From contig JAHBTC010000008.1 in assembly GCA_019638835.1 (NCBI GenBank), forward strand, positions 1 through 46,477: a stretch of 46,477 nucleotides of DNA. The letters are read 5' to 3'. The notes beneath the pieces are model-generated. The model did no database searches, was not told where the DNA came from, and worked only from the letters and a program-made list of their open reading frames with translations. The translations under genes were made by a program, and so were the position numbers. Below, one piece after another: positions 1-46,477 of the stretch (position 1 is the stretch's first letter; the number at the start of each line of letters is the position of its first letter). This DNA comes from Fimbriimonadaceae bacterium (GTDB taxonomy: Bacteria; Armatimonadota; Fimbriimonadia; Fimbriimonadales; Fimbriimonadaceae).

Positions 1-87
1 CGAGAGCAGTATCGCCGAAAGAATCGCAATAATGGCGATGACAGTTAACAGTTCAAGCAACGTAACTCCTGTCTTGCTGCGTCTCAT
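1..87 (-). CDS. Prepilin with N-terminal methylation motif, 3' part outside window
   Basis: Only the first 29 codons are in the window. They read from ATG at 87 as a short basic leader (MRRSKTG), then VTLLELLTVIAIIAIL. This is the class III signal peptide of type IV pilins and type II secretion pseudopilins: cleavage after Gly7, the conserved Glu at position 5 of the mature protein, and a hydrophobic helix. A PilD-type peptidase would cleave and methylate it. The gene starts 11 bp after the stop of the secreted-protein gene at 99-455 on the same strand, so the two are probably co-transcribed. The first residue of the mature protein is Val instead of the commoner Phe. Whether it is a true pilin or a pseudopilin cannot be told from this fragment. 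Confidence 0.85.
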   Translation of the reverse strand, partial: MRRSKTGVTLLELLTVIAIIAILSAILLS

Positions 88-98
88 GTAGCATCAAC

Positions 99-455
99 TC
101 ACAATAGGGTGCAAGTGGAGTCAGCGCAACTGCCTTCATAGGACGATCCGTGGCACGGATATGCGTATCCTTCTCCTGCTACTGCGTACCAGATGTAACC
201 GTTCTGGTACTGCGCCTTTTGACATGCCCAGTGAAACTCGGCGTAGGGTGCCCACGGAGGACACATTCCTAATGCGGATCGGTAGTCGGTTTTATCAACA
301 TAAGACGTGTAGCCAATGAAACTGCCACACGTGACTTCAAACAATGTCACAGCATCTTCGGGAGCATCGCCCAGAGAATTCTCAATCGCAGGGGCAGCCA
401 AAGCAGTTGAGGCGATAAGCGAGGCCAAGATGAGGGCTGGATGCAATTGCAGCAT
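99..455 (-). CDS. Small secreted six-cysteine protein of unknown function
   Basis: 118 residues from ATG at 455. Residues 1-21 form a signal peptide (MLQLHPALILASLIASTALA, then AP). The mature part has six cysteines, which could make three disulfides, many aromatic residues and a Gly/Tyr-rich C-terminal half ending CADSTCTLL. I do not recognise the family. The frame is open further upstream to a GTG at 527, which would add 24 residues including a repeated Glu-Arg tract read from a GA repeat. I prefer 455 because the signal peptide starts there and a promoter lies directly upstream. It sits 11 bp before the prepilin gene and may be exported or displayed together with it. Confidence 0.6.
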   Translation of the reverse strand: MLQLHPALILASLIASTALAAPAIENSLGDAPEDAVTLFEVTCGSFIGYTSYVDKTDYRSALGMCPPWAPYAEFHWACQKAQYQNGYIWYAVAGEGYAYPCHGSSYEGSCADSTCTLL

Positions 456-464
456 GCCCCATAG

Positions 465-494
465 ATTGTCTCTCTCTCTCTCTCTCTCTGTCAA
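465..494 (-). promoter_or_regulatory. Promoter with GA-repeat spacer upstream of the secreted-protein/prepilin unit
   Basis: On the minus strand a perfect -35 TTGACA (494-489) is followed by exactly nine GA units (488-471), then a -10-like GACAAT (470-465). Nine bases later comes the ATG at 455. The 18-bp spacer consists only of the dinucleotide repeat, which continues into the first two bases of the -10 to make ten units. Such repeats gain or lose units by slipped-strand mispairing, so the spacer could shift to 16 or 20 bp and change promoter strength. The predicted transcript would start within a few bases of the ATG. Confidence 0.6.
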
Positions 495-602
495 GGGTTC
501 AATACATTTTTCTTGAGAAAAGTTCACGGCCCGAAGAAACTCGGAGGAAAACTTTCGCTTGCTCGCTGCGCTTCATCATGCGACCAGCCCGATTGCGAGC
601 AA

Positions 603-632
603 TTGATCGGCCTCGCCCACGGGCACTACAAT
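603..632 (+). promoter_or_regulatory. Promoter of the alpha/beta hydrolase unit, leaderless type
   Basis: TTGATC (603-608), an 18-bp spacer and TACAAT (627-632), with only 7 nt to the ATG at 640. There is no Shine-Dalgarno sequence. A start site about 7 nt after the -10 would fall at or next to the start codon. Confidence 0.55.
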
Positions 633-639
633 ATCACCG

Positions 640-1557
640 ATGATCGCTCATATGCTCCTCGGCCTTCTCCTCACCTCGCCAGGACCCCAACGCCTCGACG
701 CGGGAGATCACTGGGTCGGCTATGAAGTCGTCGGGAGCGGGCCGCCCATTGTCCTGCTGGCGGGCGGACCGGGGTTCGGGGGCGAAGTCTTGCGCCCGGT
801 CGCAGACCTCCTCAAAGACAAGAACACATGCATCTTATTTGATCAACGTGGCACTGGGCAAAGCGTGAACAAAGATGGGAGCAAGGTCTACAGCCACGAT
901 GCTGAGATCATGCGCGATCTTGAAGCCCTTCGGCAGCACTTAGGACACGAAAAGTGGGTCGTCTTTGGTCAGAGTTGGGGCTCTCATCTTGCGGCCGTTT
1001 ACGCCGAAAATCACCCAGATTCCGTTTCGGCTCTTATCCTCGCAAGCAATCCGCAGCCCACCGACGATGGAATGAGAGTGCTTGCCACCAACGTGGACAT
1101 GAGAATGCCACCGGGTGAACTGGCCGAACTCAACACGATTCTCAACGATGAATCTCTTGACTCTGAGGTCAAAATCACCGAGAATTTCTTTCGGTCGCTC
1201 CCCTACTATTTCCATGATCCGGTAATCGGGAAGGAACTGCTCGGCAAGTTCGACCGATCACTGTTCTCACCCCTGACCGCGATTCAACTGCTGGCTTACT
1301 ACTTTGCTTTTGAGATTCGAGATGCTGCCCGATCCCTTCGCGACTGGCCCGGACATGTTCTCGTAATTCAGGGCCACCAAGACCCCTGCGGGAGCGTCGC
1401 GGGCAAATTGGTTGCAGACCTGTTTCCCCGTTCGCGTCTGGTCTGGATCAATGAATGCGGGCACTTCCCGTGGCTAGAGAAGCCGGAAGAGTTTGCCCGC
1501 CCCGTACGATCATTTCTTCTTGCGGAGCGCATCCGCGCCCGTAAACCCCAAAAGTGA
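640..1557 (+). CDS. Alpha/beta hydrolase, proline iminopeptidase-like
   Basis: 305 residues with a hydrophobic N-terminus (about residues 4-13) that may be a weak signal peptide. The alpha/beta hydrolase signatures appear in order: an oxyanion loop LAGGPGFGG near residue 40, DQRGTGQS near 70, and the nucleophile elbow GQSWGS near 110, which is close to the GGSWGS of prolyl iminopeptidases. The acid is probably the Asp in GHQDPCG near 248 and the His is in ECGHFPWLEKPEEF near 275. Substrate is unknown; peptidase S33 or esterase activity are both possible. It overlaps the next gene as TGATG. An alternative start is ATG at 652. Confidence 0.85.
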   Translation: MIAHMLLGLLLTSPGPQRLDAGDHWVGYEVVGSGPPIVLLAGGPGFGGEVLRPVADLLKDKNTCILFDQRGTGQSVNKDGSKVYSHDAEIMRDLEALRQHLGHEKWVVFGQSWGSHLAAVYAENHPDSVSALILASNPQPTDDGMRVLATNVDMRMPPGELAELNTILNDESLDSEVKITENFFRSLPYYFHDPVIGKELLGKFDRSLFSPLTAIQLLAYYFAFEIRDAARSLRDWPGHVLVIQGHQDPCGSVAGKLVADLFPRSRLVWINECGHFPWLEKPEEFARPVRSFLLAERIRARKPQK

Positions 1558-2624
1558 TGGAAGCTGTTTTCGCCCGGTCATTGGCATTGGCGCAGGGTCT
1601 AGCTCCCACTGCGGCCAACATTGACCGCGTGGCGTCGCAAACTTCCTCGGAAGCATCAGCATGGGCGTTCACCCAGTGGGAGTTACGTGAACGAGCCGAC
1701 CAGCGGTTCACGAGAGCGAGCGAGATGCTCTGGGATCGCGATGGCCTTGCGATGGCCACAAGTGAGGCGCGAGCCCGCTACCATGCCTCACTCGTTCCGG
1801 AAGGCGAACCCGTGCTTGACCTTGCTTGCGGGCTCGGGCTTGATTTGATCGCCTACGCACGGCGCGGCCCAGCCACCGGATACGAACTAGACGCCCATCG
1901 CGCAGCGTTAGCGCGACAAAATCTCGCGGTCCATCGGCAGGAGGCCGATGTGGTGATCGGTGACGGTCGCGATGCAGACTGGAGTGACCGCTTCATCTAT
2001 TTGGACCCCATGCGCCGTGATCACCGGGGGCGATTACGACCGGAAGACTATCAGCCGAACCCGTGGGAACTCGTTGATCGCCTTCATCAATCAAAGGGAT
2101 GGTTGATGAAACTCTCGCCCCTGGTGCCCGACACGCTCTTGGGCCAACTCGGAGGCGGAATTGAGTTTTTGAGCGACGACGGCGAGTGTAGCGAAGCGCT
2201 GGTCACTTCTTTGCGTCTGGGCACTCAAGCCGTCCATACCGCAAGTGGCGAAGCGCTTACGGGCAATCAGAACGCCGCTCCCTCAGACAGGCTAGAGGAG
2301 TATCTTTACGAACTCGATCCCGCAGCGGTCCGAGCCCACGCCAGCGGGCATTGGGGACTCCGAAGCATCGGGGATCACCCCGGGTTCCTCACCGGCGGAG
2401 AATCCGTTTCATCCGTTTGGTTAGAGCCATTCCGGGTCATCAAGGAGTTCAATCCGAAGGATAATCCCGGCCCCGTCTCGGCGGTCAAGAAACGAGGTGA
2501 AACTCCGTCTCCAGAGTCTTTGCGCAAAAAGTGGGGACACGACAACGACGGGCCAATCGCAATCTTATGGACGCAGAATCACGCGGTACGCGGCTGTCTG
2601 GCGGAGCGGATTGCTCCTCGATGA
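1557..2624 (+). CDS. SAM-dependent methyltransferase with THUMP-like C-terminal domain
   Basis: 355 residues. The start ATG overlaps the hydrolase stop by one base; a GTG one codon upstream is also possible. Residues about 80-175 contain a class I methyltransferase core: motif I VLDLACGLGLDLIAYARR, an acidic end of strand 2 in GYELD, and YLDPMRRD where many RNA methyltransferases have an (N/D)PP(Y/F)-type motif. The C-terminal third has the features of the THUMP-like domain found with this methyltransferase family (EYLYELDPAAVRAH, WLEPFRV, KKRGE and SLRKKW). By family it probably acts on RNA, but the target is unknown. It is translationally coupled to the hydrolase. Confidence 0.7.
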   Translation: MEAVFARSLALAQGLAPTAANIDRVASQTSSEASAWAFTQWELRERADQRFTRASEMLWDRDGLAMATSEARARYHASLVPEGEPVLDLACGLGLDLIAYARRGPATGYELDAHRAALARQNLAVHRQEADVVIGDGRDADWSDRFIYLDPMRRDHRGRLRPEDYQPNPWELVDRLHQSKGWLMKLSPLVPDTLLGQLGGGIEFLSDDGECSEALVTSLRLGTQAVHTASGEALTGNQNAAPSDRLEEYLYELDPAAVRAHASGHWGLRSIGDHPGFLTGGESVSSVWLEPFRVIKEFNPKDNPGPVSAVKKRGETPSPESLRKKWGHDNDGPIAILWTQNHAVRGCLAERIAPR

Positions 2625-2650
2625 CGTTGAAGCAAGTAAGGGAGAAAGTT

Positions 2651-2893
2651 ATGACTCTAAGAACCTGCGAAGTCTGCGGCAACGAGTATGACAAATGCTT
2701 TGAAGTCATCATGGACGGCAAATCTCATACATTCGACTCGTTTGAATGTGCAATCCATCGACTCGCACCCGCTTGCACGCACTGTAAATGCCTTGTGATC
2801 GGCCACGGGGTCGAAGTTGACAACTATATATTTTGTTGCGCAAACTGCGCTCGAATGAGTGGTGAGATCGGTGCGGTCGACCGGGCAGACTAG
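2651..2893 (+). CDS. Small cysteine-rich putative zinc-binding protein
   Basis: 80 residues from ATG at 2651, preceded by a GGGAG ribosome site about 7 nt away. The frame is open further upstream (ATG at 2621 overlaps the previous stop), but conservation-like sequence starts at 2651. It holds CEVCGNEYD, a DSFECAIH block, CTHCKC and CCANC, so several Cys pairs suited to one or two metal ions. Short proteins of this pattern are widespread in bacteria and usually annotated as hypothetical or metallothionein/TRASH-like. Its stop codon shares the palindrome CTAG (2890-2893) with the convergent ATP-grasp gene. Confidence 0.75.
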   Translation: MTLRTCEVCGNEYDKCFEVIMDGKSHTFDSFECAIHRLAPACTHCKCLVIGHGVEVDNYIFCCANCARMSGEIGAVDRAD

Positions 2894-3696
2894 AATCGCT
2901 GCTCGATCCCGTCCAAAAAGCGTCCAATTGCCGCCGGATTCTGCACAAAGAATAGGGAGGGCTCGATGAGTTCGAGTTCGGATAAGAGCCATTCTCTGTT
3001 ATCGCCTTCCATCAGGTCTACCCTCGCGTAGAGAGGCACTTCATCAAGGATTGCCAATACCCGCTGGGCCGCTTCAGCGAGATCTGTCGTTAGATCAGCG
3101 ACGATGACCGATTCGTCATCCTCATGGAATCGAGGCTGTTTGGTGATCGCGTGGGTGGGCTCGCCGTCAATGCAGATCACCGCAACCTCTCCGCCGGCCT
3201 CGACGGACTTGATGTACGGTTGAATCATCCAATCCAACTCCGCTATGTCAGTCGGCCACTTTTCGCCCCGTGCGACGCGGTACGTATGCCAAGAACCACA
3301 AGAGACCGCCGGCTTGAGGACAGAATCCAGAGATGCTCGCGCCGGAAGTTTGTCTCCCGCATATATAAAGATTGTCGGAACAATTGGCACACCGGCAGCC
3401 TCGATCTCTAGCAGATAGCCCTTGTGTACGTTCTGTCTAGCCATCTTCTCCGGGTTCAACAAGGTGGTTTGGGCACTCGCTTTCTTGAGCCAATCGAGGA
3501 ACGCAGGCAGATCCTCTTGGTAGTTCCAAGTAGAACGGATAACGGCCAGGTCAAACTCGTTCCATTCCACTTCCGGGTCATCCCAAGCTGGTTCCTTTAC
3601 GGCCCATCCCCGTTGCTCGGCGGCGCGCCGCAGGGGTACGGCGTCGTGGTCTGGCTCAGGGAGGTCTTGACAGGTGACAAAGGCGACGCGCGGCAC
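2890..3696 (-). CDS. ATP-grasp ligase, RimK/glutathione synthetase-like
   Basis: 268 residues starting at GTG 3696 (PRVAFVTCQDLPE). The N-terminal Rossmann-like part contains DLAVIRSTWNY. The central and C-terminal parts match ATP-grasp enzymes of the prokaryotic glutathione synthetase-like/DcsG group: LKPAVSCGSWHTYRV, WMIQPYIKSVEAGGEVAVICIDGE, and the metal-binding end ELELIEPSLFF. It would join a carboxylate to an amine through an acyl phosphate; the substrates cannot be told from sequence. A CATAAT box lies 6 nt before the start codon with no ribosome site, which suggests a leaderless transcript. Confidence 0.75.
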   Translation of the reverse strand: MPRVAFVTCQDLPEPDHDAVPLRRAAEQRGWAVKEPAWDDPEVEWNEFDLAVIRSTWNYQEDLPAFLDWLKKASAQTTLLNPEKMARQNVHKGYLLEIEAAGVPIVPTIFIYAGDKLPARASLDSVLKPAVSCGSWHTYRVARGEKWPTDIAELDWMIQPYIKSVEAGGEVAVICIDGEPTHAITKQPRFHEDDESVIVADLTTDLAEAAQRVLAILDEVPLYARVDLMEGDNREWLLSELELIEPSLFFVQNPAAIGRFLDGIEQRF

Positions 3697-3702
3697 GCGG
3701 GA

Positions 3703-3708
3703 ATTATG
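3703..3708 (-). promoter_or_regulatory. -10 box (CATAAT) of the ATP-grasp gene
   Basis: CATAAT on the minus strand ends 6 nt before GTG 3696. No -35 hexamer is convincing and no Shine-Dalgarno is present. Confidence 0.35.
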
Positions 3709-3820
3709 TGGCCTGCCGCAGGGTGCATCTAGGAAGATTGAACTTCACACATGCCCAACCGCTACTCCACCCAATCACGAGACGATGACTAACCACTTAG
3801 TTAGTAGGCATTGCTTAGAA

Positions 3821-4207
3821 CTATTCCCGTGTCGCATCAAACCATCGCACGACCAAGTCGGTCAGGATCAACCGTTTCTCATTCACTTCGTCTACGCTGT
3901 GGATCCCCAGAGTCGCCCGGTCGGTGCCTGCCCACCGCATCAACCCCGAAGCGTCTTCAAACGAGAACGCCGAGTCTTTCTTTTTTACGCCCCGGTGGAA
4001 GACGAGCAAGACCTGATCTTTCTTATGAAAATTCATTGTCAGTCGGTCATCGCCGTCAATGCAGAAACTGGGCGCGTTCCATTTCACGTTCTCGGTGATG
4101 TCGCTGCGGGCCGCATGTATCAGTTCGCGAAGTGCGACAATCTCGGATTTCAGAGGGTGTTTGAGCCCGGAGAGGAACGCATCAACCGATTCATCGCGGG
4201 TGCCCAT
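3821..4207 (-). CDS. DUF1801 (YdhG-like) domain protein
   Basis: 128 residues that fit the DUF1801 fold in order: SVDAFLSGLKHPLKSEIVALRELI, ENVKWNAPSFCIDGDDRLTMNF, and LVFHRG. The C-terminus is an amphipathic helix. Members are small soluble proteins of unknown biochemical role. The ATG at 4207 has a TACCAT box about 8 nt upstream and only a weak AGG as ribosome site. The 124 bp between this gene's stop and the ATP-grasp start hold nothing recognisable beyond that gene's -10 box. Confidence 0.8.
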   Translation of the reverse strand: MGTRDESVDAFLSGLKHPLKSEIVALRELIHAARSDITENVKWNAPSFCIDGDDRLTMNFHKKDQVLLVFHRGVKKKDSAFSFEDASGLMRWAGTDRATLGIHSVDEVNEKRLILTDLVVRWFDATRE

Positions 4208-4245
4208 AACCTGCTATGGTACCGGGCACCGACGAATCAACCCTT

Positions 4246-6174
4246 TTAGCTGCCCGAAACCGGGTCGGCCACCGATTGCGCGGCGTCGGACTCCAAGAAA
4301 TCCTCACCCATCAGTTTCTTGACGATTGAAATCTGGTTTACCTTGTATTTGCGCGCTCTCGGGGCGATGTAGTTGACCTCAACTTTCTCGTCCAAATTGA
4401 ACTGCGGCTCGCCATCCGTCCACGTTGCTTTTGTTGTAACCAGCCAACGATCATCGTCTCGCTCCGGCGTGTCCATCTTAAAGTGTGCCCCTCTCGACTC
4501 GTTTCGGATGATCGCGCCTCCGACAATCGCCTTTGACATTTCAATCATATGGTGAACCGATCGGATGTACGGAATGGTTTGGTTGCTCCATGCACCGGCG
4601 TCAATAACGGCGCAGTTCTTTGCGCGCGACGAGAGATCATTCAACGCGTCTTTGGCCGAGAGCAAGTCGCTCTGCTTGCGCCAGATTCCGCAATTGTTCC
4701 ACATCAGTTCGGCAAGGTCCGCTTGCAGTTGGTACGGATTCTCGCTTCCATTGGGGTTCGCCAATGCCGCATAAGCCGATTCGTGCTTCGCCTTGCCCTC
4801 ATCTAACGCCGCCGAACCAACATCTTCGGACCCGGCTTCCATATCACGCAGATAGGCTTGGATGCCAAGCGCCGCGAGTTCGCCTCCTGTGAGGCAGGAG
4901 AGTAAAGCGTTCGCCCCCAATCGGTTGGCGCCGTGGTACTGGTAATCCGCTTCGCCTGCCGCATAGAGGCCGGCAATGCTTGTCATCTGATTGCGAGGAC
5001 TCTCTACGTCCAGCGCAGCCCCATCGGCTCCCTTCTCGTAATCGACCCAAAGGCCGCCCATCGTGTAGTGGTTTGCCGGGTAGATCCGCATCGGGTTGTC
5101 AATCGGATCTTCGCGCATGAATTTCTCGTAAATCTCGAGAACACCGCCAAGCTTGTCGTTGATCAATTCGCGGCTCATGCCTTTCTCGCGGTGCAAGTGA
5201 CCGATATCCAGGAAAACCTGTTGCTTGCCCTTTACGCCGCGACCCATCCGGCACACGCAATAGATGATAAAGGAAACGATATCTCGGCTTAACAGATTGC
5301 CGTAGACCGGATCAAGTTCTTCGCACACATACCACCGATCCGCATCCGGGATGCTGGAAGGATGGCGACTATCCATGGGGTCGCGGGGAACCCAAACCCT
5401 GCCGCCCTCGCCCCGAACCGACTCGCTCATTAGTCGGCACTTGTCTTCACCGGGGATCGCGGTGGGGTGAATCTGAACCATCTCGGGGTTACCGTAGACC
5501 GCACCGGCCTGATAAGCGATGCTGACCGGCTCACCCGTATTGATGATTGAGTTCGTTGTGCGACCGAAGATGACCCCGTTTCCACCGGAACAGATACAGA
5601 CTGCGTCAGCGGCGAACGACTCGATCTTCATCGTCCGCAAATCTTGAGCAACGATGCCACGACACCGCCCCTGGGAATCCTTGATCACATCCAGGAGAGT
5701 CCAGCCTTCAAACTTTTGAACGGTTCGACTTGCCTCGTGCCGGCGTACTTGCTCGTCGAGAGCATAGAGTAGCTGCTGTCCCGTCGTCGCGCCCGCGTAA
5801 GCAGTGCGATGTTTGAGTGTTCCACCGAAGCGACGGAAGGACAGCAATCCTTCAGCAGTCCGATTAAACGGAACCCCCATACGGTCGAGGAGATAGATCA
5901 TTGCTGGAGCACGCTCGGCCATCCGCATGACGGGCGGCTGGTGGTTCAAGAAGTCGCCCCCGGTAATCGTGTCTTCAAAGTGAAGGAAGGGAGAATCGCC
6001 TTCGCCGCGCAGGTTCACGGCACCATTGATGCCCCCTTGCGCGCACACGCTATGGCTCCGTTTGACGGGCACTAGACTGAACAGTTGAACCTTGTGTCCG
6101 GCCTCGGCTAACTTCATAGTGGTCATGAGCCCTGCGAGGCCACCGCCGACGACAATCACCGTGCGTTGAGGCAT
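4246..6174 (-). CDS. sdhA: Succinate dehydrogenase/fumarate reductase flavoprotein subunit
   Basis: 642 residues. Start ATG 6174 has AGGAAG 6 nt upstream; the open frame beyond it to 6300 is not used. The FAD dinucleotide fold is at residues 6-35 (VVGGGLAGLMTT). His41 in RSHSVCAQGGING is the conserved residue for covalent FAD. The substrate site includes QIHPTAIPG, SVRGEGGRVW and NHYTMGGLWVDYE, and the FAD clamp is LYAAGEADYQYHGANRLGANALLSC. Length and motifs fit the type found in Bacteroides- and Bacillus-like class B enzymes. Oddly, no iron-sulfur (sdhB) or membrane (sdhC) gene is adjacent on either side, so the other subunits must be elsewhere. Confidence 0.9.
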   Translation of the reverse strand: MPQRTVIVVGGGLAGLMTTMKLAEAGHKVQLFSLVPVKRSHSVCAQGGINGAVNLRGEGDSPFLHFEDTITGGDFLNHQPPVMRMAERAPAMIYLLDRMGVPFNRTAEGLLSFRRFGGTLKHRTAYAGATTGQQLLYALDEQVRRHEASRTVQKFEGWTLLDVIKDSQGRCRGIVAQDLRTMKIESFAADAVCICSGGNGVIFGRTTNSIINTGEPVSIAYQAGAVYGNPEMVQIHPTAIPGEDKCRLMSESVRGEGGRVWVPRDPMDSRHPSSIPDADRWYVCEELDPVYGNLLSRDIVSFIIYCVCRMGRGVKGKQQVFLDIGHLHREKGMSRELINDKLGGVLEIYEKFMREDPIDNPMRIYPANHYTMGGLWVDYEKGADGAALDVESPRNQMTSIAGLYAAGEADYQYHGANRLGANALLSCLTGGELAALGIQAYLRDMEAGSEDVGSAALDEGKAKHESAYAALANPNGSENPYQLQADLAELMWNNCGIWRKQSDLLSAKDALNDLSSRAKNCAVIDAGAWSNQTIPYIRSVHHMIEMSKAIVGGAIIRNESRGAHFKMDTPERDDDRWLVTTKATWTDGEPQFNLDEKVEVNYIAPRARKYKVNQISIVKKLMGEDFLESDAAQSVADPVSGS

Positions 6175-6300
6175 GAATATCTTCCTGTACGCGAGTGTAC
6201 CGAACGAGTTTGCGAAGGCCCGGTGAAAGAGAAATCCCGGTATCGAACTCAAGCAATTCGCGCGGAAACTTAGGCAGAATAGTTTGTTCTTGGTGTGCAA

Positions 6301-7518
6301 ATGAGAGTATTCGGACTAGTCTTGTTCCTGACGGCAACCGTCGGGTTATCGGCCCAATCAGGTTGGGCAAGGTATCGGTTGGTAGTCAATTCCCCGGACC
6401 AAGCGCAACGGTTAGTGGACTCTGACATCGGGCTCTTTTCCGAACGAGTAGCGGTCGGTACAACCGACGTTTACATCGGGCCCGACGAGATGTATAAGCT
6501 TTGGGCACTCGGAATGCCCTATCGTAAGGTTTCGGAGTTGCCAGATCCGGCGGGTTGGGATCAGCGTTACAGCAACAAGACGCTGAACTACCGGGGCAAC
6601 TACTACCGCTACGACGACATCATCGCGCAATACGAAGAGTGGCGCATTCAGAATCCAACTCACGTCAAGCGATTCCAAATCGGAACCAGCATTTTGGGGC
6701 GACCGATTTGGGCATACAGCGTTCGGAGCAATGCACTTTTCAGTGGTGCGCGACGCTCATTCGTTGTGAACTGTGGCATTCACGCTAGAGAGTGGATTTC
6801 GCCGGCGATTGGGATGTACGTCTTTAAGAAGACGATTGATAGTGCGGCCATTGGCTTCGCCGATATGACGACCGACTTCAGCAAGCGAGCAATGCTTCGG
6901 GGATCAACCTTCTACTTTGTCCCGGTCAATAACCCCGATGGTTACGAGTACTGCTGGACGAACAACCGGATGTGGCGCAAGAACCGCCGCGATAACCCCG
7001 GCAGTTCGTACGGAGTCGACCTCAATCGCAACTTCGCGAAAGCGTGGGGCGGATCGGGTTCCAGTGGTAACTACAGTTCGGAGACTTATCGGGGCACGGC
7101 TCCCTTTAGCGAACCCGAGTCTCAGGCCCTCGTATTCCTAGCCAATCGGATTCCTCGTATGGACGCATTCATTGACTTCCATAGCTACGGCGAGTACGTC
7201 CTATGGCCATGGAGCTACACGACCGCGAATGCTCCGGGGCAATCATGGCTCGCAACGACCGGGCTGGCAATGAAGAACGCAATTCAGGCGACCCACGGTC
7301 ACGCCTATACGTACGGTCACAGTGGTCAGACGCTGTATCTTGCTGCGGGAGTCACAGACGATTACTTCTATGACCTCTATAACACAGCGGCGTACACCAT
7401 TGAACTGCGAGATACGGGCCAAAACGGTTTTCTACTTCCGGAGAGTCAGATCAGCGACACGCAAGACGAGGCTTGGGCAGGATTTGTGGCCCTTGCCGTT
7501 CGCATGACGAATCGTTAG
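6301..7518 (+). CDS. Secreted M14 zinc carboxypeptidase, copy 1 (Asp at specificity site)
   Basis: 405 residues with a signal peptide (residues 1-18, ending LSAQ). The N-terminal 80 residues may be a short pro-region. The catalytic domain has zinc ligands His161 and Glu164 in CGIHAREWISP and His294 in DFHSYGE, Asn242-Arg243 in VDLNRNF, and the general base Glu368 in YTIELRDTGQNGFLLP. Counting back 15 residues from Glu368 puts Asp353 at the position called 255 in pancreatic carboxypeptidases, where Asp favours C-terminal Lys/Arg. The start was chosen because it aligns base for base with copy 2; GTG 6295 is an alternative. Residues about 80-247 are nearly identical in DNA to copy 2. Confidence 0.9.
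   Translation: MRVFGLVLFLTATVGLSAQSGWARYRLVVNSPDQAQRLVDSDIGLFSERVAVGTTDVYIGPDEMYKLWALGMPYRKVSELPDPAGWDQRYSNKTLNYRGNYYRYDDIIAQYEEWRIQNPTHVKRFQIGTSILGRPIWAYSVRSNALFSGARRSFVVNCGIHAREWISPAIGMYVFKKTIDSAAIGFADMTTDFSKRAMLRGSTFYFVPVNNPDGYEYCWTNNRMWRKNRRDNPGSSYGVDLNRNFAKAWGGSGSSGNYSSETYRGTAPFSEPESQALVFLANRIPRMDAFIDFHSYGEYVLWPWSYTTANAPGQSWLATTGLAMKNAIQATHGHAYTYGHSGQTLYLAAGVTDDYFYDLYNTAAYTIELRDTGQNGFLLPESQISDTQDEAWAGFVALAVRMTNR
6538..7042 (+). repeat. Homogenised tract shared with 7833-8337 (copy 1)
   Basis: This 505-bp stretch matches 7833-8337 at a constant offset of 1295 bp with only two differences that I can find (6808 A versus 8103 G, and 7023 C versus 8318 T). Flanking parts of the two genes are clearly more diverged, which points to recent gene conversion. 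Confidence 0.9.
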
Positions 7519-7540
7519 ATTGGGGAAAAACTAGTATGCG

Positions 7541-7560
7541 TCCCCGTGCAATGACGGGGA
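7541..7560 (+). terminator. Hairpin between the two carboxypeptidase genes
   Basis: TCCCCGT (7541-7547) pairs with ACGGGGA (7554-7560) around a 6-nt loop, 22 bp after the stop of copy 1. No U-run follows, so it may be a weak terminator or an RNA-stability hairpin. Confidence 0.35.
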
Positions 7561-7573
7561 ATTGTAGGGCAGA

Positions 7574-7597
7574 ATGAGAACCCAAAGAGGTTCTCAT
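7574..7597 (+). promoter_or_regulatory. Hairpin covering the ribosome site and start codon of carboxypeptidase copy 2
   Basis: ATGAGAACC (7574-7582) pairs perfectly with GGTTCTCAT (7589-7597) around loop CAAAGA. The AGAGG ribosome site is split between loop and stem, and the first two bases of the ATG at 7596 are paired. Such a structure could limit translation initiation. Confidence 0.45.
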
Positions 7598-8813
7598 GCG
7601 ATCCATCTCTGCCCTTTGTCTCTTCGCCTTGGTTTCATCATCCTTTGCCCAAGCGGATTGGACTCGATACCGATTAACCGTTCGTGATGCGATTGAGGCT
7701 CAGCGCCTTTCAGACTCTGACGTCACCCTTTTTTCTGATGACGTCGTAATCGGATCTACCGATGTTGTCATTGGCCCAGGCGAGCAGTTCAAGTTGTGGG
7801 CACTCGGTATGCCCTACCAACGCATCGCCACTTTGCCAGATCCGGCGGGTTGGGATCAGCGTTACAGCAACAAGACGCTGAACTACCGGGGCAACTACTA
7901 CCGCTACGACGACATCATCGCGCAATACGAAGAGTGGCGCATTCAGAATCCAACTCACGTCAAGCGATTCCAAATCGGAACCAGCATTTTGGGGCGACCG
8001 ATTTGGGCATACAGCGTTCGGAGCAATGCACTTTTCAGTGGTGCGCGACGCTCATTCGTTGTGAACTGTGGCATTCACGCTAGAGAGTGGATTTCGCCGG
8101 CGGTTGGGATGTACGTCTTTAAGAAGACGATTGATAGTGCGGCCATTGGCTTCGCCGATATGACGACCGACTTCAGCAAGCGAGCAATGCTTCGGGGATC
8201 AACCTTCTACTTTGTCCCGGTCAATAACCCCGATGGTTACGAGTACTGCTGGACGAACAACCGGATGTGGCGCAAGAACCGCCGCGATAACCCCGGCAGT
8301 TCGTACGGAGTCGACCTTAATCGCAACTTCGCGAAAGGCTGGGGGGGAGCAGGTTCCAGTGGTAACTACAGTTCGGAGACGTATCGGGGCACGGCTCCCT
8401 TTAGCGAACCCGAGTCGCAGGCTCTCGTATTCCTCGAAAATCGAGTCCCGAGAATCGATGCCTTTATTGATTTCCACAGTTACGGCGAAAAGATCCTCTG
8501 GCCATGGACTTACACGGAGACTCCGCCAGCCGGAAGCGCTTGGTTGAATGCCAGCAGTATCGCGATGCGCGATGCAGGCGCGGCGACACACGGGCATCAA
8601 TACACGGCAGGGCAAGGAAGCACAACGCTTTATATCGCTTCCGGAACCACGAAGGACTACTTCTACGACAGATCCAACGCGGCGGCTTATACGATCGAGT
8701 TACGGGACACGGGCCAAAACGGTTTCCTTCTGCCGGAAGCTCAGATCAGCGACACACAAGACGAAGCTTGGGCAATGTTCGTAGCGCTTGCTGTCCGCAT
8801 GACGAACCGCTAG
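7596..8813 (+). CDS. Secreted M14 zinc carboxypeptidase, copy 2 (Lys at specificity site)
   Basis: 405 residues, same length as copy 1 and aligned with it without any gap at an offset of 1295 bp. The signal peptide is residues 1-19 (ending SSFAQA). All catalytic residues are kept: His161, Glu164, Asn242-Arg243, His294 and Glu368. The residue 15 before the catalytic Glu is Lys353 (codon AAG at 8652-8654) where copy 1 has Asp. In the M14A family a basic residue at this place, as in carboxypeptidase O, goes with preference for acidic C-terminal residues. The ribosome site AGAGG lies 5 nt before the ATG inside a hairpin. The gene converges with folE2. Confidence 0.9.
   Translation: MRSISALCLFALVSSSFAQADWTRYRLTVRDAIEAQRLSDSDVTLFSDDVVIGSTDVVIGPGEQFKLWALGMPYQRIATLPDPAGWDQRYSNKTLNYRGNYYRYDDIIAQYEEWRIQNPTHVKRFQIGTSILGRPIWAYSVRSNALFSGARRSFVVNCGIHAREWISPAVGMYVFKKTIDSAAIGFADMTTDFSKRAMLRGSTFYFVPVNNPDGYEYCWTNNRMWRKNRRDNPGSSYGVDLNRNFAKGWGGAGSSGNYSSETYRGTAPFSEPESQALVFLENRVPRIDAFIDFHSYGEKILWPWTYTETPPAGSAWLNASSIAMRDAGAATHGHQYTAGQGSTTLYIASGTTKDYFYDRSNAAAYTIELRDTGQNGFLLPEAQISDTQDEAWAMFVALAVRMTNR
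7833..8337 (+). repeat. Homogenised tract shared with 6538-7042 (copy 2)
   Basis: Partner of the tract in copy 1. It encodes residues about 80-247, including the first two zinc ligands and the substrate-binding Asn-Arg pair. It stops before the third zinc ligand, the specificity pocket and the catalytic Glu. Confidence 0.9.
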
Positions 8814-8822
8814 TGAACTGCT

Positions 8823-8850
8823 GGCCCGGACTACTTATTTAGTTCGGGCC
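8823..8850. terminator. Convergent hairpin between carboxypeptidase copy 2 and folE2
   Basis: GGCCCGGACT (8823-8832) pairs with AGTTCGGGCC (8841-8850), ten pairs with one G-U, around an 8-nt loop. It overlaps the last codons of folE2. No U-run is present on either strand, but the position between two converging stops fits a bidirectional terminator. Confidence 0.5.
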
Positions 8851-9626
8851 AAATACGCATATGCGTTATGAGCGTGGATCGACTCTTCATTCTCGACCTC
8901 TATCTCGTACGCGTCGATTCTTGAATCACCATCGAAGGCCAATGCAACCTCTCGGACCATGTCTTCGACGAACCGGGGATTCTCGTAAGCCGTCTCCGTC
9001 ACCCACTTCTCATCGGGTCGCTTAAGTACGGGGAACAGTGCGCAAGACGCCGACGATTCGATCATGTCGATCAAGTCTTCTAGCCAGACGAAGTCGTTTG
9101 TCTTGACTCTAGTAGTCACCCAGCCTCGTTGGTTGTGCGCGCCGTACTGACTGATCTCTTTACTGCACGGGCAAAGCGTTGCGACGGGGACTCGCACATA
9201 CATCGTCAAATCGAAGTGGCCATTGGCCGTGGCGTCGAATCCACACTCGAACTCCATCATCCCCGTCTTCTTTGTGACCGGGGCCGCTTTCTCAACAAAG
9301 AATGGAAACCGTACTTCAATGTGCGCCTCTTTGGCCGTCAGTCTTTCCGTCAACGCCTTCAACAGATCGGGAAGCTTGTGCACGTTGATCTCGCGACCGT
9401 AGACGTTGAGTACCTCTAGGAATCGGCTCATGTGGGTTCCCTTGAACTCCTTCGGTAAGTTCACGGTAAGCGTGAAATTGCCAATGGTGTGTTGTCGTTC
9501 TTGGCTTCGGTCTAGAACCTCAATCGGAAACTTGACCCCACGCACCCCCACTTTGTCGATGGGAATGTTCCGGGTGTCCTGGGTTTTCTGGATATCCGGT
9601 AACGGGGAGTTCGTTCGATCGCTCAT
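8835..9626 (-). CDS. folE2: GTP cyclohydrolase I type 2 (FolE2)
   Basis: 263 residues, the usual length of this family. It converts GTP to 7,8-dihydroneopterin triphosphate, the first step of tetrahydrofolate and queuosine-precursor synthesis. FolE2 enzymes can work without zinc. Seen motifs: DKVGVRGVKFPIEV near residue 25, FKGTHMSRFLEVL near 61, and the signature CPCSKEISQYGAHNQRG at 152-168. C-terminal SSASCALFPVLKRPDEKWVT also fits. A weak GAGAAAG lies just before the ATG and a CATACT box sits about 22 nt upstream, so this transcript may have a short leader. No Zur-like operator was recognised. Confidence 0.95.
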   Translation of the reverse strand: MSDRTNSPLPDIQKTQDTRNIPIDKVGVRGVKFPIEVLDRSQERQHTIGNFTLTVNLPKEFKGTHMSRFLEVLNVYGREINVHKLPDLLKALTERLTAKEAHIEVRFPFFVEKAAPVTKKTGMMEFECGFDATANGHFDLTMYVRVPVATLCPCSKEISQYGAHNQRGWVTTRVKTNDFVWLEDLIDMIESSASCALFPVLKRPDEKWVTETAYENPRFVEDMVREVALAFDGDSRIDAYEIEVENEESIHAHNAYAYLARTK

Positions 9627-9696
9627 GACTTTCTCAACTTGCGGGGTCAGTATGACTCGCCCTTTTGCATACGATGTCCAATCCCAGACCGTCTCT

Positions 9697-9714
9697 CACC
9701 CGTCCTAACGGGTG
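9697..9714. other. Perfect hairpin between the 9727 gene and folE2
   Basis: CACCCGT (9697-9703) pairs with ACGGGTG (9708-9714) around CCTA. It lies after the stop of the membrane-protein gene on the minus strand and upstream of folE2. There is no U-run, so it is a weak terminator or a spacer hairpin. Confidence 0.35.
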
Positions 9715-9726
9715 GGTCGCGAAAGG

Positions 9727-10242
9727 CTAGTGCGTTGGTTCGACGGAAAGTCGCTCGATACGCCAATCCGTGTGGAGCGTTGTCCGCCGCGCGGCCGTAA
9801 TGTTGACCTGACCTGGTTGCTTCTCAAAGATGGCTGTAATCCGATACGTCACAAGTTGCCAGACCATATCGTCTTCCGCACCTCCTGCAACCGTGTCAAT
9901 CGGCTCAAGAGACTCGATATGACGAAGTAATCCGAACTCAGACTGCCACCGGGGCCAGTCCCGGTCGAGTTTTTCCCGGTCAAACCTTACGGTCGCGAGT
10001 TCTTCAAGCAATTCGCGGTCGCCTGTCCCCAGAATCTGGGGGACAATCTGCCGGACAAATGGGTCGGCCTTTCCCGCGATCCGGTTCTGGGCATCCTTAT
10101 AGAAGAAAAACATTCCAAGTGTCGGAAAGCCGATCAACAGGAGTGCCCACAGAAGTACGACCCACCCTTTGGTTGGTTTGCCCAAGTAAGAAGGGTCCAC
10201 ACCCAAATCTTGGGTATTCAAGTCTCGGGGGCCGTCGCTCAT
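9727..10242 (-). CDS. Single-span membrane protein of unknown function
   Basis: 171 residues from ATG 10242, which overlaps the stop of the preceding gene as ATGA, a sign of translational coupling. An ATG at 10260 would add six residues. The N-terminal 25 residues are polar, one transmembrane segment follows (about residues 27-48, VVLLWALLLIGFPTLGMFFFY), and the remaining 120 residues would be a soluble alpha/beta domain with no cysteines. No family is recognised. It appears to be the third gene of a unit that starts with the oxidoreductase at 11854. Confidence 0.65.
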   Translation of the reverse strand: MSDGPRDLNTQDLGVDPSYLGKPTKGWVVLLWALLLIGFPTLGMFFFYKDAQNRIAGKADPFVRQIVPQILGTGDRELLEELATVRFDREKLDRDWPRWQSEFGLLRHIESLEPIDTVAGGAEDDMVWQLVTYRITAIFEKQPGQVNITAARRTTLHTDWRIERLSVEPTH

Positions 10243-10616
10243 GTCGCGATCAGACTCCATAACAAGAGATTAGCCAAAAAGAAGCAGGCAGCGAGACCAA
10301 GTTTGACGAATGTCCCTCGGTTCGCTCCCAGGCGGCCGTCGGGCATACGAAGGAATAGGTAAGTGGCAAACCCCAGCACCCCCCATAGCCCAAGATTATT
10401 GATCGGACCGTATGGCAGTGAGCTGATCTCAAACGGGGCACCTTGCAGAATGGCTTTTGCGCGTAACAACTCGACCCAGGCCAATACGATTCCCGTAAGT
10501 GCGAGAATCGGATTCGCGAGTCGCACAAAGGGGGCAATCTTTGGGGTGAAAAACCAAAGACTTGTCAAGACGATGATCGCAAGGGATACGACGAGACCGG
10601 CTTGCTGGAGAGCCAT
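10239..10616 (-). CDS. Small multi-span membrane protein of unknown function
   Basis: 125 residues from ATG 10616, chosen because GGAGG lies 6 to 7 nt upstream. An earlier in-frame ATG at 10802 would add 62 less convincing residues and overlap the oxidoreductase end. Four hydrophobic segments are visible: about residues 7-24, 29-48, 70-87 and 103-123. The central loop has RMPDGRLGANRG, a short basic turn. No family is recognised. The stop overlaps the next start (ATGA). Confidence 0.6.
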   Translation of the reverse strand: MALQQAGLVVSLAIIVLTSLWFFTPKIAPFVRLANPILALTGIVLAWVELLRAKAILQGAPFEISSLPYGPINNLGLWGVLGFATYLFLRMPDGRLGANRGTFVKLGLAACFFLANLLLWSLIAT

Positions 10617-10789
10617 TACTCCCTCCACCTGAAAGTACATCAAGTTTGAGCGAAACGGCTCTAAGTCGTTGACATGCTGTCGGGAGAATGCCGCGACAAA
10701 CGCACTACACATGAATGAAAGAAGAATCTCAGTGAGTGGGGGGAACCTTCCCTTTGGTGGAGAGATCGAGAAGGCAATCACTCGCGGGG

Positions 10790-11854
10790 CTACATCGGGC
10801 ATGGTCTCTCGGGTCGACTTTCAATCGTGATCGGCGAGTTTTCCTCGGCCGACCGCATCACTCCTGACATCACTTCGACGATATGCGCCGCAATTTCGCC
10901 CCCGCAACGTGCTGCCCGGCCCTCTCCGCTCGCGAGCATCAAATCAATTGCGCCGAGTCCTCGGTGATTGCCGCAATACTCACCAACTGGTGGAACAATT
11001 ACCGCTTCACGCTTCCGGTTCATCACCAAAGTATCGCCCCCAAATCCATTTGGGTCCGGGGCGCGCAACATCCCTTCGGTGCCGTGAACTTCGATATGGG
11101 GCAAGTCGTGACTCGGGGTATCAAAACTGGTGGTCAGGGTTCCAACCACTCCCGAGTGGAAGGTGATCTGCGCGGATATGTGAGTAGGTGTTTCCACCGC
11201 AAACACCTCGCCAACTTTTTCTCCTGCTCCTCGCACCCGTTGCTCCTTCATGGTGCGAGTCGCCCCCATCACGGACTGAACCGGACCAAAGAACTGGAAG
11301 AGGGCCGCAAGATAGTAGGGCCCCATGTCGAATAGCGGCCCGCCGCCTTCTTGATAGTAGAACTCGGGATTGGGATGCCAAGACTCATGCCCTCCGCAAA
11401 GCATATGAGCCGAGAATCCAACGGGCTCTCCGATTTGGCCCGAGTCAATGATCTGCCGGCTCATTTGGGTTCCCCCACCGAGCACCGTGTCCGGCGCACC
11501 TCCCGCAAGAAGCCCACGTTCTTGGGCAAACCGAAGCAAGCCTTGGGCGCCTTCTGGACGCAGGGTGAACGGCTTCTCGTTGTAGAGGTGCTTCCCGGCG
11601 CCGAGTATGGCTAGCCCGACACCCTCATGGGCGTCCGGGGTTGTCAGGTTGATGATCAGATCAGTCTCAGAATGACCGAGCAGATCGCTTACTGGCCGGT
11701 TAGGAATGTCGTATTCTTCGGCCCTCGCGCGGGCCCGATCGTCGCGCAAATCTGCAATCCCGGTCACCATGACTCGGGAATCTTGGGACAGAGTTTCAAT
11801 GTAGGCTGGCGCAATATTGCCCGCTCCCAAGATGCCGATCCGAAACTTTCCCAT
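10790..11854 (-). CDS. Gfo/Idh/MocA family NAD(P)-dependent oxidoreductase
   Basis: 354 residues. The N-terminal Rossmann fold starts IGILGAGNIAPAYIETL, with strand-end INLTTPDAH near residue 70 and the family signature YNEKPF near 92. The C-terminal alpha/beta domain includes GGGPLFDMGPYYLAAL, with the Asp and following residues typical of the catalytic site. The substrate is probably a sugar, inositol or sugar-derived compound, but cannot be assigned. A TAAACT box ends 7 nt before the ATG and no ribosome site is seen. It heads a minus-strand unit with two membrane proteins and perhaps folE2. Confidence 0.88.
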   Translation of the reverse strand: MGKFRIGILGAGNIAPAYIETLSQDSRVMVTGIADLRDDRARARAEEYDIPNRPVSDLLGHSETDLIINLTTPDAHEGVGLAILGAGKHLYNEKPFTLRPEGAQGLLRFAQERGLLAGGAPDTVLGGGTQMSRQIIDSGQIGEPVGFSAHMLCGGHESWHPNPEFYYQEGGGPLFDMGPYYLAALFQFFGPVQSVMGATRTMKEQRVRGAGEKVGEVFAVETPTHISAQITFHSGVVGTLTTSFDTPSHDLPHIEVHGTEGMLRAPDPNGFGGDTLVMNRKREAVIVPPVGEYCGNHRGLGAIDLMLASGEGRAARCGGEIAAHIVEVMSGVMRSAEENSPITIESRPERPCPM

Positions 11855-11861
11855 CGGACAG

Positions 11862-11867
11862 AGTTTA
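11862..11867 (-). promoter_or_regulatory. -10 box (TAAACT) of the Gfo/Idh/MocA gene
   Basis: TAAACT on the minus strand ends 7 nt before the ATG at 11854. No Shine-Dalgarno is present, which fits a leaderless message. Confidence 0.4.
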
Positions 11868-11964
11868 GCGAAGCGGAGATTGAGTCCCGGCGCAACTGGA
11901 ACCTACGAGTGGGCCCGTGGCGTAGTCAGAAACGCCGACTCCAGTCTCAAATGTGTGAAGGACT

Positions 11965-12000
11965 GTTTGCGCTGGTCGCAAACTCGAATCACCTCATAAT
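11965..12000 (+). promoter_or_regulatory. Putative promoter and operator of the J-domain/WD40 gene
   Basis: A perfect inverted repeat GTTTGCG-CTGGT-CGCAAAC (11965-11983) lies 11 bp before a CATAAT box (11995-12000). If that box is the -10, the inverted repeat covers the -35 region, a usual place for a repressor or activator site. The transcript would carry a leader of about 36 nt rich in U (12011-12029). It does not match the CIRCE element of HrcA. Confidence 0.35.
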
Positions 12001-12042
12001 GGCGAGTCCGCTTTCTTTCGGCTTTTTTTGAAATTCGACCCT

Positions 12043-13203
12043 ATGCGCAAGTCCACGATTACCCATTACAAAACGCTCGGCGTTGAGCCGATGGCGAGCG
12101 GCGAGGACGTGCGCGGTGCCTACCGAAAACTTGCGCGGGAGTATCACCCCGATCTCAATCCGGACCCGGATGCGCACGAGCGAATGGCTCAGATCAATGC
12201 GGCATTCGAGATTCTCAGTGACCCCGTTCGGCGTTCGGAATACGACGCTTCAATTGGCCTGAATCCTGATCTTGGGGACGTGGAGACGGGGGCCGTTCGG
12301 AAGCCTTCGGTGGTCCGGACCAAGATCATTTATCGCCACCGCGCTCACAGCACTCCGGTCTACGGCATTTCTTTTCGAGACGCTCAAAGTGGAATGTTGA
12401 CGAGTTCGTTTGACAATGAAATCATCTCGTGGTCTCCCGACCTCGGAACGGTGGACACTCGGACTCATTTGGATGGTGGGGTAGTCAGTAGCATCCAAAC
12501 CACTCCGAACGGATTCGTCGCCGCCGGCAGCACGGAACAATCAATCTCTTGCTGGCGATTCGCCGGCGGAGAGCCGCGCAGTTGGCGTAAGAGCCCCCGA
12601 GAATGGGTGATTTCCGTCGCCCCATCCCCCGATGGAAAGTGGCTCGCCCTCGGCACCGTAGGACACGACGCGCAAATCGTGGATGTCATCCGGGGAGACG
12701 ATCGTTTCCTCCTGCAGGGTCACAAGGAATCTGTCACTGCGTTGGCTTGGAGCCCGAACGGACGCACTTTGGCGACGGGTTCCGGAGACGCTACCGTTAG
12801 ACTTTGGAATGCCCGATCCGGTGCTTGCATGAATACGCTTCAACGTGTTCGCTCTTCAGTGACGGCCATCGCCTGGAGCCCCGACGGTAGCCGGGTAGCC
12901 GTTGCCGCCGTTGACCTCTCTATCCGCGTGATTGATGTCCAGAGTGGAGCCCTCATCAGCACCTTTCATGGTCACGAGCGACCCGTCGAAACGCTGTCAT
13001 TTCATCCTCTCGGCTGGCTTCTCGCGAGCGGTAGCCGCGACGGCACGATCGGTATGTGGAACGTTGACCGTGGGTTGGGGCACGGCCGAATCGAGGCCAG
13101 CCACCAGCCGATACTTGCGGTGGGATTCCACCCCGGCGGCAATATGTTCGTTGCGGGGGGCTTGGACAAGGTTCTCCGTGTGTGGAAGATCGGCGCGGGG
13201 TAG
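12043..13203 (+). CDS. J-domain protein fused to a WD40 beta-propeller
   Basis: 386 residues from ATG 12043; a TTG at 12028 is also in frame. Residues 7-68 are a J domain: HYKTLGVEP, AYRKLAREYHPDLNPD with the HPD triad at 35-37, and INAAFEILSDPVRRSEYD. From about residue 90 to the end come repeats ending in sequences such as LATGSGDATVRLWNARSG, VAVAAVDLSIRVIDVQSG, LASGSRDGTIGMWNVDRG and VAGGLDKVLRVWKIG, making roughly seven blades. No Gly/Phe, zinc-finger or C-terminal substrate domain of DnaJ is present. The J domain should stimulate an Hsp70 (DnaK), and the propeller would act as the client or scaffold platform. There is no dnaK or grpE nearby. No signal peptide. Confidence 0.85.
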   Translation: MRKSTITHYKTLGVEPMASGEDVRGAYRKLAREYHPDLNPDPDAHERMAQINAAFEILSDPVRRSEYDASIGLNPDLGDVETGAVRKPSVVRTKIIYRHRAHSTPVYGISFRDAQSGMLTSSFDNEIISWSPDLGTVDTRTHLDGGVVSSIQTTPNGFVAAGSTEQSISCWRFAGGEPRSWRKSPREWVISVAPSPDGKWLALGTVGHDAQIVDVIRGDDRFLLQGHKESVTALAWSPNGRTLATGSGDATVRLWNARSGACMNTLQRVRSSVTAIAWSPDGSRVAVAAVDLSIRVIDVQSGALISTFHGHERPVETLSFHPLGWLLASGSRDGTIGMWNVDRGLGHGRIEASHQPILAVGFHPGGNMFVAGGLDKVLRVWKIGAG

Positions 13204-13253
13204 GGTTCATTCCAGAAGGGCAAGTTGCCCAACCGATCATTGAGTAGGCACGA

Positions 13254-13934
13254 ATGGAAACCACAACTCCGGAAATCATCACCCTTCGTGAAGTCAAAGC
13301 GAACCCAAAAGTCGTCGCGCTCATCAACGGCGCGAACGAGTTGCTCAAGGCAATGGGCTACACCGAACACGGGCACCGGCACGTGGGCATCGTCGCGGGC
13401 ATTACACGGATGATCCTTGAGAAACTGGAGATGCCGCCTCGCTATGTCGAACTCGGCATGATCGCCGCCTACCTGCACGACATCGGCAATGTGATCAACC
13501 GCATGGACCATCCGTTGACGGGAGCCAATCTCGCCTACCATTTGCTCAACGAGATGGGAATGCCGACGGAAGAGATCGCGCCTATCCTCGGTGCTATCGG
13601 CAACCACGAAGAACTCCTTGGCAGCCCGATCAGCGTGATGTCGGCGGCGCTTATCGTAGGCGATAAAAGCGACGTGCACTATAGCCGAGTTCAAAACCCA
13701 ATTCTCGAGTCGTTCGACATCCACGACCGTGTCAACTACGCCGTGCAAAAGAGCCGGGTCGAAATGGATACCGACACCAAAACGGTCGCCTTGATGTTGG
13801 AGATTGACAACGAGTTCGCTACCGTGATGGAGTACTTTGAAATCTTTCTCAGCCGCATGGTGATGTGCCGCAGGTCGTGCGACACGTTCGGGTACCGGTT
13901 CAACTTGAATGTCAATGGTACGACTTTAGAATAG
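13254..13934 (+). CDS. HD-domain metal-dependent phosphohydrolase
   Basis: 226 residues. The HD signature is complete: His43 (HRHVG), His75-Asp76 (YLHDIGN) and Asp137 (VGDKSD), with His86 and His118 (DHPLTGANLA and IGNHEE) as further likely ligands. This is the layout of two-metal HD hydrolases. The nucleotide or other substrate is not known. The C-terminal 60 residues (MDTDTKTVALMLEIDNEFATVMEYFEIFLSRM) look like a small alpha/beta extension. It lies between the J-domain/WD40 gene and rpsF with no clear functional link. Only a weak ribosome site (TAGG) precedes the ATG. Confidence 0.85.
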   Translation: METTTPEIITLREVKANPKVVALINGANELLKAMGYTEHGHRHVGIVAGITRMILEKLEMPPRYVELGMIAAYLHDIGNVINRMDHPLTGANLAYHLLNEMGMPTEEIAPILGAIGNHEELLGSPISVMSAALIVGDKSDVHYSRVQNPILESFDIHDRVNYAVQKSRVEMDTDTKTVALMLEIDNEFATVMEYFEIFLSRMVMCRRSCDTFGYRFNLNVNGTTLE

Positions 13935-13985
13935 TCGGTCCCGAGGGCGAAGCGATGCCTTGGTATCATCTCTGGTTCAAACGGG

Positions 13986-14034
13986 CTCTCTGCACCTCGC
14001 CATAGGCGGGATGCCGTACCCTTCGCCCAGAGGG
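13986..14034 (+). promoter_or_regulatory. Possible S6:S18-type leader hairpin before rpsF
   Basis: CTCTCTG (13986-13992) can pair with CAGAGGG (14028-14034), one G-U included. This encloses a second stem CGCC-ATA-GGCG (13998-14008) and a CCG trinucleotide (14013-14015). The outer stem would hide the GGGAG ribosome site of rpsF. Known rpsF leaders bind the S6:S18 complex through a bulged CCG near such a stem. I could not test the fit to that model. Confidence 0.35.
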
Positions 14035-14040
14035 AGCACA

Positions 14041-14331
14041 ATGCACAAATACGAAGCCATCTACATCCTGCCGACCAGCATGTCGGACCAAGAAGTTCAA
14101 GAGTTCGCCGACCGCTACAAGGGGGTCGTCGAATCGCACGGCGGAAAAGTTGAATCCGCCGCTAAGTGGGAAACCCGCGAACTGGCCTACGAAATCAATG
14201 GCCACCGCAACGGCCACTACGTCATCATGAACTTCGAGTCGGATGGGCCGTGCCAGCACGAGTTGAAGCGCCAGTTCGGCATCAACGACCAGATCATCCG
14301 CAATCGAATCTTCGCATTGGAGACCGAGTAA
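14041..14331 (+). CDS. rpsF: 30S ribosomal protein S6
   Basis: 96 residues, the normal length. The sequence begins MHKYEAIYILPTSMSDQEVQEF and contains GGKVESAAKWETRELAYEINGHRNGHYVIMNF, both typical of S6. It binds 16S rRNA with S18 in the small-subunit platform. Start ATG 14041 has GGGAG 5 nt upstream; a longer open frame to 13960 is not used. It overlaps ssb by one base (TAATG). The common partners rpsR and rplI do not follow. Confidence 0.95.
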   Translation: MHKYEAIYILPTSMSDQEVQEFADRYKGVVESHGGKVESAAKWETRELAYEINGHRNGHYVIMNFESDGPCQHELKRQFGINDQIIRNRIFALETE

Positions 14332-14735
14332 TGAGCATCAACCGTGTCGTACTCATCGGTCGCCTCACGCGCGATCCCGAGTTGCGCAACACGAGCACCG
14401 GCATGAGCGTTGCCGAATTCAGCCTTGCGGTGGACAAGAAGCGCAAGAGCGACGACGGGGACAACGCGAACTTTTTCCGCATCAAATGTTTCGGCCGGAC
14501 GGCCGACTTCGTGACGCAGTACCTCTCCAAAGGCCGGCTGGTCGGCGTAGACGGAAGGCTTGAGTGGCGCAAGTGGCAGGACCGTGAGGGGAACAATCGC
14601 GAAACGATTGAGATCATCGCTGACGATGTCCAAGGTCTCGATCGACCGCGCGATGATGCGGGTGGCGGTGCCGGCGGCGGCAGCGCCCCGAAGGCAGCCC
14701 CAGCCGAAGACGACTTCGATCCGTTTGACGACTAA
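14331..14735 (+). CDS. ssb: Single-stranded DNA-binding protein
   Basis: 134 residues. An OB fold covers residues 1-105: MSINRVVLIGRLTRDPELRNTSTGMSVAEFSLAV, FFRIKCFGRTADFVTQYLSKGRLVGVDGRLEWRKWQD and ETIEIIADDVQGL. A Gly/Ala-rich linker follows, and the acidic tip DDFDPFDD resembles the partner-binding C-terminus, although here Phe is followed by two Asp rather than being last. It coats single-stranded DNA in replication and repair. It is coupled to rpsF by TAATG. A frame extension upstream to 14166 lies inside rpsF and is rejected. Confidence 0.95.
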   Translation: MSINRVVLIGRLTRDPELRNTSTGMSVAEFSLAVDKKRKSDDGDNANFFRIKCFGRTADFVTQYLSKGRLVGVDGRLEWRKWQDREGNNRETIEIIADDVQGLDRPRDDAGGGAGGGSAPKAAPAEDDFDPFDD

Positions 14736-14738
14736 ACT

Positions 14739-14763
14739 GTGAGGCATCCCATGGATGCCTCAC
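14739..14763 (+). promoter_or_regulatory. 11-bp perfect hairpin that holds the ribosome site and ATG of the isomerase gene
   Basis: GTGAGGCATCC (14739-14749) pairs without mismatch with GGATGCCTCAC (14753-14763); the loop is CAT. The GAGG ribosome site (14741-14744) is in the 5' arm and the ATG (14751-14753) spans loop and stem. The ssb stop ends only 3 nt before the hairpin, so a ribosome finishing ssb would open it. This suggests strict translational coupling. Confidence 0.55.
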
Positions 14764-15818
14764 GACTAGACGACCGTTCCTTTCTGAAATCCTTCGATCC
14801 CGGCGGGATGTGGGAAATGGCCGAAGGCTTCGCGGATCAATGCCGCACTGCCCATGAACTGACGAATGGCGCGGGGCTGCCCTCGAGCGCCGCAACCCCC
14901 GACAATGTCGTGCTTGCGGGCATGGGAGGCTCAGCGGCCGGAGGAGACTTCGTAAGGGCTCTCTTTGATCACGAAGCAAAGGTTCCGTTTATTGTCAGCC
15001 GCGACTACACGCTTCCCGCATGGGTCAACAATGGAACCTTATTCTTTGCGACCAGTTACTCAGGGAACACCGAAGAAACACTTGCCAGTTACAACGAAGC
15101 GAAGCGACGCGGGGCCAGCATCATTTGCGTCACGAGCGGGGGCAAACTGGCCGAATGGGCCAAGGCCGACGGATTCCCACTCGTTACAATCCCTGCCGGT
15201 TTGCCTCCGCGCATGGCATTAGGATATCTGCTCGTTCCGGTTCTGGTCGCATGTGACCGTCTTGCCTTGATTCAACCAATTGATTGGGAGGGCATCTACC
15301 GAACTCTGGAGCAAGTCGTCAAAGAGCACGGAATCAACACGCCTCTGACGAAGAATCCTAGCAAGAATTTGGCAGTTGCCCTTCACAATCGCATCCCCGT
15401 GATTTACGGATTAGGGGGCTGGCAGGGCCTCGTAGCCAGCCGATGGAAGGGGCAAATCAACGAGAACGCAAAGCGGATGTGCTTCTGGCACAGTCAGCCC
15501 GAACTCTGTCACAACGAACTCATGGGATGGGAAGGAGCCGAGCACCAAACTGACCGTTGGAGCACCATCGTTCTGCATGATGACCGGGCCAGTGCCAAGA
15601 TGGAAACGCGAGCCAAGATGGTCGACAAGATGACCGAAGGCAAGTCTTCCCACCATTGGGTGGAAGCTCCCGGGAACACCTTGATTGAGCGCATCATCGG
15701 GCTGACGTTTATCGGCGACTGGGTTTCGCTCTACATGTCGGCTTTGAATGAAGTCGATCCGATGTCCATTGACTCGATCAACATCATGAAAGCCGAACTG
15801 GCGAAGATCCCCGACTAG
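14751..15818 (+). CDS. Bifunctional phosphoglucose/phosphomannose isomerase (SIS family)
   Basis: 355 residues from ATG 14751. An N-terminal SIS domain holds VVLAGMGGSAAGGDFVRAL near residue 55 and FFATSYSGNTEETLASYNEAKRRGA near 100, followed by PAGLPPRMALGYLLVP. The C-terminal SIS half has VIYGLGGWQGLVASRWKGQINENAK and HNELMGWEG. This order is that of the archaeal/bacterial bifunctional Pgi/Pmi family that interconverts fructose-6-P with glucose-6-P or mannose-6-P. It may feed the mannose-1-P nucleotidyltransferase-like protein encoded at 19223-21727. Its stop shares CTAG with the convergent HAD gene. Confidence 0.88.
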   Translation: MDASRLDDRSFLKSFDPGGMWEMAEGFADQCRTAHELTNGAGLPSSAATPDNVVLAGMGGSAAGGDFVRALFDHEAKVPFIVSRDYTLPAWVNNGTLFFATSYSGNTEETLASYNEAKRRGASIICVTSGGKLAEWAKADGFPLVTIPAGLPPRMALGYLLVPVLVACDRLALIQPIDWEGIYRTLEQVVKEHGINTPLTKNPSKNLAVALHNRIPVIYGLGGWQGLVASRWKGQINENAKRMCFWHSQPELCHNELMGWEGAEHQTDRWSTIVLHDDRASAKMETRAKMVDKMTEGKSSHHWVEAPGNTLIERIIGLTFIGDWVSLYMSALNEVDPMSIDSINIMKAELAKIPD

Positions 15819-16477
15819 GGCCGGGGCGCGAGCCGCTCCAGAATCCACGGCGTAGCCGCCACCAGAGACTCAAACTGCGCCGTGGACGGAATCTGACCCA
15901 TCTTTGAGGTCACGGCGTTCGGAACCACGATGACATCCATTCCGGCATCCCTTGCTGCCGTAGCACCTGCCGGCGAGTCTTCAATCGCGAGTGCATTCGA
16001 TGGTGCAACGCTCAGGGCCCGACAAGCCGCCGCGTAAGAGTCAGGAAATGGCTTCGCACGGCCCGCAATGTCTCGGGACATGATCCACGGAAAGTACTGC
16101 CGCAATCCTAATCGCCGCAAATAGCCGTCTACCCACGCGTACGTACTGCTCGAAGCGATCGCCATCGGCATCCCCACGCTCTCTAGTTTCTGGATGAGTT
16201 CCACCGCGCCCGGCTGAGGCATAGGCGGGTCGCCGATCAACTGTTCAAAGCGCCGAAATCGCGAAGCGGCCACCAACGGCTGATCGTAGTCACCAATCAA
16301 CTCCCGTAAGTGGGTATAGACATCCCACCCGTCTGGGCCAACCCCAACACACTTGTTCCACTCCGTGTCCTCAAGGGTAACACCGTGTGCCCGGAACTCC
16401 GCTTTCCACGAACGGTGCTCCGCCGACTCGGTGTCCAAAATCAAGCCATCGAAATCGAATACGACGGCTTGGTACAT
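15815..16477 (-). CDS. HAD-IA family phosphatase/phosphoglucomutase-like
   Basis: 220 residues. Motif I is VVFDFDGLILDTE (Asp nucleophile plus acid/base Asp), motif II IASSS, motif III the Lys in GRAKPFPDSY, and motif IV IEDSPAGATAARDAGM. The cap inserts after motif I, as in beta-phosphoglucomutase and sugar-phosphate phosphatases. Substrate unknown. The ATG overlaps the histidine kinase stop (TGATG), so it is co-translated with the kinase although the link in function is not obvious. Confidence 0.88.
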   Translation of the reverse strand: MYQAVVFDFDGLILDTESAEHRSWKAEFRAHGVTLEDTEWNKCVGVGPDGWDVYTHLRELIGDYDQPLVAASRFRRFEQLIGDPPMPQPGAVELIQKLESVGMPMAIASSSTYAWVDGYLRRLGLRQYFPWIMSRDIAGRAKPFPDSYAAACRALSVAPSNALAIEDSPAGATAARDAGMDVIVVPNAVTSKMGQIPSTAQFESLVAATPWILERLAPRP

Positions 16478-18186
16478 CAATCGTTCAGCGCTTCGGCCTT
16501 CTCAAGATCCAGTTCGATCGGGACGCGCATCTTGAAGGTGGAGCCCTTGCCGACTTCTGATTCGGCCCAGACCTTTCCGAGGTGAACAGATTCCACTAAG
16601 TGCTTCACAAGGAACAGGCCCAGTCCGGTGCCATAGATCTTGCGATTGTCTTGGTTATCCACACGGTGGAACCGGTCAAACACCTTGCCCAAGTGCGTTT
16701 CGGGAATTCCGATTCCCTGGTCTTCCACCCAAATCTCAACCTCGTCGCCATCGCGGAATGCGTGCAGAACAACATCACCACCCTCGGGGCTGTACTTGAT
16801 GGCGTTGTTCATCAAGTTGGTCAACGCCTGATCCAGTTTATCGCTGTCGCCAATGATCGTTGCGGGCAGGTTGTCATCCAGTTTTGCGAAGACACGGTGC
16901 TTGTGGCTGGCTTGGGTTTGCACCAAAACCACTTTGCGGAGCAATTCCGGAAGTTCAACGGTGCCGTAATCCGGCTTCAACGACTGGTTTGCTTCGATGC
17001 GCGCCGTGTTCAACAAGTCGTCAATCAAGCGGCGGAGGCGGTCGCACTCCGATTCAATAATGCCGAGAAACTCATTCTGCTCTTCACGGGTGAACGAGTC
17101 ATCCATGAGCAGGGTCGAGGTGAATCCCTTGATCGCCGTCAATGGCGTTCGCAATTCATGGGACGCCATGGCGACAAACGAACTCTTCATGCGATCGAGG
17201 TTCTTCTGTTCGGTGATGTCGTTGAGGATGGTCACGAACCCAAGGCTCTTTCCCTCTTCATTGCTAACTTGTGCTCCCTGGACACTGAAGTGTCGCTCTA
17301 ATCCTGCGAGGACCGTAGTGACTTCGATGGCGGGAGTCTCGTCGCCGTCCAATCCCTTCTGGAGGAACTCAACAACCTCTGGCGAAGGAATGATATCCAA
17401 CTCCTTGCCGACCACATCGCCTTCCAGATCGAAGACGGCGCGGGCCGCCGAGTTCATCTGGCTGATCTTGCGGTTCGGGCTGATGAGCACAAGACCACTG
17501 ATCAGCGACTCAAATGTCTGGAGGAGTTCTTCGCGCTTCTCAACTACCTCTCGATAGAGTTGCAGGTTCGCGATGATTGAGCCAACGTTCTTGGCCATGC
17601 GCTCCAAAAGCCGCACATCCTCGTCGTTGAAATCTTCGCCATGCCGCTTGTTGAAGGCGTGCAAAACGCCGATCGTGTTGCGCTCAATAACCCGGTTCTC
17701 TTCGTCGCGCTTTTCAATGACCAACGGAACCGTGATGCCGTTGTCCACATGTAGGAGCGAGACCATCTCTTTGCGTGTGCGAGGGTCTTCGGCGGCGCTG
17801 TGGAAGATGATTGGTTCGCCGGTACGGAACACTTCACCGCTAATGCCTTGGGTGGCGCGAACTCGGAACAATTCAAGGCGATCCTGCTCAAGGCCGAACG
17901 AGGGGGGTATCCCCATCAGTTCGCCGCGCTCCTGATCGTAGAACATGATCACGATCTTTTCCGCCTGTAGGATCATGGCAATCCGTTGGACGAGCCGGCG
18001 GAGGGTGGCTTCCCCGTCCTGGATGGGGGCGATCTCAACTTGAGACTCGGCGGCGCCGCTTCGGTCGATGGTTTGCGAAGTTGGCTCTGTTCGATTCGGA
18101 GTCCGAGTTTCTTTGAGTTGCGCCTCTAACTCGGCAATCCGACGCATTAGCGCGTCGCGGTCATCATGGGTCACGTTGCTTGTCAT
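16477..18186 (-). CDS. Soluble sensor histidine kinase with GAF and PAS domains
   Basis: 569 residues without transmembrane segments. A short coiled coil (about 10-30) is followed by a GAF domain (about 60-215, with VPLVIEKRDEE and GVLHAFNKRHGEDFNDEDVRLLE), a PAS domain (about 222-335), HisKA with the phospho-acceptor His in MASHELRTPLTAIKG, and a HATPase with NLMNNAIKYSPEGG, VEDQGIGIP and YGTGLGLFLVKHLVE. It would sense a small cytosolic ligand and phosphorylate a response regulator. No response regulator gene is in the window, so it is an orphan kinase here. The ribosome site GAGAGG is immediately next to the ATG, closer than usual. Confidence 0.92.
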   Translation of the reverse strand: MTSNVTHDDRDALMRRIAELEAQLKETRTPNRTEPTSQTIDRSGAAESQVEIAPIQDGEATLRRLVQRIAMILQAEKIVIMFYDQERGELMGIPPSFGLEQDRLELFRVRATQGISGEVFRTGEPIIFHSAAEDPRTRKEMVSLLHVDNGITVPLVIEKRDEENRVIERNTIGVLHAFNKRHGEDFNDEDVRLLERMAKNVGSIIANLQLYREVVEKREELLQTFESLISGLVLISPNRKISQMNSAARAVFDLEGDVVGKELDIIPSPEVVEFLQKGLDGDETPAIEVTTVLAGLERHFSVQGAQVSNEEGKSLGFVTILNDITEQKNLDRMKSSFVAMASHELRTPLTAIKGFTSTLLMDDSFTREEQNEFLGIIESECDRLRRLIDDLLNTARIEANQSLKPDYGTVELPELLRKVVLVQTQASHKHRVFAKLDDNLPATIIGDSDKLDQALTNLMNNAIKYSPEGGDVVLHAFRDGDEVEIWVEDQGIGIPETHLGKVFDRFHRVDNQDNRKIYGTGLGLFLVKHLVESVHLGKVWAESEVGKGSTFKMRVPIELDLEKAEALND

Positions 18187-18281
18187 CCTCTCACTTGGAC
18201 CGCAGGGGTAAGCGAGGCGAAAGAGTACCCGCCCGAGCGACTGAGGGCCGGGGTCAGGCCCGCAAAATCCGCTCGCTCCGC

Positions 18282-18287
18282 TATACT
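18282..18287 (+). promoter_or_regulatory. -10 box (TATACT) of the LON-domain gene
   Basis: TATACT ends 10 nt before the ATG at 18298. No ribosome site is present, so the transcript may be leaderless. No -35 hexamer is convincing. Confidence 0.45.
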
Positions 18288-18297
18288 CAATTTCGAC

Positions 18298-18966
18298 ATG
18301 GGCAGCCCCTTGGAGCCGCTGCCGCTCTTTCCGCTCAATACAGTCCTCTTTCCATACGCGCGGTTACAACTGCACGTCTTCGAACCTAGGTACCGCGAAA
18401 TGCTTCGGTTTTGTGCCGAGAACGACACGGGTTTTGGAATTGCACTGATTCGGAGCGGAGACGAAGTGGGCGCTACGCCCGACCCTTTCATGGTCGGAAC
18501 CGTTGCCCGTATCATCAGCTCCCAGGTTCACGAGGACGGTTCGTCCGATGTTTGGGTGCAGGGGGAGCGCCGATTCCGGATCCGGCATCTGGACGACTCC
18601 CGACCCTACTTGATGGGCGAAGTGGAGCCGATCGTCGAGTTGGAGGTCGAACCCTCGGGGCGACTTGATCAGGTCGTGATGCAGGCCAAGGATCTGCTGG
18701 AGCAGTATCTGAACGGTCGCTTTGCCGCTTCCGGCATGAGGGTCGCCAACATGCAACTCCACGATGATCCGACGGTGCTCTCGTTTATGATCGCGAACCT
18801 GCTCCACGCCGAACCCCGCCAGAAGCAAGTGTTACTGGAAATGACCGACACCGAGGAGCGACTGCATGAGTTGCTTCCTCTGCTGGAGCAGCAGATCATT
18901 GAGGCGGATACGGGCCTCTATCCGATCAGCACGGAAGACTTGAGTGAGTGGATCCACCGGAACTAA
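18298..18966 (+). CDS. Stand-alone LON N-terminal (substrate-binding) domain protein
   Basis: 222 residues from ATG 18298; a longer open frame from 18166 crosses the divergent promoter region and is not used. The sequence starts LPLFPLNTVLFPYARLQLHVFEPRYREML, the hallmark of the Lon N-domain, with FGIALI, GTVARI and GERRFRI following. A helical C-terminal part with LLEMTDTEERLHELLPLLEQQI follows. There is no AAA+ or protease domain, so it is not Lon itself. Such proteins are widespread and of uncertain role, perhaps in handling unfolded substrates. Confidence 0.9.
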   Translation: MGSPLEPLPLFPLNTVLFPYARLQLHVFEPRYREMLRFCAENDTGFGIALIRSGDEVGATPDPFMVGTVARIISSQVHEDGSSDVWVQGERRFRIRHLDDSRPYLMGEVEPIVELEVEPSGRLDQVVMQAKDLLEQYLNGRFAASGMRVANMQLHDDPTVLSFMIANLLHAEPRQKQVLLEMTDTEERLHELLPLLEQQIIEADTGLYPISTEDLSEWIHRN

Positions 18967-19222
18967 GAGCTTGACGGTGAATAAGCACTTAGTCGTGATT
19001 TGGTACCGTGTAACTCAGTGGACTCTGTGGTGCGAAGCCGGGTAGCCTCAACCCTGAGAGGGCAGAGGCATGAAAAGATACTGCTGTACGAGTGATTCGT
19101 AGCCTGTTGCGCCGTCTCCAGGTCGCCACCGTCGGTCAGAAACTCCGTGATCCCCGTTCATCTTCAACTTAATGCCGCAACCCTCGTACCGGAAAGTCTA
19201 ATTCCGTCTTCTAAGCTCCGAC
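18967..19222. other. 256-bp gap between convergent genes, with a hairpin
   Basis: This is the largest intergenic space in the window and the only long one between converging genes. It holds a hairpin, GCCTC-AA-CCCT-GAG-AGGG-CA-GAGGC (19045-19069), without a U-run. It also holds a short minus-strand open frame described separately. Part of it (19010-19022) resembles a tRNA D-arm, but no acceptor or T-arm follows. No known riboswitch or structural RNA was recognised. Confidence 0.5.
19048..19161 (-). CDS. Possible 37-residue ORF or gene remnant
   Basis: From ATG 19161 the minus strand reads MNGDHGVSDRRWRPGDG, then ATGYESLVQQYLFMPLPSQG and a stop at 19048. The frame is open a further 12 codons upstream to a stop at 19198-19200 (reading TFRYEGCGIKLK). 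The composition is protein-like, and YESLVQQYL...MPLPSQG faintly recalls the globular region of prepilins. No good ribosome site. It could be a real short gene, a decayed fragment, or chance. Confidence 0.2.
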   Translation of the reverse strand: MNGDHGVSDRRWRPGDGATGYESLVQQYLFMPLPSQG

Positions 19223-21727
19223 TCAGTCCACCCAGCCCGCGACCTGCCCCTTCACGGCCTCCAATTGCCCCCGTGCCTCTTCTACGCTCGGGCTCTCGGC
19301 GTAGAGGTGCATCACGGGCAAGAATGTATCCGGCAACAACAGCACCCAACCGTGCGAGTCGTACACCTTGATCCCGTCGGTCAGTTCCACCTGGTCGCGG
19401 CCTTGATGGGCCTCGGCGAATCTCCGCATGACCGTCCCTTTCGCTTCCCACGGGCAAGGCACCTGCTCATAAAGCAAATGAAACTCCGGCAAACTCTGGA
19501 CTAACTCTCCGAGCCGTAGTCCCTCATTCGCCAGCATCGCAATGACCTGCGCCGCCCCGAACATCGCATCGAAACCCGGGTGGAACTCTGGCCAGATGAA
19601 TCCGCCATTCTCGTCCCCCACGAACCCAAAATCGCCCCGCGCCGCGCTGTCCACGAGGTCGCGCCCCGTCGCCCGGGTGCGGACCACTTCCGCTCCCCGA
19701 CCGACGAGCAACTCTTCCAGTCGCTGGGGCGCGGTCACGCTCATCGCAATCCGAACTCCGGGCTTTGAGCGAACCATGAGTTCGCACATCGCCGCAAAAA
19801 GAGTGTTTCCGGTGACGGGCAGCCCGTGCTCATCCACTAGGAATAACCGTTCGCCTTCGTTCGCCACCAGAAGTCCAAGGTCGGAATCCAGCGACCCCAC
19901 GATCAAGCCGAGTTGCTGGAGGTGGGCTTCGCGCTGTTCATGGGTGCGTGGTGCGGCGTGGGCGTCGTTGTGTAAGTTCAGCGAAATCACCTCCACCCCA
20001 ACCTCGTGTAGGAGTCCCGGTAAGATCGGGCTGACCGAGGTGAATCCGTAATCCACCACCACACGGGGCCTGCGTCCTCTGGTCCGGCGCGGGACGAGTT
20101 CGATGAAGTCCCGGCGATAGAGTTCTCGGGACGAAGCATTGATCTCGATCTCGCCCAGTTCGTTTGGGTCAATCCGGCGGAATTCTTCGCGGAAGAATGC
20201 GCTCTCGACTTTGCGCTCGTGGGCGCGGGGGATGTAGCCCGCGTCGCCGTCAAACATCTCGATCAGGCTCGTGCGGTCGCTGTTGGGGAGTTTCCGGATG
20301 TTGATCGCGGCGCGCGCCCCCGTGGACCGGACGTGGTGGCGGAGCACAGGAACCGGTTGTCCGTGGAGGTCCACCACATCGCACCCGGCACCGAGCAGCG
20401 CCCCCACGAGCGAGCGCTTCAGCATCCGGCTACTACGGCTACTGTCGCGCGCAATCACCACCCGACTGTGCTCAGGTAGCGTCGTGCCGAACGCCAAACC
20501 CAGTCGGGTAGCAAAGTCCGGTGTTGCCTCAATGTTGCTGAGTCCGGCGACTCCAAGTTCGCGGAAAAGGGTGCCTCGCCAACGGTTACCGTGGATCAGC
20601 GACATGGTGACGGTGGCGCCCCGTTCCACCGTCTTGTCCGGCCAGAGCTTGATGCGCGGGCGGATTTGCGCCCCGACATCTATGAGGCACCGATCCCCAA
20701 TGACGGCTTCGTCACCGATCGTGCTGTCCCGCTTGATCGTCACTCGGCTCCCGACCACCGCCCCCGAAACTTGCACCGATGGCCCGACATAACCTCCATC
20801 ACCCACGACGCTCCCGGAAACCGTCGCGTCCTCTTCGATGATCGTGCCGTCACCGATCACTGTGCCCGCTTCGAGCACTGCTCTCCGCTTGATTCGGCAA
20901 TCGCGACCGACGAACACCGGCCCCACGAGCATGGCTTGGGGATCGACGATGGTTCCGTCCCCGACCCAGATTCCGGGCGACAGAGGCTCAGGCATCGCAT
21001 GGAGGCGAACCCGGCCCTCAAGCGCATCTCTTTGCGCATCCATGTACTGGGCGATGGTGCCGACGTCGCACCAGTACCCCTCCATCTCATAGCCAAACAT
21101 GGGCTCGCCTGCGCTCAGTAATTGCGGGAAAATGTCCTGGCTCCAATCGTAGGCGCGACCCGGTTCCATGAGGTCAAGCACGTCGCCTTCAACAATGTAA
21201 ATGCCGGTGTTGACGGTGTCGCTAAACACCTCCGACCAGCCCGGTTTCTCTAGGAACCGTTCGATGCGGCCGTTGGCATTTGTAATGACAATCCCGAACT
21301 CCAGAGGGTTGGGGACACGCTTCAGCACGATTGTCACTTTCGCGCCCTTGTCCTTGTGGAACGCCATCGCAGCTCCGAGGTCGCAGTCCGTGAGTGCGTC
21401 CCCGCTAGCGATCAGGAAGGTGCCGTCGTGGAGATGATCGTACGCTTGACGGACGCTTCCGGCCGTACCGAGCGGCGAGTCTTCGACAAAGTAGCGCATC
21501 CCAACGCCATACTCCGCACCATCGCCGAACGCCTCCTGGATGTGGTCGCTGAGGTAGTGCAGGGTCGCGGTGACGTCTGTGAATCCATGTTTCGCGAGCA
21601 GATCCACGACGTGACCCATGATCGGTCGATTCAGGATCGGCACCAACGGTTTCGGACGGTTCGCAGTGAGAGGTCGAAGCCGGGAGCCTTCCCCGCCTGC
21701 CATGACAACGGCTCGACCTTCACCCAT
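19223..21727 (-). CDS. Mannose-1-P guanylyltransferase-like / phosphomannomutase-like fusion
   Basis: 834 residues in three parts. Residues 1-230 are a nucleotidyltransferase (VVMAGGEGSRLRPLTANRPKPLVPILNRP, FLIASGDALTDCDL). Residues 240-370 are left-handed beta-helix hexapeptide repeats. Residues 380-834 have the four-domain phosphohexomutase fold. The mutase part is degenerate: the Ser-His-Asn-Pro loop is replaced by GARAAINIRK (about 467), the metal loop DGDxDR by NEGER (about 622), and the phosphate loop RxSGTEP by LPDTFLP (about 800). It is thus probably an active transferase with an inactive mutase half. A GATAAT box ends 5 nt before the ATG. It diverges from serS. Confidence 0.85.
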   Translation of the reverse strand: MGEGRAVVMAGGEGSRLRPLTANRPKPLVPILNRPIMGHVVDLLAKHGFTDVTATLHYLSDHIQEAFGDGAEYGVGMRYFVEDSPLGTAGSVRQAYDHLHDGTFLIASGDALTDCDLGAAMAFHKDKGAKVTIVLKRVPNPLEFGIVITNANGRIERFLEKPGWSEVFSDTVNTGIYIVEGDVLDLMEPGRAYDWSQDIFPQLLSAGEPMFGYEMEGYWCDVGTIAQYMDAQRDALEGRVRLHAMPEPLSPGIWVGDGTIVDPQAMLVGPVFVGRDCRIKRRAVLEAGTVIGDGTIIEEDATVSGSVVGDGGYVGPSVQVSGAVVGSRVTIKRDSTIGDEAVIGDRCLIDVGAQIRPRIKLWPDKTVERGATVTMSLIHGNRWRGTLFRELGVAGLSNIEATPDFATRLGLAFGTTLPEHSRVVIARDSSRSSRMLKRSLVGALLGAGCDVVDLHGQPVPVLRHHVRSTGARAAINIRKLPNSDRTSLIEMFDGDAGYIPRAHERKVESAFFREEFRRIDPNELGEIEINASSRELYRRDFIELVPRRTRGRRPRVVVDYGFTSVSPILPGLLHEVGVEVISLNLHNDAHAAPRTHEQREAHLQQLGLIVGSLDSDLGLLVANEGERLFLVDEHGLPVTGNTLFAAMCELMVRSKPGVRIAMSVTAPQRLEELLVGRGAEVVRTRATGRDLVDSAARGDFGFVGDENGGFIWPEFHPGFDAMFGAAQVIAMLANEGLRLGELVQSLPEFHLLYEQVPCPWEAKGTVMRRFAEAHQGRDQVELTDGIKVYDSHGWVLLLPDTFLPVMHLYAESPSVEEARGQLEAVKGQVAGWVD

Positions 21728-21732
21728 GCCTC

Positions 21733-21738
21733 ATTATC
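21733..21738 (-). promoter_or_regulatory. -10 box (GATAAT) of the nucleotidyltransferase fusion gene
   Basis: GATAAT on the minus strand ends 5 nt before ATG 21727. A start at +6 or +7 would make the first transcribed bases the start codon. Confidence 0.4.
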
Positions 21739-21756
21739 GCCTCTCGTGCGGTGCCC

Positions 21757-21784
21757 TTGCGCGAAAACAGCCCGAAGGTAAAAC
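21757..21784 (+). promoter_or_regulatory. Promoter of serS, leaderless type
   Basis: TTGCGC (21757-21762), a 16-bp spacer and TAAAAC (21779-21784), 6 nt before GTG 21791. No ribosome site. Confidence 0.4.
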
Positions 21785-21790
21785 TTCTTC

Positions 21791-23065
21791 GTGCTGGACC
21801 GGAACCTCATCCGAAAAGAACCCGAGTTCGTCAGGGCTCAAGCGTTGCGGAAGGGCGTCAATGCCCCCGTTGACGAGTTCCTTTCGTGCGACAACCAGTT
21901 CCGGCAGATCAAGGTGCAATCCGACGAAAAGAAGGCGGAGATGAACCGGATCAGCAAGTCTATCGGCACTTTCATGGCGCAGGGCAAAAAGGAAGAAGCC
22001 GAGGCCGCCAAAGCGGAAGCCGCCGCCCTCAAATCGTCCGTGCAAGAACTGGAAACTCAGGAGCGAGAACTTGAGGAACGGCTAGGAGAGATTGAACTGC
22101 TCTTCCCCAATCTTCCGCACGAATCTGTGCCGGATGGGAAGTCGGAAGAAGATAATGTCGTCATCCGAGAATGGCAAGCAAAACCGGATAAGGAACACGT
22201 GCCGCACTGGGATATCTGCGAGAAACTTGGCCTTGCGGACTTTGAACGGGCCACGAAAATCACGGGTAGCGGGTTCATCGTCTATACCGGGGCCGGAGCT
22301 CGACTCGTCCGGTCACTGATCAACTTCATGTTATCTCACCAAACGGTGAATAACGATTATAAGGAGATTTGGCCCCCAGCTATGGTCAACGAAGCTTCCC
22401 TCATTGGCACCGGCAACCTACCCAAGTTTGAGGAAGACCTTTACAAGACGCGGGATGACTTTTATCTGATCCCGACCGCCGAGGTACCGGTCACCAACCT
22501 ATACCGTGACGAGATTCTTGACTTAGAGCAGTTACCCATCAAACTCGCGGCCTACACGCCATGTTTCCGCCGTGAAGCCGGAGCAGCGGGCCGAGACACG
22601 AGGGGAGTTCTCCGAACCCACCAGTTTGATAAAGTGGAGTTAGTGCAGTTTGTCGCCCCCGAGACGAGTTACGAGGCACTCGAATCGCTTACCCAGAATG
22701 CGGAGGATATTCTGCAGTTGCTGGGATTGCACTACCGTGTGATTGTGCTTTGCACGGGGGACATGGGCGAGAAGGGAAGCAAAACCTATGACCTGGAAGT
22801 TTGGTCGCCGGGCGTAGAGCGCTACCTGGAAGTTTCGAGTTGCACCAACTTCGAAGCTTATCAGTCTCGTCGGGCTCGAATCCGAATGCGGCGCGAGAAG
22901 GGCGGACCTACCGAGCCCGTTCACATCCTCAATGGTTCCGGTCTCGCGGTGCCTCGTTTGCTTGCCGCTTTGCTGGAAACCTACTACGATTCGGCCTCCA
23001 ATTCCGTCCGTATTCCACCGGCTCTCGTTCCGTTCTTCGGCAGCGAGACCATTACGGAGGAATAA
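21791..23065 (+). CDS. serS: Seryl-tRNA synthetase
   Basis: 424 residues, the normal length, starting at GTG 21791. The N-terminal tRNA-binding coiled coil covers about residues 30-105. The class II core includes motif 2 (CFRREAGAAGRDTRGVLRTHQFDKVE) and motif 3 (LNGSGLAVPRLLAALLE), and the serine-site block TAEVPVTNLYRDEIL. It charges tRNA-Ser, and also tRNA-Sec. The latter is relevant because selD in this window appears to encode a selenoprotein. The DprE1-like gene starts 5 bp after its stop. Confidence 0.97.
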   Translation: MLDRNLIRKEPEFVRAQALRKGVNAPVDEFLSCDNQFRQIKVQSDEKKAEMNRISKSIGTFMAQGKKEEAEAAKAEAAALKSSVQELETQERELEERLGEIELLFPNLPHESVPDGKSEEDNVVIREWQAKPDKEHVPHWDICEKLGLADFERATKITGSGFIVYTGAGARLVRSLINFMLSHQTVNNDYKEIWPPAMVNEASLIGTGNLPKFEEDLYKTRDDFYLIPTAEVPVTNLYRDEILDLEQLPIKLAAYTPCFRREAGAAGRDTRGVLRTHQFDKVELVQFVAPETSYEALESLTQNAEDILQLLGLHYRVIVLCTGDMGEKGSKTYDLEVWSPGVERYLEVSSCTNFEAYQSRRARIRMRREKGGPTEPVHILNGSGLAVPRLLAALLETYYDSASNSVRIPPALVPFFGSETITEE

Positions 23066-23070
23066 GCGAG

Positions 23071-24426
23071 TTGCGATTACCGGACGGGAGACCGGTGAAA
23101 GAAGCCGAACACTTGTCCGGCTGGGGCGGAGTTCCGTCATCCCCCGCGAAACTGATTCGACCGGAAAAGGTTCGAGATCTGTTGCCGCCTCCGGAGCCAT
23201 TTATTGCGCGGGGCTTGGGCCGCAGTTACGGAGATGCCGCGCTCAACCAAGAGGGATTCGTTCTTCTGATGGAGCGAATGGACCGCTTCATTGCGTTCGA
23301 TGCCGAGAAAGGAATCATTCAGGCAGAATCTGGGTTAGCGCTCGATGATCTGCTGCGCGTCATTGTTCCGCGAGGATGGTTCGTTCCCGTCACGCCCGGA
23401 ACCGCTTTCTGTTCGCTTGGCGGATGCTTCGCGTCGGACGTCCACGGCAAGAATCACCATCACGAAGGCAGTTTTGCATCCCACGTTTTGGCGATTTCGC
23501 TTCAACTCCCCAACGGCGAAGTGCAAGTTCTTACCCAAGAAGATCCTCTGTTTTGGGCGACCGCTGGAGGGATGGGCTTGACGGGAGTGATCTTGGACGT
23601 CACCCTGATGCTCAAGAGGATTGAAACGAGTTTTGTGAAGGTTAGACACCATCCAGCACAGGGTTTACAAGAACTTATCCATTTGGTGGACGACGAATCT
23701 CGCGACGATGCATATTCCGTCGCTTGGATTGATCTCCTCTCGCAAGGGGAGAAAATGGGGAGGGGCGTACTGATGACGGGGCACCATGCATCCACGGCCG
23801 AACTACCTCTCCGAAAGGAGGCCGCATTAGTCAACCCAACGGTGAAGGCGAGGAAGTTTCCCTTCGTTATGCCAAGTGGATTGCTCAATCCGACTCTGCT
23901 CCGATGGTTCAACGCGGCTTACTACACTCGACAGCGGAATCGCGGCGAATTCATCACCGATTTTCGCACTTACTTCTATCCACTTGATGCCATTCGCGAA
24001 TGGAACAAGGCATACGGCAAGCGCGGATTCGTTCAGTATCAGTTTGTCGTCCCGTCTGAGTCGGGCCGAGAAGCGATCGGGCAGATCGTTCGGCAGATCA
24101 ACGATGCCGGGTCAGCCTCATTTCTTGCCGTGCTTAAGAGGATGGGTGCGGGTAGCGGCGGTCCTCTCTCGTTCCCGATCCCCGGCTACACGCTCGCATT
24201 AGATATTCCATTCCGCGATGGCACCCCGGAACTCCTCGGCGAACTTGACGCGATCGTAGCGGACGCAGGCGGACGAGTTTATCTTGCCAAAGATTCGTTC
24301 CTGACGGCCGAGCGTTTCCGACAGATGTATCCGCAACTCGCGACGTTCCAAACTCTCAAGTCCCAAGTGGATCCCGACGGCAAGATGACGAGTGACCTCG
24401 CCCGGCGGCTGGAGATTGTCTCTTGA
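23071..24426 (+). CDS. FAD-linked oxidase, DprE1-like (polyprenylphosphoryl-ribose 2-oxidase)
   Basis: 451 residues if TTG 23071 is the start (GGAGG 9 nt upstream, inside the serS end); GTG 23095 is an alternative. An open frame further upstream overlaps serS and is rejected. Family marks of DprE1: HLSGWGG near the start, ARGLGRSYGDAALN, a VTPGTAFCSLGGCFASDVHGKNHH FAD block, LSFPIPGYTLALDIPF, and VYLAKDS with its conserved Lys (407). The position of mycobacterial Cys387, the target of benzothiazinones, is Ala376 here. With the next gene it should epimerise polyprenylphosphoryl ribose to arabinose at the membrane surface. Confidence 0.8.
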   Translation: MRLPDGRPVKEAEHLSGWGGVPSSPAKLIRPEKVRDLLPPPEPFIARGLGRSYGDAALNQEGFVLLMERMDRFIAFDAEKGIIQAESGLALDDLLRVIVPRGWFVPVTPGTAFCSLGGCFASDVHGKNHHHEGSFASHVLAISLQLPNGEVQVLTQEDPLFWATAGGMGLTGVILDVTLMLKRIETSFVKVRHHPAQGLQELIHLVDDESRDDAYSVAWIDLLSQGEKMGRGVLMTGHHASTAELPLRKEAALVNPTVKARKFPFVMPSGLLNPTLLRWFNAAYYTRQRNRGEFITDFRTYFYPLDAIREWNKAYGKRGFVQYQFVVPSESGREAIGQIVRQINDAGSASFLAVLKRMGAGSGGPLSFPIPGYTLALDIPFRDGTPELLGELDAIVADAGGRVYLAKDSFLTAERFRQMYPQLATFQTLKSQVDPDGKMTSDLARRLEIVS

Positions 24427-25166
24427 GCGGTGGATCGGTGCTCATCGTTGGCGCGACGTCTCCCATGGCGCGTTATGCGGCCGAGGAGTTTGGGCGTCGG
24501 GGACATGATCTTGTGCTTGCCGCCCGCGACACCGAGGAACTCTCGCGCTTAGCAAGTGACTTGCGCATCCGCACCGGGCTCTCCGTTCGCACAGTCATGT
24601 TCAACGCTGATGACGAGCAGGGCATTCCAGGTTGGGTCAATGAGGTTTGGGAGAGTGCCGGACCTTGGGCCGGGATGGTTTATGCCATAGGCGATATGGG
24701 TGACCAACTGCAGATGGAGAACGAGCCTACGCTTGGGCTGACGGTCTTTCGCCGAAACTATACATCCGCCGCCATCCTGATGGGTTCTTTTGGGATGCGC
24801 CTCGCCGCTCAGGGTTCCGGTTTCATTGTAGGGGTAGGCAGCGTCGCGGGCGACCGAGGGCGGCGCAAGAACTATTTCTACGGAAGCGCGAAAGCCGGCT
24901 TTCATGCCTTCATGCAAGGTTTACGGTCACGGCTCGTGGACTCGGGGGTCCACGTTGTCACGATCAAGCCGGGGTTTGTTGATACGGCGATGACATTCGG
25001 CATGAACGGCCTTTTCCTCGTCGGTGACCCTCGTGAAGTAGGTCGCCGAATCGCCAAGGCGGCGTTTCGGCCCAGGGATGTCGTTTACATCCCCGGCCCG
25101 TGGCGGTGGATCATGCTGATCATCCGCAATATCCCGGAGCGCATTTTCAAAAAAATGTCGATCTAA
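24423..25166 (+). CDS. Short-chain dehydrogenase, DprE2-like
   Basis: 247 residues, start TTG 24423 overlapping the DprE1-like stop by four bases. NAD(P)-binding VLIVGATSPMARYAAEEF, catalytic Tyr and Lys in YFYGSAKAGFHAF, and a Ser in VGVGSVAGDRGRRKN. The C-terminal RWIMLIIRNIPERIFKKMSI closely follows the end of mycobacterial DprE2 ([20 protein letters not shown]), which is a strong argument for this subfamily. It would reduce the 2-keto intermediate to polyprenylphosphoryl arabinose. The stop lies 3 bp from the convergent barrel-protein stop. Confidence 0.85.
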   Translation: MSGGSVLIVGATSPMARYAAEEFGRRGHDLVLAARDTEELSRLASDLRIRTGLSVRTVMFNADDEQGIPGWVNEVWESAGPWAGMVYAIGDMGDQLQMENEPTLGLTVFRRNYTSAAILMGSFGMRLAAQGSGFIVGVGSVAGDRGRRKNYFYGSAKAGFHAFMQGLRSRLVDSGVHVVTIKPGFVDTAMTFGMNGLFLVGDPREVGRRIAKAAFRPRDVVYIPGPWRWIMLIIRNIPERIFKKMSI

Positions 25167-25169
25167 CGC

Positions 25170-26258
25170 CTAGAATCGGAAGAAGTAACCCGCCCTGATC
25201 GCATTTGCGCTGCCCAAAGCGAGATTGAATCCACCGACAGTGCCGCCAACCGTCCATCCGTCCCGGGTGCTGTATCCGGCCCTCGCCCCAAAGGAGCGAT
25301 TGAACATCAAATCACCACCAAAGCGAAACTCCGTTTGGCCATTTCCGATATTCACCACATCGGCAGCAAACGCCAAATCTTCCCTTTGCTGAAGTGCCAT
25401 CCCAAAAGATACCGAACGCGCGTTCGGGTCAATCCCTGACCGGCCGTTGAGGTCACTCCCGGGCGTGATGGCCGAAAAACCCACTGCGGGCGCGACCAAG
25501 TTTTGAATCACCATCGCGTACGCGAGTTGCCCGTTCTGATGATGAACTCCCAAGTCAACCGCTACACCATTACGACGGAGGTAATCGGAACCATTCAACT
25601 CTGGTGCACCGGTGTCCGGCCCATTCGGGTTCCCTACGTTGTTCTCGTTGATGCGATGGTGGGTGTAGTAGGCCTGGATGAACCGAACATTTGCCCCAAC
25701 GGCGGTGTGCCCCTCGACTCCTGTGTTCACAAAACGGCCGTAACCGAGCGCGATCTGTGCCTGACCGTATCCATAGCCATCGAGCCGCATCCCCGCAACG
25801 GTGTTGTTCTCGTCCGACCCCGCGTTGACCCATTGCTGAAGTTGCGCGTTGGGCCGCGTTGTCACGAGGGCGTTGGCGTCCACCGCAAAGTTGAACCCAT
25901 TCCCGCCGGCCGCAAATCCAAGGGTTGCCCCGACGTCCACCTTGTCGTCGCCAAAGTCGCGGGCGATATTCACAAGGTCGTTGTAGTCCAATCCTCCACT
26001 GCCTAAGCCGCCAAAGAAACGCCCGAAATCGCCAAAGTTGGCCCCGTCAGTAAACTGGCCGAAGGAAAAATCACTGACCCGGAACGAGTTTTGGTAAGCA
26101 TAGAGTGCGGGGTTCCGGGGCCGCATATCGAACGATGTTCCTCGGAGTGCCAGCCCCGCGTTCCCCATTCCTGCCGACCGTGTCGTCCCCAATGCGAAGT
26201 CTTGAGCGGGAACCGCAAGCGGTAAGAGCATGAGGGAAAGAAAGGCGAGCCGTCGCAT
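25170..26258 (-). CDS. Predicted outer-membrane beta-barrel protein
   Basis: 362 residues from ATG 26258, which begins a signal peptide (MRRLAFLSLMLLPLAVPAQ). The open frame upstream to 26360 is not used. The mature protein starts with GTTRSAGMGNAGLALRG, a pattern seen at the N-terminus of PorV/FadL/TraF-like barrels, then alternating strands and a C-terminal aromatic strand ending in YFFRF as in BamA-dependent barrels. This supports a diderm cell. Its cargo or function is unknown. A TACAAT box ends 7 nt before the ATG. The gene is divergent from selD. Confidence 0.75.
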   Translation of the reverse strand: MRRLAFLSLMLLPLAVPAQDFALGTTRSAGMGNAGLALRGTSFDMRPRNPALYAYQNSFRVSDFSFGQFTDGANFGDFGRFFGGLGSGGLDYNDLVNIARDFGDDKVDVGATLGFAAGGNGFNFAVDANALVTTRPNAQLQQWVNAGSDENNTVAGMRLDGYGYGQAQIALGYGRFVNTGVEGHTAVGANVRFIQAYYTHHRINENNVGNPNGPDTGAPELNGSDYLRRNGVAVDLGVHHQNGQLAYAMVIQNLVAPAVGFSAITPGSDLNGRSGIDPNARSVSFGMALQQREDLAFAADVVNIGNGQTEFRFGGDLMFNRSFGARAGYSTRDGWTVGGTVGGFNLALGSANAIRAGYFFRF

Positions 26259-26265
26259 ACCCGCG

Positions 26266-26271
26266 ATTGTA
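26266..26271 (-). promoter_or_regulatory. -10 box (TACAAT) of the barrel-protein gene
   Basis: TACAAT on the minus strand ends 7 nt before ATG 26258, the same box and spacing as for the gene at 640. No ribosome site. Confidence 0.5.
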
Positions 26272-26277
26272 CTAGGC

Positions 26278-26299
26278 GAACGGATCTGGGAATCCGTTC
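26278..26299. promoter_or_regulatory. 8-bp inverted repeat between the barrel gene and selD
   Basis: GAACGGAT (26278-26285) and ATCCGTTC (26292-26299) are perfect complements around CTGGGA. The repeat lies just upstream of the TACAAT box of one gene and 17 nt before the selD start. It may be an operator for the divergent pair. Confidence 0.35.
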
Positions 26300-26316
26300 C
26301 GGTAACCTCATCTCCG

Positions 26317-27309
26317 ATGCGATTGACGCACCTGGTTTCCTGCGCTGGTTGAGCAAGCAAACTCGGACCTTCCCAGTTAGGGGAGGTGCTGAGCCGCCTC
26401 CCGCGGTCGCTTGATCCCCAACTGCTCGTCGGCTTTGAATCTCACGACGACGCAGGGGTTTTTCGTGTCTCCGATACGCAAGCATTGGTGCAAACAATGG
26501 ACTTTTTCACCCCCGTTGTCGATGACCCCTACGCATACGGGCAGATCGCGGCGGCGAATGCGCTGAGCGACGTGTATGCCATGGGGGGCACACCTCTCAC
26601 GGTGATGAATATCGCGTGCTTCGATCCTGACATGGCGCCGGCGGATGTGTGGGCCCGAGTGCTTCAAGGTATGGCCGACAAGACAATGGAAGCCGGAGCC
26701 CTGGTCGTCGGCGGACACAGCGTCAAGGATTCGGAGCCCAAGTTCGGGATGAGCGTGACGGGGATTGTCGACCCCGAGCAAATGTTCGTAAACTCGAGGG
26801 CAAAGGTCGGGGATGTCGTTTCCCTTTCTAAGCCACTGGGTACCGGAATCATTACAACGGCGGCAAAGAACGACGCGTGCGATCACTCCACCCTGAAATC
26901 CGCTATCGACTCAATGCAGAGCCTGAACCGGGAAGCGATGGAACACGGGGTGCGTGCGGAGGTCCGATGCGCAACCGACATCACAGGCTTCGGGTTGATC
27001 GGACACCTTTGGAACATTGCCCAGGCGTCAAGGGTACGAATTCAAGTTGAAGTTTCAAGAATCCCGCTTCTGCCCGACGTAAAAGCACTCGCTCAGGGAG
27101 GACAGACCACCGGGGGAGGAGCCAAAAACCTTGCATTCCTCGGCGAAAACCTCATTGGGGCGAAGAACTACTCCGAAGACGTCGCGGATATTGTCTCGGA
27201 CCCTCAGACGAGCGGGGGGCTCGCCATGTTCGCCCGGCACCAAGTGCATGACTACCCCGTGATTGGCCGCGTAATCCCCGGGCAGCCCGGTATTGAACTC
27301 GTTGATTAG
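26317..27309 (+). CDS. selD: Selenide, water dikinase, selenoprotein with in-frame UGA
   Basis: 330 residues if UGA at 26350-26352 is read as selenocysteine (residue 12). The start reads MRLTHLVSCAG, then Sec, then ASKLGPSQL. This aligns with the E. coli start IRLTQYSHGAGCGCKIS, so Sec12 takes the place of catalytic Cys17 and Lys15 that of Lys20. The rest is clear SelD: DDAGVF, TMDFFTPVVDDPYAYG, ANALSDVYAMGG, GGHSV, TDITGFGLIGHL and DPQTSGGL. It makes selenophosphate from selenide and ATP for tRNA-Sec and selenouridine. A SECIS-like hairpin follows the UGA. A caller that stops at UGA would start at GTG 26386 and lose the catalytic loop. Confidence 0.88.
26367..26387 (+). promoter_or_regulatory. 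Bacterial SECIS-like hairpin in selD
   Basis: ACCTTCCC (26367-26374) pairs with GGGGAGGT (26380-26387), eight pairs with one G-U, around the loop AGTTA. The loop G is the 24th base after the UGA. This fits published bacterial SECIS rules: a short apical loop with a G in its first two bases, about 16-37 nt after UGA. It would recruit SelB with Sec-tRNA. Confidence 0.7.
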
Positions 27310-27357
27310 GCAGGTCCGCGCAACCAAGTCCAGAAAACAGCGATAGTACGCCTCGGC

Positions 27358-28104
27358 ATGGTCGTTACTTCCAACCTTCGTAAGGTGTTTACCGATCCCA
27401 AACGAGGCGATGTAAAAGCGGTAGATGGCGTAAGTTTCACCGCGAACCCCGGTGAGATCTTTGGCCTTCTTGGCGTGAACGGCGCAGGAAAGACGACCGT
27501 ACTCAGAATGCTTTCGACGATTCTCCAGCCGACTTCGGGCACTGCACAGGTAGCAGGATTTGATGTGCAAACGGCGAGTGAACAGGTGCGAGCAAACATT
27601 GGGTTCATGTCCACTTCCACCGCCCTTTACGGGCGCCTGACCTCCCGCGAAATGATTCACTACTTCGGCGAACTCTACGGACTCGAGCCCTCCCGACTGA
27701 AGGAACGCGAAGATTACGTCCGGAACAAACTGGACATGGACGAGTTTTGGGAGAGACCGTGCGACAAACTGAGCACGGGGCAGAAGCAACGGGTATCCAT
27801 TGCGCGCACCATCCTGCACGACCCGCCTGTATTGTTTTTTGATGAACCGACGGCTGGGCTTGATGTGGTCACCAGCCAAACCGTGATGGGATTTATTGAA
27901 GAGTCACGCGACAATGGCAAGACGGTGATTTTTAGCACCCACATCATGAGTGAGGTTGAAAGGCTATGCGACCATGTTGTCGTCATCCACGACGGCACTA
28001 TACGGGCCGAAGGAACAGTTCCCGGTTTGCGAGAGCAAGCCGGAGAAGAAAATCTTGAACGTGTGTTCCTGAAACTCGTGGGCGAACTGGAGGTATCAGC
28101 GTGA
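27358..28104 (+). CDS. ABC transporter ATP-binding protein, NatA-like
   Basis: 248 residues. Walker A GVNGAGKTTV near residue 40, Q-loop in TSTALYGRLT, signature LSTGQKQRVSIAR, Walker B VLFFDEPTAGLD, and H-loop FSTHIM. The D/E-rich arrangement and the partner permease fit the NatAB/ABC-2 export family, which moves sodium ions or lipophilic compounds. A GATAGT box lies 10 nt before the ATG. The stop overlaps the permease start (GTGA). Confidence 0.9.
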   Translation: MVVTSNLRKVFTDPKRGDVKAVDGVSFTANPGEIFGLLGVNGAGKTTVLRMLSTILQPTSGTAQVAGFDVQTASEQVRANIGFMSTSTALYGRLTSREMIHYFGELYGLEPSRLKEREDYVRNKLDMDEFWERPCDKLSTGQKQRVSIARTILHDPPVLFFDEPTAGLDVVTSQTVMGFIEESRDNGKTVIFSTHIMSEVERLCDHVVVIHDGTIRAEGTVPGLREQAGEENLERVFLKLVGELEVSA

Positions 28105-29282
28105 AGCAGGCGATCATTGTTTTCCGGAAGGAGTTCAGTGAGATCATCCGTGACAAACGGGTGCGCTCAAACGCGATCATCGTTCCGATGTTCCTCGTCT
28201 TCGGTTTGCTCGCGCTGATGGGGATGCTAAGCGGTATCGGCGAGAAGAAGAATCAAAAAGTACATGTCGTTGCGGCATCTAACCCTTTGGTGGATGACTT
28301 GAAGTCCGAAGGCTTTCAAGTCATTGAAATCGCTTCGCTAGACGAAGGCAAGAAGCTAATTGAATCCGGAAAGGCGCGACTTGTTTTAGAATTCCCTCCT
28401 GAGACGGCGACGGCTCTTGCAAATGGCAATCCGATTCAGGTGCAAGCCTACATTGACCCGCAGGAAACCGCAGGCGAAATCGCGCTTCGTATGACGCAAG
28501 GCACCTTGATGAAGAGAAATGCGGCGGTCATGGCTAAAGTGCTCGTGGATAACGGGATCACCAGCGACCAGATCGCACCAATCCAGGTGGTTGAGAATAA
28601 GGTCATCGTCGGCAAAGAGGACACAAGCGAGTTCCTGCTCAGCATGCTTCCGTACTTTATCGTGATCTGGGCGTTCTACGGCGGCCTCGGTCCGGCTGGA
28701 GATCTCGTCGCGGGCGAGAAAGAAAAAATGACCCTGGAAACGCTGCTCATCACACCGGTAGACCGGGGTCAGATTGCGATTGGTAAGTTTCTCGCCGTCG
28801 GCGCGGTGTGTTTGATGAGCAGCCTGTCGGCCCTCATGGGATTTGTGATTGCTGGACTCAGCGGCATCCCTCAGTTTAAAGGTGTGTTTCCCAACGGATT
28901 AGAGATCGGTGCGACCGAGTTCGTGTTGATCTTGCTTGCTCTACTTCCAACAGTGGCGTTCTTTGCAAGTCTCCTCTTAGCGGTAAGTACTTATGCAAAG
29001 AACGCTCGAGAAGCCCAAAGCTATCTCGCATTGATTAGTTTTGTCGTGATTATGCCGGCCATCTTCGGTCAGTTCATTGGCTTTACCGATATCGGTTCGA
29101 ACCTGTTTGTCCGCTTCGTGCCGGTGCTCAACACTTCGATGGCGGTGCGGGAAGCGTTGCAAGGCAAGCCGAACATGCTCGGCCTCGGGATCACGGTCGC
29201 GGTTGGAGTCGTTCTCGCCTCGATCGGGATCTATGCGGCTCTGCGAATGTTCCGGCGCGAGCAGGTTCTCACCCGCATCTGA
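28101..29282 (+). CDS. ABC-2 type permease, NatB-like
   Basis: 393 residues from GTG 28101. One N-terminal membrane segment (about 27-45) follows the cytosolic start IVFRKEFSEIIRDKR. An external domain covers about 50-175, and five further segments run from about 180 to 385, including the motif GEKEKMTLETLLITPVDRGQIAIGKF that is typical of NatB/YhaP-like permeases. It forms an exporter with the preceding ATPase. Substrate not predictable. The stop is 9 bp from the convergent stop of the gene at 29292. Confidence 0.88.
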   Translation: MKQAIIVFRKEFSEIIRDKRVRSNAIIVPMFLVFGLLALMGMLSGIGEKKNQKVHVVAASNPLVDDLKSEGFQVIEIASLDEGKKLIESGKARLVLEFPPETATALANGNPIQVQAYIDPQETAGEIALRMTQGTLMKRNAAVMAKVLVDNGITSDQIAPIQVVENKVIVGKEDTSEFLLSMLPYFIVIWAFYGGLGPAGDLVAGEKEKMTLETLLITPVDRGQIAIGKFLAVGAVCLMSSLSALMGFVIAGLSGIPQFKGVFPNGLEIGATEFVLILLALLPTVAFFASLLLAVSTYAKNAREAQSYLALISFVVIMPAIFGQFIGFTDIGSNLFVRFVPVLNTSMAVREALQGKPNMLGLGITVAVGVVLASIGIYAALRMFRREQVLTRI

Positions 29283-29291
29283 TCGCCTTGC

Positions 29292-29331
29292 CTATGGGTT
29301 GACTTCGGGCAGCCAATCGCTCAACCCATAG
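29292..29331. terminator. Convergent hairpin after the ABC exporter
   Basis: CTATGGGTTGA (29292-29302) pairs perfectly over 11 bp with TCAACCCATAG (29321-29331) around an 18-nt loop. It lies 10 bp after the permease stop and includes the stop codon of the minus-strand gene. No U-run is present. Confidence 0.5.
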
Positions 29332-31175
29332 CCATTCACTACCTGCATCGCCGCCGCATTCACACCAGCGTCTGTCGAAAGTAGTGAGTCTCCGAGCCGA
29401 CCCAGGGCACCCGATTTGAGCACGTTATCTCGTTTCCCTTCAGGAACCTGCATCGCAAGCAACAGGCCCGCGCTTCGGAATGCCGAAAGATTGCTGGCGA
29501 GGCAGGCTTCTATCCAGGTCGCCGCTCCGCTGGCATCACCCGAGATAAGAGCCTGAATCTGCTCCGATGTGGGATTCGCAATGCGGAGGTTGTCGCGGTT
29601 GCCAAGCGTCTGCACTAGCCAATGAGTCGGTGCGGGCCGTGGGTCTGCCTCGAACAAGAACCCTGATTCTATCAACCGGGCGTACTCTGGTTTCGAAATG
29701 TCAATCGCGCTACTCTGCGTCAACTCATAGAGATTCGCGACATATTGTGAAGCGGTCACTCCCGGGACAATCACGTCGTTGACTTTTGCCAGGGTGGACT
29801 GATTGCTGAGAATCCAAAAACGCGATTGATCCCATGGTCCGCCGAACCTTGATTGAGCCGTTATCCAGGCGGCTTGAGCGAACTCATCGCTGGGCGCCGC
29901 GAGGATCGCAAAACGAGTTCGCGACGTCGGTTCCTTCTTGCTGATGTCCGCGCAATGCACCCGTACGGTGGCCGCCTCTTGTCGTAGATTTGGCCCTGAT
30001 TTGGTGCCGCTCTCGGCACTCATTTGATAGGCAAAATCTTCGGCCAACACCATGTTTTGAACACCCGAGTCATCCGAGATTAGAATCGTCCCGGCAGGCA
30101 AAAACAGACGCAAAGGATCCGCCGACATGTTCGTGATCTGGATGTTCGCGCGGTTCATGTTTTGACCCGTGCAGTTGATCGCAAACTGACCGCCAGCAAA
30201 CTCGGTCAGCGGTCGGCCCGCGGTCGCAAAGGTTTCCGTCTTGCCCGCAGGGGGCAACACGCAAACCCGGTCACCATGTTCAACCAATGGCGTGCTCAGG
30301 CCAACCTGGCGCCCCGTTCGGAACCATTCGCGCGGACGCGTGTCCGTCCAATGGCACATGCAGTAGATGTAGTTGGGTGAGTTTTCAATCGGACCAGGCT
30401 GCGGAGCGCGGAAAGTCCGCACTCGATAGTTTGTCGAGGACGATGCTAACTCAACGGACTTGCCGTTTGCCGAGAACACTTTGCGAACGCTGACGGTAGC
30501 CCACAGTTCGCCCTTTCGGGCGCCATAGATTCGGAGTTGTTGACTGCAAGGAACGTAGGGAGCGAGTAGCGTGTGACCTGGCTTATAGGAGGTCGGGCGC
30601 GCCAAGCTGGCTTCCATACTCGCGCATGCTTCTTGGATGGGGCGAGTCATCTCCCTCCAATCCAGCCCTGCAAATCCAAACTCCGTCGCGCGGAGGCCGC
30701 CATTAATGCCCATTTGAAGTTCCGGCGGAAGGCCGACCGAATCGGTAGAAAGCGGATCCATTTCTCCGGTCAAGGTGAAGTTGTGGTCGCGACTACAAGC
30801 GTTGTCGCAGGACGCGTCACAGACTTCATGGCGGGGGTGGGATGTCGCATTATTGTTTCCATCCCGGATTCGCCGGCAGGCATTCCAGCAAGTCTCCCAC
30901 CGCTTCTTCACTGTCTCGTCCAGGTAGCGCACCTCCACCGAGCTGGTTGCCTCAACGACCACCACGCCGTCAATCATCTCGTTCTCGTTTTCCGGGTTTG
31001 GCCCGCGCTCGTTTCTCGGCGGTGAGGTGGTCTTGAAAACATCAATCGAGACCGAAGCCGGTCCATTGCCAGGCTGGACGTTGACAATCTGACCGGTCGC
31101 ACCCGAACCGGGAGGATCGAATGCCATTCCCGAAAGCAGTACAAGAACGGCGAGAGCCTGCATCAACAACATCAT
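29292..31175 (-). CDS. Large secreted protein of unknown function
   Basis: 627 residues with a signal peptide (residues 1-18). A cysteine-rich patch follows near residues 96-130 (CWNACRRIRDG, CDASCDNACSRDHNF). A central part near 330-420 has INITNMSADPLRLFLPAGTI-like sequence (here IQITNMSADPLRLFLPAG) and VRVHCADISKKEP, which looks like a beta-sandwich binding domain. The last 200 residues appear helical. No enzymatic motif was found and I do not recognise the family. Its sequence shows two adjacent ATG codons at the start. It probably acts outside the cytoplasm. Confidence 0.65.
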   Translation of the reverse strand: MMLLMQALAVLVLLSGMAFDPPGSGATGQIVNVQPGNGPASVSIDVFKTTSPPRNERGPNPENENEMIDGVVVVEATSSVEVRYLDETVKKRWETCWNACRRIRDGNNNATSHPRHEVCDASCDNACSRDHNFTLTGEMDPLSTDSVGLPPELQMGINGGLRATEFGFAGLDWREMTRPIQEACASMEASLARPTSYKPGHTLLAPYVPCSQQLRIYGARKGELWATVSVRKVFSANGKSVELASSSTNYRVRTFRAPQPGPIENSPNYIYCMCHWTDTRPREWFRTGRQVGLSTPLVEHGDRVCVLPPAGKTETFATAGRPLTEFAGGQFAINCTGQNMNRANIQITNMSADPLRLFLPAGTILISDDSGVQNMVLAEDFAYQMSAESGTKSGPNLRQEAATVRVHCADISKKEPTSRTRFAILAAPSDEFAQAAWITAQSRFGGPWDQSRFWILSNQSTLAKVNDVIVPGVTASQYVANLYELTQSSAIDISKPEYARLIESGFLFEADPRPAPTHWLVQTLGNRDNLRIANPTSEQIQALISGDASGAATWIEACLASNLSAFRSAGLLLAMQVPEGKRDNVLKSGALGRLGDSLLSTDAGVNAAAMQVVNGYGLSDWLPEVNP

Positions 31176-31249
31176 ACCAACGAATCAGGCCCTCGGGTTA
31201 AGTTTTCTGTCTTAACTTGACTGTCCGAGTCGTAGTGGTGGACGGCTGG

Positions 31250-31255
31250 TATACC
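31250..31255 (+). promoter_or_regulatory. -10-like box (TATACC) of the AlkD-like gene
   Basis: TATACC ends 8 nt before the ATG at 31264, with no ribosome site between. A TTGACT at 31217-31222 is too far (27 bp) to serve as its -35. Confidence 0.3.
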
Positions 31256-31263
31256 GTTGCCCA

Positions 31264-32001
31264 ATGGCCCGCTCCACTTCCGGCATCACGCCGGAACGGC
31301 GCGCATTGCTGGAATCGGGTCAAGACGAAAGCCGCGACCTCATGGAGGGGTTGGTGATCCGGATGGAGCCGCTGTTGACCGCGGTCGCCCCCGCAGCCGT
31401 TGCACACTACGATGCCCAACCGGAACTCGGTTTCACCAAACGGTTAGCGCTCGCCGGAAGCGCGATTGCCGCCACCTGCGGCCACGACCAAGATGCCGTC
31501 TGGATGCATCACCCCAGCGACACCGTGCGCGGCATGTCCGCATTCGTGTGCTTGGAAAGCACTGACGACTTGGCGACATTGCTCGATCTCCTGACTCCAC
31601 TCGCCACCGACTCTCACTTTGGGGTTCGCGAATGGGCGTGGCTCGCCGCCCGCGACCGGCTGATTGCGGAAGATCAGATTGCGCTCGATCTCTTCGTGCC
31701 ATGGACCAAGTCCGCCGACCCCAATCTACGCCGGTTCGCCATCGAAGCCACTCGCCCGTGCGGCGTTTGGTGCGCCAATTGGCGTTCACTGCGAGCGGAG
31801 CCCGAACGCGGAATGCCACTCTTGGAGCCATTGAGGGCTGACGAATCGAAGTACGTTCAGCTGTCGGTCGCAAACTGGCTAAACGACGCGAGCAAAGATC
31901 ATCCTGAATGGGTCGTTGGCGTCACCACTCGTTGGCTCTCTGAGTCGCCATGCCCTGCAACGGAGGCCATTGTCAAGCGCGCTACCCGCAACCTAGGCTA
32001 A
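31264..32001 (+). CDS. DNA alkylation repeat (HEAT-like) protein, AlkC/AlkD-like
   Basis: 245 residues, all-helical HEAT-like repeats. The C-terminal part carries the best family match: WTKSADPNLRRFAIEATRPCGVW, MPLLEPLRADESKYVQLSVANWLNDASKDHPEWVV. In AlkC/AlkD proteins this scaffold grips DNA and removes N3- or N7-alkyl purines. Whether the residues that excise the base are all present was not checked against a structure. It stands alone between a secreted protein (divergent) and a BamE-like lipoprotein. Confidence 0.75.
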   Translation: MARSTSGITPERRALLESGQDESRDLMEGLVIRMEPLLTAVAPAAVAHYDAQPELGFTKRLALAGSAIAATCGHDQDAVWMHHPSDTVRGMSAFVCLESTDDLATLLDLLTPLATDSHFGVREWAWLAARDRLIAEDQIALDLFVPWTKSADPNLRRFAIEATRPCGVWCANWRSLRAEPERGMPLLEPLRADESKYVQLSVANWLNDASKDHPEWVVGVTTRWLSESPCPATEAIVKRATRNLG

Positions 32002-32106
32002 TCCCACATTTATTGCGGGCGGCATAAGCGGAACCAAGGCTTGCACAGAGAAGTCAAACTCAAACATCGCATTTCGCTGAATTGTGATGGACAATAGGGG
32101 TTAACC

Positions 32107-32436
32107 ATGAAAAAGGCATGGATATGGGTAGTTCTGTTGGGTGCTTTGCTCGTGGCTTGCGATGTGATGCCGCCAACGAAAACCGTCGCGGAAATGAAGA
32201 CGCTGTTCACGAACGTGACCGTGGGGATGTCGGAAGCAGACGCCAAGACAATGGCGGGAAAGCCTACGAGTACCGAAAAAAGCGACCAGGGTGAAGTCTG
32301 GGTGTACAAGGAAGCGACAGGTGTCTCTTCACTCAAGATCATCGTGAAAGATGGCGCGGTGGTCAAAAAGATCCTGCGTGACCGCTCGGAAGGTTCAAGT
32401 CAAGAGACGTTGACCGATCCGCCCGAAACTGAGTAA
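32107..32436 (+). CDS. BamE/SmpA-like lipoprotein
   Basis: 109 residues. The signal peptide MKKAWIWVVLLGALLVAC ends in a lipobox LVAC with Cys18 as the lipid-modified residue. The mature part has VTVGMSEADAKTMAGKPTSTE and VWVYKE, the SmpA/OmlA fold pattern found in BamE and related small lipoproteins. It may aid outer-membrane protein assembly or only share the fold. AGGGG lies 8 nt before the ATG. Its stop codon directly abuts the mutS stop (TAACTA). Confidence 0.75.
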   Translation: MKKAWIWVVLLGALLVACDVMPPTKTVAEMKTLFTNVTVGMSEADAKTMAGKPTSTEKSDQGEVWVYKEATGVSSLKIIVKDGAVVKKILRDRSEGSSQETLTDPPETE

Positions 32437-34992
32437 CTAACTGAATTTCTTCTTCCAGTCCGCCAGAGTTGTAAGTGCTTCGAGCGGAGTGAGTTCGTTC
32501 ACGTCCAGACCAGCAAGAGCCTTCTCAACCGGTGAAGCCTCGATCTCGAAAAGACTCATTTGCATCGGCTTCTGAATCACCGGGATGGGGGTTACCGGGC
32601 GTTGCTCCAGTTCATTGAGTACCGACTGCGCTCGTTCGACAACGGGTCGCGGTACCCCTGCCATACGAGCTACCTGCAAGCCGTAACTCTTATCGGCACC
32701 ACCTGCAAGCACTTTGTGCGTCCACACCACGTCATCCCCTACTTCGCGAACCTCGATCCTGAAATTCTGGATTGCGGGCACCTGCTCCGCAAGCGCGTTC
32801 AACTGGTGATAGTGGGTCGCAAAAAGAGTTAACGATCCGAGTTCAGCAAGCGATTCCACCATGGCCCACGCGATCGCCATCCCGTCGTAAGTGCTCGTCC
32901 CTCGTCCGACTTCATCCAGAATTACCAGGCTCTGCGCGGTGGCATTATTCAAGATGTTCGCGCTCTCAACCATCTCCACCATGAAGGTGCTCTGCCCGAG
33001 CGCAAGTTCGTCGCGGGCCCCAATTCGGGCGAAGATCCGATCGCAAAGGGGCAACTCACACGACACGGCCGGTACAAACGAACCGATTTGGGCCATCACC
33101 ACGATGAGCGCGATTTGCCGCAAGTAGGTGGATTTCCCACTCATATTCGGGCCAGTCAAGACAATCAAACGGTGCTCGTCCGTGAAGTGCAAGTCATTAG
33201 GCACGAACGCCTCGCTGTGCGCTTCCACCACTGGATGCCTGCCTTCGACAATTGTAAGACCACGCTGATCCGTGATCGTTGGTCGCACGAATCGCGACCG
33301 AACCGCAACCTCGGCCAGCCCGGACAACGTGTCCAATTCAGCCACGGCCCGCGCGGTTGCTACCAGAGCCGTCGCCTGGGCGACAATCTTGCCCCTCAAC
33401 ATCTGGAAGAGGTCGCCTTCGAGTGCAGCCGCCTTCTCATCAGCCCCTAAGACGGCGGATTCATGTTCCTTGAGTTCAGCAGTAATATAGCGCTCCGCGT
33501 TTGCCGTCGTTTGCTTTCGAACGTAGTGATCCGGCACGCGATCGGTGTGTGACTTCCCAACCTCCAGGTAATAGCCAAAAACGCCGTTGTAACCTACTTT
33601 CAGCCGCTCAATGCCGGTGACCTTTCGTTCCGTCTGCTCCAGTTGAGCGATGTAGTCCTTTCCTTTTCGGCTTTTCTCGCGCAGCAAGTCAAGAGGAGGA
33701 TCGAAGCCATCGCGTATGATGCCGCCTTCTCGAAGGGTGTTCGGAGGCGTTTCGACAAGAGCTTGCCGCAAGTCATGTGCGATCTCGCGATGGTCGCCCA
33801 GAGCTTGATGAAGCTCCCCCAAGCGACCGAGAGCGACTTTCCGGGCGCATTCCGCCACCTCCGGTAATTGCAAGAGTGAATCTCGCAGGGCCGCAAGGTC
33901 ACGAGGGGACGCAAGACCGGAGACCGCCCGACCCACCAAGCGCTCAATGTCCGCAACATGTTCAAGTTGCTCCCGAAGATCGGCGCGGGTAACGGCGTGC
34001 TCAACAAGCCTCGCCACGGCCTCGTGACGAGCATCCAGGACCGCACGGTCTCTCAGTGGTCGCTCAACCCATCGGCGAAGGAGTCGCCCACCCATCGAGG
34101 TCACCGTTCGGTCAAGCACGCTCAGCAGGGTCAATCTTGTCGATCCGTCAGTTGCGTTTTGGGTGAGTTCCAGTGCCCGCCGCGTGGATGGATCAATCTC
34201 GACGGCATCCCCGGTCGAAATGTATGCGATTTGATCCACGTGCCTCAGTTGAAGTCCGTTTGATTTCGCGTATTCAAGTGCCATTGCCGCCGCGAGCATG
34301 GCTGCCGGGCGATCATCGAGTCCAAACCCCGCCAAGGATTTGCTCCCGAAATGCTCCAGAAGCCTTCGTTCTGCTTGATCGGCATAGGGTGCTTGAGCAG
34401 TGGTGACGATCGCCCGCAGCGCTTCAAAGAGTGACTCGGGAAGCGGTGGCTCACCTTGTGGCACCACAACTTCGGCCGCCCCGACGCGGGCCAATTCGGC
34501 GGCCGCCGCGTGATCGGCCTGTGAGCCAGTGAACTCAGACGCCAAGAAGACTCCCGTGGATGAATCAAGCAACGCGAGTCCGAATCGATCCTTAAGCCGG
34601 ATCAGTGCGGCTAAGAAGTTGTCAGCGCGGGCTGATAGCAGGCTGTCCTCAACAACCGTCCCTGGAGTTAAGACCCTAGTGACTTCGCGGCGCACGAGTC
34701 CCTTTGCCGTTTTCGGGTCTTCGACTTGGTCACATAGGGCAACACGAAAACCAGCTTGGATAAGTTTGGCCAGATACCTCTCCACGCTATGAAAGGGTAC
34801 GCCCGCCATGGCAATGCGTCCGTTCTTGCCGTCCTCACGTCCGGTAAGCGTGATTTCGAGCGCTCTTGCGGCGGTTTCAGCGTCCTCTCCGTAGAACTCG
34901 TAAAAGTCGCCGACGCGCATGGCGACGAGCACACCAGGGTGCGCTTCTTTCGCCTGAAAGTATTGGCGCATCATGGGCGTTTGAGCCTTCAC
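32437..34992 (-). CDS. mutS: DNA mismatch repair protein MutS
   Basis: 851 residues from GTG 34992, the only start close to the conserved N-terminus (TPMMRQYFQAKEAHPG). The mismatch-binding motif is GDFYEFY near residue 28. Core and clamp domains include GYNGVFGYYLEVGKSHTDRVPDHYVRKQT. The ATPase has Walker A GPNMSGKSTYLRQ, QIGSFVPA, and Walker B region ILDEVGRGTSTYDG. It recognises mismatches and recruits MutL. No mutL is in the window. A TATCCT box lies 10 nt before the GTG. It is divergent from the membrane-protein gene at 35060. Confidence 0.97.
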   Translation of the reverse strand: MKAQTPMMRQYFQAKEAHPGVLVAMRVGDFYEFYGEDAETAARALEITLTGREDGKNGRIAMAGVPFHSVERYLAKLIQAGFRVALCDQVEDPKTAKGLVRREVTRVLTPGTVVEDSLLSARADNFLAALIRLKDRFGLALLDSSTGVFLASEFTGSQADHAAAAELARVGAAEVVVPQGEPPLPESLFEALRAIVTTAQAPYADQAERRLLEHFGSKSLAGFGLDDRPAAMLAAAMALEYAKSNGLQLRHVDQIAYISTGDAVEIDPSTRRALELTQNATDGSTRLTLLSVLDRTVTSMGGRLLRRWVERPLRDRAVLDARHEAVARLVEHAVTRADLREQLEHVADIERLVGRAVSGLASPRDLAALRDSLLQLPEVAECARKVALGRLGELHQALGDHREIAHDLRQALVETPPNTLREGGIIRDGFDPPLDLLREKSRKGKDYIAQLEQTERKVTGIERLKVGYNGVFGYYLEVGKSHTDRVPDHYVRKQTTANAERYITAELKEHESAVLGADEKAAALEGDLFQMLRGKIVAQATALVATARAVAELDTLSGLAEVAVRSRFVRPTITDQRGLTIVEGRHPVVEAHSEAFVPNDLHFTDEHRLIVLTGPNMSGKSTYLRQIALIVVMAQIGSFVPAVSCELPLCDRIFARIGARDELALGQSTFMVEMVESANILNNATAQSLVILDEVGRGTSTYDGMAIAWAMVESLAELGSLTLFATHYHQLNALAEQVPAIQNFRIEVREVGDDVVWTHKVLAGGADKSYGLQVARMAGVPRPVVERAQSVLNELEQRPVTPIPVIQKPMQMSLFEIEASPVEKALAGLDVNELTPLEALTTLADWKKKFS

Positions 34993-35002
34993 GGTGGGCG
35001 AT

Positions 35003-35048
35003 AGGATACAAGATTGCCCGCGTTTGCCAGCTAACGAAGGGATAGAAT
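35003..35048. promoter_or_regulatory. Divergent promoter region of mutS and the holin-like gene
   Basis: On the minus strand TATCCT (35008-35003) stands 10 nt before mutS GTG 34992. On the plus strand TAGAAT (35043-35048) stands 11 nt before ATG 35060. No ribosome sites are seen on either side. Both look like leaderless starts sharing a 67-bp intergenic space. Confidence 0.4.
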
Positions 35049-35059
35049 GGCGGGCAAGC

Positions 35060-35482
35060 ATGGGGCGGTTCTTTCTCCGCTGGGTGGTGCTGGCCGTAGC
35101 GCTGGTAGCGGCGGTGTTTCTGACACAGGCCGTTCTCTCGGCATTTGACTACGACAGCGGGTTCCGTCTGAAGTGGGGTGGAGAAGGATCCAACTACGCC
35201 CTTGACGCCGCGCTATTACTTATTGGCGTCGCATTTCTGGCTCTCGTGAACGCGACGCTTGGTGCGATTCTCAAGTTCCTAACAACACCTTGGGCTTGCC
35301 TCACATTCGGCATTTCATCCCTCATCATCAATGCGCTTATGCTTATGCTTGTGGGCTCATTGGGCATTGGCTTTGAAGTGCGCGATTTTCTTTCTGCGTT
35401 CGTGGGCAGTATCGGTTTCAGCGTCATCAACGGGATCCTGACCAAGGTTCTTGTGGACCGAGAAGATAAGGATCGAGACTAA
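35060..35482 (+). CDS. Membrane protein, phage-holin-4 superfamily-like
   Basis: 140 residues. Four hydrophobic segments at about 5-24, 48-70, 75-100 and 105-128. The blocks LVNATLGAILKFLTTPWACLTFGISSLIINALMLML and FLSAFVGSIGFSVINGILTKVL match the PF04020-type family, found in many bacterial genomes outside phages. No role is proven. The stop is 5 bp before yvcK, so they may be one transcript. Confidence 0.8.
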   Translation: MGRFFLRWVVLAVALVAAVFLTQAVLSAFDYDSGFRLKWGGEGSNYALDAALLLIGVAFLALVNATLGAILKFLTTPWACLTFGISSLIINALMLMLVGSLGIGFEVRDFLSAFVGSIGFSVINGILTKVLVDREDKDRD

Positions 35483-35487
35483 CTAGG

Positions 35488-36810
35488 ATGGCAAAGCGCC
35501 CCACTTTCCGGTTCCGCTGGCGAAGGTTGATCGCCCCGGCAATGGGATTGCGCCGCCCCGTAATCACGATGACAATCGGGATCATCATCACGATCTTTGG
35601 GGTGGGAATCACCTTCCAATCTTTGATCGTGCCGATGCTCTCGGGAGTCGCGCGTGGGTGGGCGGGCCTGGTTTCTCGCGCATTCCCCGAACAACAAGTC
35701 GAGATCACGACCCATCTCATCGGCGGCCTTATCCTATTCGTAGGGGTCGGCATGGCCCTCTATGGAGGGCGACTCACCGGGAAACGATTGATTCAGGCAT
35801 TGGATCCCAACGCCGGACAAGGGTTTGTCGACGTTTGGGTTCGGCGACAGCAACTTTCTAAAGGGCCAAACATCGTCGCTATCGGCGGAGGTACTGGGCT
35901 CTCCACCCTCCTTCGTGGCCTCAAAGAACACACTTCGAATATCACAGCGGTCGTCACGGTCACGGACGATGGAGGAAGTAGTGGTCGCCTTGTTCGGGAA
36001 ATGGGCATCCTTCCTCCGGGTGACTTGCGCAACTGTCTCGTAGCCCTCGCCGATGCCGAACGGCGCATGACAGACCTGTTCCAACACCGCTTCCGAGACG
36101 CCGCCGGAAGCCTCTCTGGGCACTCCATCGGCAATCTTCTCCTTGCCGCCCTCATCGATCAGTCGAACGGCGATGTTGACAAGGCGCTGATGGTCGCCTC
36201 GCAGGTTCTCAACATTCGCGGCAGAGTCGTGCCAAGTACGACCCGGAGCGTTGTCCTCCGCGCCGTTATGGAAGATGGAACTGAAATCACGGGTGAAACC
36301 GCCATCGTTGCTTCATCTCATAGAGTCCGGCGCATTTTCATAGAGCCACAGCGCGTAGAAGCACACCCTGCCGCCATCGCCGCGATTCAAAACGCAGACC
36401 TCATCGTGATTGGCCCGGGCAGCGTATACACGTCCATCATTCCGAACCTGCTTGTCCCCGGCTTAGCTGAAGAACTTGCCAATAGCACTTGCATTCGCGC
36501 GTATGTCTGTAACGTCATGACCCAGCGGGGCGAAAGTGATCACTTCACCGCCGCCGAACACATCGTGGCCCTCAACGCCAACGTAGACACTAAGGTGATT
36601 GACCACGTCTTAGTAAACGTAGGGGTTCCGTCGCCAGAAGCGCTAGAACGATATAAGGAGAGTCTCCAAGAGTTAGTCGTACCGGACTCCGACCGGATCC
36701 GTGCTATGGGACTGGTACCCGTGGAGGGCGACTACATGAGTGAAACCGACGTTGTGCGCCACGATCCGGTGCGACTCGCCGACCGAATCATAGGATTACT
36801 CTATAAATGA
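35488..36810 (+). CDS. YvcK/CofD-like gluconeogenesis factor with N-terminal membrane anchor
   Basis: 440 residues. Two N-terminal membrane segments (about 24-50 and 74-92) precede a CofD-like domain starting VAIGGGTGLSTLLRGLKEHT near residue 130. TVTDDGGSSGRLVREMGILPPGDLRNCLVALA follows, with IGPGSVYTSIIPNLLVPGLAEEL and NVMTQRGESDHFTAAEHI. In Bacillus, YvcK binds UDP-sugars and is needed for wall shape on gluconeogenic carbon. The anchor is an addition relative to the Bacillus protein. It overlaps gmk as ATGA. Confidence 0.88.
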   Translation: MAKRPTFRFRWRRLIAPAMGLRRPVITMTIGIIITIFGVGITFQSLIVPMLSGVARGWAGLVSRAFPEQQVEITTHLIGGLILFVGVGMALYGGRLTGKRLIQALDPNAGQGFVDVWVRRQQLSKGPNIVAIGGGTGLSTLLRGLKEHTSNITAVVTVTDDGGSSGRLVREMGILPPGDLRNCLVALADAERRMTDLFQHRFRDAAGSLSGHSIGNLLLAALIDQSNGDVDKALMVASQVLNIRGRVVPSTTRSVVLRAVMEDGTEITGETAIVASSHRVRRIFIEPQRVEAHPAAIAAIQNADLIVIGPGSVYTSIIPNLLVPGLAEELANSTCIRAYVCNVMTQRGESDHFTAAEHIVALNANVDTKVIDHVLVNVGVPSPEALERYKESLQELVVPDSDRIRAMGLVPVEGDYMSETDVVRHDPVRLADRIIGLLYK

Positions 36811-37358
36811 GCGGTAAAGTTGTCATTTTTAGCGGCCCTAGCGGAGTGGGCAAAGATACGGTTCTTGAGGCTTGGCAAGCCCTGGACCCCCGAGTTACGC
36901 GGGTCATTGCTTGGACGACCCGCCAGCCGCGCACCGGTGAGGAATCAGGAATCGACTATCACTTCTGTGAAGTGGCAGAGTTTGAACGTAAAGCCGCCGC
37001 CAACCACTTCCTTGAATATAAGAATGTACACGGTCATTGGTACGCAACTCCGCTTGACCAACTTCAGGATTTGCAAGAGCGAGGGCAGATCGCGGTACTC
37101 AAAATTGACGTTCAGGGGGCACTTACCGCGATGAAACTTTTGCCTCAAGCACTCAGCATCTTCCTTCTTCCCCCGTCGGATGAGGAGTTAGAGCGTAGAT
37201 TACGTTCCCGGAAGACCGAAGATGAAGAAACGATCCTGCGCCGACTGACGAATGCCCGCATGGAGTTGGGGCTCGCGGATCAGTATCATTTTCGTGTCAT
37301 CAACGATAACATAGAGCGAGCGGTAGACGAAATCCAGTCCATCGTGGAGAAGAACTGA
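36807..37358 (+). CDS. gmk: Guanylate kinase
   Basis: 183 residues. P-loop FSGPSGVGKDTVLEA (Asp replaces the more usual Ser/Gly after the Lys), GMP-binding TTRQPRTGEESGIDYHF, EYKNVHGHWYATP and LKIDVQGA, and the lid RLRSRKTEDEETILRRL. It phosphorylates GMP to GDP. It overlaps yvcK before it and coaBC after it (TGATG). The rpoZ gene that often stands between gmk and coaBC is absent. Confidence 0.95.
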   Translation: MSGKVVIFSGPSGVGKDTVLEAWQALDPRVTRVIAWTTRQPRTGEESGIDYHFCEVAEFERKAAANHFLEYKNVHGHWYATPLDQLQDLQERGQIAVLKIDVQGALTAMKLLPQALSIFLLPPSDEELERRLRSRKTEDEETILRRLTNARMELGLADQYHFRVINDNIERAVDEIQSIVEKN

Positions 37359-38569
37359 TGGCCACGATCGTCTTAGGCGTTGCCGGTTCAGTCGCTGCCT
37401 ATCGGGCCGCCGACTTGGCGCGCGATTTCATCCGTGCCGGTCATACCGTCCGCGTCTGTCTAACGGAGAGCGCACAGCAGTTCGTCACACCTGCCCTTTT
37501 TGAAGCATTGACCGGGCAGCCTTGTCTGGAGGATGTTTTTGACGAACCGGAAACCGGGCGCATGGCGCATATTGATTGGGCGCGGCAAGCAGATGCGCTG
37601 GTGATTGCCCCAGCGACAGCGAGAATTCTCAATACGCTCGCCACTGGCGAAGGGCATGATATGTTGTCCGCCTTGGCGCTTGCGTACGATGGCCCAATCG
37701 TGATTGCTCCCGCGATGAACCCGACGATGCTCGCCAATCCCGTCACGCAAAGAAGTATTCAGGCCTTAGAAGAGCGGGGTGCGGTGATGGTCGCGCCAAC
37801 GGTTGGTCTCGTTGCCTGCGGCGAAGAGGGCCAGGGGAAACTCGCCGCTAACCGCGATATTTTGAGCACGACGCTGGCGATTCTAGAGGCAAAGAGTCGA
37901 TGGAAAGGTCGCCGAATACTCATAACGAGCGGACCAACGCAAGAAAAGATTGATGATGTCCGGTTTCTGAGCAATCGAAGTTCGGGAAAGATGGGAGCCG
38001 CGCTGGCAAAAGCTGCCCTCCTTCGCGGTGCCGAGGTAACCGTCGTCACCGGCCCCACGAGCGTCGCCCTACCTGCGCGGGCACAGGTGATCCGGGTGAC
38101 CAGCGCAAACGAAATGCTCGCCGCTTGCCTGAACGAGATCAAGAATGTTGATTGGTTCATTGGGGCCGCCGCCGTCGCCGATTACCGCCCGAGCCAACCA
38201 CGTACAGGCAAGCTTCGCCGCTCAAACGAGAGTCTGCAGATTGAACTTGTGCCAAACCCGGATATCATCGCCACCCTTGCCGCTGATGCCGATCCAAATC
38301 AGCGATTCATTGCCTTCGCCGCTGAGCCAAGCGACGACCCTCAAGTCGCAAACGAAAAGCGAATGCGGAAACGTGTTCACGCGATTGCCGTGAATGACAT
38401 CAGTCGTTCAGATATCGGATTCGAAACCAGCGAAAACGAACTCACGTTGCTTTCGTCAGCCGAAACGATGACTTCCGGAAAACGCAGCAAGCTTGCATGC
38501 GCGCTCTGGCTTTTTGATTCACTCGACGCGCTGGATCGTGACGGTCGCCTTGTTACCGACCTGGCCTAA
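37358..38569 (+). CDS. coaBC: Phosphopantothenoylcysteine decarboxylase/synthetase
   Basis: 403 residues. The N-terminal CoaC flavoprotein has GVAGSVAAYRAADLARDF, a His in RMAHIDWARQADALVIAPATA, and APAMNPTMLANP. The C-terminal CoaB part has ITSGPTQEKIDDVRFLSNRSSGKMGAALA and FAAEP, with the Lys at KRMRKRVHAIAVNDIS. It makes 4'-phosphopantetheine from phosphopantothenate, CTP and cysteine, for coenzyme A. The last 51 bp overlap in antisense the end of the gene at 38519. Confidence 0.95.
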   Translation: MATIVLGVAGSVAAYRAADLARDFIRAGHTVRVCLTESAQQFVTPALFEALTGQPCLEDVFDEPETGRMAHIDWARQADALVIAPATARILNTLATGEGHDMLSALALAYDGPIVIAPAMNPTMLANPVTQRSIQALEERGAVMVAPTVGLVACGEEGQGKLAANRDILSTTLAILEAKSRWKGRRILITSGPTQEKIDDVRFLSNRSSGKMGAALAKAALLRGAEVTVVTGPTSVALPARAQVIRVTSANEMLAACLNEIKNVDWFIGAAAVADYRPSQPRTGKLRRSNESLQIELVPNPDIIATLAADADPNQRFIAFAAEPSDDPQVANEKRMRKRVHAIAVNDISRSDIGFETSENELTLLSSAETMTSGKRSKLACALWLFDSLDALDRDGRLVTDLA

Positions 38570-39172
38570 GAAGTTGGTGCTACTCCCTTCGAACTTCATC
38601 GGCACCCCAGTGGAGGCATTGATCGTCCAAGCCCCCGTTGCCGTCATCCCATTCTCACCCATCTCTTTGAAATCAACTCTGACGCGAGCATTATTGTTTG
38701 CGACGGATTCCAAGTTGTAACTCACGCGCACATTACTATCAAGCCCATTCGTACCGGGCGTGTATTGTGCACTCCAACCCTCGCCGACGTTGACCGCATC
38801 CGGCGGTGCGACGAATTGCGCTAACGCCGCGAAGAGCGCCGCCTCCGTCGCCTTTTCGGGCGCGGCTTGCCATCGAAGCAACATGCCGGCCGCAGTGAAC
38901 CACGCGAGCTTTGTCTGGGGTCGCTCGTCCACCGTGGAGTCGCCACTCATCGAAATGGTTGTCCCCGTGTTCTTGCTCTCAATCAGGGCATTGCCCTGGC
39001 TATCAATCTGCTTGACGGCGTAACTCAGGTTCGAAAGTACCGTCACCGTATTGCCTCCGGTCTCCAGAGTCATATTGACTTTCATCTCCCATGTTGCCGC
39101 GGCTTTGAAAGGCATGCGAAGCGCGTACGCTTCTACCGGTGCCGGTGCCGGATGAATCGGTGCAAAGAGCAT
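38519..39172 (-). CDS. Protein of unknown function, DUF6263-like beta protein
   Basis: 217 residues from ATG 39172 with GGGAG about 10 nt upstream. The frame is open further to 39331 but that part overlaps the divergent methyltransferase. Alternating beta-strand pattern, beginning ALRMPFKAAATWEMKVNMTLE and ending AWTINASTGVPMKFEGSSTNFLGQ, similar to bacterial secreted proteins of the DUF6263 kind. Yet no clear signal peptide is seen, so the true start or location is uncertain. Overlaps the coaBC end by 51 bp. Confidence 0.6.
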   Translation of the reverse strand: MLFAPIHPAPAPVEAYALRMPFKAAATWEMKVNMTLETGGNTVTVLSNLSYAVKQIDSQGNALIESKNTGTTISMSGDSTVDERPQTKLAWFTAAGMLLRWQAAPEKATEAALFAALAQFVAPPDAVNVGEGWSAQYTPGTNGLDSNVRVSYNLESVANNNARVRVDFKEMGENGMTATGAWTINASTGVPMKFEGSSTNFLGQVGNKATVTIQRVE

Positions 39173-39243
39173 CGTTGAGTTCTCCCACCCTCTAAGACGC
39201 ACGTCGTCACGTTTGCGTGTCAGCCTCCTGAGGCTCACCTCGG

Positions 39244-39249
39244 TAGGAT
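39244..39249 (+). promoter_or_regulatory. -10 box (TAGGAT) of the methyltransferase gene
   Basis: TAGGAT ends 7 nt before ATG 39257; no ribosome site or good -35 is seen. Confidence 0.35.
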
Positions 39250-39256
39250 ATGAAAC

Positions 39257-40000
39257 ATGAAGCTCCCACCCACCGAGAGATTCGGGCGGCGGGTTAACGC
39301 CTACGTTCAGGGACGCCCTGACTATCCGCAAGGAGTATTTGATTTCCTACTCGAGGTCATTCCCGCTGGCTCTTCCGTGATTGACCTCGGCGCGGGCACA
39401 GGCATTTTTACGAAGGGCCTCCTCCGCTCGGGATATCTGGTTCAGGCCGTCGAACCCAATGAGAAGATGCGGGCTTCACTTGAACCACACATAAACCTTA
39501 CGGTATCGGAAGGTCGGGCGGAGTCAATCCCAGCACCCGATGGAAAGGCAGACATGATCACCGCAGCCCAAGCCGCCCACTGGTTCGACCCGACTGCTGC
39601 AGTAACCGAGATGAGGCGGGTTTTGCGGCCGGCAGGGTGGGTCGCGTTTGTATGGAACGAGAGAGTGCCCCACGGTGCCGGGGCGGCTTACCAAGCCCTG
39701 GTCAACGAGTTCAAGCATCATGAGCCCGGTGCACGTGATGGTAGTCAACCGCTTCCGGGCATTGATGCGTATTTCCGAGGTGGTGAACCAGATCCGCACA
39801 TTTTTGATAATCCGCAAAGCATGGATTTTGAGGGCCTTGTCGCTCGGGCGGCTTCGTCTTCCTACCTTCCGCATCCGGGCGACGAGCAGTTTGAACCTAT
39901 GGTGTCCGCCCTTCGTTCTCTTTTCGAGACTCACTCCGTTGAAGGAGTACTAACGTTGCCTCAAGCAACCCACCTATTTCTCGGGCAGATTTCGATCTAG
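39257..40000 (+). CDS. Class I SAM-dependent methyltransferase
   Basis: 247 residues. Motif I VIDLGAGTGIFTKGLL near residue 41, strand-2 acidic residue in AVEPNEKM, motif II region GRAESIPAPDGKADMITAAQAAHWFD, and post-II EMRRVLRPAGWVAFVWNE. This is the Methyltransf_11 type, which acts on small molecules or lipids. The substrate is unknown. The lid region contains ERVPHGAGAAY. Confidence 0.88.
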   Translation: MKLPPTERFGRRVNAYVQGRPDYPQGVFDFLLEVIPAGSSVIDLGAGTGIFTKGLLRSGYLVQAVEPNEKMRASLEPHINLTVSEGRAESIPAPDGKADMITAAQAAHWFDPTAAVTEMRRVLRPAGWVAFVWNERVPHGAGAAYQALVNEFKHHEPGARDGSQPLPGIDAYFRGGEPDPHIFDNPQSMDFEGLVARAASSSYLPHPGDEQFEPMVSALRSLFETHSVEGVLTLPQATHLFLGQISI

Positions 40001-40002
40001 AG

Positions 40003-40032
40003 TTGGTGTTTGGGGGCTATTAGGCGTAAACT
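40003..40032 (+). promoter_or_regulatory. Promoter of the three-paralogue unit, leaderless type
   Basis: TTGGTG (40003-40008), an 18-bp spacer and TAAACT (40027-40032), with 5 nt to ATG 40038. No ribosome site. Confidence 0.45.
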
Positions 40033-40037
40033 AGGTT

Positions 40038-41261
40038 ATGCTTGCGCTCGTTTCAGCGGCACTGGTTATTGGTCAGAATTCACCTCAGCTTCCTGCGCCA
40101 AATGTCGATTATTTTCGCGACGAGCACAACGCATTCGCCGCTCTACCTCCGCAGGATTTAGGCGTTAGCAATGTTGCCAGACTCCATAGTGCTACCAAGA
40201 GCTATGCACTCATCTCTTGTTACGATGAAATCAACTTGAGTCCCTTCCTGCAATTGGAATCGATGCCGCAAACGCAGTTCATTCTTAGCCACCGCTTACG
40301 GCACAAAGTAGAAATTCCTTCCGCAGAGAACCACGAACCCTATGACAGACTTCTCGAGTTGCATAGTATGGCCGTGATCTCAACAGCCGGACCCGTTCGC
40401 GAGTACGCAATCCTTGCCACCGAGCCTGGATCTGTTTTTCGGCGGCTTGGAGTCCTTTCTTCCCCGCCCGTTGAGAGCCCAGACGGCAGACTCGCAATGA
40501 TTCGCGATGGGATGTTATGGTTCGTGTCTCCGACTGCCGAAGACGAGAGTGTTCCGTTACCAGACAACGCCGTGCGGCTTTCGAATCGACAATCAGGTTC
40601 CATTGTTGCAATGAGTGCTCGAAGTGAAGTGAAGTGGGAATATCTTCCAACTAGCAAGTCATTCAAAGATATCACGGAGGAATACAACCTTGAAGTCAAG
40701 CGGAGTATTCATGAACTACTGTTGAGGCTTGCGACGAGCAGTTTTCGGGTTGCCGAGAAGCCGATCTTCGGCGAGCAACCCAGAACCGAGTGGTGGATCC
40801 TGCCTCGATATGGAATGAGTGTTGATCAACTGCGGTCACTTATGCCACACGAACGACCTGCCGGTGCGGTTATTGCCGCCGACGCCGACCATGCGATCTT
40901 CGCCTCCCCCGAGTTGATCCTGATTCTCCGGGATCAAAGACTGATTGATAGGCGGATCGTTCCGGTGCCGGTGGAATTCTATTCCAGATACGTGCGCAAC
41001 AGGATTCAATACGACGCTCTTTGGCGCGCCGGGATTGCCGCAACCGAGATGCGAAACTTTCGCCTCTTAAACAACCGATGGCCGACGGGAACAGAGTGGG
41101 AGCAACAGATTGTTAAGAAGATCATTGGTTATCCGATGTCTGATCTTGTTGTAGTTCCGATAGGGCAACGCACCAATGAGTTGGCATATATCAAGACTGC
41201 TTATGGCATTGCATCCATTGATACGGAAGGCGTGGCAACTTGGCAGGAGGTAATTCCGTAG
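40038..41261 (+). CDS. Secreted paralogue 1 with diverged pilin-like C-terminal module
   Basis: 407 residues. Signal peptide about 1-14. The family N-terminus reads NVDYFRDEHNAFAALPPQDLGVSNVARL. The middle is beta-rich, followed by VDQLRSLMPHERPAGAV and LILILRDQRLIDRRIV. The C-terminus (IAATEMRNFRLLNNRWPTGTEW to TAYGIASIDTEGVATWQEV) aligns with the ends of the next two proteins but has lost the YAADYD part. I know of no assigned function. It heads a tight cluster of three paralogues. Confidence 0.7.
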   Translation: MLALVSAALVIGQNSPQLPAPNVDYFRDEHNAFAALPPQDLGVSNVARLHSATKSYALISCYDEINLSPFLQLESMPQTQFILSHRLRHKVEIPSAENHEPYDRLLELHSMAVISTAGPVREYAILATEPGSVFRRLGVLSSPPVESPDGRLAMIRDGMLWFVSPTAEDESVPLPDNAVRLSNRQSGSIVAMSARSEVKWEYLPTSKSFKDITEEYNLEVKRSIHELLLRLATSSFRVAEKPIFGEQPRTEWWILPRYGMSVDQLRSLMPHERPAGAVIAADADHAIFASPELILILRDQRLIDRRIVPVPVEFYSRYVRNRIQYDALWRAGIAATEMRNFRLLNNRWPTGTEWEQQIVKKIIGYPMSDLVVVPIGQRTNELAYIKTAYGIASIDTEGVATWQEVIP

Positions 41262-41263
41262 AC

Positions 41264-42559
41264 ATGAGGTTATTAATCCTGCCAATCGTGGTGTTGTGTA
41301 CGGTATCTTCCGCGCAGCCAACGATTCCATTACCCGAGCCGGTGATGTTCCGGACCATCAACAAAGCTTATAAATTACTTCCAATTGAAGACTTGGGTCT
41401 AGCAGGTGTATTCGGTGCTCAAGTACTGAACTCAAGAACGATTTTAGTGTCCACTCGGCAAAGCGGCGGATTGCGTTCGACTCCGGAGCAGCCTGCGAGC
41501 GCAGGTGAAGTTCAGATGGCTCTGTTTGACATCAATACGCGCCGCCGAGTTGTTCCCAGCGGGGACGGGTTTGACGCCCAGCAACCCTTCTACGTTGATT
41601 CGTCTGATCATGAATCGGCGATCATCATCACCAAGCCACTGATGGGCGAATCCGTTGGGAGATTCTGGTTGCACCTCGGCACAGGTCGGGTCACCTTGAT
41701 TCCTGGTACCGTCAGACAACCCATCGTCCTTCCTGGAACCCGCCTACTCGATGTTGGTCGCGAAGAAGTAGTCGTTTATGACAGTCGCGGCGCAGAGATT
41801 GCGCGGCACGCGATTGCCGTCAACACATACTTTTCCCGAACGGGAAACCAAGCCGACGAAATTCTTTTGATCGAACGAGGCCCTGACCGCGCCGACTCGG
41901 AGATCTATCTCCTGAATATCAAGAGCGGAGCACGCCGATACCTGAACCAAGAGCAAGTTATCGCTGAGTTCAAACAAGAGAATCCACTTCCGTATTCCCT
42001 TCTGCCGGTTGCCGTACCGGCAGCCACATTCCCGGCAATGACAATGGGCTGGAATCTGACGCCACGTGATCGAGTCGTTCGCCAGATAGCGCTGCCAAGT
42101 AGCGAAATCCCAAAGCCGCATGAGATCCCCCGCAGTTGCCTGATTGCGCTGGGCGCCCAGCGTGCGGAGTTCATGACTCAGACGACGGTCCTGATCACTC
42201 GTGATGAACGCCTGGCGATTCAACGAATTGAGGAAGCGTCGCTTGGGGAATATGAACTCTTCGTCCGGCGACAAGTGCAGAACGAAGCGATGATGTCAGC
42301 CAAGATGGCCGCTACGGCGGCTCATATCTATGCGGCTGATCATGACGGCCAGTTTCCACCCAGCGGCGACTTCGTAGAAGCCCTCGCTCCATACACCAAA
42401 GACCGGACTGTGCTTGACGGTATGACATTCACCTTCAATGGTGAGAACATCAACGAGATTCAGTCGCCTGCTGACACTGTGATCGGCTGGCGAGACACCG
42501 CGTATGGTCGCGCAATTGCTTATGCCGACGGAAGCGTTCGATGGAGAGCCAACCCATGA
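41264..42559 (+). CDS. Secreted paralogue 2 with pilin-like C-terminal module
   Basis: 431 residues. Signal peptide 1-17 (MRLLILPIVVLCTVSSA). The family start is MFRTINKAYKLLPIEDLGLAGV. The middle beta-rich region contains short repeats that could form a propeller. The C-terminal 100 residues are AAHIYAADHDGQFPPSGDF, GENINEIQSPADTVIGW and AYADGSVRWRANP. This is the pattern of the globular end of Armatimonadota/Planctomycete prepilins (MYAQDYDE...ADTI...FADGHVKW), but there is no type III signal or pilin helix. AGGAGG lies 14 nt upstream; overlaps the next gene as ATGA. Confidence 0.7.
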   Translation: MRLLILPIVVLCTVSSAQPTIPLPEPVMFRTINKAYKLLPIEDLGLAGVFGAQVLNSRTILVSTRQSGGLRSTPEQPASAGEVQMALFDINTRRRVVPSGDGFDAQQPFYVDSSDHESAIIITKPLMGESVGRFWLHLGTGRVTLIPGTVRQPIVLPGTRLLDVGREEVVVYDSRGAEIARHAIAVNTYFSRTGNQADEILLIERGPDRADSEIYLLNIKSGARRYLNQEQVIAEFKQENPLPYSLLPVAVPAATFPAMTMGWNLTPRDRVVRQIALPSSEIPKPHEIPRSCLIALGAQRAEFMTQTTVLITRDERLAIQRIEEASLGEYELFVRRQVQNEAMMSAKMAATAAHIYAADHDGQFPPSGDFVEALAPYTKDRTVLDGMTFTFNGENINEIQSPADTVIGWRDTAYGRAIAYADGSVRWRANP

Positions 42560-43866
42560 GAAACCTGCTCTTACTACTTGCCGGGGCAACCCTAGCGCTC
42601 ACGCCGGCGCAGACTGGCATTAATCCGTTCGCCGCATATTTCCGGGACGCGGAGGCCGCTTACGCACTCTTGCCTCCCGTGGATTTAGGATTTGACAACG
42701 TCGCCGGAATTCAACCAATCGGGAAGAAACTCTTCGTATTCCAGTTTGACTCGCGAGAACCTTTTCTTGATGTGCCGGTTCCGGAAACTCAAGGTGTCTT
42801 GCGAGCATCAATTTACGACCCCGTTTCTCGACGGAAGACAGCGATCACCGGCATCCCATTCGAAACCATGAACTTCGAAGTCGTGAGTCTGGGCCAGTCT
42901 ATCGCTGTACTCAAATGGATCAATGTGATCGAGGGAGAATGGACAACGATCACGTTCCTCCTATCACTCGACAGCGGAAGGGGACAACGCATCAATCATC
43001 CGCAGATCGAGGTTGCAGAGATTTCTGCCTCGGGTCGGCTTCTCGCCCTCGTTTCACAGATGAAGATCTACGTCTACGATATGCAAGGAAACCTCGTTCG
43101 GGAACGAGGGATTGAGGGCCTCACCTTCCCGATCTATGGGAGTCGAGAGGGGCTTGTGATTATGGGTCGCGAAGGGCCACGCGGTCCAATGAAAGTCTTG
43201 CGCTATGACGTGGACAACGATCGGTTCACTGAAGTTGAACCCGAGCAGATCAACCAAAGATTCACCACAACCCAAGCCGACGAAGGGGAGCGGAACGGAT
43301 TCTTTGTGAATGCCATGCCTCACAGTTCAGACTTCCTGGACGGGGATGCAGGTGGCCTCGTGCGCATCGGCACTTATCTCGCCGCCCGACAACTTGAATC
43401 AAACGAACCTCGTTCACCGCTCCCTCATGAAAGGCCCCGATTCGCGACCGTTACCGGCGGGGCGAGCAATGTTCTTCTGTTCAATGACGATCGGATTCTC
43501 ATTCTGCAGAGTCGCCGCCTTCTCGAACGTAAGATTGAAGAAGTTGATCTCGACCAGTATAAGATTGCGGTTGTCGAGGACGTCAAACGAAAGGCGATGG
43601 GGCAAGCCAAGCAACTGGGAACGGCCGCCCACATCTACGCTGCTGATTACGATGATCACTTTCCGATGAGCGGGGACTGGCAGAGCATGCTCGATCCTTA
43701 CAGTCGAAATCGAAGCATTTTTGATAACGCGGTCATCACTACCAATGGCGAGAACATCTCGGAGATTGATCGGATATGTGAGTTCGTAATGGGTTGGGTG
43801 CAGACGCCTTATGGTCGCGCCGTGATTCGGGGTGACTCCAGCGTCCGGTGGATTCCGAATCCCTAG
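42556..43866 (+). CDS. Secreted paralogue 3 with pilin-like C-terminal module
   Basis: 436 residues. Signal peptide about 1-19 (MRNLLLLLAGATLALTPAQ). Family start YFRDAEAAYALLPPVDLGFDNVAGIQ. The middle contains LIMGREGPRGPMKVLRYDVDNDRF, a beta-blade-like unit. The C-terminal module reads GTAAHIYAADYDDHFPMSGDW, ISEIDRICEFVMGW and YGRAVIRGDSSVRWIPNP, close to paralogue 2. LPHERPRFATV is shared with paralogue 1. Start chosen at the ATGA overlap. Its stop shares CTAG with DAHP synthase. Confidence 0.7.
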   Translation: MRNLLLLLAGATLALTPAQTGINPFAAYFRDAEAAYALLPPVDLGFDNVAGIQPIGKKLFVFQFDSREPFLDVPVPETQGVLRASIYDPVSRRKTAITGIPFETMNFEVVSLGQSIAVLKWINVIEGEWTTITFLLSLDSGRGQRINHPQIEVAEISASGRLLALVSQMKIYVYDMQGNLVRERGIEGLTFPIYGSREGLVIMGREGPRGPMKVLRYDVDNDRFTEVEPEQINQRFTTTQADEGERNGFFVNAMPHSSDFLDGDAGGLVRIGTYLAARQLESNEPRSPLPHERPRFATVTGGASNVLLFNDDRILILQSRRLLERKIEEVDLDQYKIAVVEDVKRKAMGQAKQLGTAAHIYAADYDDHFPMSGDWQSMLDPYSRNRSIFDNAVITTNGENISEIDRICEFVMGWVQTPYGRAVIRGDSSVRWIPNP

Positions 43867-44891
43867 AGAGTCCGCTGAGCGAACGGCGCAAGAACCCGCA
43901 AATCGTCCATGAGGGCACTAAACTGGTCGGGGTCAAGAGTTTGGCTCCCGTCGCTAAGGGCTTCATTCGGATCGGGATGCACTTCAATCATCAACCCGTC
44001 GGCTCCCGCGATCATGGCTGCCTTAGCCATCGCAGGGACGAACTTCGCGACCCCAACCCCATGGCTCGGGTCAACGATGACGGGAAGATGAGACAGCGAT
44101 TTCAGGACAGGCACGGCGGCGAGATCTAATGTATTGCGCGTGAACGTGCGATCCATTGGCATAATGCCTCGCTCGCATAGGATCACGTCTGGACAGCCTT
44201 CGTTCAAAACATATTCTGCCGCCAACAAAAACTCTTCAATTGTTGCGGAAGGTCCACGCTTAAGGAATACGGGTTTCCCACTCTTGCCGGCTTCGATCAA
44301 GAGAGGGAAATTTTGCATACTTCTCGCTCCAATCTGCAAGAGATCAACGTGTTCAGCAACCGCGCCCACCATATCAGCACTCATGACCTCTGTGATGGAG
44401 GCCAATCCGGTTTCGGTCGAAACCTGCTTTATGATCTCCAGACCCTCCATCTTCAGTCCCTGAAATGAGTAGGGAGATGTCCGAGGCTTGAACGCACCTC
44501 CGCGTATGATTTTTGCGCCTGCTCTTTTGACCGCCTGGGCGGCGGCAAGATATTGCTCGTAAGATTCCACGCTACACGGGCCCGCCATGACGGTAAAACT
44601 TCCCGGCCCAATTCGCTGCGATCCTGCCTTGACGACCGTTGGTTCACGGTGATACTCCCAGCTAGCCAGTTTGTAACTGTGGCTCGTCTGGGTGATCTTG
44701 TTCACCCCCTCAAGTCGTCCGATGATGCTCTCAAGCGTCATGCGCTCATCAGTGGAAAGCGCGGCCGGGATGCCGATCGCGGTTCGGCCTTCGCCTGGCA
44801 TGACAAGGGGCTCATAACCTTTCGCTCGGACAGCATCGGCTACGGCTTGCACCTGGGCTTCCGTGGCCCCCATCTGCATGACGACAATCAT
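43863..44891 (-). CDS. aroF: 3-deoxy-7-phosphoheptulonate synthase, type I-beta
   Basis: 342 residues. An N-terminal ferredoxin/ACT-like regulatory domain (about 1-70, MIVVMQMGATEAQVQAVADAV) is joined to a KDO8PS-like barrel: VMAGPCSVESYEQYLAAAQAVK, IIRGGAFKPRTSPYSFQGL, FLKRGPSATIEEFLLAAEYVLNEG, VIVDPSHGVGV and MIEVHPDPNEALSDG. It condenses phosphoenolpyruvate and erythrose-4-P, the first step of the shikimate pathway. In related enzymes the N-terminal domain gives Tyr/Phe feedback. The block RGIMPMDRTFTRNTLDL differs from the more usual RGIRTFE. A TACGCT box lies 9 nt before the ATG. Confidence 0.95.
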   Translation of the reverse strand: MIVVMQMGATEAQVQAVADAVRAKGYEPLVMPGEGRTAIGIPAALSTDERMTLESIIGRLEGVNKITQTSHSYKLASWEYHREPTVVKAGSQRIGPGSFTVMAGPCSVESYEQYLAAAQAVKRAGAKIIRGGAFKPRTSPYSFQGLKMEGLEIIKQVSTETGLASITEVMSADMVGAVAEHVDLLQIGARSMQNFPLLIEAGKSGKPVFLKRGPSATIEEFLLAAEYVLNEGCPDVILCERGIMPMDRTFTRNTLDLAAVPVLKSLSHLPVIVDPSHGVGVAKFVPAMAKAAMIAGADGLMIEVHPDPNEALSDGSQTLDPDQFSALMDDLRVLAPFAQRTL

Positions 44892-44933
44892 CGAGGCTTC
44901 AGCGTACCGCCGCCGTTACGATGGCCCGAAAAG

Positions 44934-46477
44934 TCAGGTGTTCTGACTCAGGGACCGTAAGAGTCGGATCGTTCCCAATTTCTCCAAGGGCTGATTCTTT
45001 GACGGGCACTTCGGGGAAAGCAAGCAACGTGGGCAACCGTCCGTGCAGTCACATTCGCGAATCGTGTCGAATGCGGCACGTGCCCAGCGATCTCGAGCAG
45101 CGTAGAGTGCCTCGGCCAGGCCGACTCCACCGGGGACGGTGTCGAAAACCGTAACTGTTGGAGCGCCAGCGAACGGATCGAAGGCAAACCAACCCGATCC
45201 TAAGTCATTGCGATCGCATCCCGCGAATCCTGGTGCAAGGGCAGATAGTAGATGCTCCGCGCCATGAACGGACTCCGGCCCCGCTTCGGCGGGCAGTGAG
45301 ACGGAAACCGCCAAAGTGCTAAACGTATCGGCAGGGGCATTGAGGACGAGTTGGTCAATGACTTCACCGCCCCATGTACGCCGCTCATACCCGACAACTC
45401 GACTTGTGACTTCCACCCCTACAAGTGCCCAGGGTCCGGATTCTTCTAGCGTGATGTTGCGGACAACCAGTGTCTCATCTAGTGACATCGTCGAATAGCC
45501 CGGATCGTCTAGTCGCAGCCATGCCTCTCCTCTCTCTACATCGAGTGACTCAACCACGAATGATGTTCCGCGATGGAGATACACCGCCCCCGGAAACACT
45601 TCGTGCCATGCTCTCGGCCCATCCACTGTGCCAATGATTTCTTTGCCGACGCGGAGAACGATTTGTCCGTGTCCTGCCCCGCGCAGATTGATCCTTGATG
45701 CGGGAGAGCGGTGTGCCATCCATACGTAAAGGCCCGCGCTGGCTGATAGTTCTCCGGCCTCCACCATTTGCTGAGGTATCTCGACAGCCGTGCCCCATTC
45801 CTTGGCCTCCAAGGGCCGAAATGGCCTTTCGTGTGCTAAGCAGCCGATCTGAGCGCGGGCGATGTGCGCGTTTGCAGGGTTCGACGGAGCGGGCTCCGGT
45901 GGCCCGAACAGGGCCGCGTCGGCCTGGCGGGCGATGTGAGTTTCCAGCGGATCCTCGTGCGCTAGAAAAATGGTTATCCCCGCGCGACCAGCCCGTCCCG
46001 CCCGCCCACTTTGTTGCCAGAATGCGGCCCGCGTACCCGGCCACCCGTTGACGATAACCGCATCTAAACCACCGATGTCCACGCCGAGTTCTAAGGCGTT
46101 TGTGCTGACCAGGCTACGTAACTCGCCCTTTTGAAATGCCTTCTCAAGACCGCGACGCTCAGAAGGCGTGTACCCAGATCGGTAAGCATCCAATACGCTC
46201 GGCTCTAATCCGCGTCCCTCGGCAACTTCCTTCGCTTTGCGGAGGACCATTTCCGTCGTGGATCGGGCCCGACAGAATGCAAGTGTCTTTGCACCTCGCT
46301 CCGCCAGATCCACCATGAGTCGGGCCGTCAAAAGGTTTGCGCCCACCTCACGTTCGACGGCTGGCTCAACGAGCACAAGAGTACGCGGCCCCTGTGGTGA
46401 GCCGTCTTTCTGCACGACAAATGGGCGTTTCCCCGTGAGCCTCTCCGCTGAGAATTCTGGTTCGGCAATCGTAGCGC
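44934..46477 (-). CDS. DEAD/DEAH-box helicase with DUF1998 (MrfA/YprA-like), 5' part outside window
   Basis: 514 codons are in the window and the frame is open to the edge, so the first part is missing. It begins near motif III (ATIAEPEFSAERLTG, compare SATI.NP). The helicase C-domain has TLAFCRARSTTEMVLRKA, YRSGYTPSERRGLEKAFQKGE, STNALELGVDIGGLDAVI and QQSGRAGRAGRAG. The end is a DUF1998 zinc site with four cysteines (CDCTDGCPRCLLSPKC). This is the order of Bacillus MrfA, which acts in repair of mitomycin-type lesions. No MrfB-like exonuclease is visible nearby. Confidence 0.9.
   Translation of the reverse strand, partial: ATIAEPEFSAERLTGKRPFVVQKDGSPQGPRTLVLVEPAVEREVGANLLTARLMVDLAERGAKTLAFCRARSTTEMVLRKAKEVAEGRGLEPSVLDAYRSGYTPSERRGLEKAFQKGELRSLVSTNALELGVDIGGLDAVIVNGWPGTRAAFWQQSGRAGRAGRAGITIFLAHEDPLETHIARQADAALFGPPEPAPSNPANAHIARAQIGCLAHERPFRPLEAKEWGTAVEIPQQMVEAGELSASAGLYVWMAHRSPASRINLRGAGHGQIVLRVGKEIIGTVDGPRAWHEVFPGAVYLHRGTSFVVESLDVERGEAWLRLDDPGYSTMSLDETLVVRNITLEESGPWALVGVEVTSRVVGYERRTWGGEVIDQLVLNAPADTFSTLAVSVSLPAEAGPESVHGAEHLLSALAPGFAGCDRNDLGSGWFAFDPFAGAPTVTVFDTVPGGVGLAEALYAARDRWARAAFDTIRECDCTDGCPRCLLSPKCPSKNQPLEKLGTIRLLRSLSQNT

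Follow-up and report, generated by a model that had tools for sequence, protein, structure and literature searches.

Repeat-spacer promoters and the locus under study

In two well-described promoters, a simple repeat lies between the -35 and -10 boxes: in the Haemophilus influenzae hifA/hifB surface-appendage operon the number of TA units sets the spacing of the boxes, and in Neisseria meningitidis porA a poly-G tract in the spacer tunes transcription (PMC3899988). SSR-bearing, phase-variable type I R-M hsdS genes form another known class (e.g., NgoAV, PMC7394358), in which the switch is a translational frameshift rather than a promoter. Here we describe an armatimonadotal locus, located at one end of a 46,477-nt contig (contig C186 of a draft genome, hereafter “the window”, meaning this whole stretch of DNA), which likely represents a phase-variable promoter with a GA-repeat spacer, preceding an operon for a secreted protein and a prepilin.

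Like hif, the window promoter carries a dinucleotide repeat between its -35 and -10 boxes, ahead of a secreted-protein and prepilin operon; it differs in having GA instead of TA, in acting in one direction, in its leaderless or near-leaderless start, in the unrelated genes it precedes and in its phylum (Armatimonadota), and its switching is predicted. With porA, the likeness is that the poly-G promoters of sister genomes (see below) have the same layout, whereas the window promoter has a 2-bp unit and hence would change in 2-bp steps. A probable member of the hsdS class also occurs in the genome of the window, as a separate locus. The initial annotation drew the parallel with hif; the proposed switch follows the same logic as both hif and porA (PMC3899988), the differences being the phylum, a GA unit that fills the spacer, and the leaderless start. 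The mechanism is already known, and the phylum and the GA spacer appear to be new; a search for literature on phase variation in Armatimonadetes/Armatimonadota returned nothing among open-licence papers.

Anatomy of the window promoter and the genes it precedes

All elements of the promoter lie on the minus strand: a -35 box TTGACA (489..494), a (GA)9 spacer, the putative slippage tract (471..488), a -10 box GACAAT located 18 nt from the -35 box and matching the consensus at 4/6 positions (465..470), a 9-nt interval CTATGGGGC from which a leaderless or nearly leaderless mRNA is predicted (456..464), and the start codon ATG (455-453). Direct reading thus bears out, to the nucleotide, the initial description of this region, including its claim that the GA repeat makes up the whole spacer. 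TRF delimits a pure GA array at 469-489 (10.5 copies, 100% match), and a promoter scanner recovered both boxes with 10/12 consensus matches and the 18-nt spacer, with two promoter-like sites in window positions 1-1000 vs. 0.6 in shuffled sequences. A simple repeat between -35 and -10, as seen here, is one feature of the hif/porA promoter class. The -10 box is weak, lacking the first T of the consensus and standing 9 nt from the ATG rather than 6-7, and an alternative candidate, CAATCT, is found 7 nt from the ATG with a 20-nt spacer. On the opposite strand (window 603-640, plus), a separate leaderless-like promoter (TTGATC-18-TACAAT-7-ATG) precedes a divergent hydrolase gene; this gene, starting at 640, had no match in two same-genus genomes and so provided no synteny.

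Downstream, the first gene (99..455, minus) encodes a 118-aa orphan protein that bears a Sec-type N-terminus and contains six cysteines, and is followed, 11 nt past its stop codon, by a truncated prepilin ORF (1..87, minus) starting with MRRSKTGVTLLELLTVIAIIAILSAILLS and matching the Pfam family N_methyl (PF07963, E 3e-7). The prepilin is incomplete because the window is the whole contig, the end of which interrupts the ORF. The cysteine-rich exported protein and pilin-like gene initially proposed are both recognizable here, and the Sec-type N-terminus and prepilin motif together mark the products as secreted or surface-exposed. Homologues of the 118-aa protein were found neither among 101 relatives nor in the genome-contig collection, and its AlphaFold model, built from a single sequence, is poor (mean pLDDT 51). 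A weak Pfam match to SOSEKI fell under the cut-off of that family and was rejected as an identity for this protein.

Elsewhere in the window, two tandem secreted proteins of 405-407 aa (6295-8813, plus) are very similar to each other, with long identical stretches between both copies, and are putative M14-type carboxypeptidases. Three adjacent proteins of ~407-441 aa with similar openings (40038-43866, plus) look like a tandem paralogue set.

GA tracts of this size are rare

The draft assembly contains only two GA tracts of at least 16 nt, i.e., the window promoter and one in hsdS. Across the phylum, TTGACANAGAGAGAGAGA was found in 2 of 291 genomes, namely that of the window and its same-genus sister Uphvl-Ar2, with no hit for the reversed control. 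A second sequence of the window locus was absent from the collections searched, and another same-genus genome (G002) had no comparable tract. One Armatimonadetes match (SJ842, L212) was rejected as the window locus, its tract being flanked on one side by an HrcA-like gene and on the other by a GrpE-like ORF (putative names). Five further GA tracts were noted in the family (G024, G053, G178, G180 and G182).

Extending the search to 84,980 genomes yielded 20 exact matches to TTGACANAGAGAGAGAGAGAGA, six of them followed by TANNNT at spacers of 17-19, compared with a chance expectation of ~1.1 over the spacers examined, although two of these six cases are near-identical upstream regions. Promoters with a GA spacer may thus have had more than one origin. 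Two MAG contigs, one of them labelled Patescibacteria, have a common upstream region with TTGACA, a GA tract and TAAGGT before different ORFs (L202 3721-3742 and L205 231-252).

Like promoters in Uphvl-Ar2

For comparison, we examined the entire closed genome of the sister Armatimonadetes bacterium Uphvl-Ar2 (G001, 2,633,441 bases; CP021424.1, an 8-kb stretch of the record being identical), in which two promoters resemble that of the window. The first (A1, position 607783), ahead of a 186-aa secreted protein, reads TTGACA AAGAGAGAGAGAGAGA GAATAT AGCCCTC ATG (spacer 16, then 7 nt); apart from its tract, no dinucleotide tract in the whole genome exceeds 10 nt, and its -10 box GAATAT matches the consensus at 3/6 positions only. 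The second (B1, 2012645, minus), ahead of a 151-aa secreted protein, reads TTGACA GAGAGAGCGAGAGAGA GATAAT ACTGGC ATG (spacer 16, then 6 nt); here the tract is interrupted (GAGAGAGCGAGAGAGAGA), so that slippage should be slower. The window protein and those behind A1 and B1 showed no pairwise similarity in an all-against-all comparison, nor was homology detected between the window protein and either the first protein of the tandem cassettes of another genus (G026, see below) or the other tract-linked proteins of Uphvl-Ar2. What these loci have in common is thus their architecture rather than detectable gene descent.

An apparent intrinsic terminator (hairpin CCCCCTTTTCAGGGGG followed by a T-rich run) directly adjoins B1 upstream, so the promoter should lie within the TTGACA-bearing stretch. 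Moreover, the TTGACA of B1 contains a TGA in frame with the ATG, with no start codon between them, so that the B1 tract is non-coding. This bears on the possibility that the window tract is itself coding, with translation from GTG 527 (a start that the initial annotation named as one that would overturn its own reading) or from TTG 494 and slippage shifting the reading frame. No stop codon interrupts the frame from GTG 527 across the tract, and the GA tract of hsdS in the same genome does lie inside coding sequence; however, such a start would place 24 residues (MNFSQEKCIEPLTERERERDNLWG) ahead of the signal peptide, and the distance from TTGACA to ATG differs in phase among the three loci (39 nt in the window, 35 in A1, 34 in B1). 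Together with the in-frame TGA of B1, this makes a coding tract highly improbable.

Leaderless starts and spacer length

Upstream of ATGs in Uphvl-Ar2, the motif TANNNT peaks sharply at 6 nt (4.9%) and 7 nt (3.3%), with a shoulder to 12, against a background of ~0.7% at positions more distant from the start and ~0.3% for internal ATGs; AGGAG/GGAGG rises to little more than 1%. This sharp peak and the scarcity of Shine-Dalgarno motifs suggest that many genes of this genome are probably read from leaderless mRNAs, in which case a -10 box as close to the start codon as that of the window is ordinary. Another function considered for the purine tract, placed ~13-15 nt from the ATG, is that of a ribosome-binding sequence or stability element in a 5' UTR, with the promoter further upstream. 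We regard this as very unlikely, given that leaderless starts are common and Shine-Dalgarno motifs scarce in Uphvl-Ar2, that the B1 terminator leaves little space upstream of its TTGACA, and that a TTGACA directly ahead of the tract is common to the window, A1 and B1. The reading of the region as a promoter, as first annotated, is instead supported by the two like promoters (one just behind a terminator) and by the leaderless -10 signal 6-7 nt before ATGs.

Among the TANNNT genes of Uphvl-Ar2, TTGACA-like boxes are most often spaced 17-19 nt from the -10 box, with a top at 18, although the peak is modest (13 vs. a mean of ~5 at longer distances). The 18-nt spacer of the window sits on this peak, and spacers of 16 or 20 would fall off it, which probably makes (GA)9 the active state. 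Whether the assembled sequence represents the on or the off state is nonetheless uncertain, given a weak -10 box that stands 9 nt from the ATG and CAATCT as a possible alternative; if CAATCT were the -10 box (spacer 20), the assembled state would be one unit too long.

Repeat-tract promoters recur across the family and differ in length

The genome of Uphvl-Ar2 holds a larger set of tract-bearing promoters. In a census of tracts (G of at least 8, GA of at least 10 and T of at least 9, thresholds chosen after some cases had been seen), 15 of 25 lay at most 60 nt upstream of an ORF whose start is leaderless-like and whose N-terminus is hydrophobic (signal-peptide ORFs), vs. 0.76% of random positions meeting the same criterion. 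As several are paralogues, these 15 correspond to about eight independent cases, for which the excess is still very large. Two secreted-protein promoters have G8 within the spacer (TTGACA-18-TAGCAT-6-ATG and TTGACA-18-TAGCGT-6-ATG). In three paralogues TTGAC is directly followed by T9, T11 and T9, then CAGACCTGTC and the -10 box, giving spacers of 18, 20 and 18 (counted by hand). Two tandem cassettes of a secreted protein and a prepilin have T11 vs. T9 in otherwise matching flanks, and further paralogue sets comprise three members with G9, G10 and G8 and two with G11 and G8. In the G9/G10/G8 set, as in the T11/T9 cassettes, the tract is further upstream, at or past the -35 position, so that it may act by shifting an upstream element rather than by spacer length.

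Poly-T tracts of 9-15, unequal in length between paralogues, lie upstream of secreted-protein and prepilin genes of Uphvl-Ar2 (G001:C1 1708774, 1711383, 1713964, 1871250, 1872674, 2465232 and 2392500). An element resembling ATAGGTAT is common to several of the repeat promoters, where it precedes the tract (G001:C1 2302664, 2304368, 2306111, 1738813, 1871250 and 1872674).

Across the family, a scan for the poly-G layout TTGACA-N-G-TANNNT-N-ATG gave 12 sites in eight genomes, with two more elsewhere in the phylum (reversed control: 0); the ten sites measured had spacers of 15-20 and runs of 8-10 where the search required only 6. Another genus (G026) has two tandem cassettes (L053, G026:C20:24000-40000), in each of which a 23-24-nt GA tract ((GA)11.5) stops ~12 nt short of the ATG of a Cys-rich secreted protein, with a prepilin next in order. 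TTGACA is absent before either tract, so the geometry differs from that of the window. The order of secreted protein and prepilin behind a repeat tract is thus seen in the window, twice in G026 (GA) and twice in Uphvl-Ar2 (T).

Length change of GA tracts is documented at hsdS, where a tract lies between the halves of the type I R-M specificity gene ((GA)9 in the genome of the window, L052 10061-10078, G000:C132). At this one site, with matching flanks, three species have 9 units (window genome, full-length frame), 11 (G008) and 7 (G029), the latter two both out of frame. GA tracts do therefore change length in the family, and the hsdS of the window genome is probably phase-variable, judging from these sequences. 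In another genome (L055 4228-4253, G003:C90), a 245-aa secreted protein has a (CT)11 tract among the codons of its signal peptide, a possible translational switch.

These length differences bear on the question of whether the window promoter, if genuine, switches at all, or whether its GA spacer is a fixed, static microsatellite kept by descent. A static spacer would fit the interrupted yet promoter-like tract of B1, and the window locus is known from a single sequence. We nevertheless consider it unlikely, as the window tract is perfect over 20 nt and one of just two GA tracts of such length in its genome, paralogous tract promoters of Uphvl-Ar2 differ in length, and the hsdS tract has 9, 11 or 7 units. 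The switch originally proposed for the window thus gains indirect support from tract promoters found family-wide before secreted-protein and prepilin operons, from their length differences between paralogues and from hsdS.

A putative contingency set in the Armatimonadota

We therefore favor a phase-variable promoter as the reading of this locus, and propose the following mechanism. The promoter would be of the sigma-70 type, leaderless or nearly so, with a GA dinucleotide repeat as its entire -35/-10 spacer. Slipped-strand mispairing during replication would add or remove 2-bp units, moving the spacer among 16, 18 and 20 nt, and transcription of the secreted-protein and prepilin operon would in turn change randomly and reversibly, as a form of bet-hedging. 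The window promoter would be one of a larger contingency set with G, T or GA tracts, the positions and length differences of which are observed and the switching of which is inferred; in this family of Armatimonadota, the set would drive prepilin operons as well as secreted proteins that are small and evolve fast.

More broadly, it seems reasonably probable that Fimbriimonas-like Armatimonadota have a large contingency system, the first for the phylum. Its G, T and GA tracts, placed within leaderless promoters or next to them, would randomize how strongly prepilin operons and orphan secreted proteins are expressed, with over a dozen such promoters per genome in some members. If true, the GA promoter of the window would be a dinucleotide version, in which the repeat is the entire spacer. 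This arrangement points to leaderless promoters as possible carriers of such switches, the spacer varying while the mRNA start stays fixed beside the ATG. The closed genome of Uphvl-Ar2 offers a testable system, with ~15 candidate loci and several paralogous sets differing mainly in tract length. Most of what is known about promoter phase variation through simple repeats comes from host-adapted bacteria. Its use for orphan secreted proteins and prepilins by an environmental, mostly uncultured phylum would raise the question of which selective force maintains it where there is no host immune system, candidates being phages, predators and life in biofilms.

Follow-up and report, generated by a model that had tools for sequence, protein, structure and literature searches.

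A tandem pair of bacterial M14A carboxypeptidase genes with a homogenised catalytic half and opposite charges at specificity position 255

Two adjacent genes of a Fimbriimonadaceae bacterium, found in a window of 46,477 nucleotides (the whole stretch of DNA analysed, contig JAHBTC010000008.1), appear to encode a B-type and an O-type carboxypeptidase in one bacterium, with a converted core and a diverged pocket half. We hold this reading of the tandem M14A pair with moderate confidence. Taken singly, and by analogy with characterised enzymes, the first copy (CP1) is quite likely B-type, and with a little less assurance the second (CP2) is probably acid-preferring. Given their opposite pocket charges, CP1 probably clips basic and CP2 acidic amino acids. 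The pair is a bacterial addition to the already known M14A family and contains a natural experiment. The acid-specific M14A enzymes that we found described in the literature are animal only, and no literature was found on metallocarboxypeptidases with Lys255. A bacterial set of Lys255 enzymes, together with a natural pair of near-identical catalytic half and opposite pocket charge, offers a clean test of one-residue specificity, and the pair is also a system for how conversion and divergence coexist inside one gene. The Lys255 enzymes are potential tools to trim C-terminal Glu/Asp.

The two genes and their residue at position 255

CP1 (6301..7518) and CP2 (7596..8813) lie on the + strand, 77 bases apart, and each encodes a putative secreted pro-carboxypeptidase of 405 amino acids with a Peptidase_M14 domain (Pfam PF00246, E 2.8e-76 and 5.3e-75, scores well over the cut-off). 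The length of CP1 is counted from its ATG; an alternative start is the GTG at 6295. A signal peptide was judged by eye to be present at the N-terminus of both, and neither copy has lost any of the catalytic and carboxylate-binding residues (zinc site HxxE...H, Arg127, Asn144, Arg145, Tyr248 and Glu270). By sequence, the two are M14A metallocarboxypeptidases of the PF00246 family, which would share the zinc/Glu270 mechanism and are predicted to be exported scavengers of peptides.

The pair is flanked by a succinate dehydrogenase/fumarate reductase flavoprotein gene (sdhA) and folE2 on the other strand. These genes stand together in the window at 4246-9626, whereas in congeners the single carboxypeptidase gene, sdhA and folE2 are far apart; conserved synteny was therefore rejected, and the neighbourhood is peculiar to the source genome. 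The spacer carries a hairpin (GAGAACC-CAAAGA-GGTTCTC, 7576..7595, + strand) directly 5' of the CP2 start, with a ribosome-site-like AAAGAGG partly inside its loop, and the region 7519-7615 has a folding energy of -40 kcal/mol (z -4.26). No counterpart of this hairpin was found upstream of CP1, and scans for promoters and terminators gave no signal above chance. From the predicted fold, control of CP2 expression by the hairpin is possible.

The preliminary description had placed Asp353 (GAC, 7357..7359) in CP1 and Lys353 (AAG, 8652..8654) in CP2, both on the + strand, and had equated residue 353 with position 255 of the pancreatic enzymes. The coordinates and codons proved exact, with the catalytic Glu of IELRDTG following 15 residues later, and the numbering was borne out by a gap-free HMMER alignment to solved CPB and CPB2 up to Glu270. 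Residue 353 of both copies (355 in CP1 when counted from the GTG) falls on CPB Asp255, between the invariant Gly252 and Asp256, and the anchors Tyr248, Gly252, Asp256 and Glu270 are joined with zero gaps between them. The chain of the CPO structure 5mrv reads ASSGSSRDW there, with Arg at position 255.

Position 255 is a recognised specificity position, and the assignment of Lys/Arg to Asp255 and of Glu/Asp to a basic residue, as in CPO, is backed by published work (PMC9925722, PMC8605224, PMC6937156). Asp255 goes with basic, a hydrophobic residue with A-type and Arg255 with acidic preference, within an S1' set of positions 203, 207, 243, 247, 253, 255 and 268 (PMC9925722). The pocket of CP1 holds Leu203, Ser207, Ser243, Val253, Thr254, Asp255 and Thr268, and that of CP2 Leu203, Thr207, Gly243, Thr253, Thr254, Lys255 and Thr268. 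Position 243, 12 residues before 255, is Ser in the S1' wall of CP1 (7321..7323, + strand) and Gly in CP2 (8616..8618, + strand). Val253 of CP1, which is Gly in CPB, could narrow the B-type pocket. Between codons 283 and 405 the two proteins differ at 36 residues, and residue 353 is the only one with an acid/base reversal; a single reversal placed randomly among the 36 differences would fall there with a chance of ~1/36.

The AlphaFold models of CP1 and CP2 were built with only three sequences in the alignment and reached a mean pLDDT of 55. The pLDDT was ~40 at the loop of residue 353 in both models, so that the pocket placement of this residue rests on the gap-free homology. Within these poor models, residues 20-80 form a beta-alpha-beta-alpha-beta pro-domain at pLDDT about 65-85. 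A Foldseek search with one of the models, which given its quality speaks to the M14 fold only, gave pro-CPB entries as top fold matches; a T262S mutant of carboxypeptidase T was among the entries.

Homogenisation of the catalytic half by gene conversion

The earlier proposal that conversion keeps the shared core alike was confirmed: the catalytic halves of CP1 and CP2 have been homogenised by recent gene conversion. The core of CP1 (6538..7022, + strand) is the same as that of CP2 (7833..8317, + strand) except at 6808 (Ile/Val). In codons 80-240 none of 104 synonymous sites differs and there is a single replacement, against ~0.80 differences per synonymous site (saturated) in both flanks, codons 1-79 and 283-405; codons 241-282 are intermediate (0.29). 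Such a stretch, with almost no synonymous divergence amid flanks that are saturated, marks the two as a gene-converted pair. The run of 150 identical codons for the same amino acids was equalled in 0 of 100,000 shuffles, and the homogenised core is also seen in the segment identities. Purifying selection on the protein would not account for a core with 0 synonymous differences; recent conversion would. The sharp left edge and stepped right edge of the tract suggest more than one conversion event.

The tract includes His69, Glu72 and Arg127 and ends just before Asn144/Arg145 (residues 242-243), which are the same in CP1 and CP2. Residues 203-268, which form the pocket, are not part of it, either through selection guarding the pocket or because the tract happens to stop there.

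An identical core could also come from a draft assembly that wrote one consensus for two repeats, and the source assembly (2.74 Mb) has 207 contigs, with a repeat here of ~485 bases. There is, however, a real difference within the tract (6808/8103), a collapse would not create the intermediate zone of codons 241-282, and both reading frames are intact; we regard an artefact as very improbable.

Under the favoured reading of a B-type and an O-type enzyme, a duplication in the source lineage would have given two tandem secreted M14A genes, whose catalytic half recent conversion has homogenised while the S1' half remained diverged (Asp255/Ser243 versus Lys255/Gly243). Converted alleles that erased the pocket difference would have been eliminated by selection. 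CP1 would take off C-terminal Arg/Lys and CP2 C-terminal Glu/Asp, perhaps also polar residues, so that together the two would trim extracellular peptides more broadly for nutrition.

Position 255 among relatives in Armatimonadota

At position 255, 42 homologues from the phylum carry Lys (10), Thr (9), Val (6), Asn (5), Pro (4), Met (3), Asp (2), Leu (2) or Cys (1). Lys255 is thus recurrent across Armatimonadota, and the unusual copy of the pair is the Asp one (2/42). Pro255 occurs in four relatives (L004, L005, L020 and L041), the two congeners have a single carboxypeptidase gene with Pro255, and no described specificity for Pro255 was found in the literature. In a survey meant to reach beyond the phylum, a single scan of genome contigs returned one relative, and six plasmid homologues from other phyla have Thr, Asp, Ile or Arg at the aligned position, where the alignment is weak.

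Ser, Thr or Ala at position 207 accompanies Lys255 in 10 of 10 enzymes and is found in 5 of the 32 others (Fisher 2e-6, a value that ignores kinship and for which Ala was added to the grouping post hoc); on independent branches at most five cases favour the link and none oppose it, a number too small for significance (sign test p >= 0.06). Gly243 is present in 6/10 Lys255 enzymes versus 1/32 others. On the tree, position 255 underwent at least 18 state changes, a variability that ~18% of columns equal, and at least 8 changes between Lys and non-Lys. The company of Ser/Thr/Ala207 and the repeated switching between Lys and non-Lys fit a functional pocket state. Only Lys255 enzymes carry a charge, as Lys or Glu, at position 201 (6/10 versus 0/32); in CP2 the residue is Lys299 (8490-8492), at CPA position 201, outside the named S1' residues.

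Since position 255 is labile, part of the difference between CP1 and CP2 could be drift. In its full form this would mean that both enzymes are broad, like carboxypeptidase T, and that the charge reversal has little effect. The number of state changes on the tree and the share of equally variable columns agree with it. Thr262 of carboxypeptidase T, at what we take to be the equivalent of position 255, is uncharged. That enzyme is broad in specificity (PMC6937156), and in fungi almost any residue is found at position 255 (PMC7706225). Drift of this kind is nevertheless improbable, as Lys255 co-occurs with Ser/Thr/Ala207 and Gly243, the neighbouring Asp256, Gly252 and Tyr248 are almost fixed, and one whole clade has kept Thr or a hydrophobic residue at 255 throughout.

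In all three genomes with two copies (that of the window, G008 and G155), one enzyme has Lys255 and its partner does not; in G008 the partner has Val255. The G155 pair (locus L041, G155:C2) is also tandem, on the complement of 4152-5279 and 5904-7079: one copy combines Lys255 with Ser in place of Tyr248, and its neighbour has Pro255. CP1 and CP2 are sisters in both halves, next to the congeners. An origin as old paralogues orthologous to different relatives was rejected, as both halves group the copies together, and the likeliest order is a duplication in the source lineage first and the split into Asp and Lys afterwards. Because Lys255 is found in the next outgroup (G012, G156), Lys may be the ancestral and Asp the derived state. 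A more general scheme, which we put forward tentatively and consider rather doubtful, is that the S1' pocket of Armatimonadota M14A enzymes is a switchable module: duplications would each yield a Lys255 acid-cutter and a partner of other specificity, with conversion maintaining the catalytic half and the pocket half escaping.

Comparison with described carboxypeptidases

CP1 shares the pair Asp255 and Ser243 with the mosquito enzyme CPBAe1, whose wild type (Asp251 and Ser239 in its own numbering) acts on Arg and Lys but leaves Phe uncleaved; altering both residues in that enzyme changes Arg cleavage (PMC8605224). CP1 resembles pancreatic and insect CPB in Asp255, the catalytic residues and, as modelled, the pro-domain, with Ser207 as in human CPB and Ser243 as in insect CPB. 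It differs in having Val253 for Gly253, in being bacterial, and in its identity of about a third in the catalytic domain.

CP2 resembles human CPO (PDB 5mrv) and Xenopus Cpo.1 in the basic residue at 255, Leu203, Tyr248 and Glu270. Cpo.1, with Arg255, cleaves a Glu substrate and not Ala or Phe substrates (PMC9925722). In the CPO pocket the residues are Gly207, Ser243, Ser250 and Ser253, whereas CP2 has Thr207, Gly243, Ala250 and Thr253, and its pocket shares with CPO the charge at 255 alone. CP2 may function like CPO by its sequence, yet it is not classed as CPO. Most CPO are without a pro-domain (PMC9925722), unlike CP2 as modelled. Counting against our reading of the pair, the solved acid-specific enzyme carries Arg, not Lys, at 255.

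CP1 could be B-type and CP2 other than acid-specific, with a polar pocket (Lys255, Gly243 and Thr207) favouring Ala, Ser, Thr or Gln and the Lys neutralised or extended away. CPO too cleaves polar residues (PMC6214572), Xenopus CPO paralogues with Gln or Cys255 are broad or Ala-preferring (PMC9925722), and the charged residue at 201, Glu included, might pair with Lys255. We consider a polar pocket unlikely, though likelier than drift, because acid preference is by general agreement set by a basic residue at 255, and in Xenopus the paralogue with Arg255 cleaved the Glu substrate only (PMC9925722).

An acid-preferring CP2 can be likened to the digestive glutamate-specific carboxypeptidase of Helicoverpa armigera (Bown and Gatehouse 2004) by that enzyme's preference for C-terminal Glu, as cited in PMC8605224. 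Carboxypeptidase T of Thermoactinomyces (PDB 1obr) is also a bacterial M14 relative of CPA and CPB; it has the broad specificity noted above and matches CP1 and CP2 more weakly than CPB does. In fish and Xenopus, CPO genes have been duplicated repeatedly (PMC9925722), and with CP1 and CP2 they have in common duplication, change at 255 and signs of gene conversion. They differ in being vertebrate, and no Asp255/Lys255 pair with a common converted core is described there.
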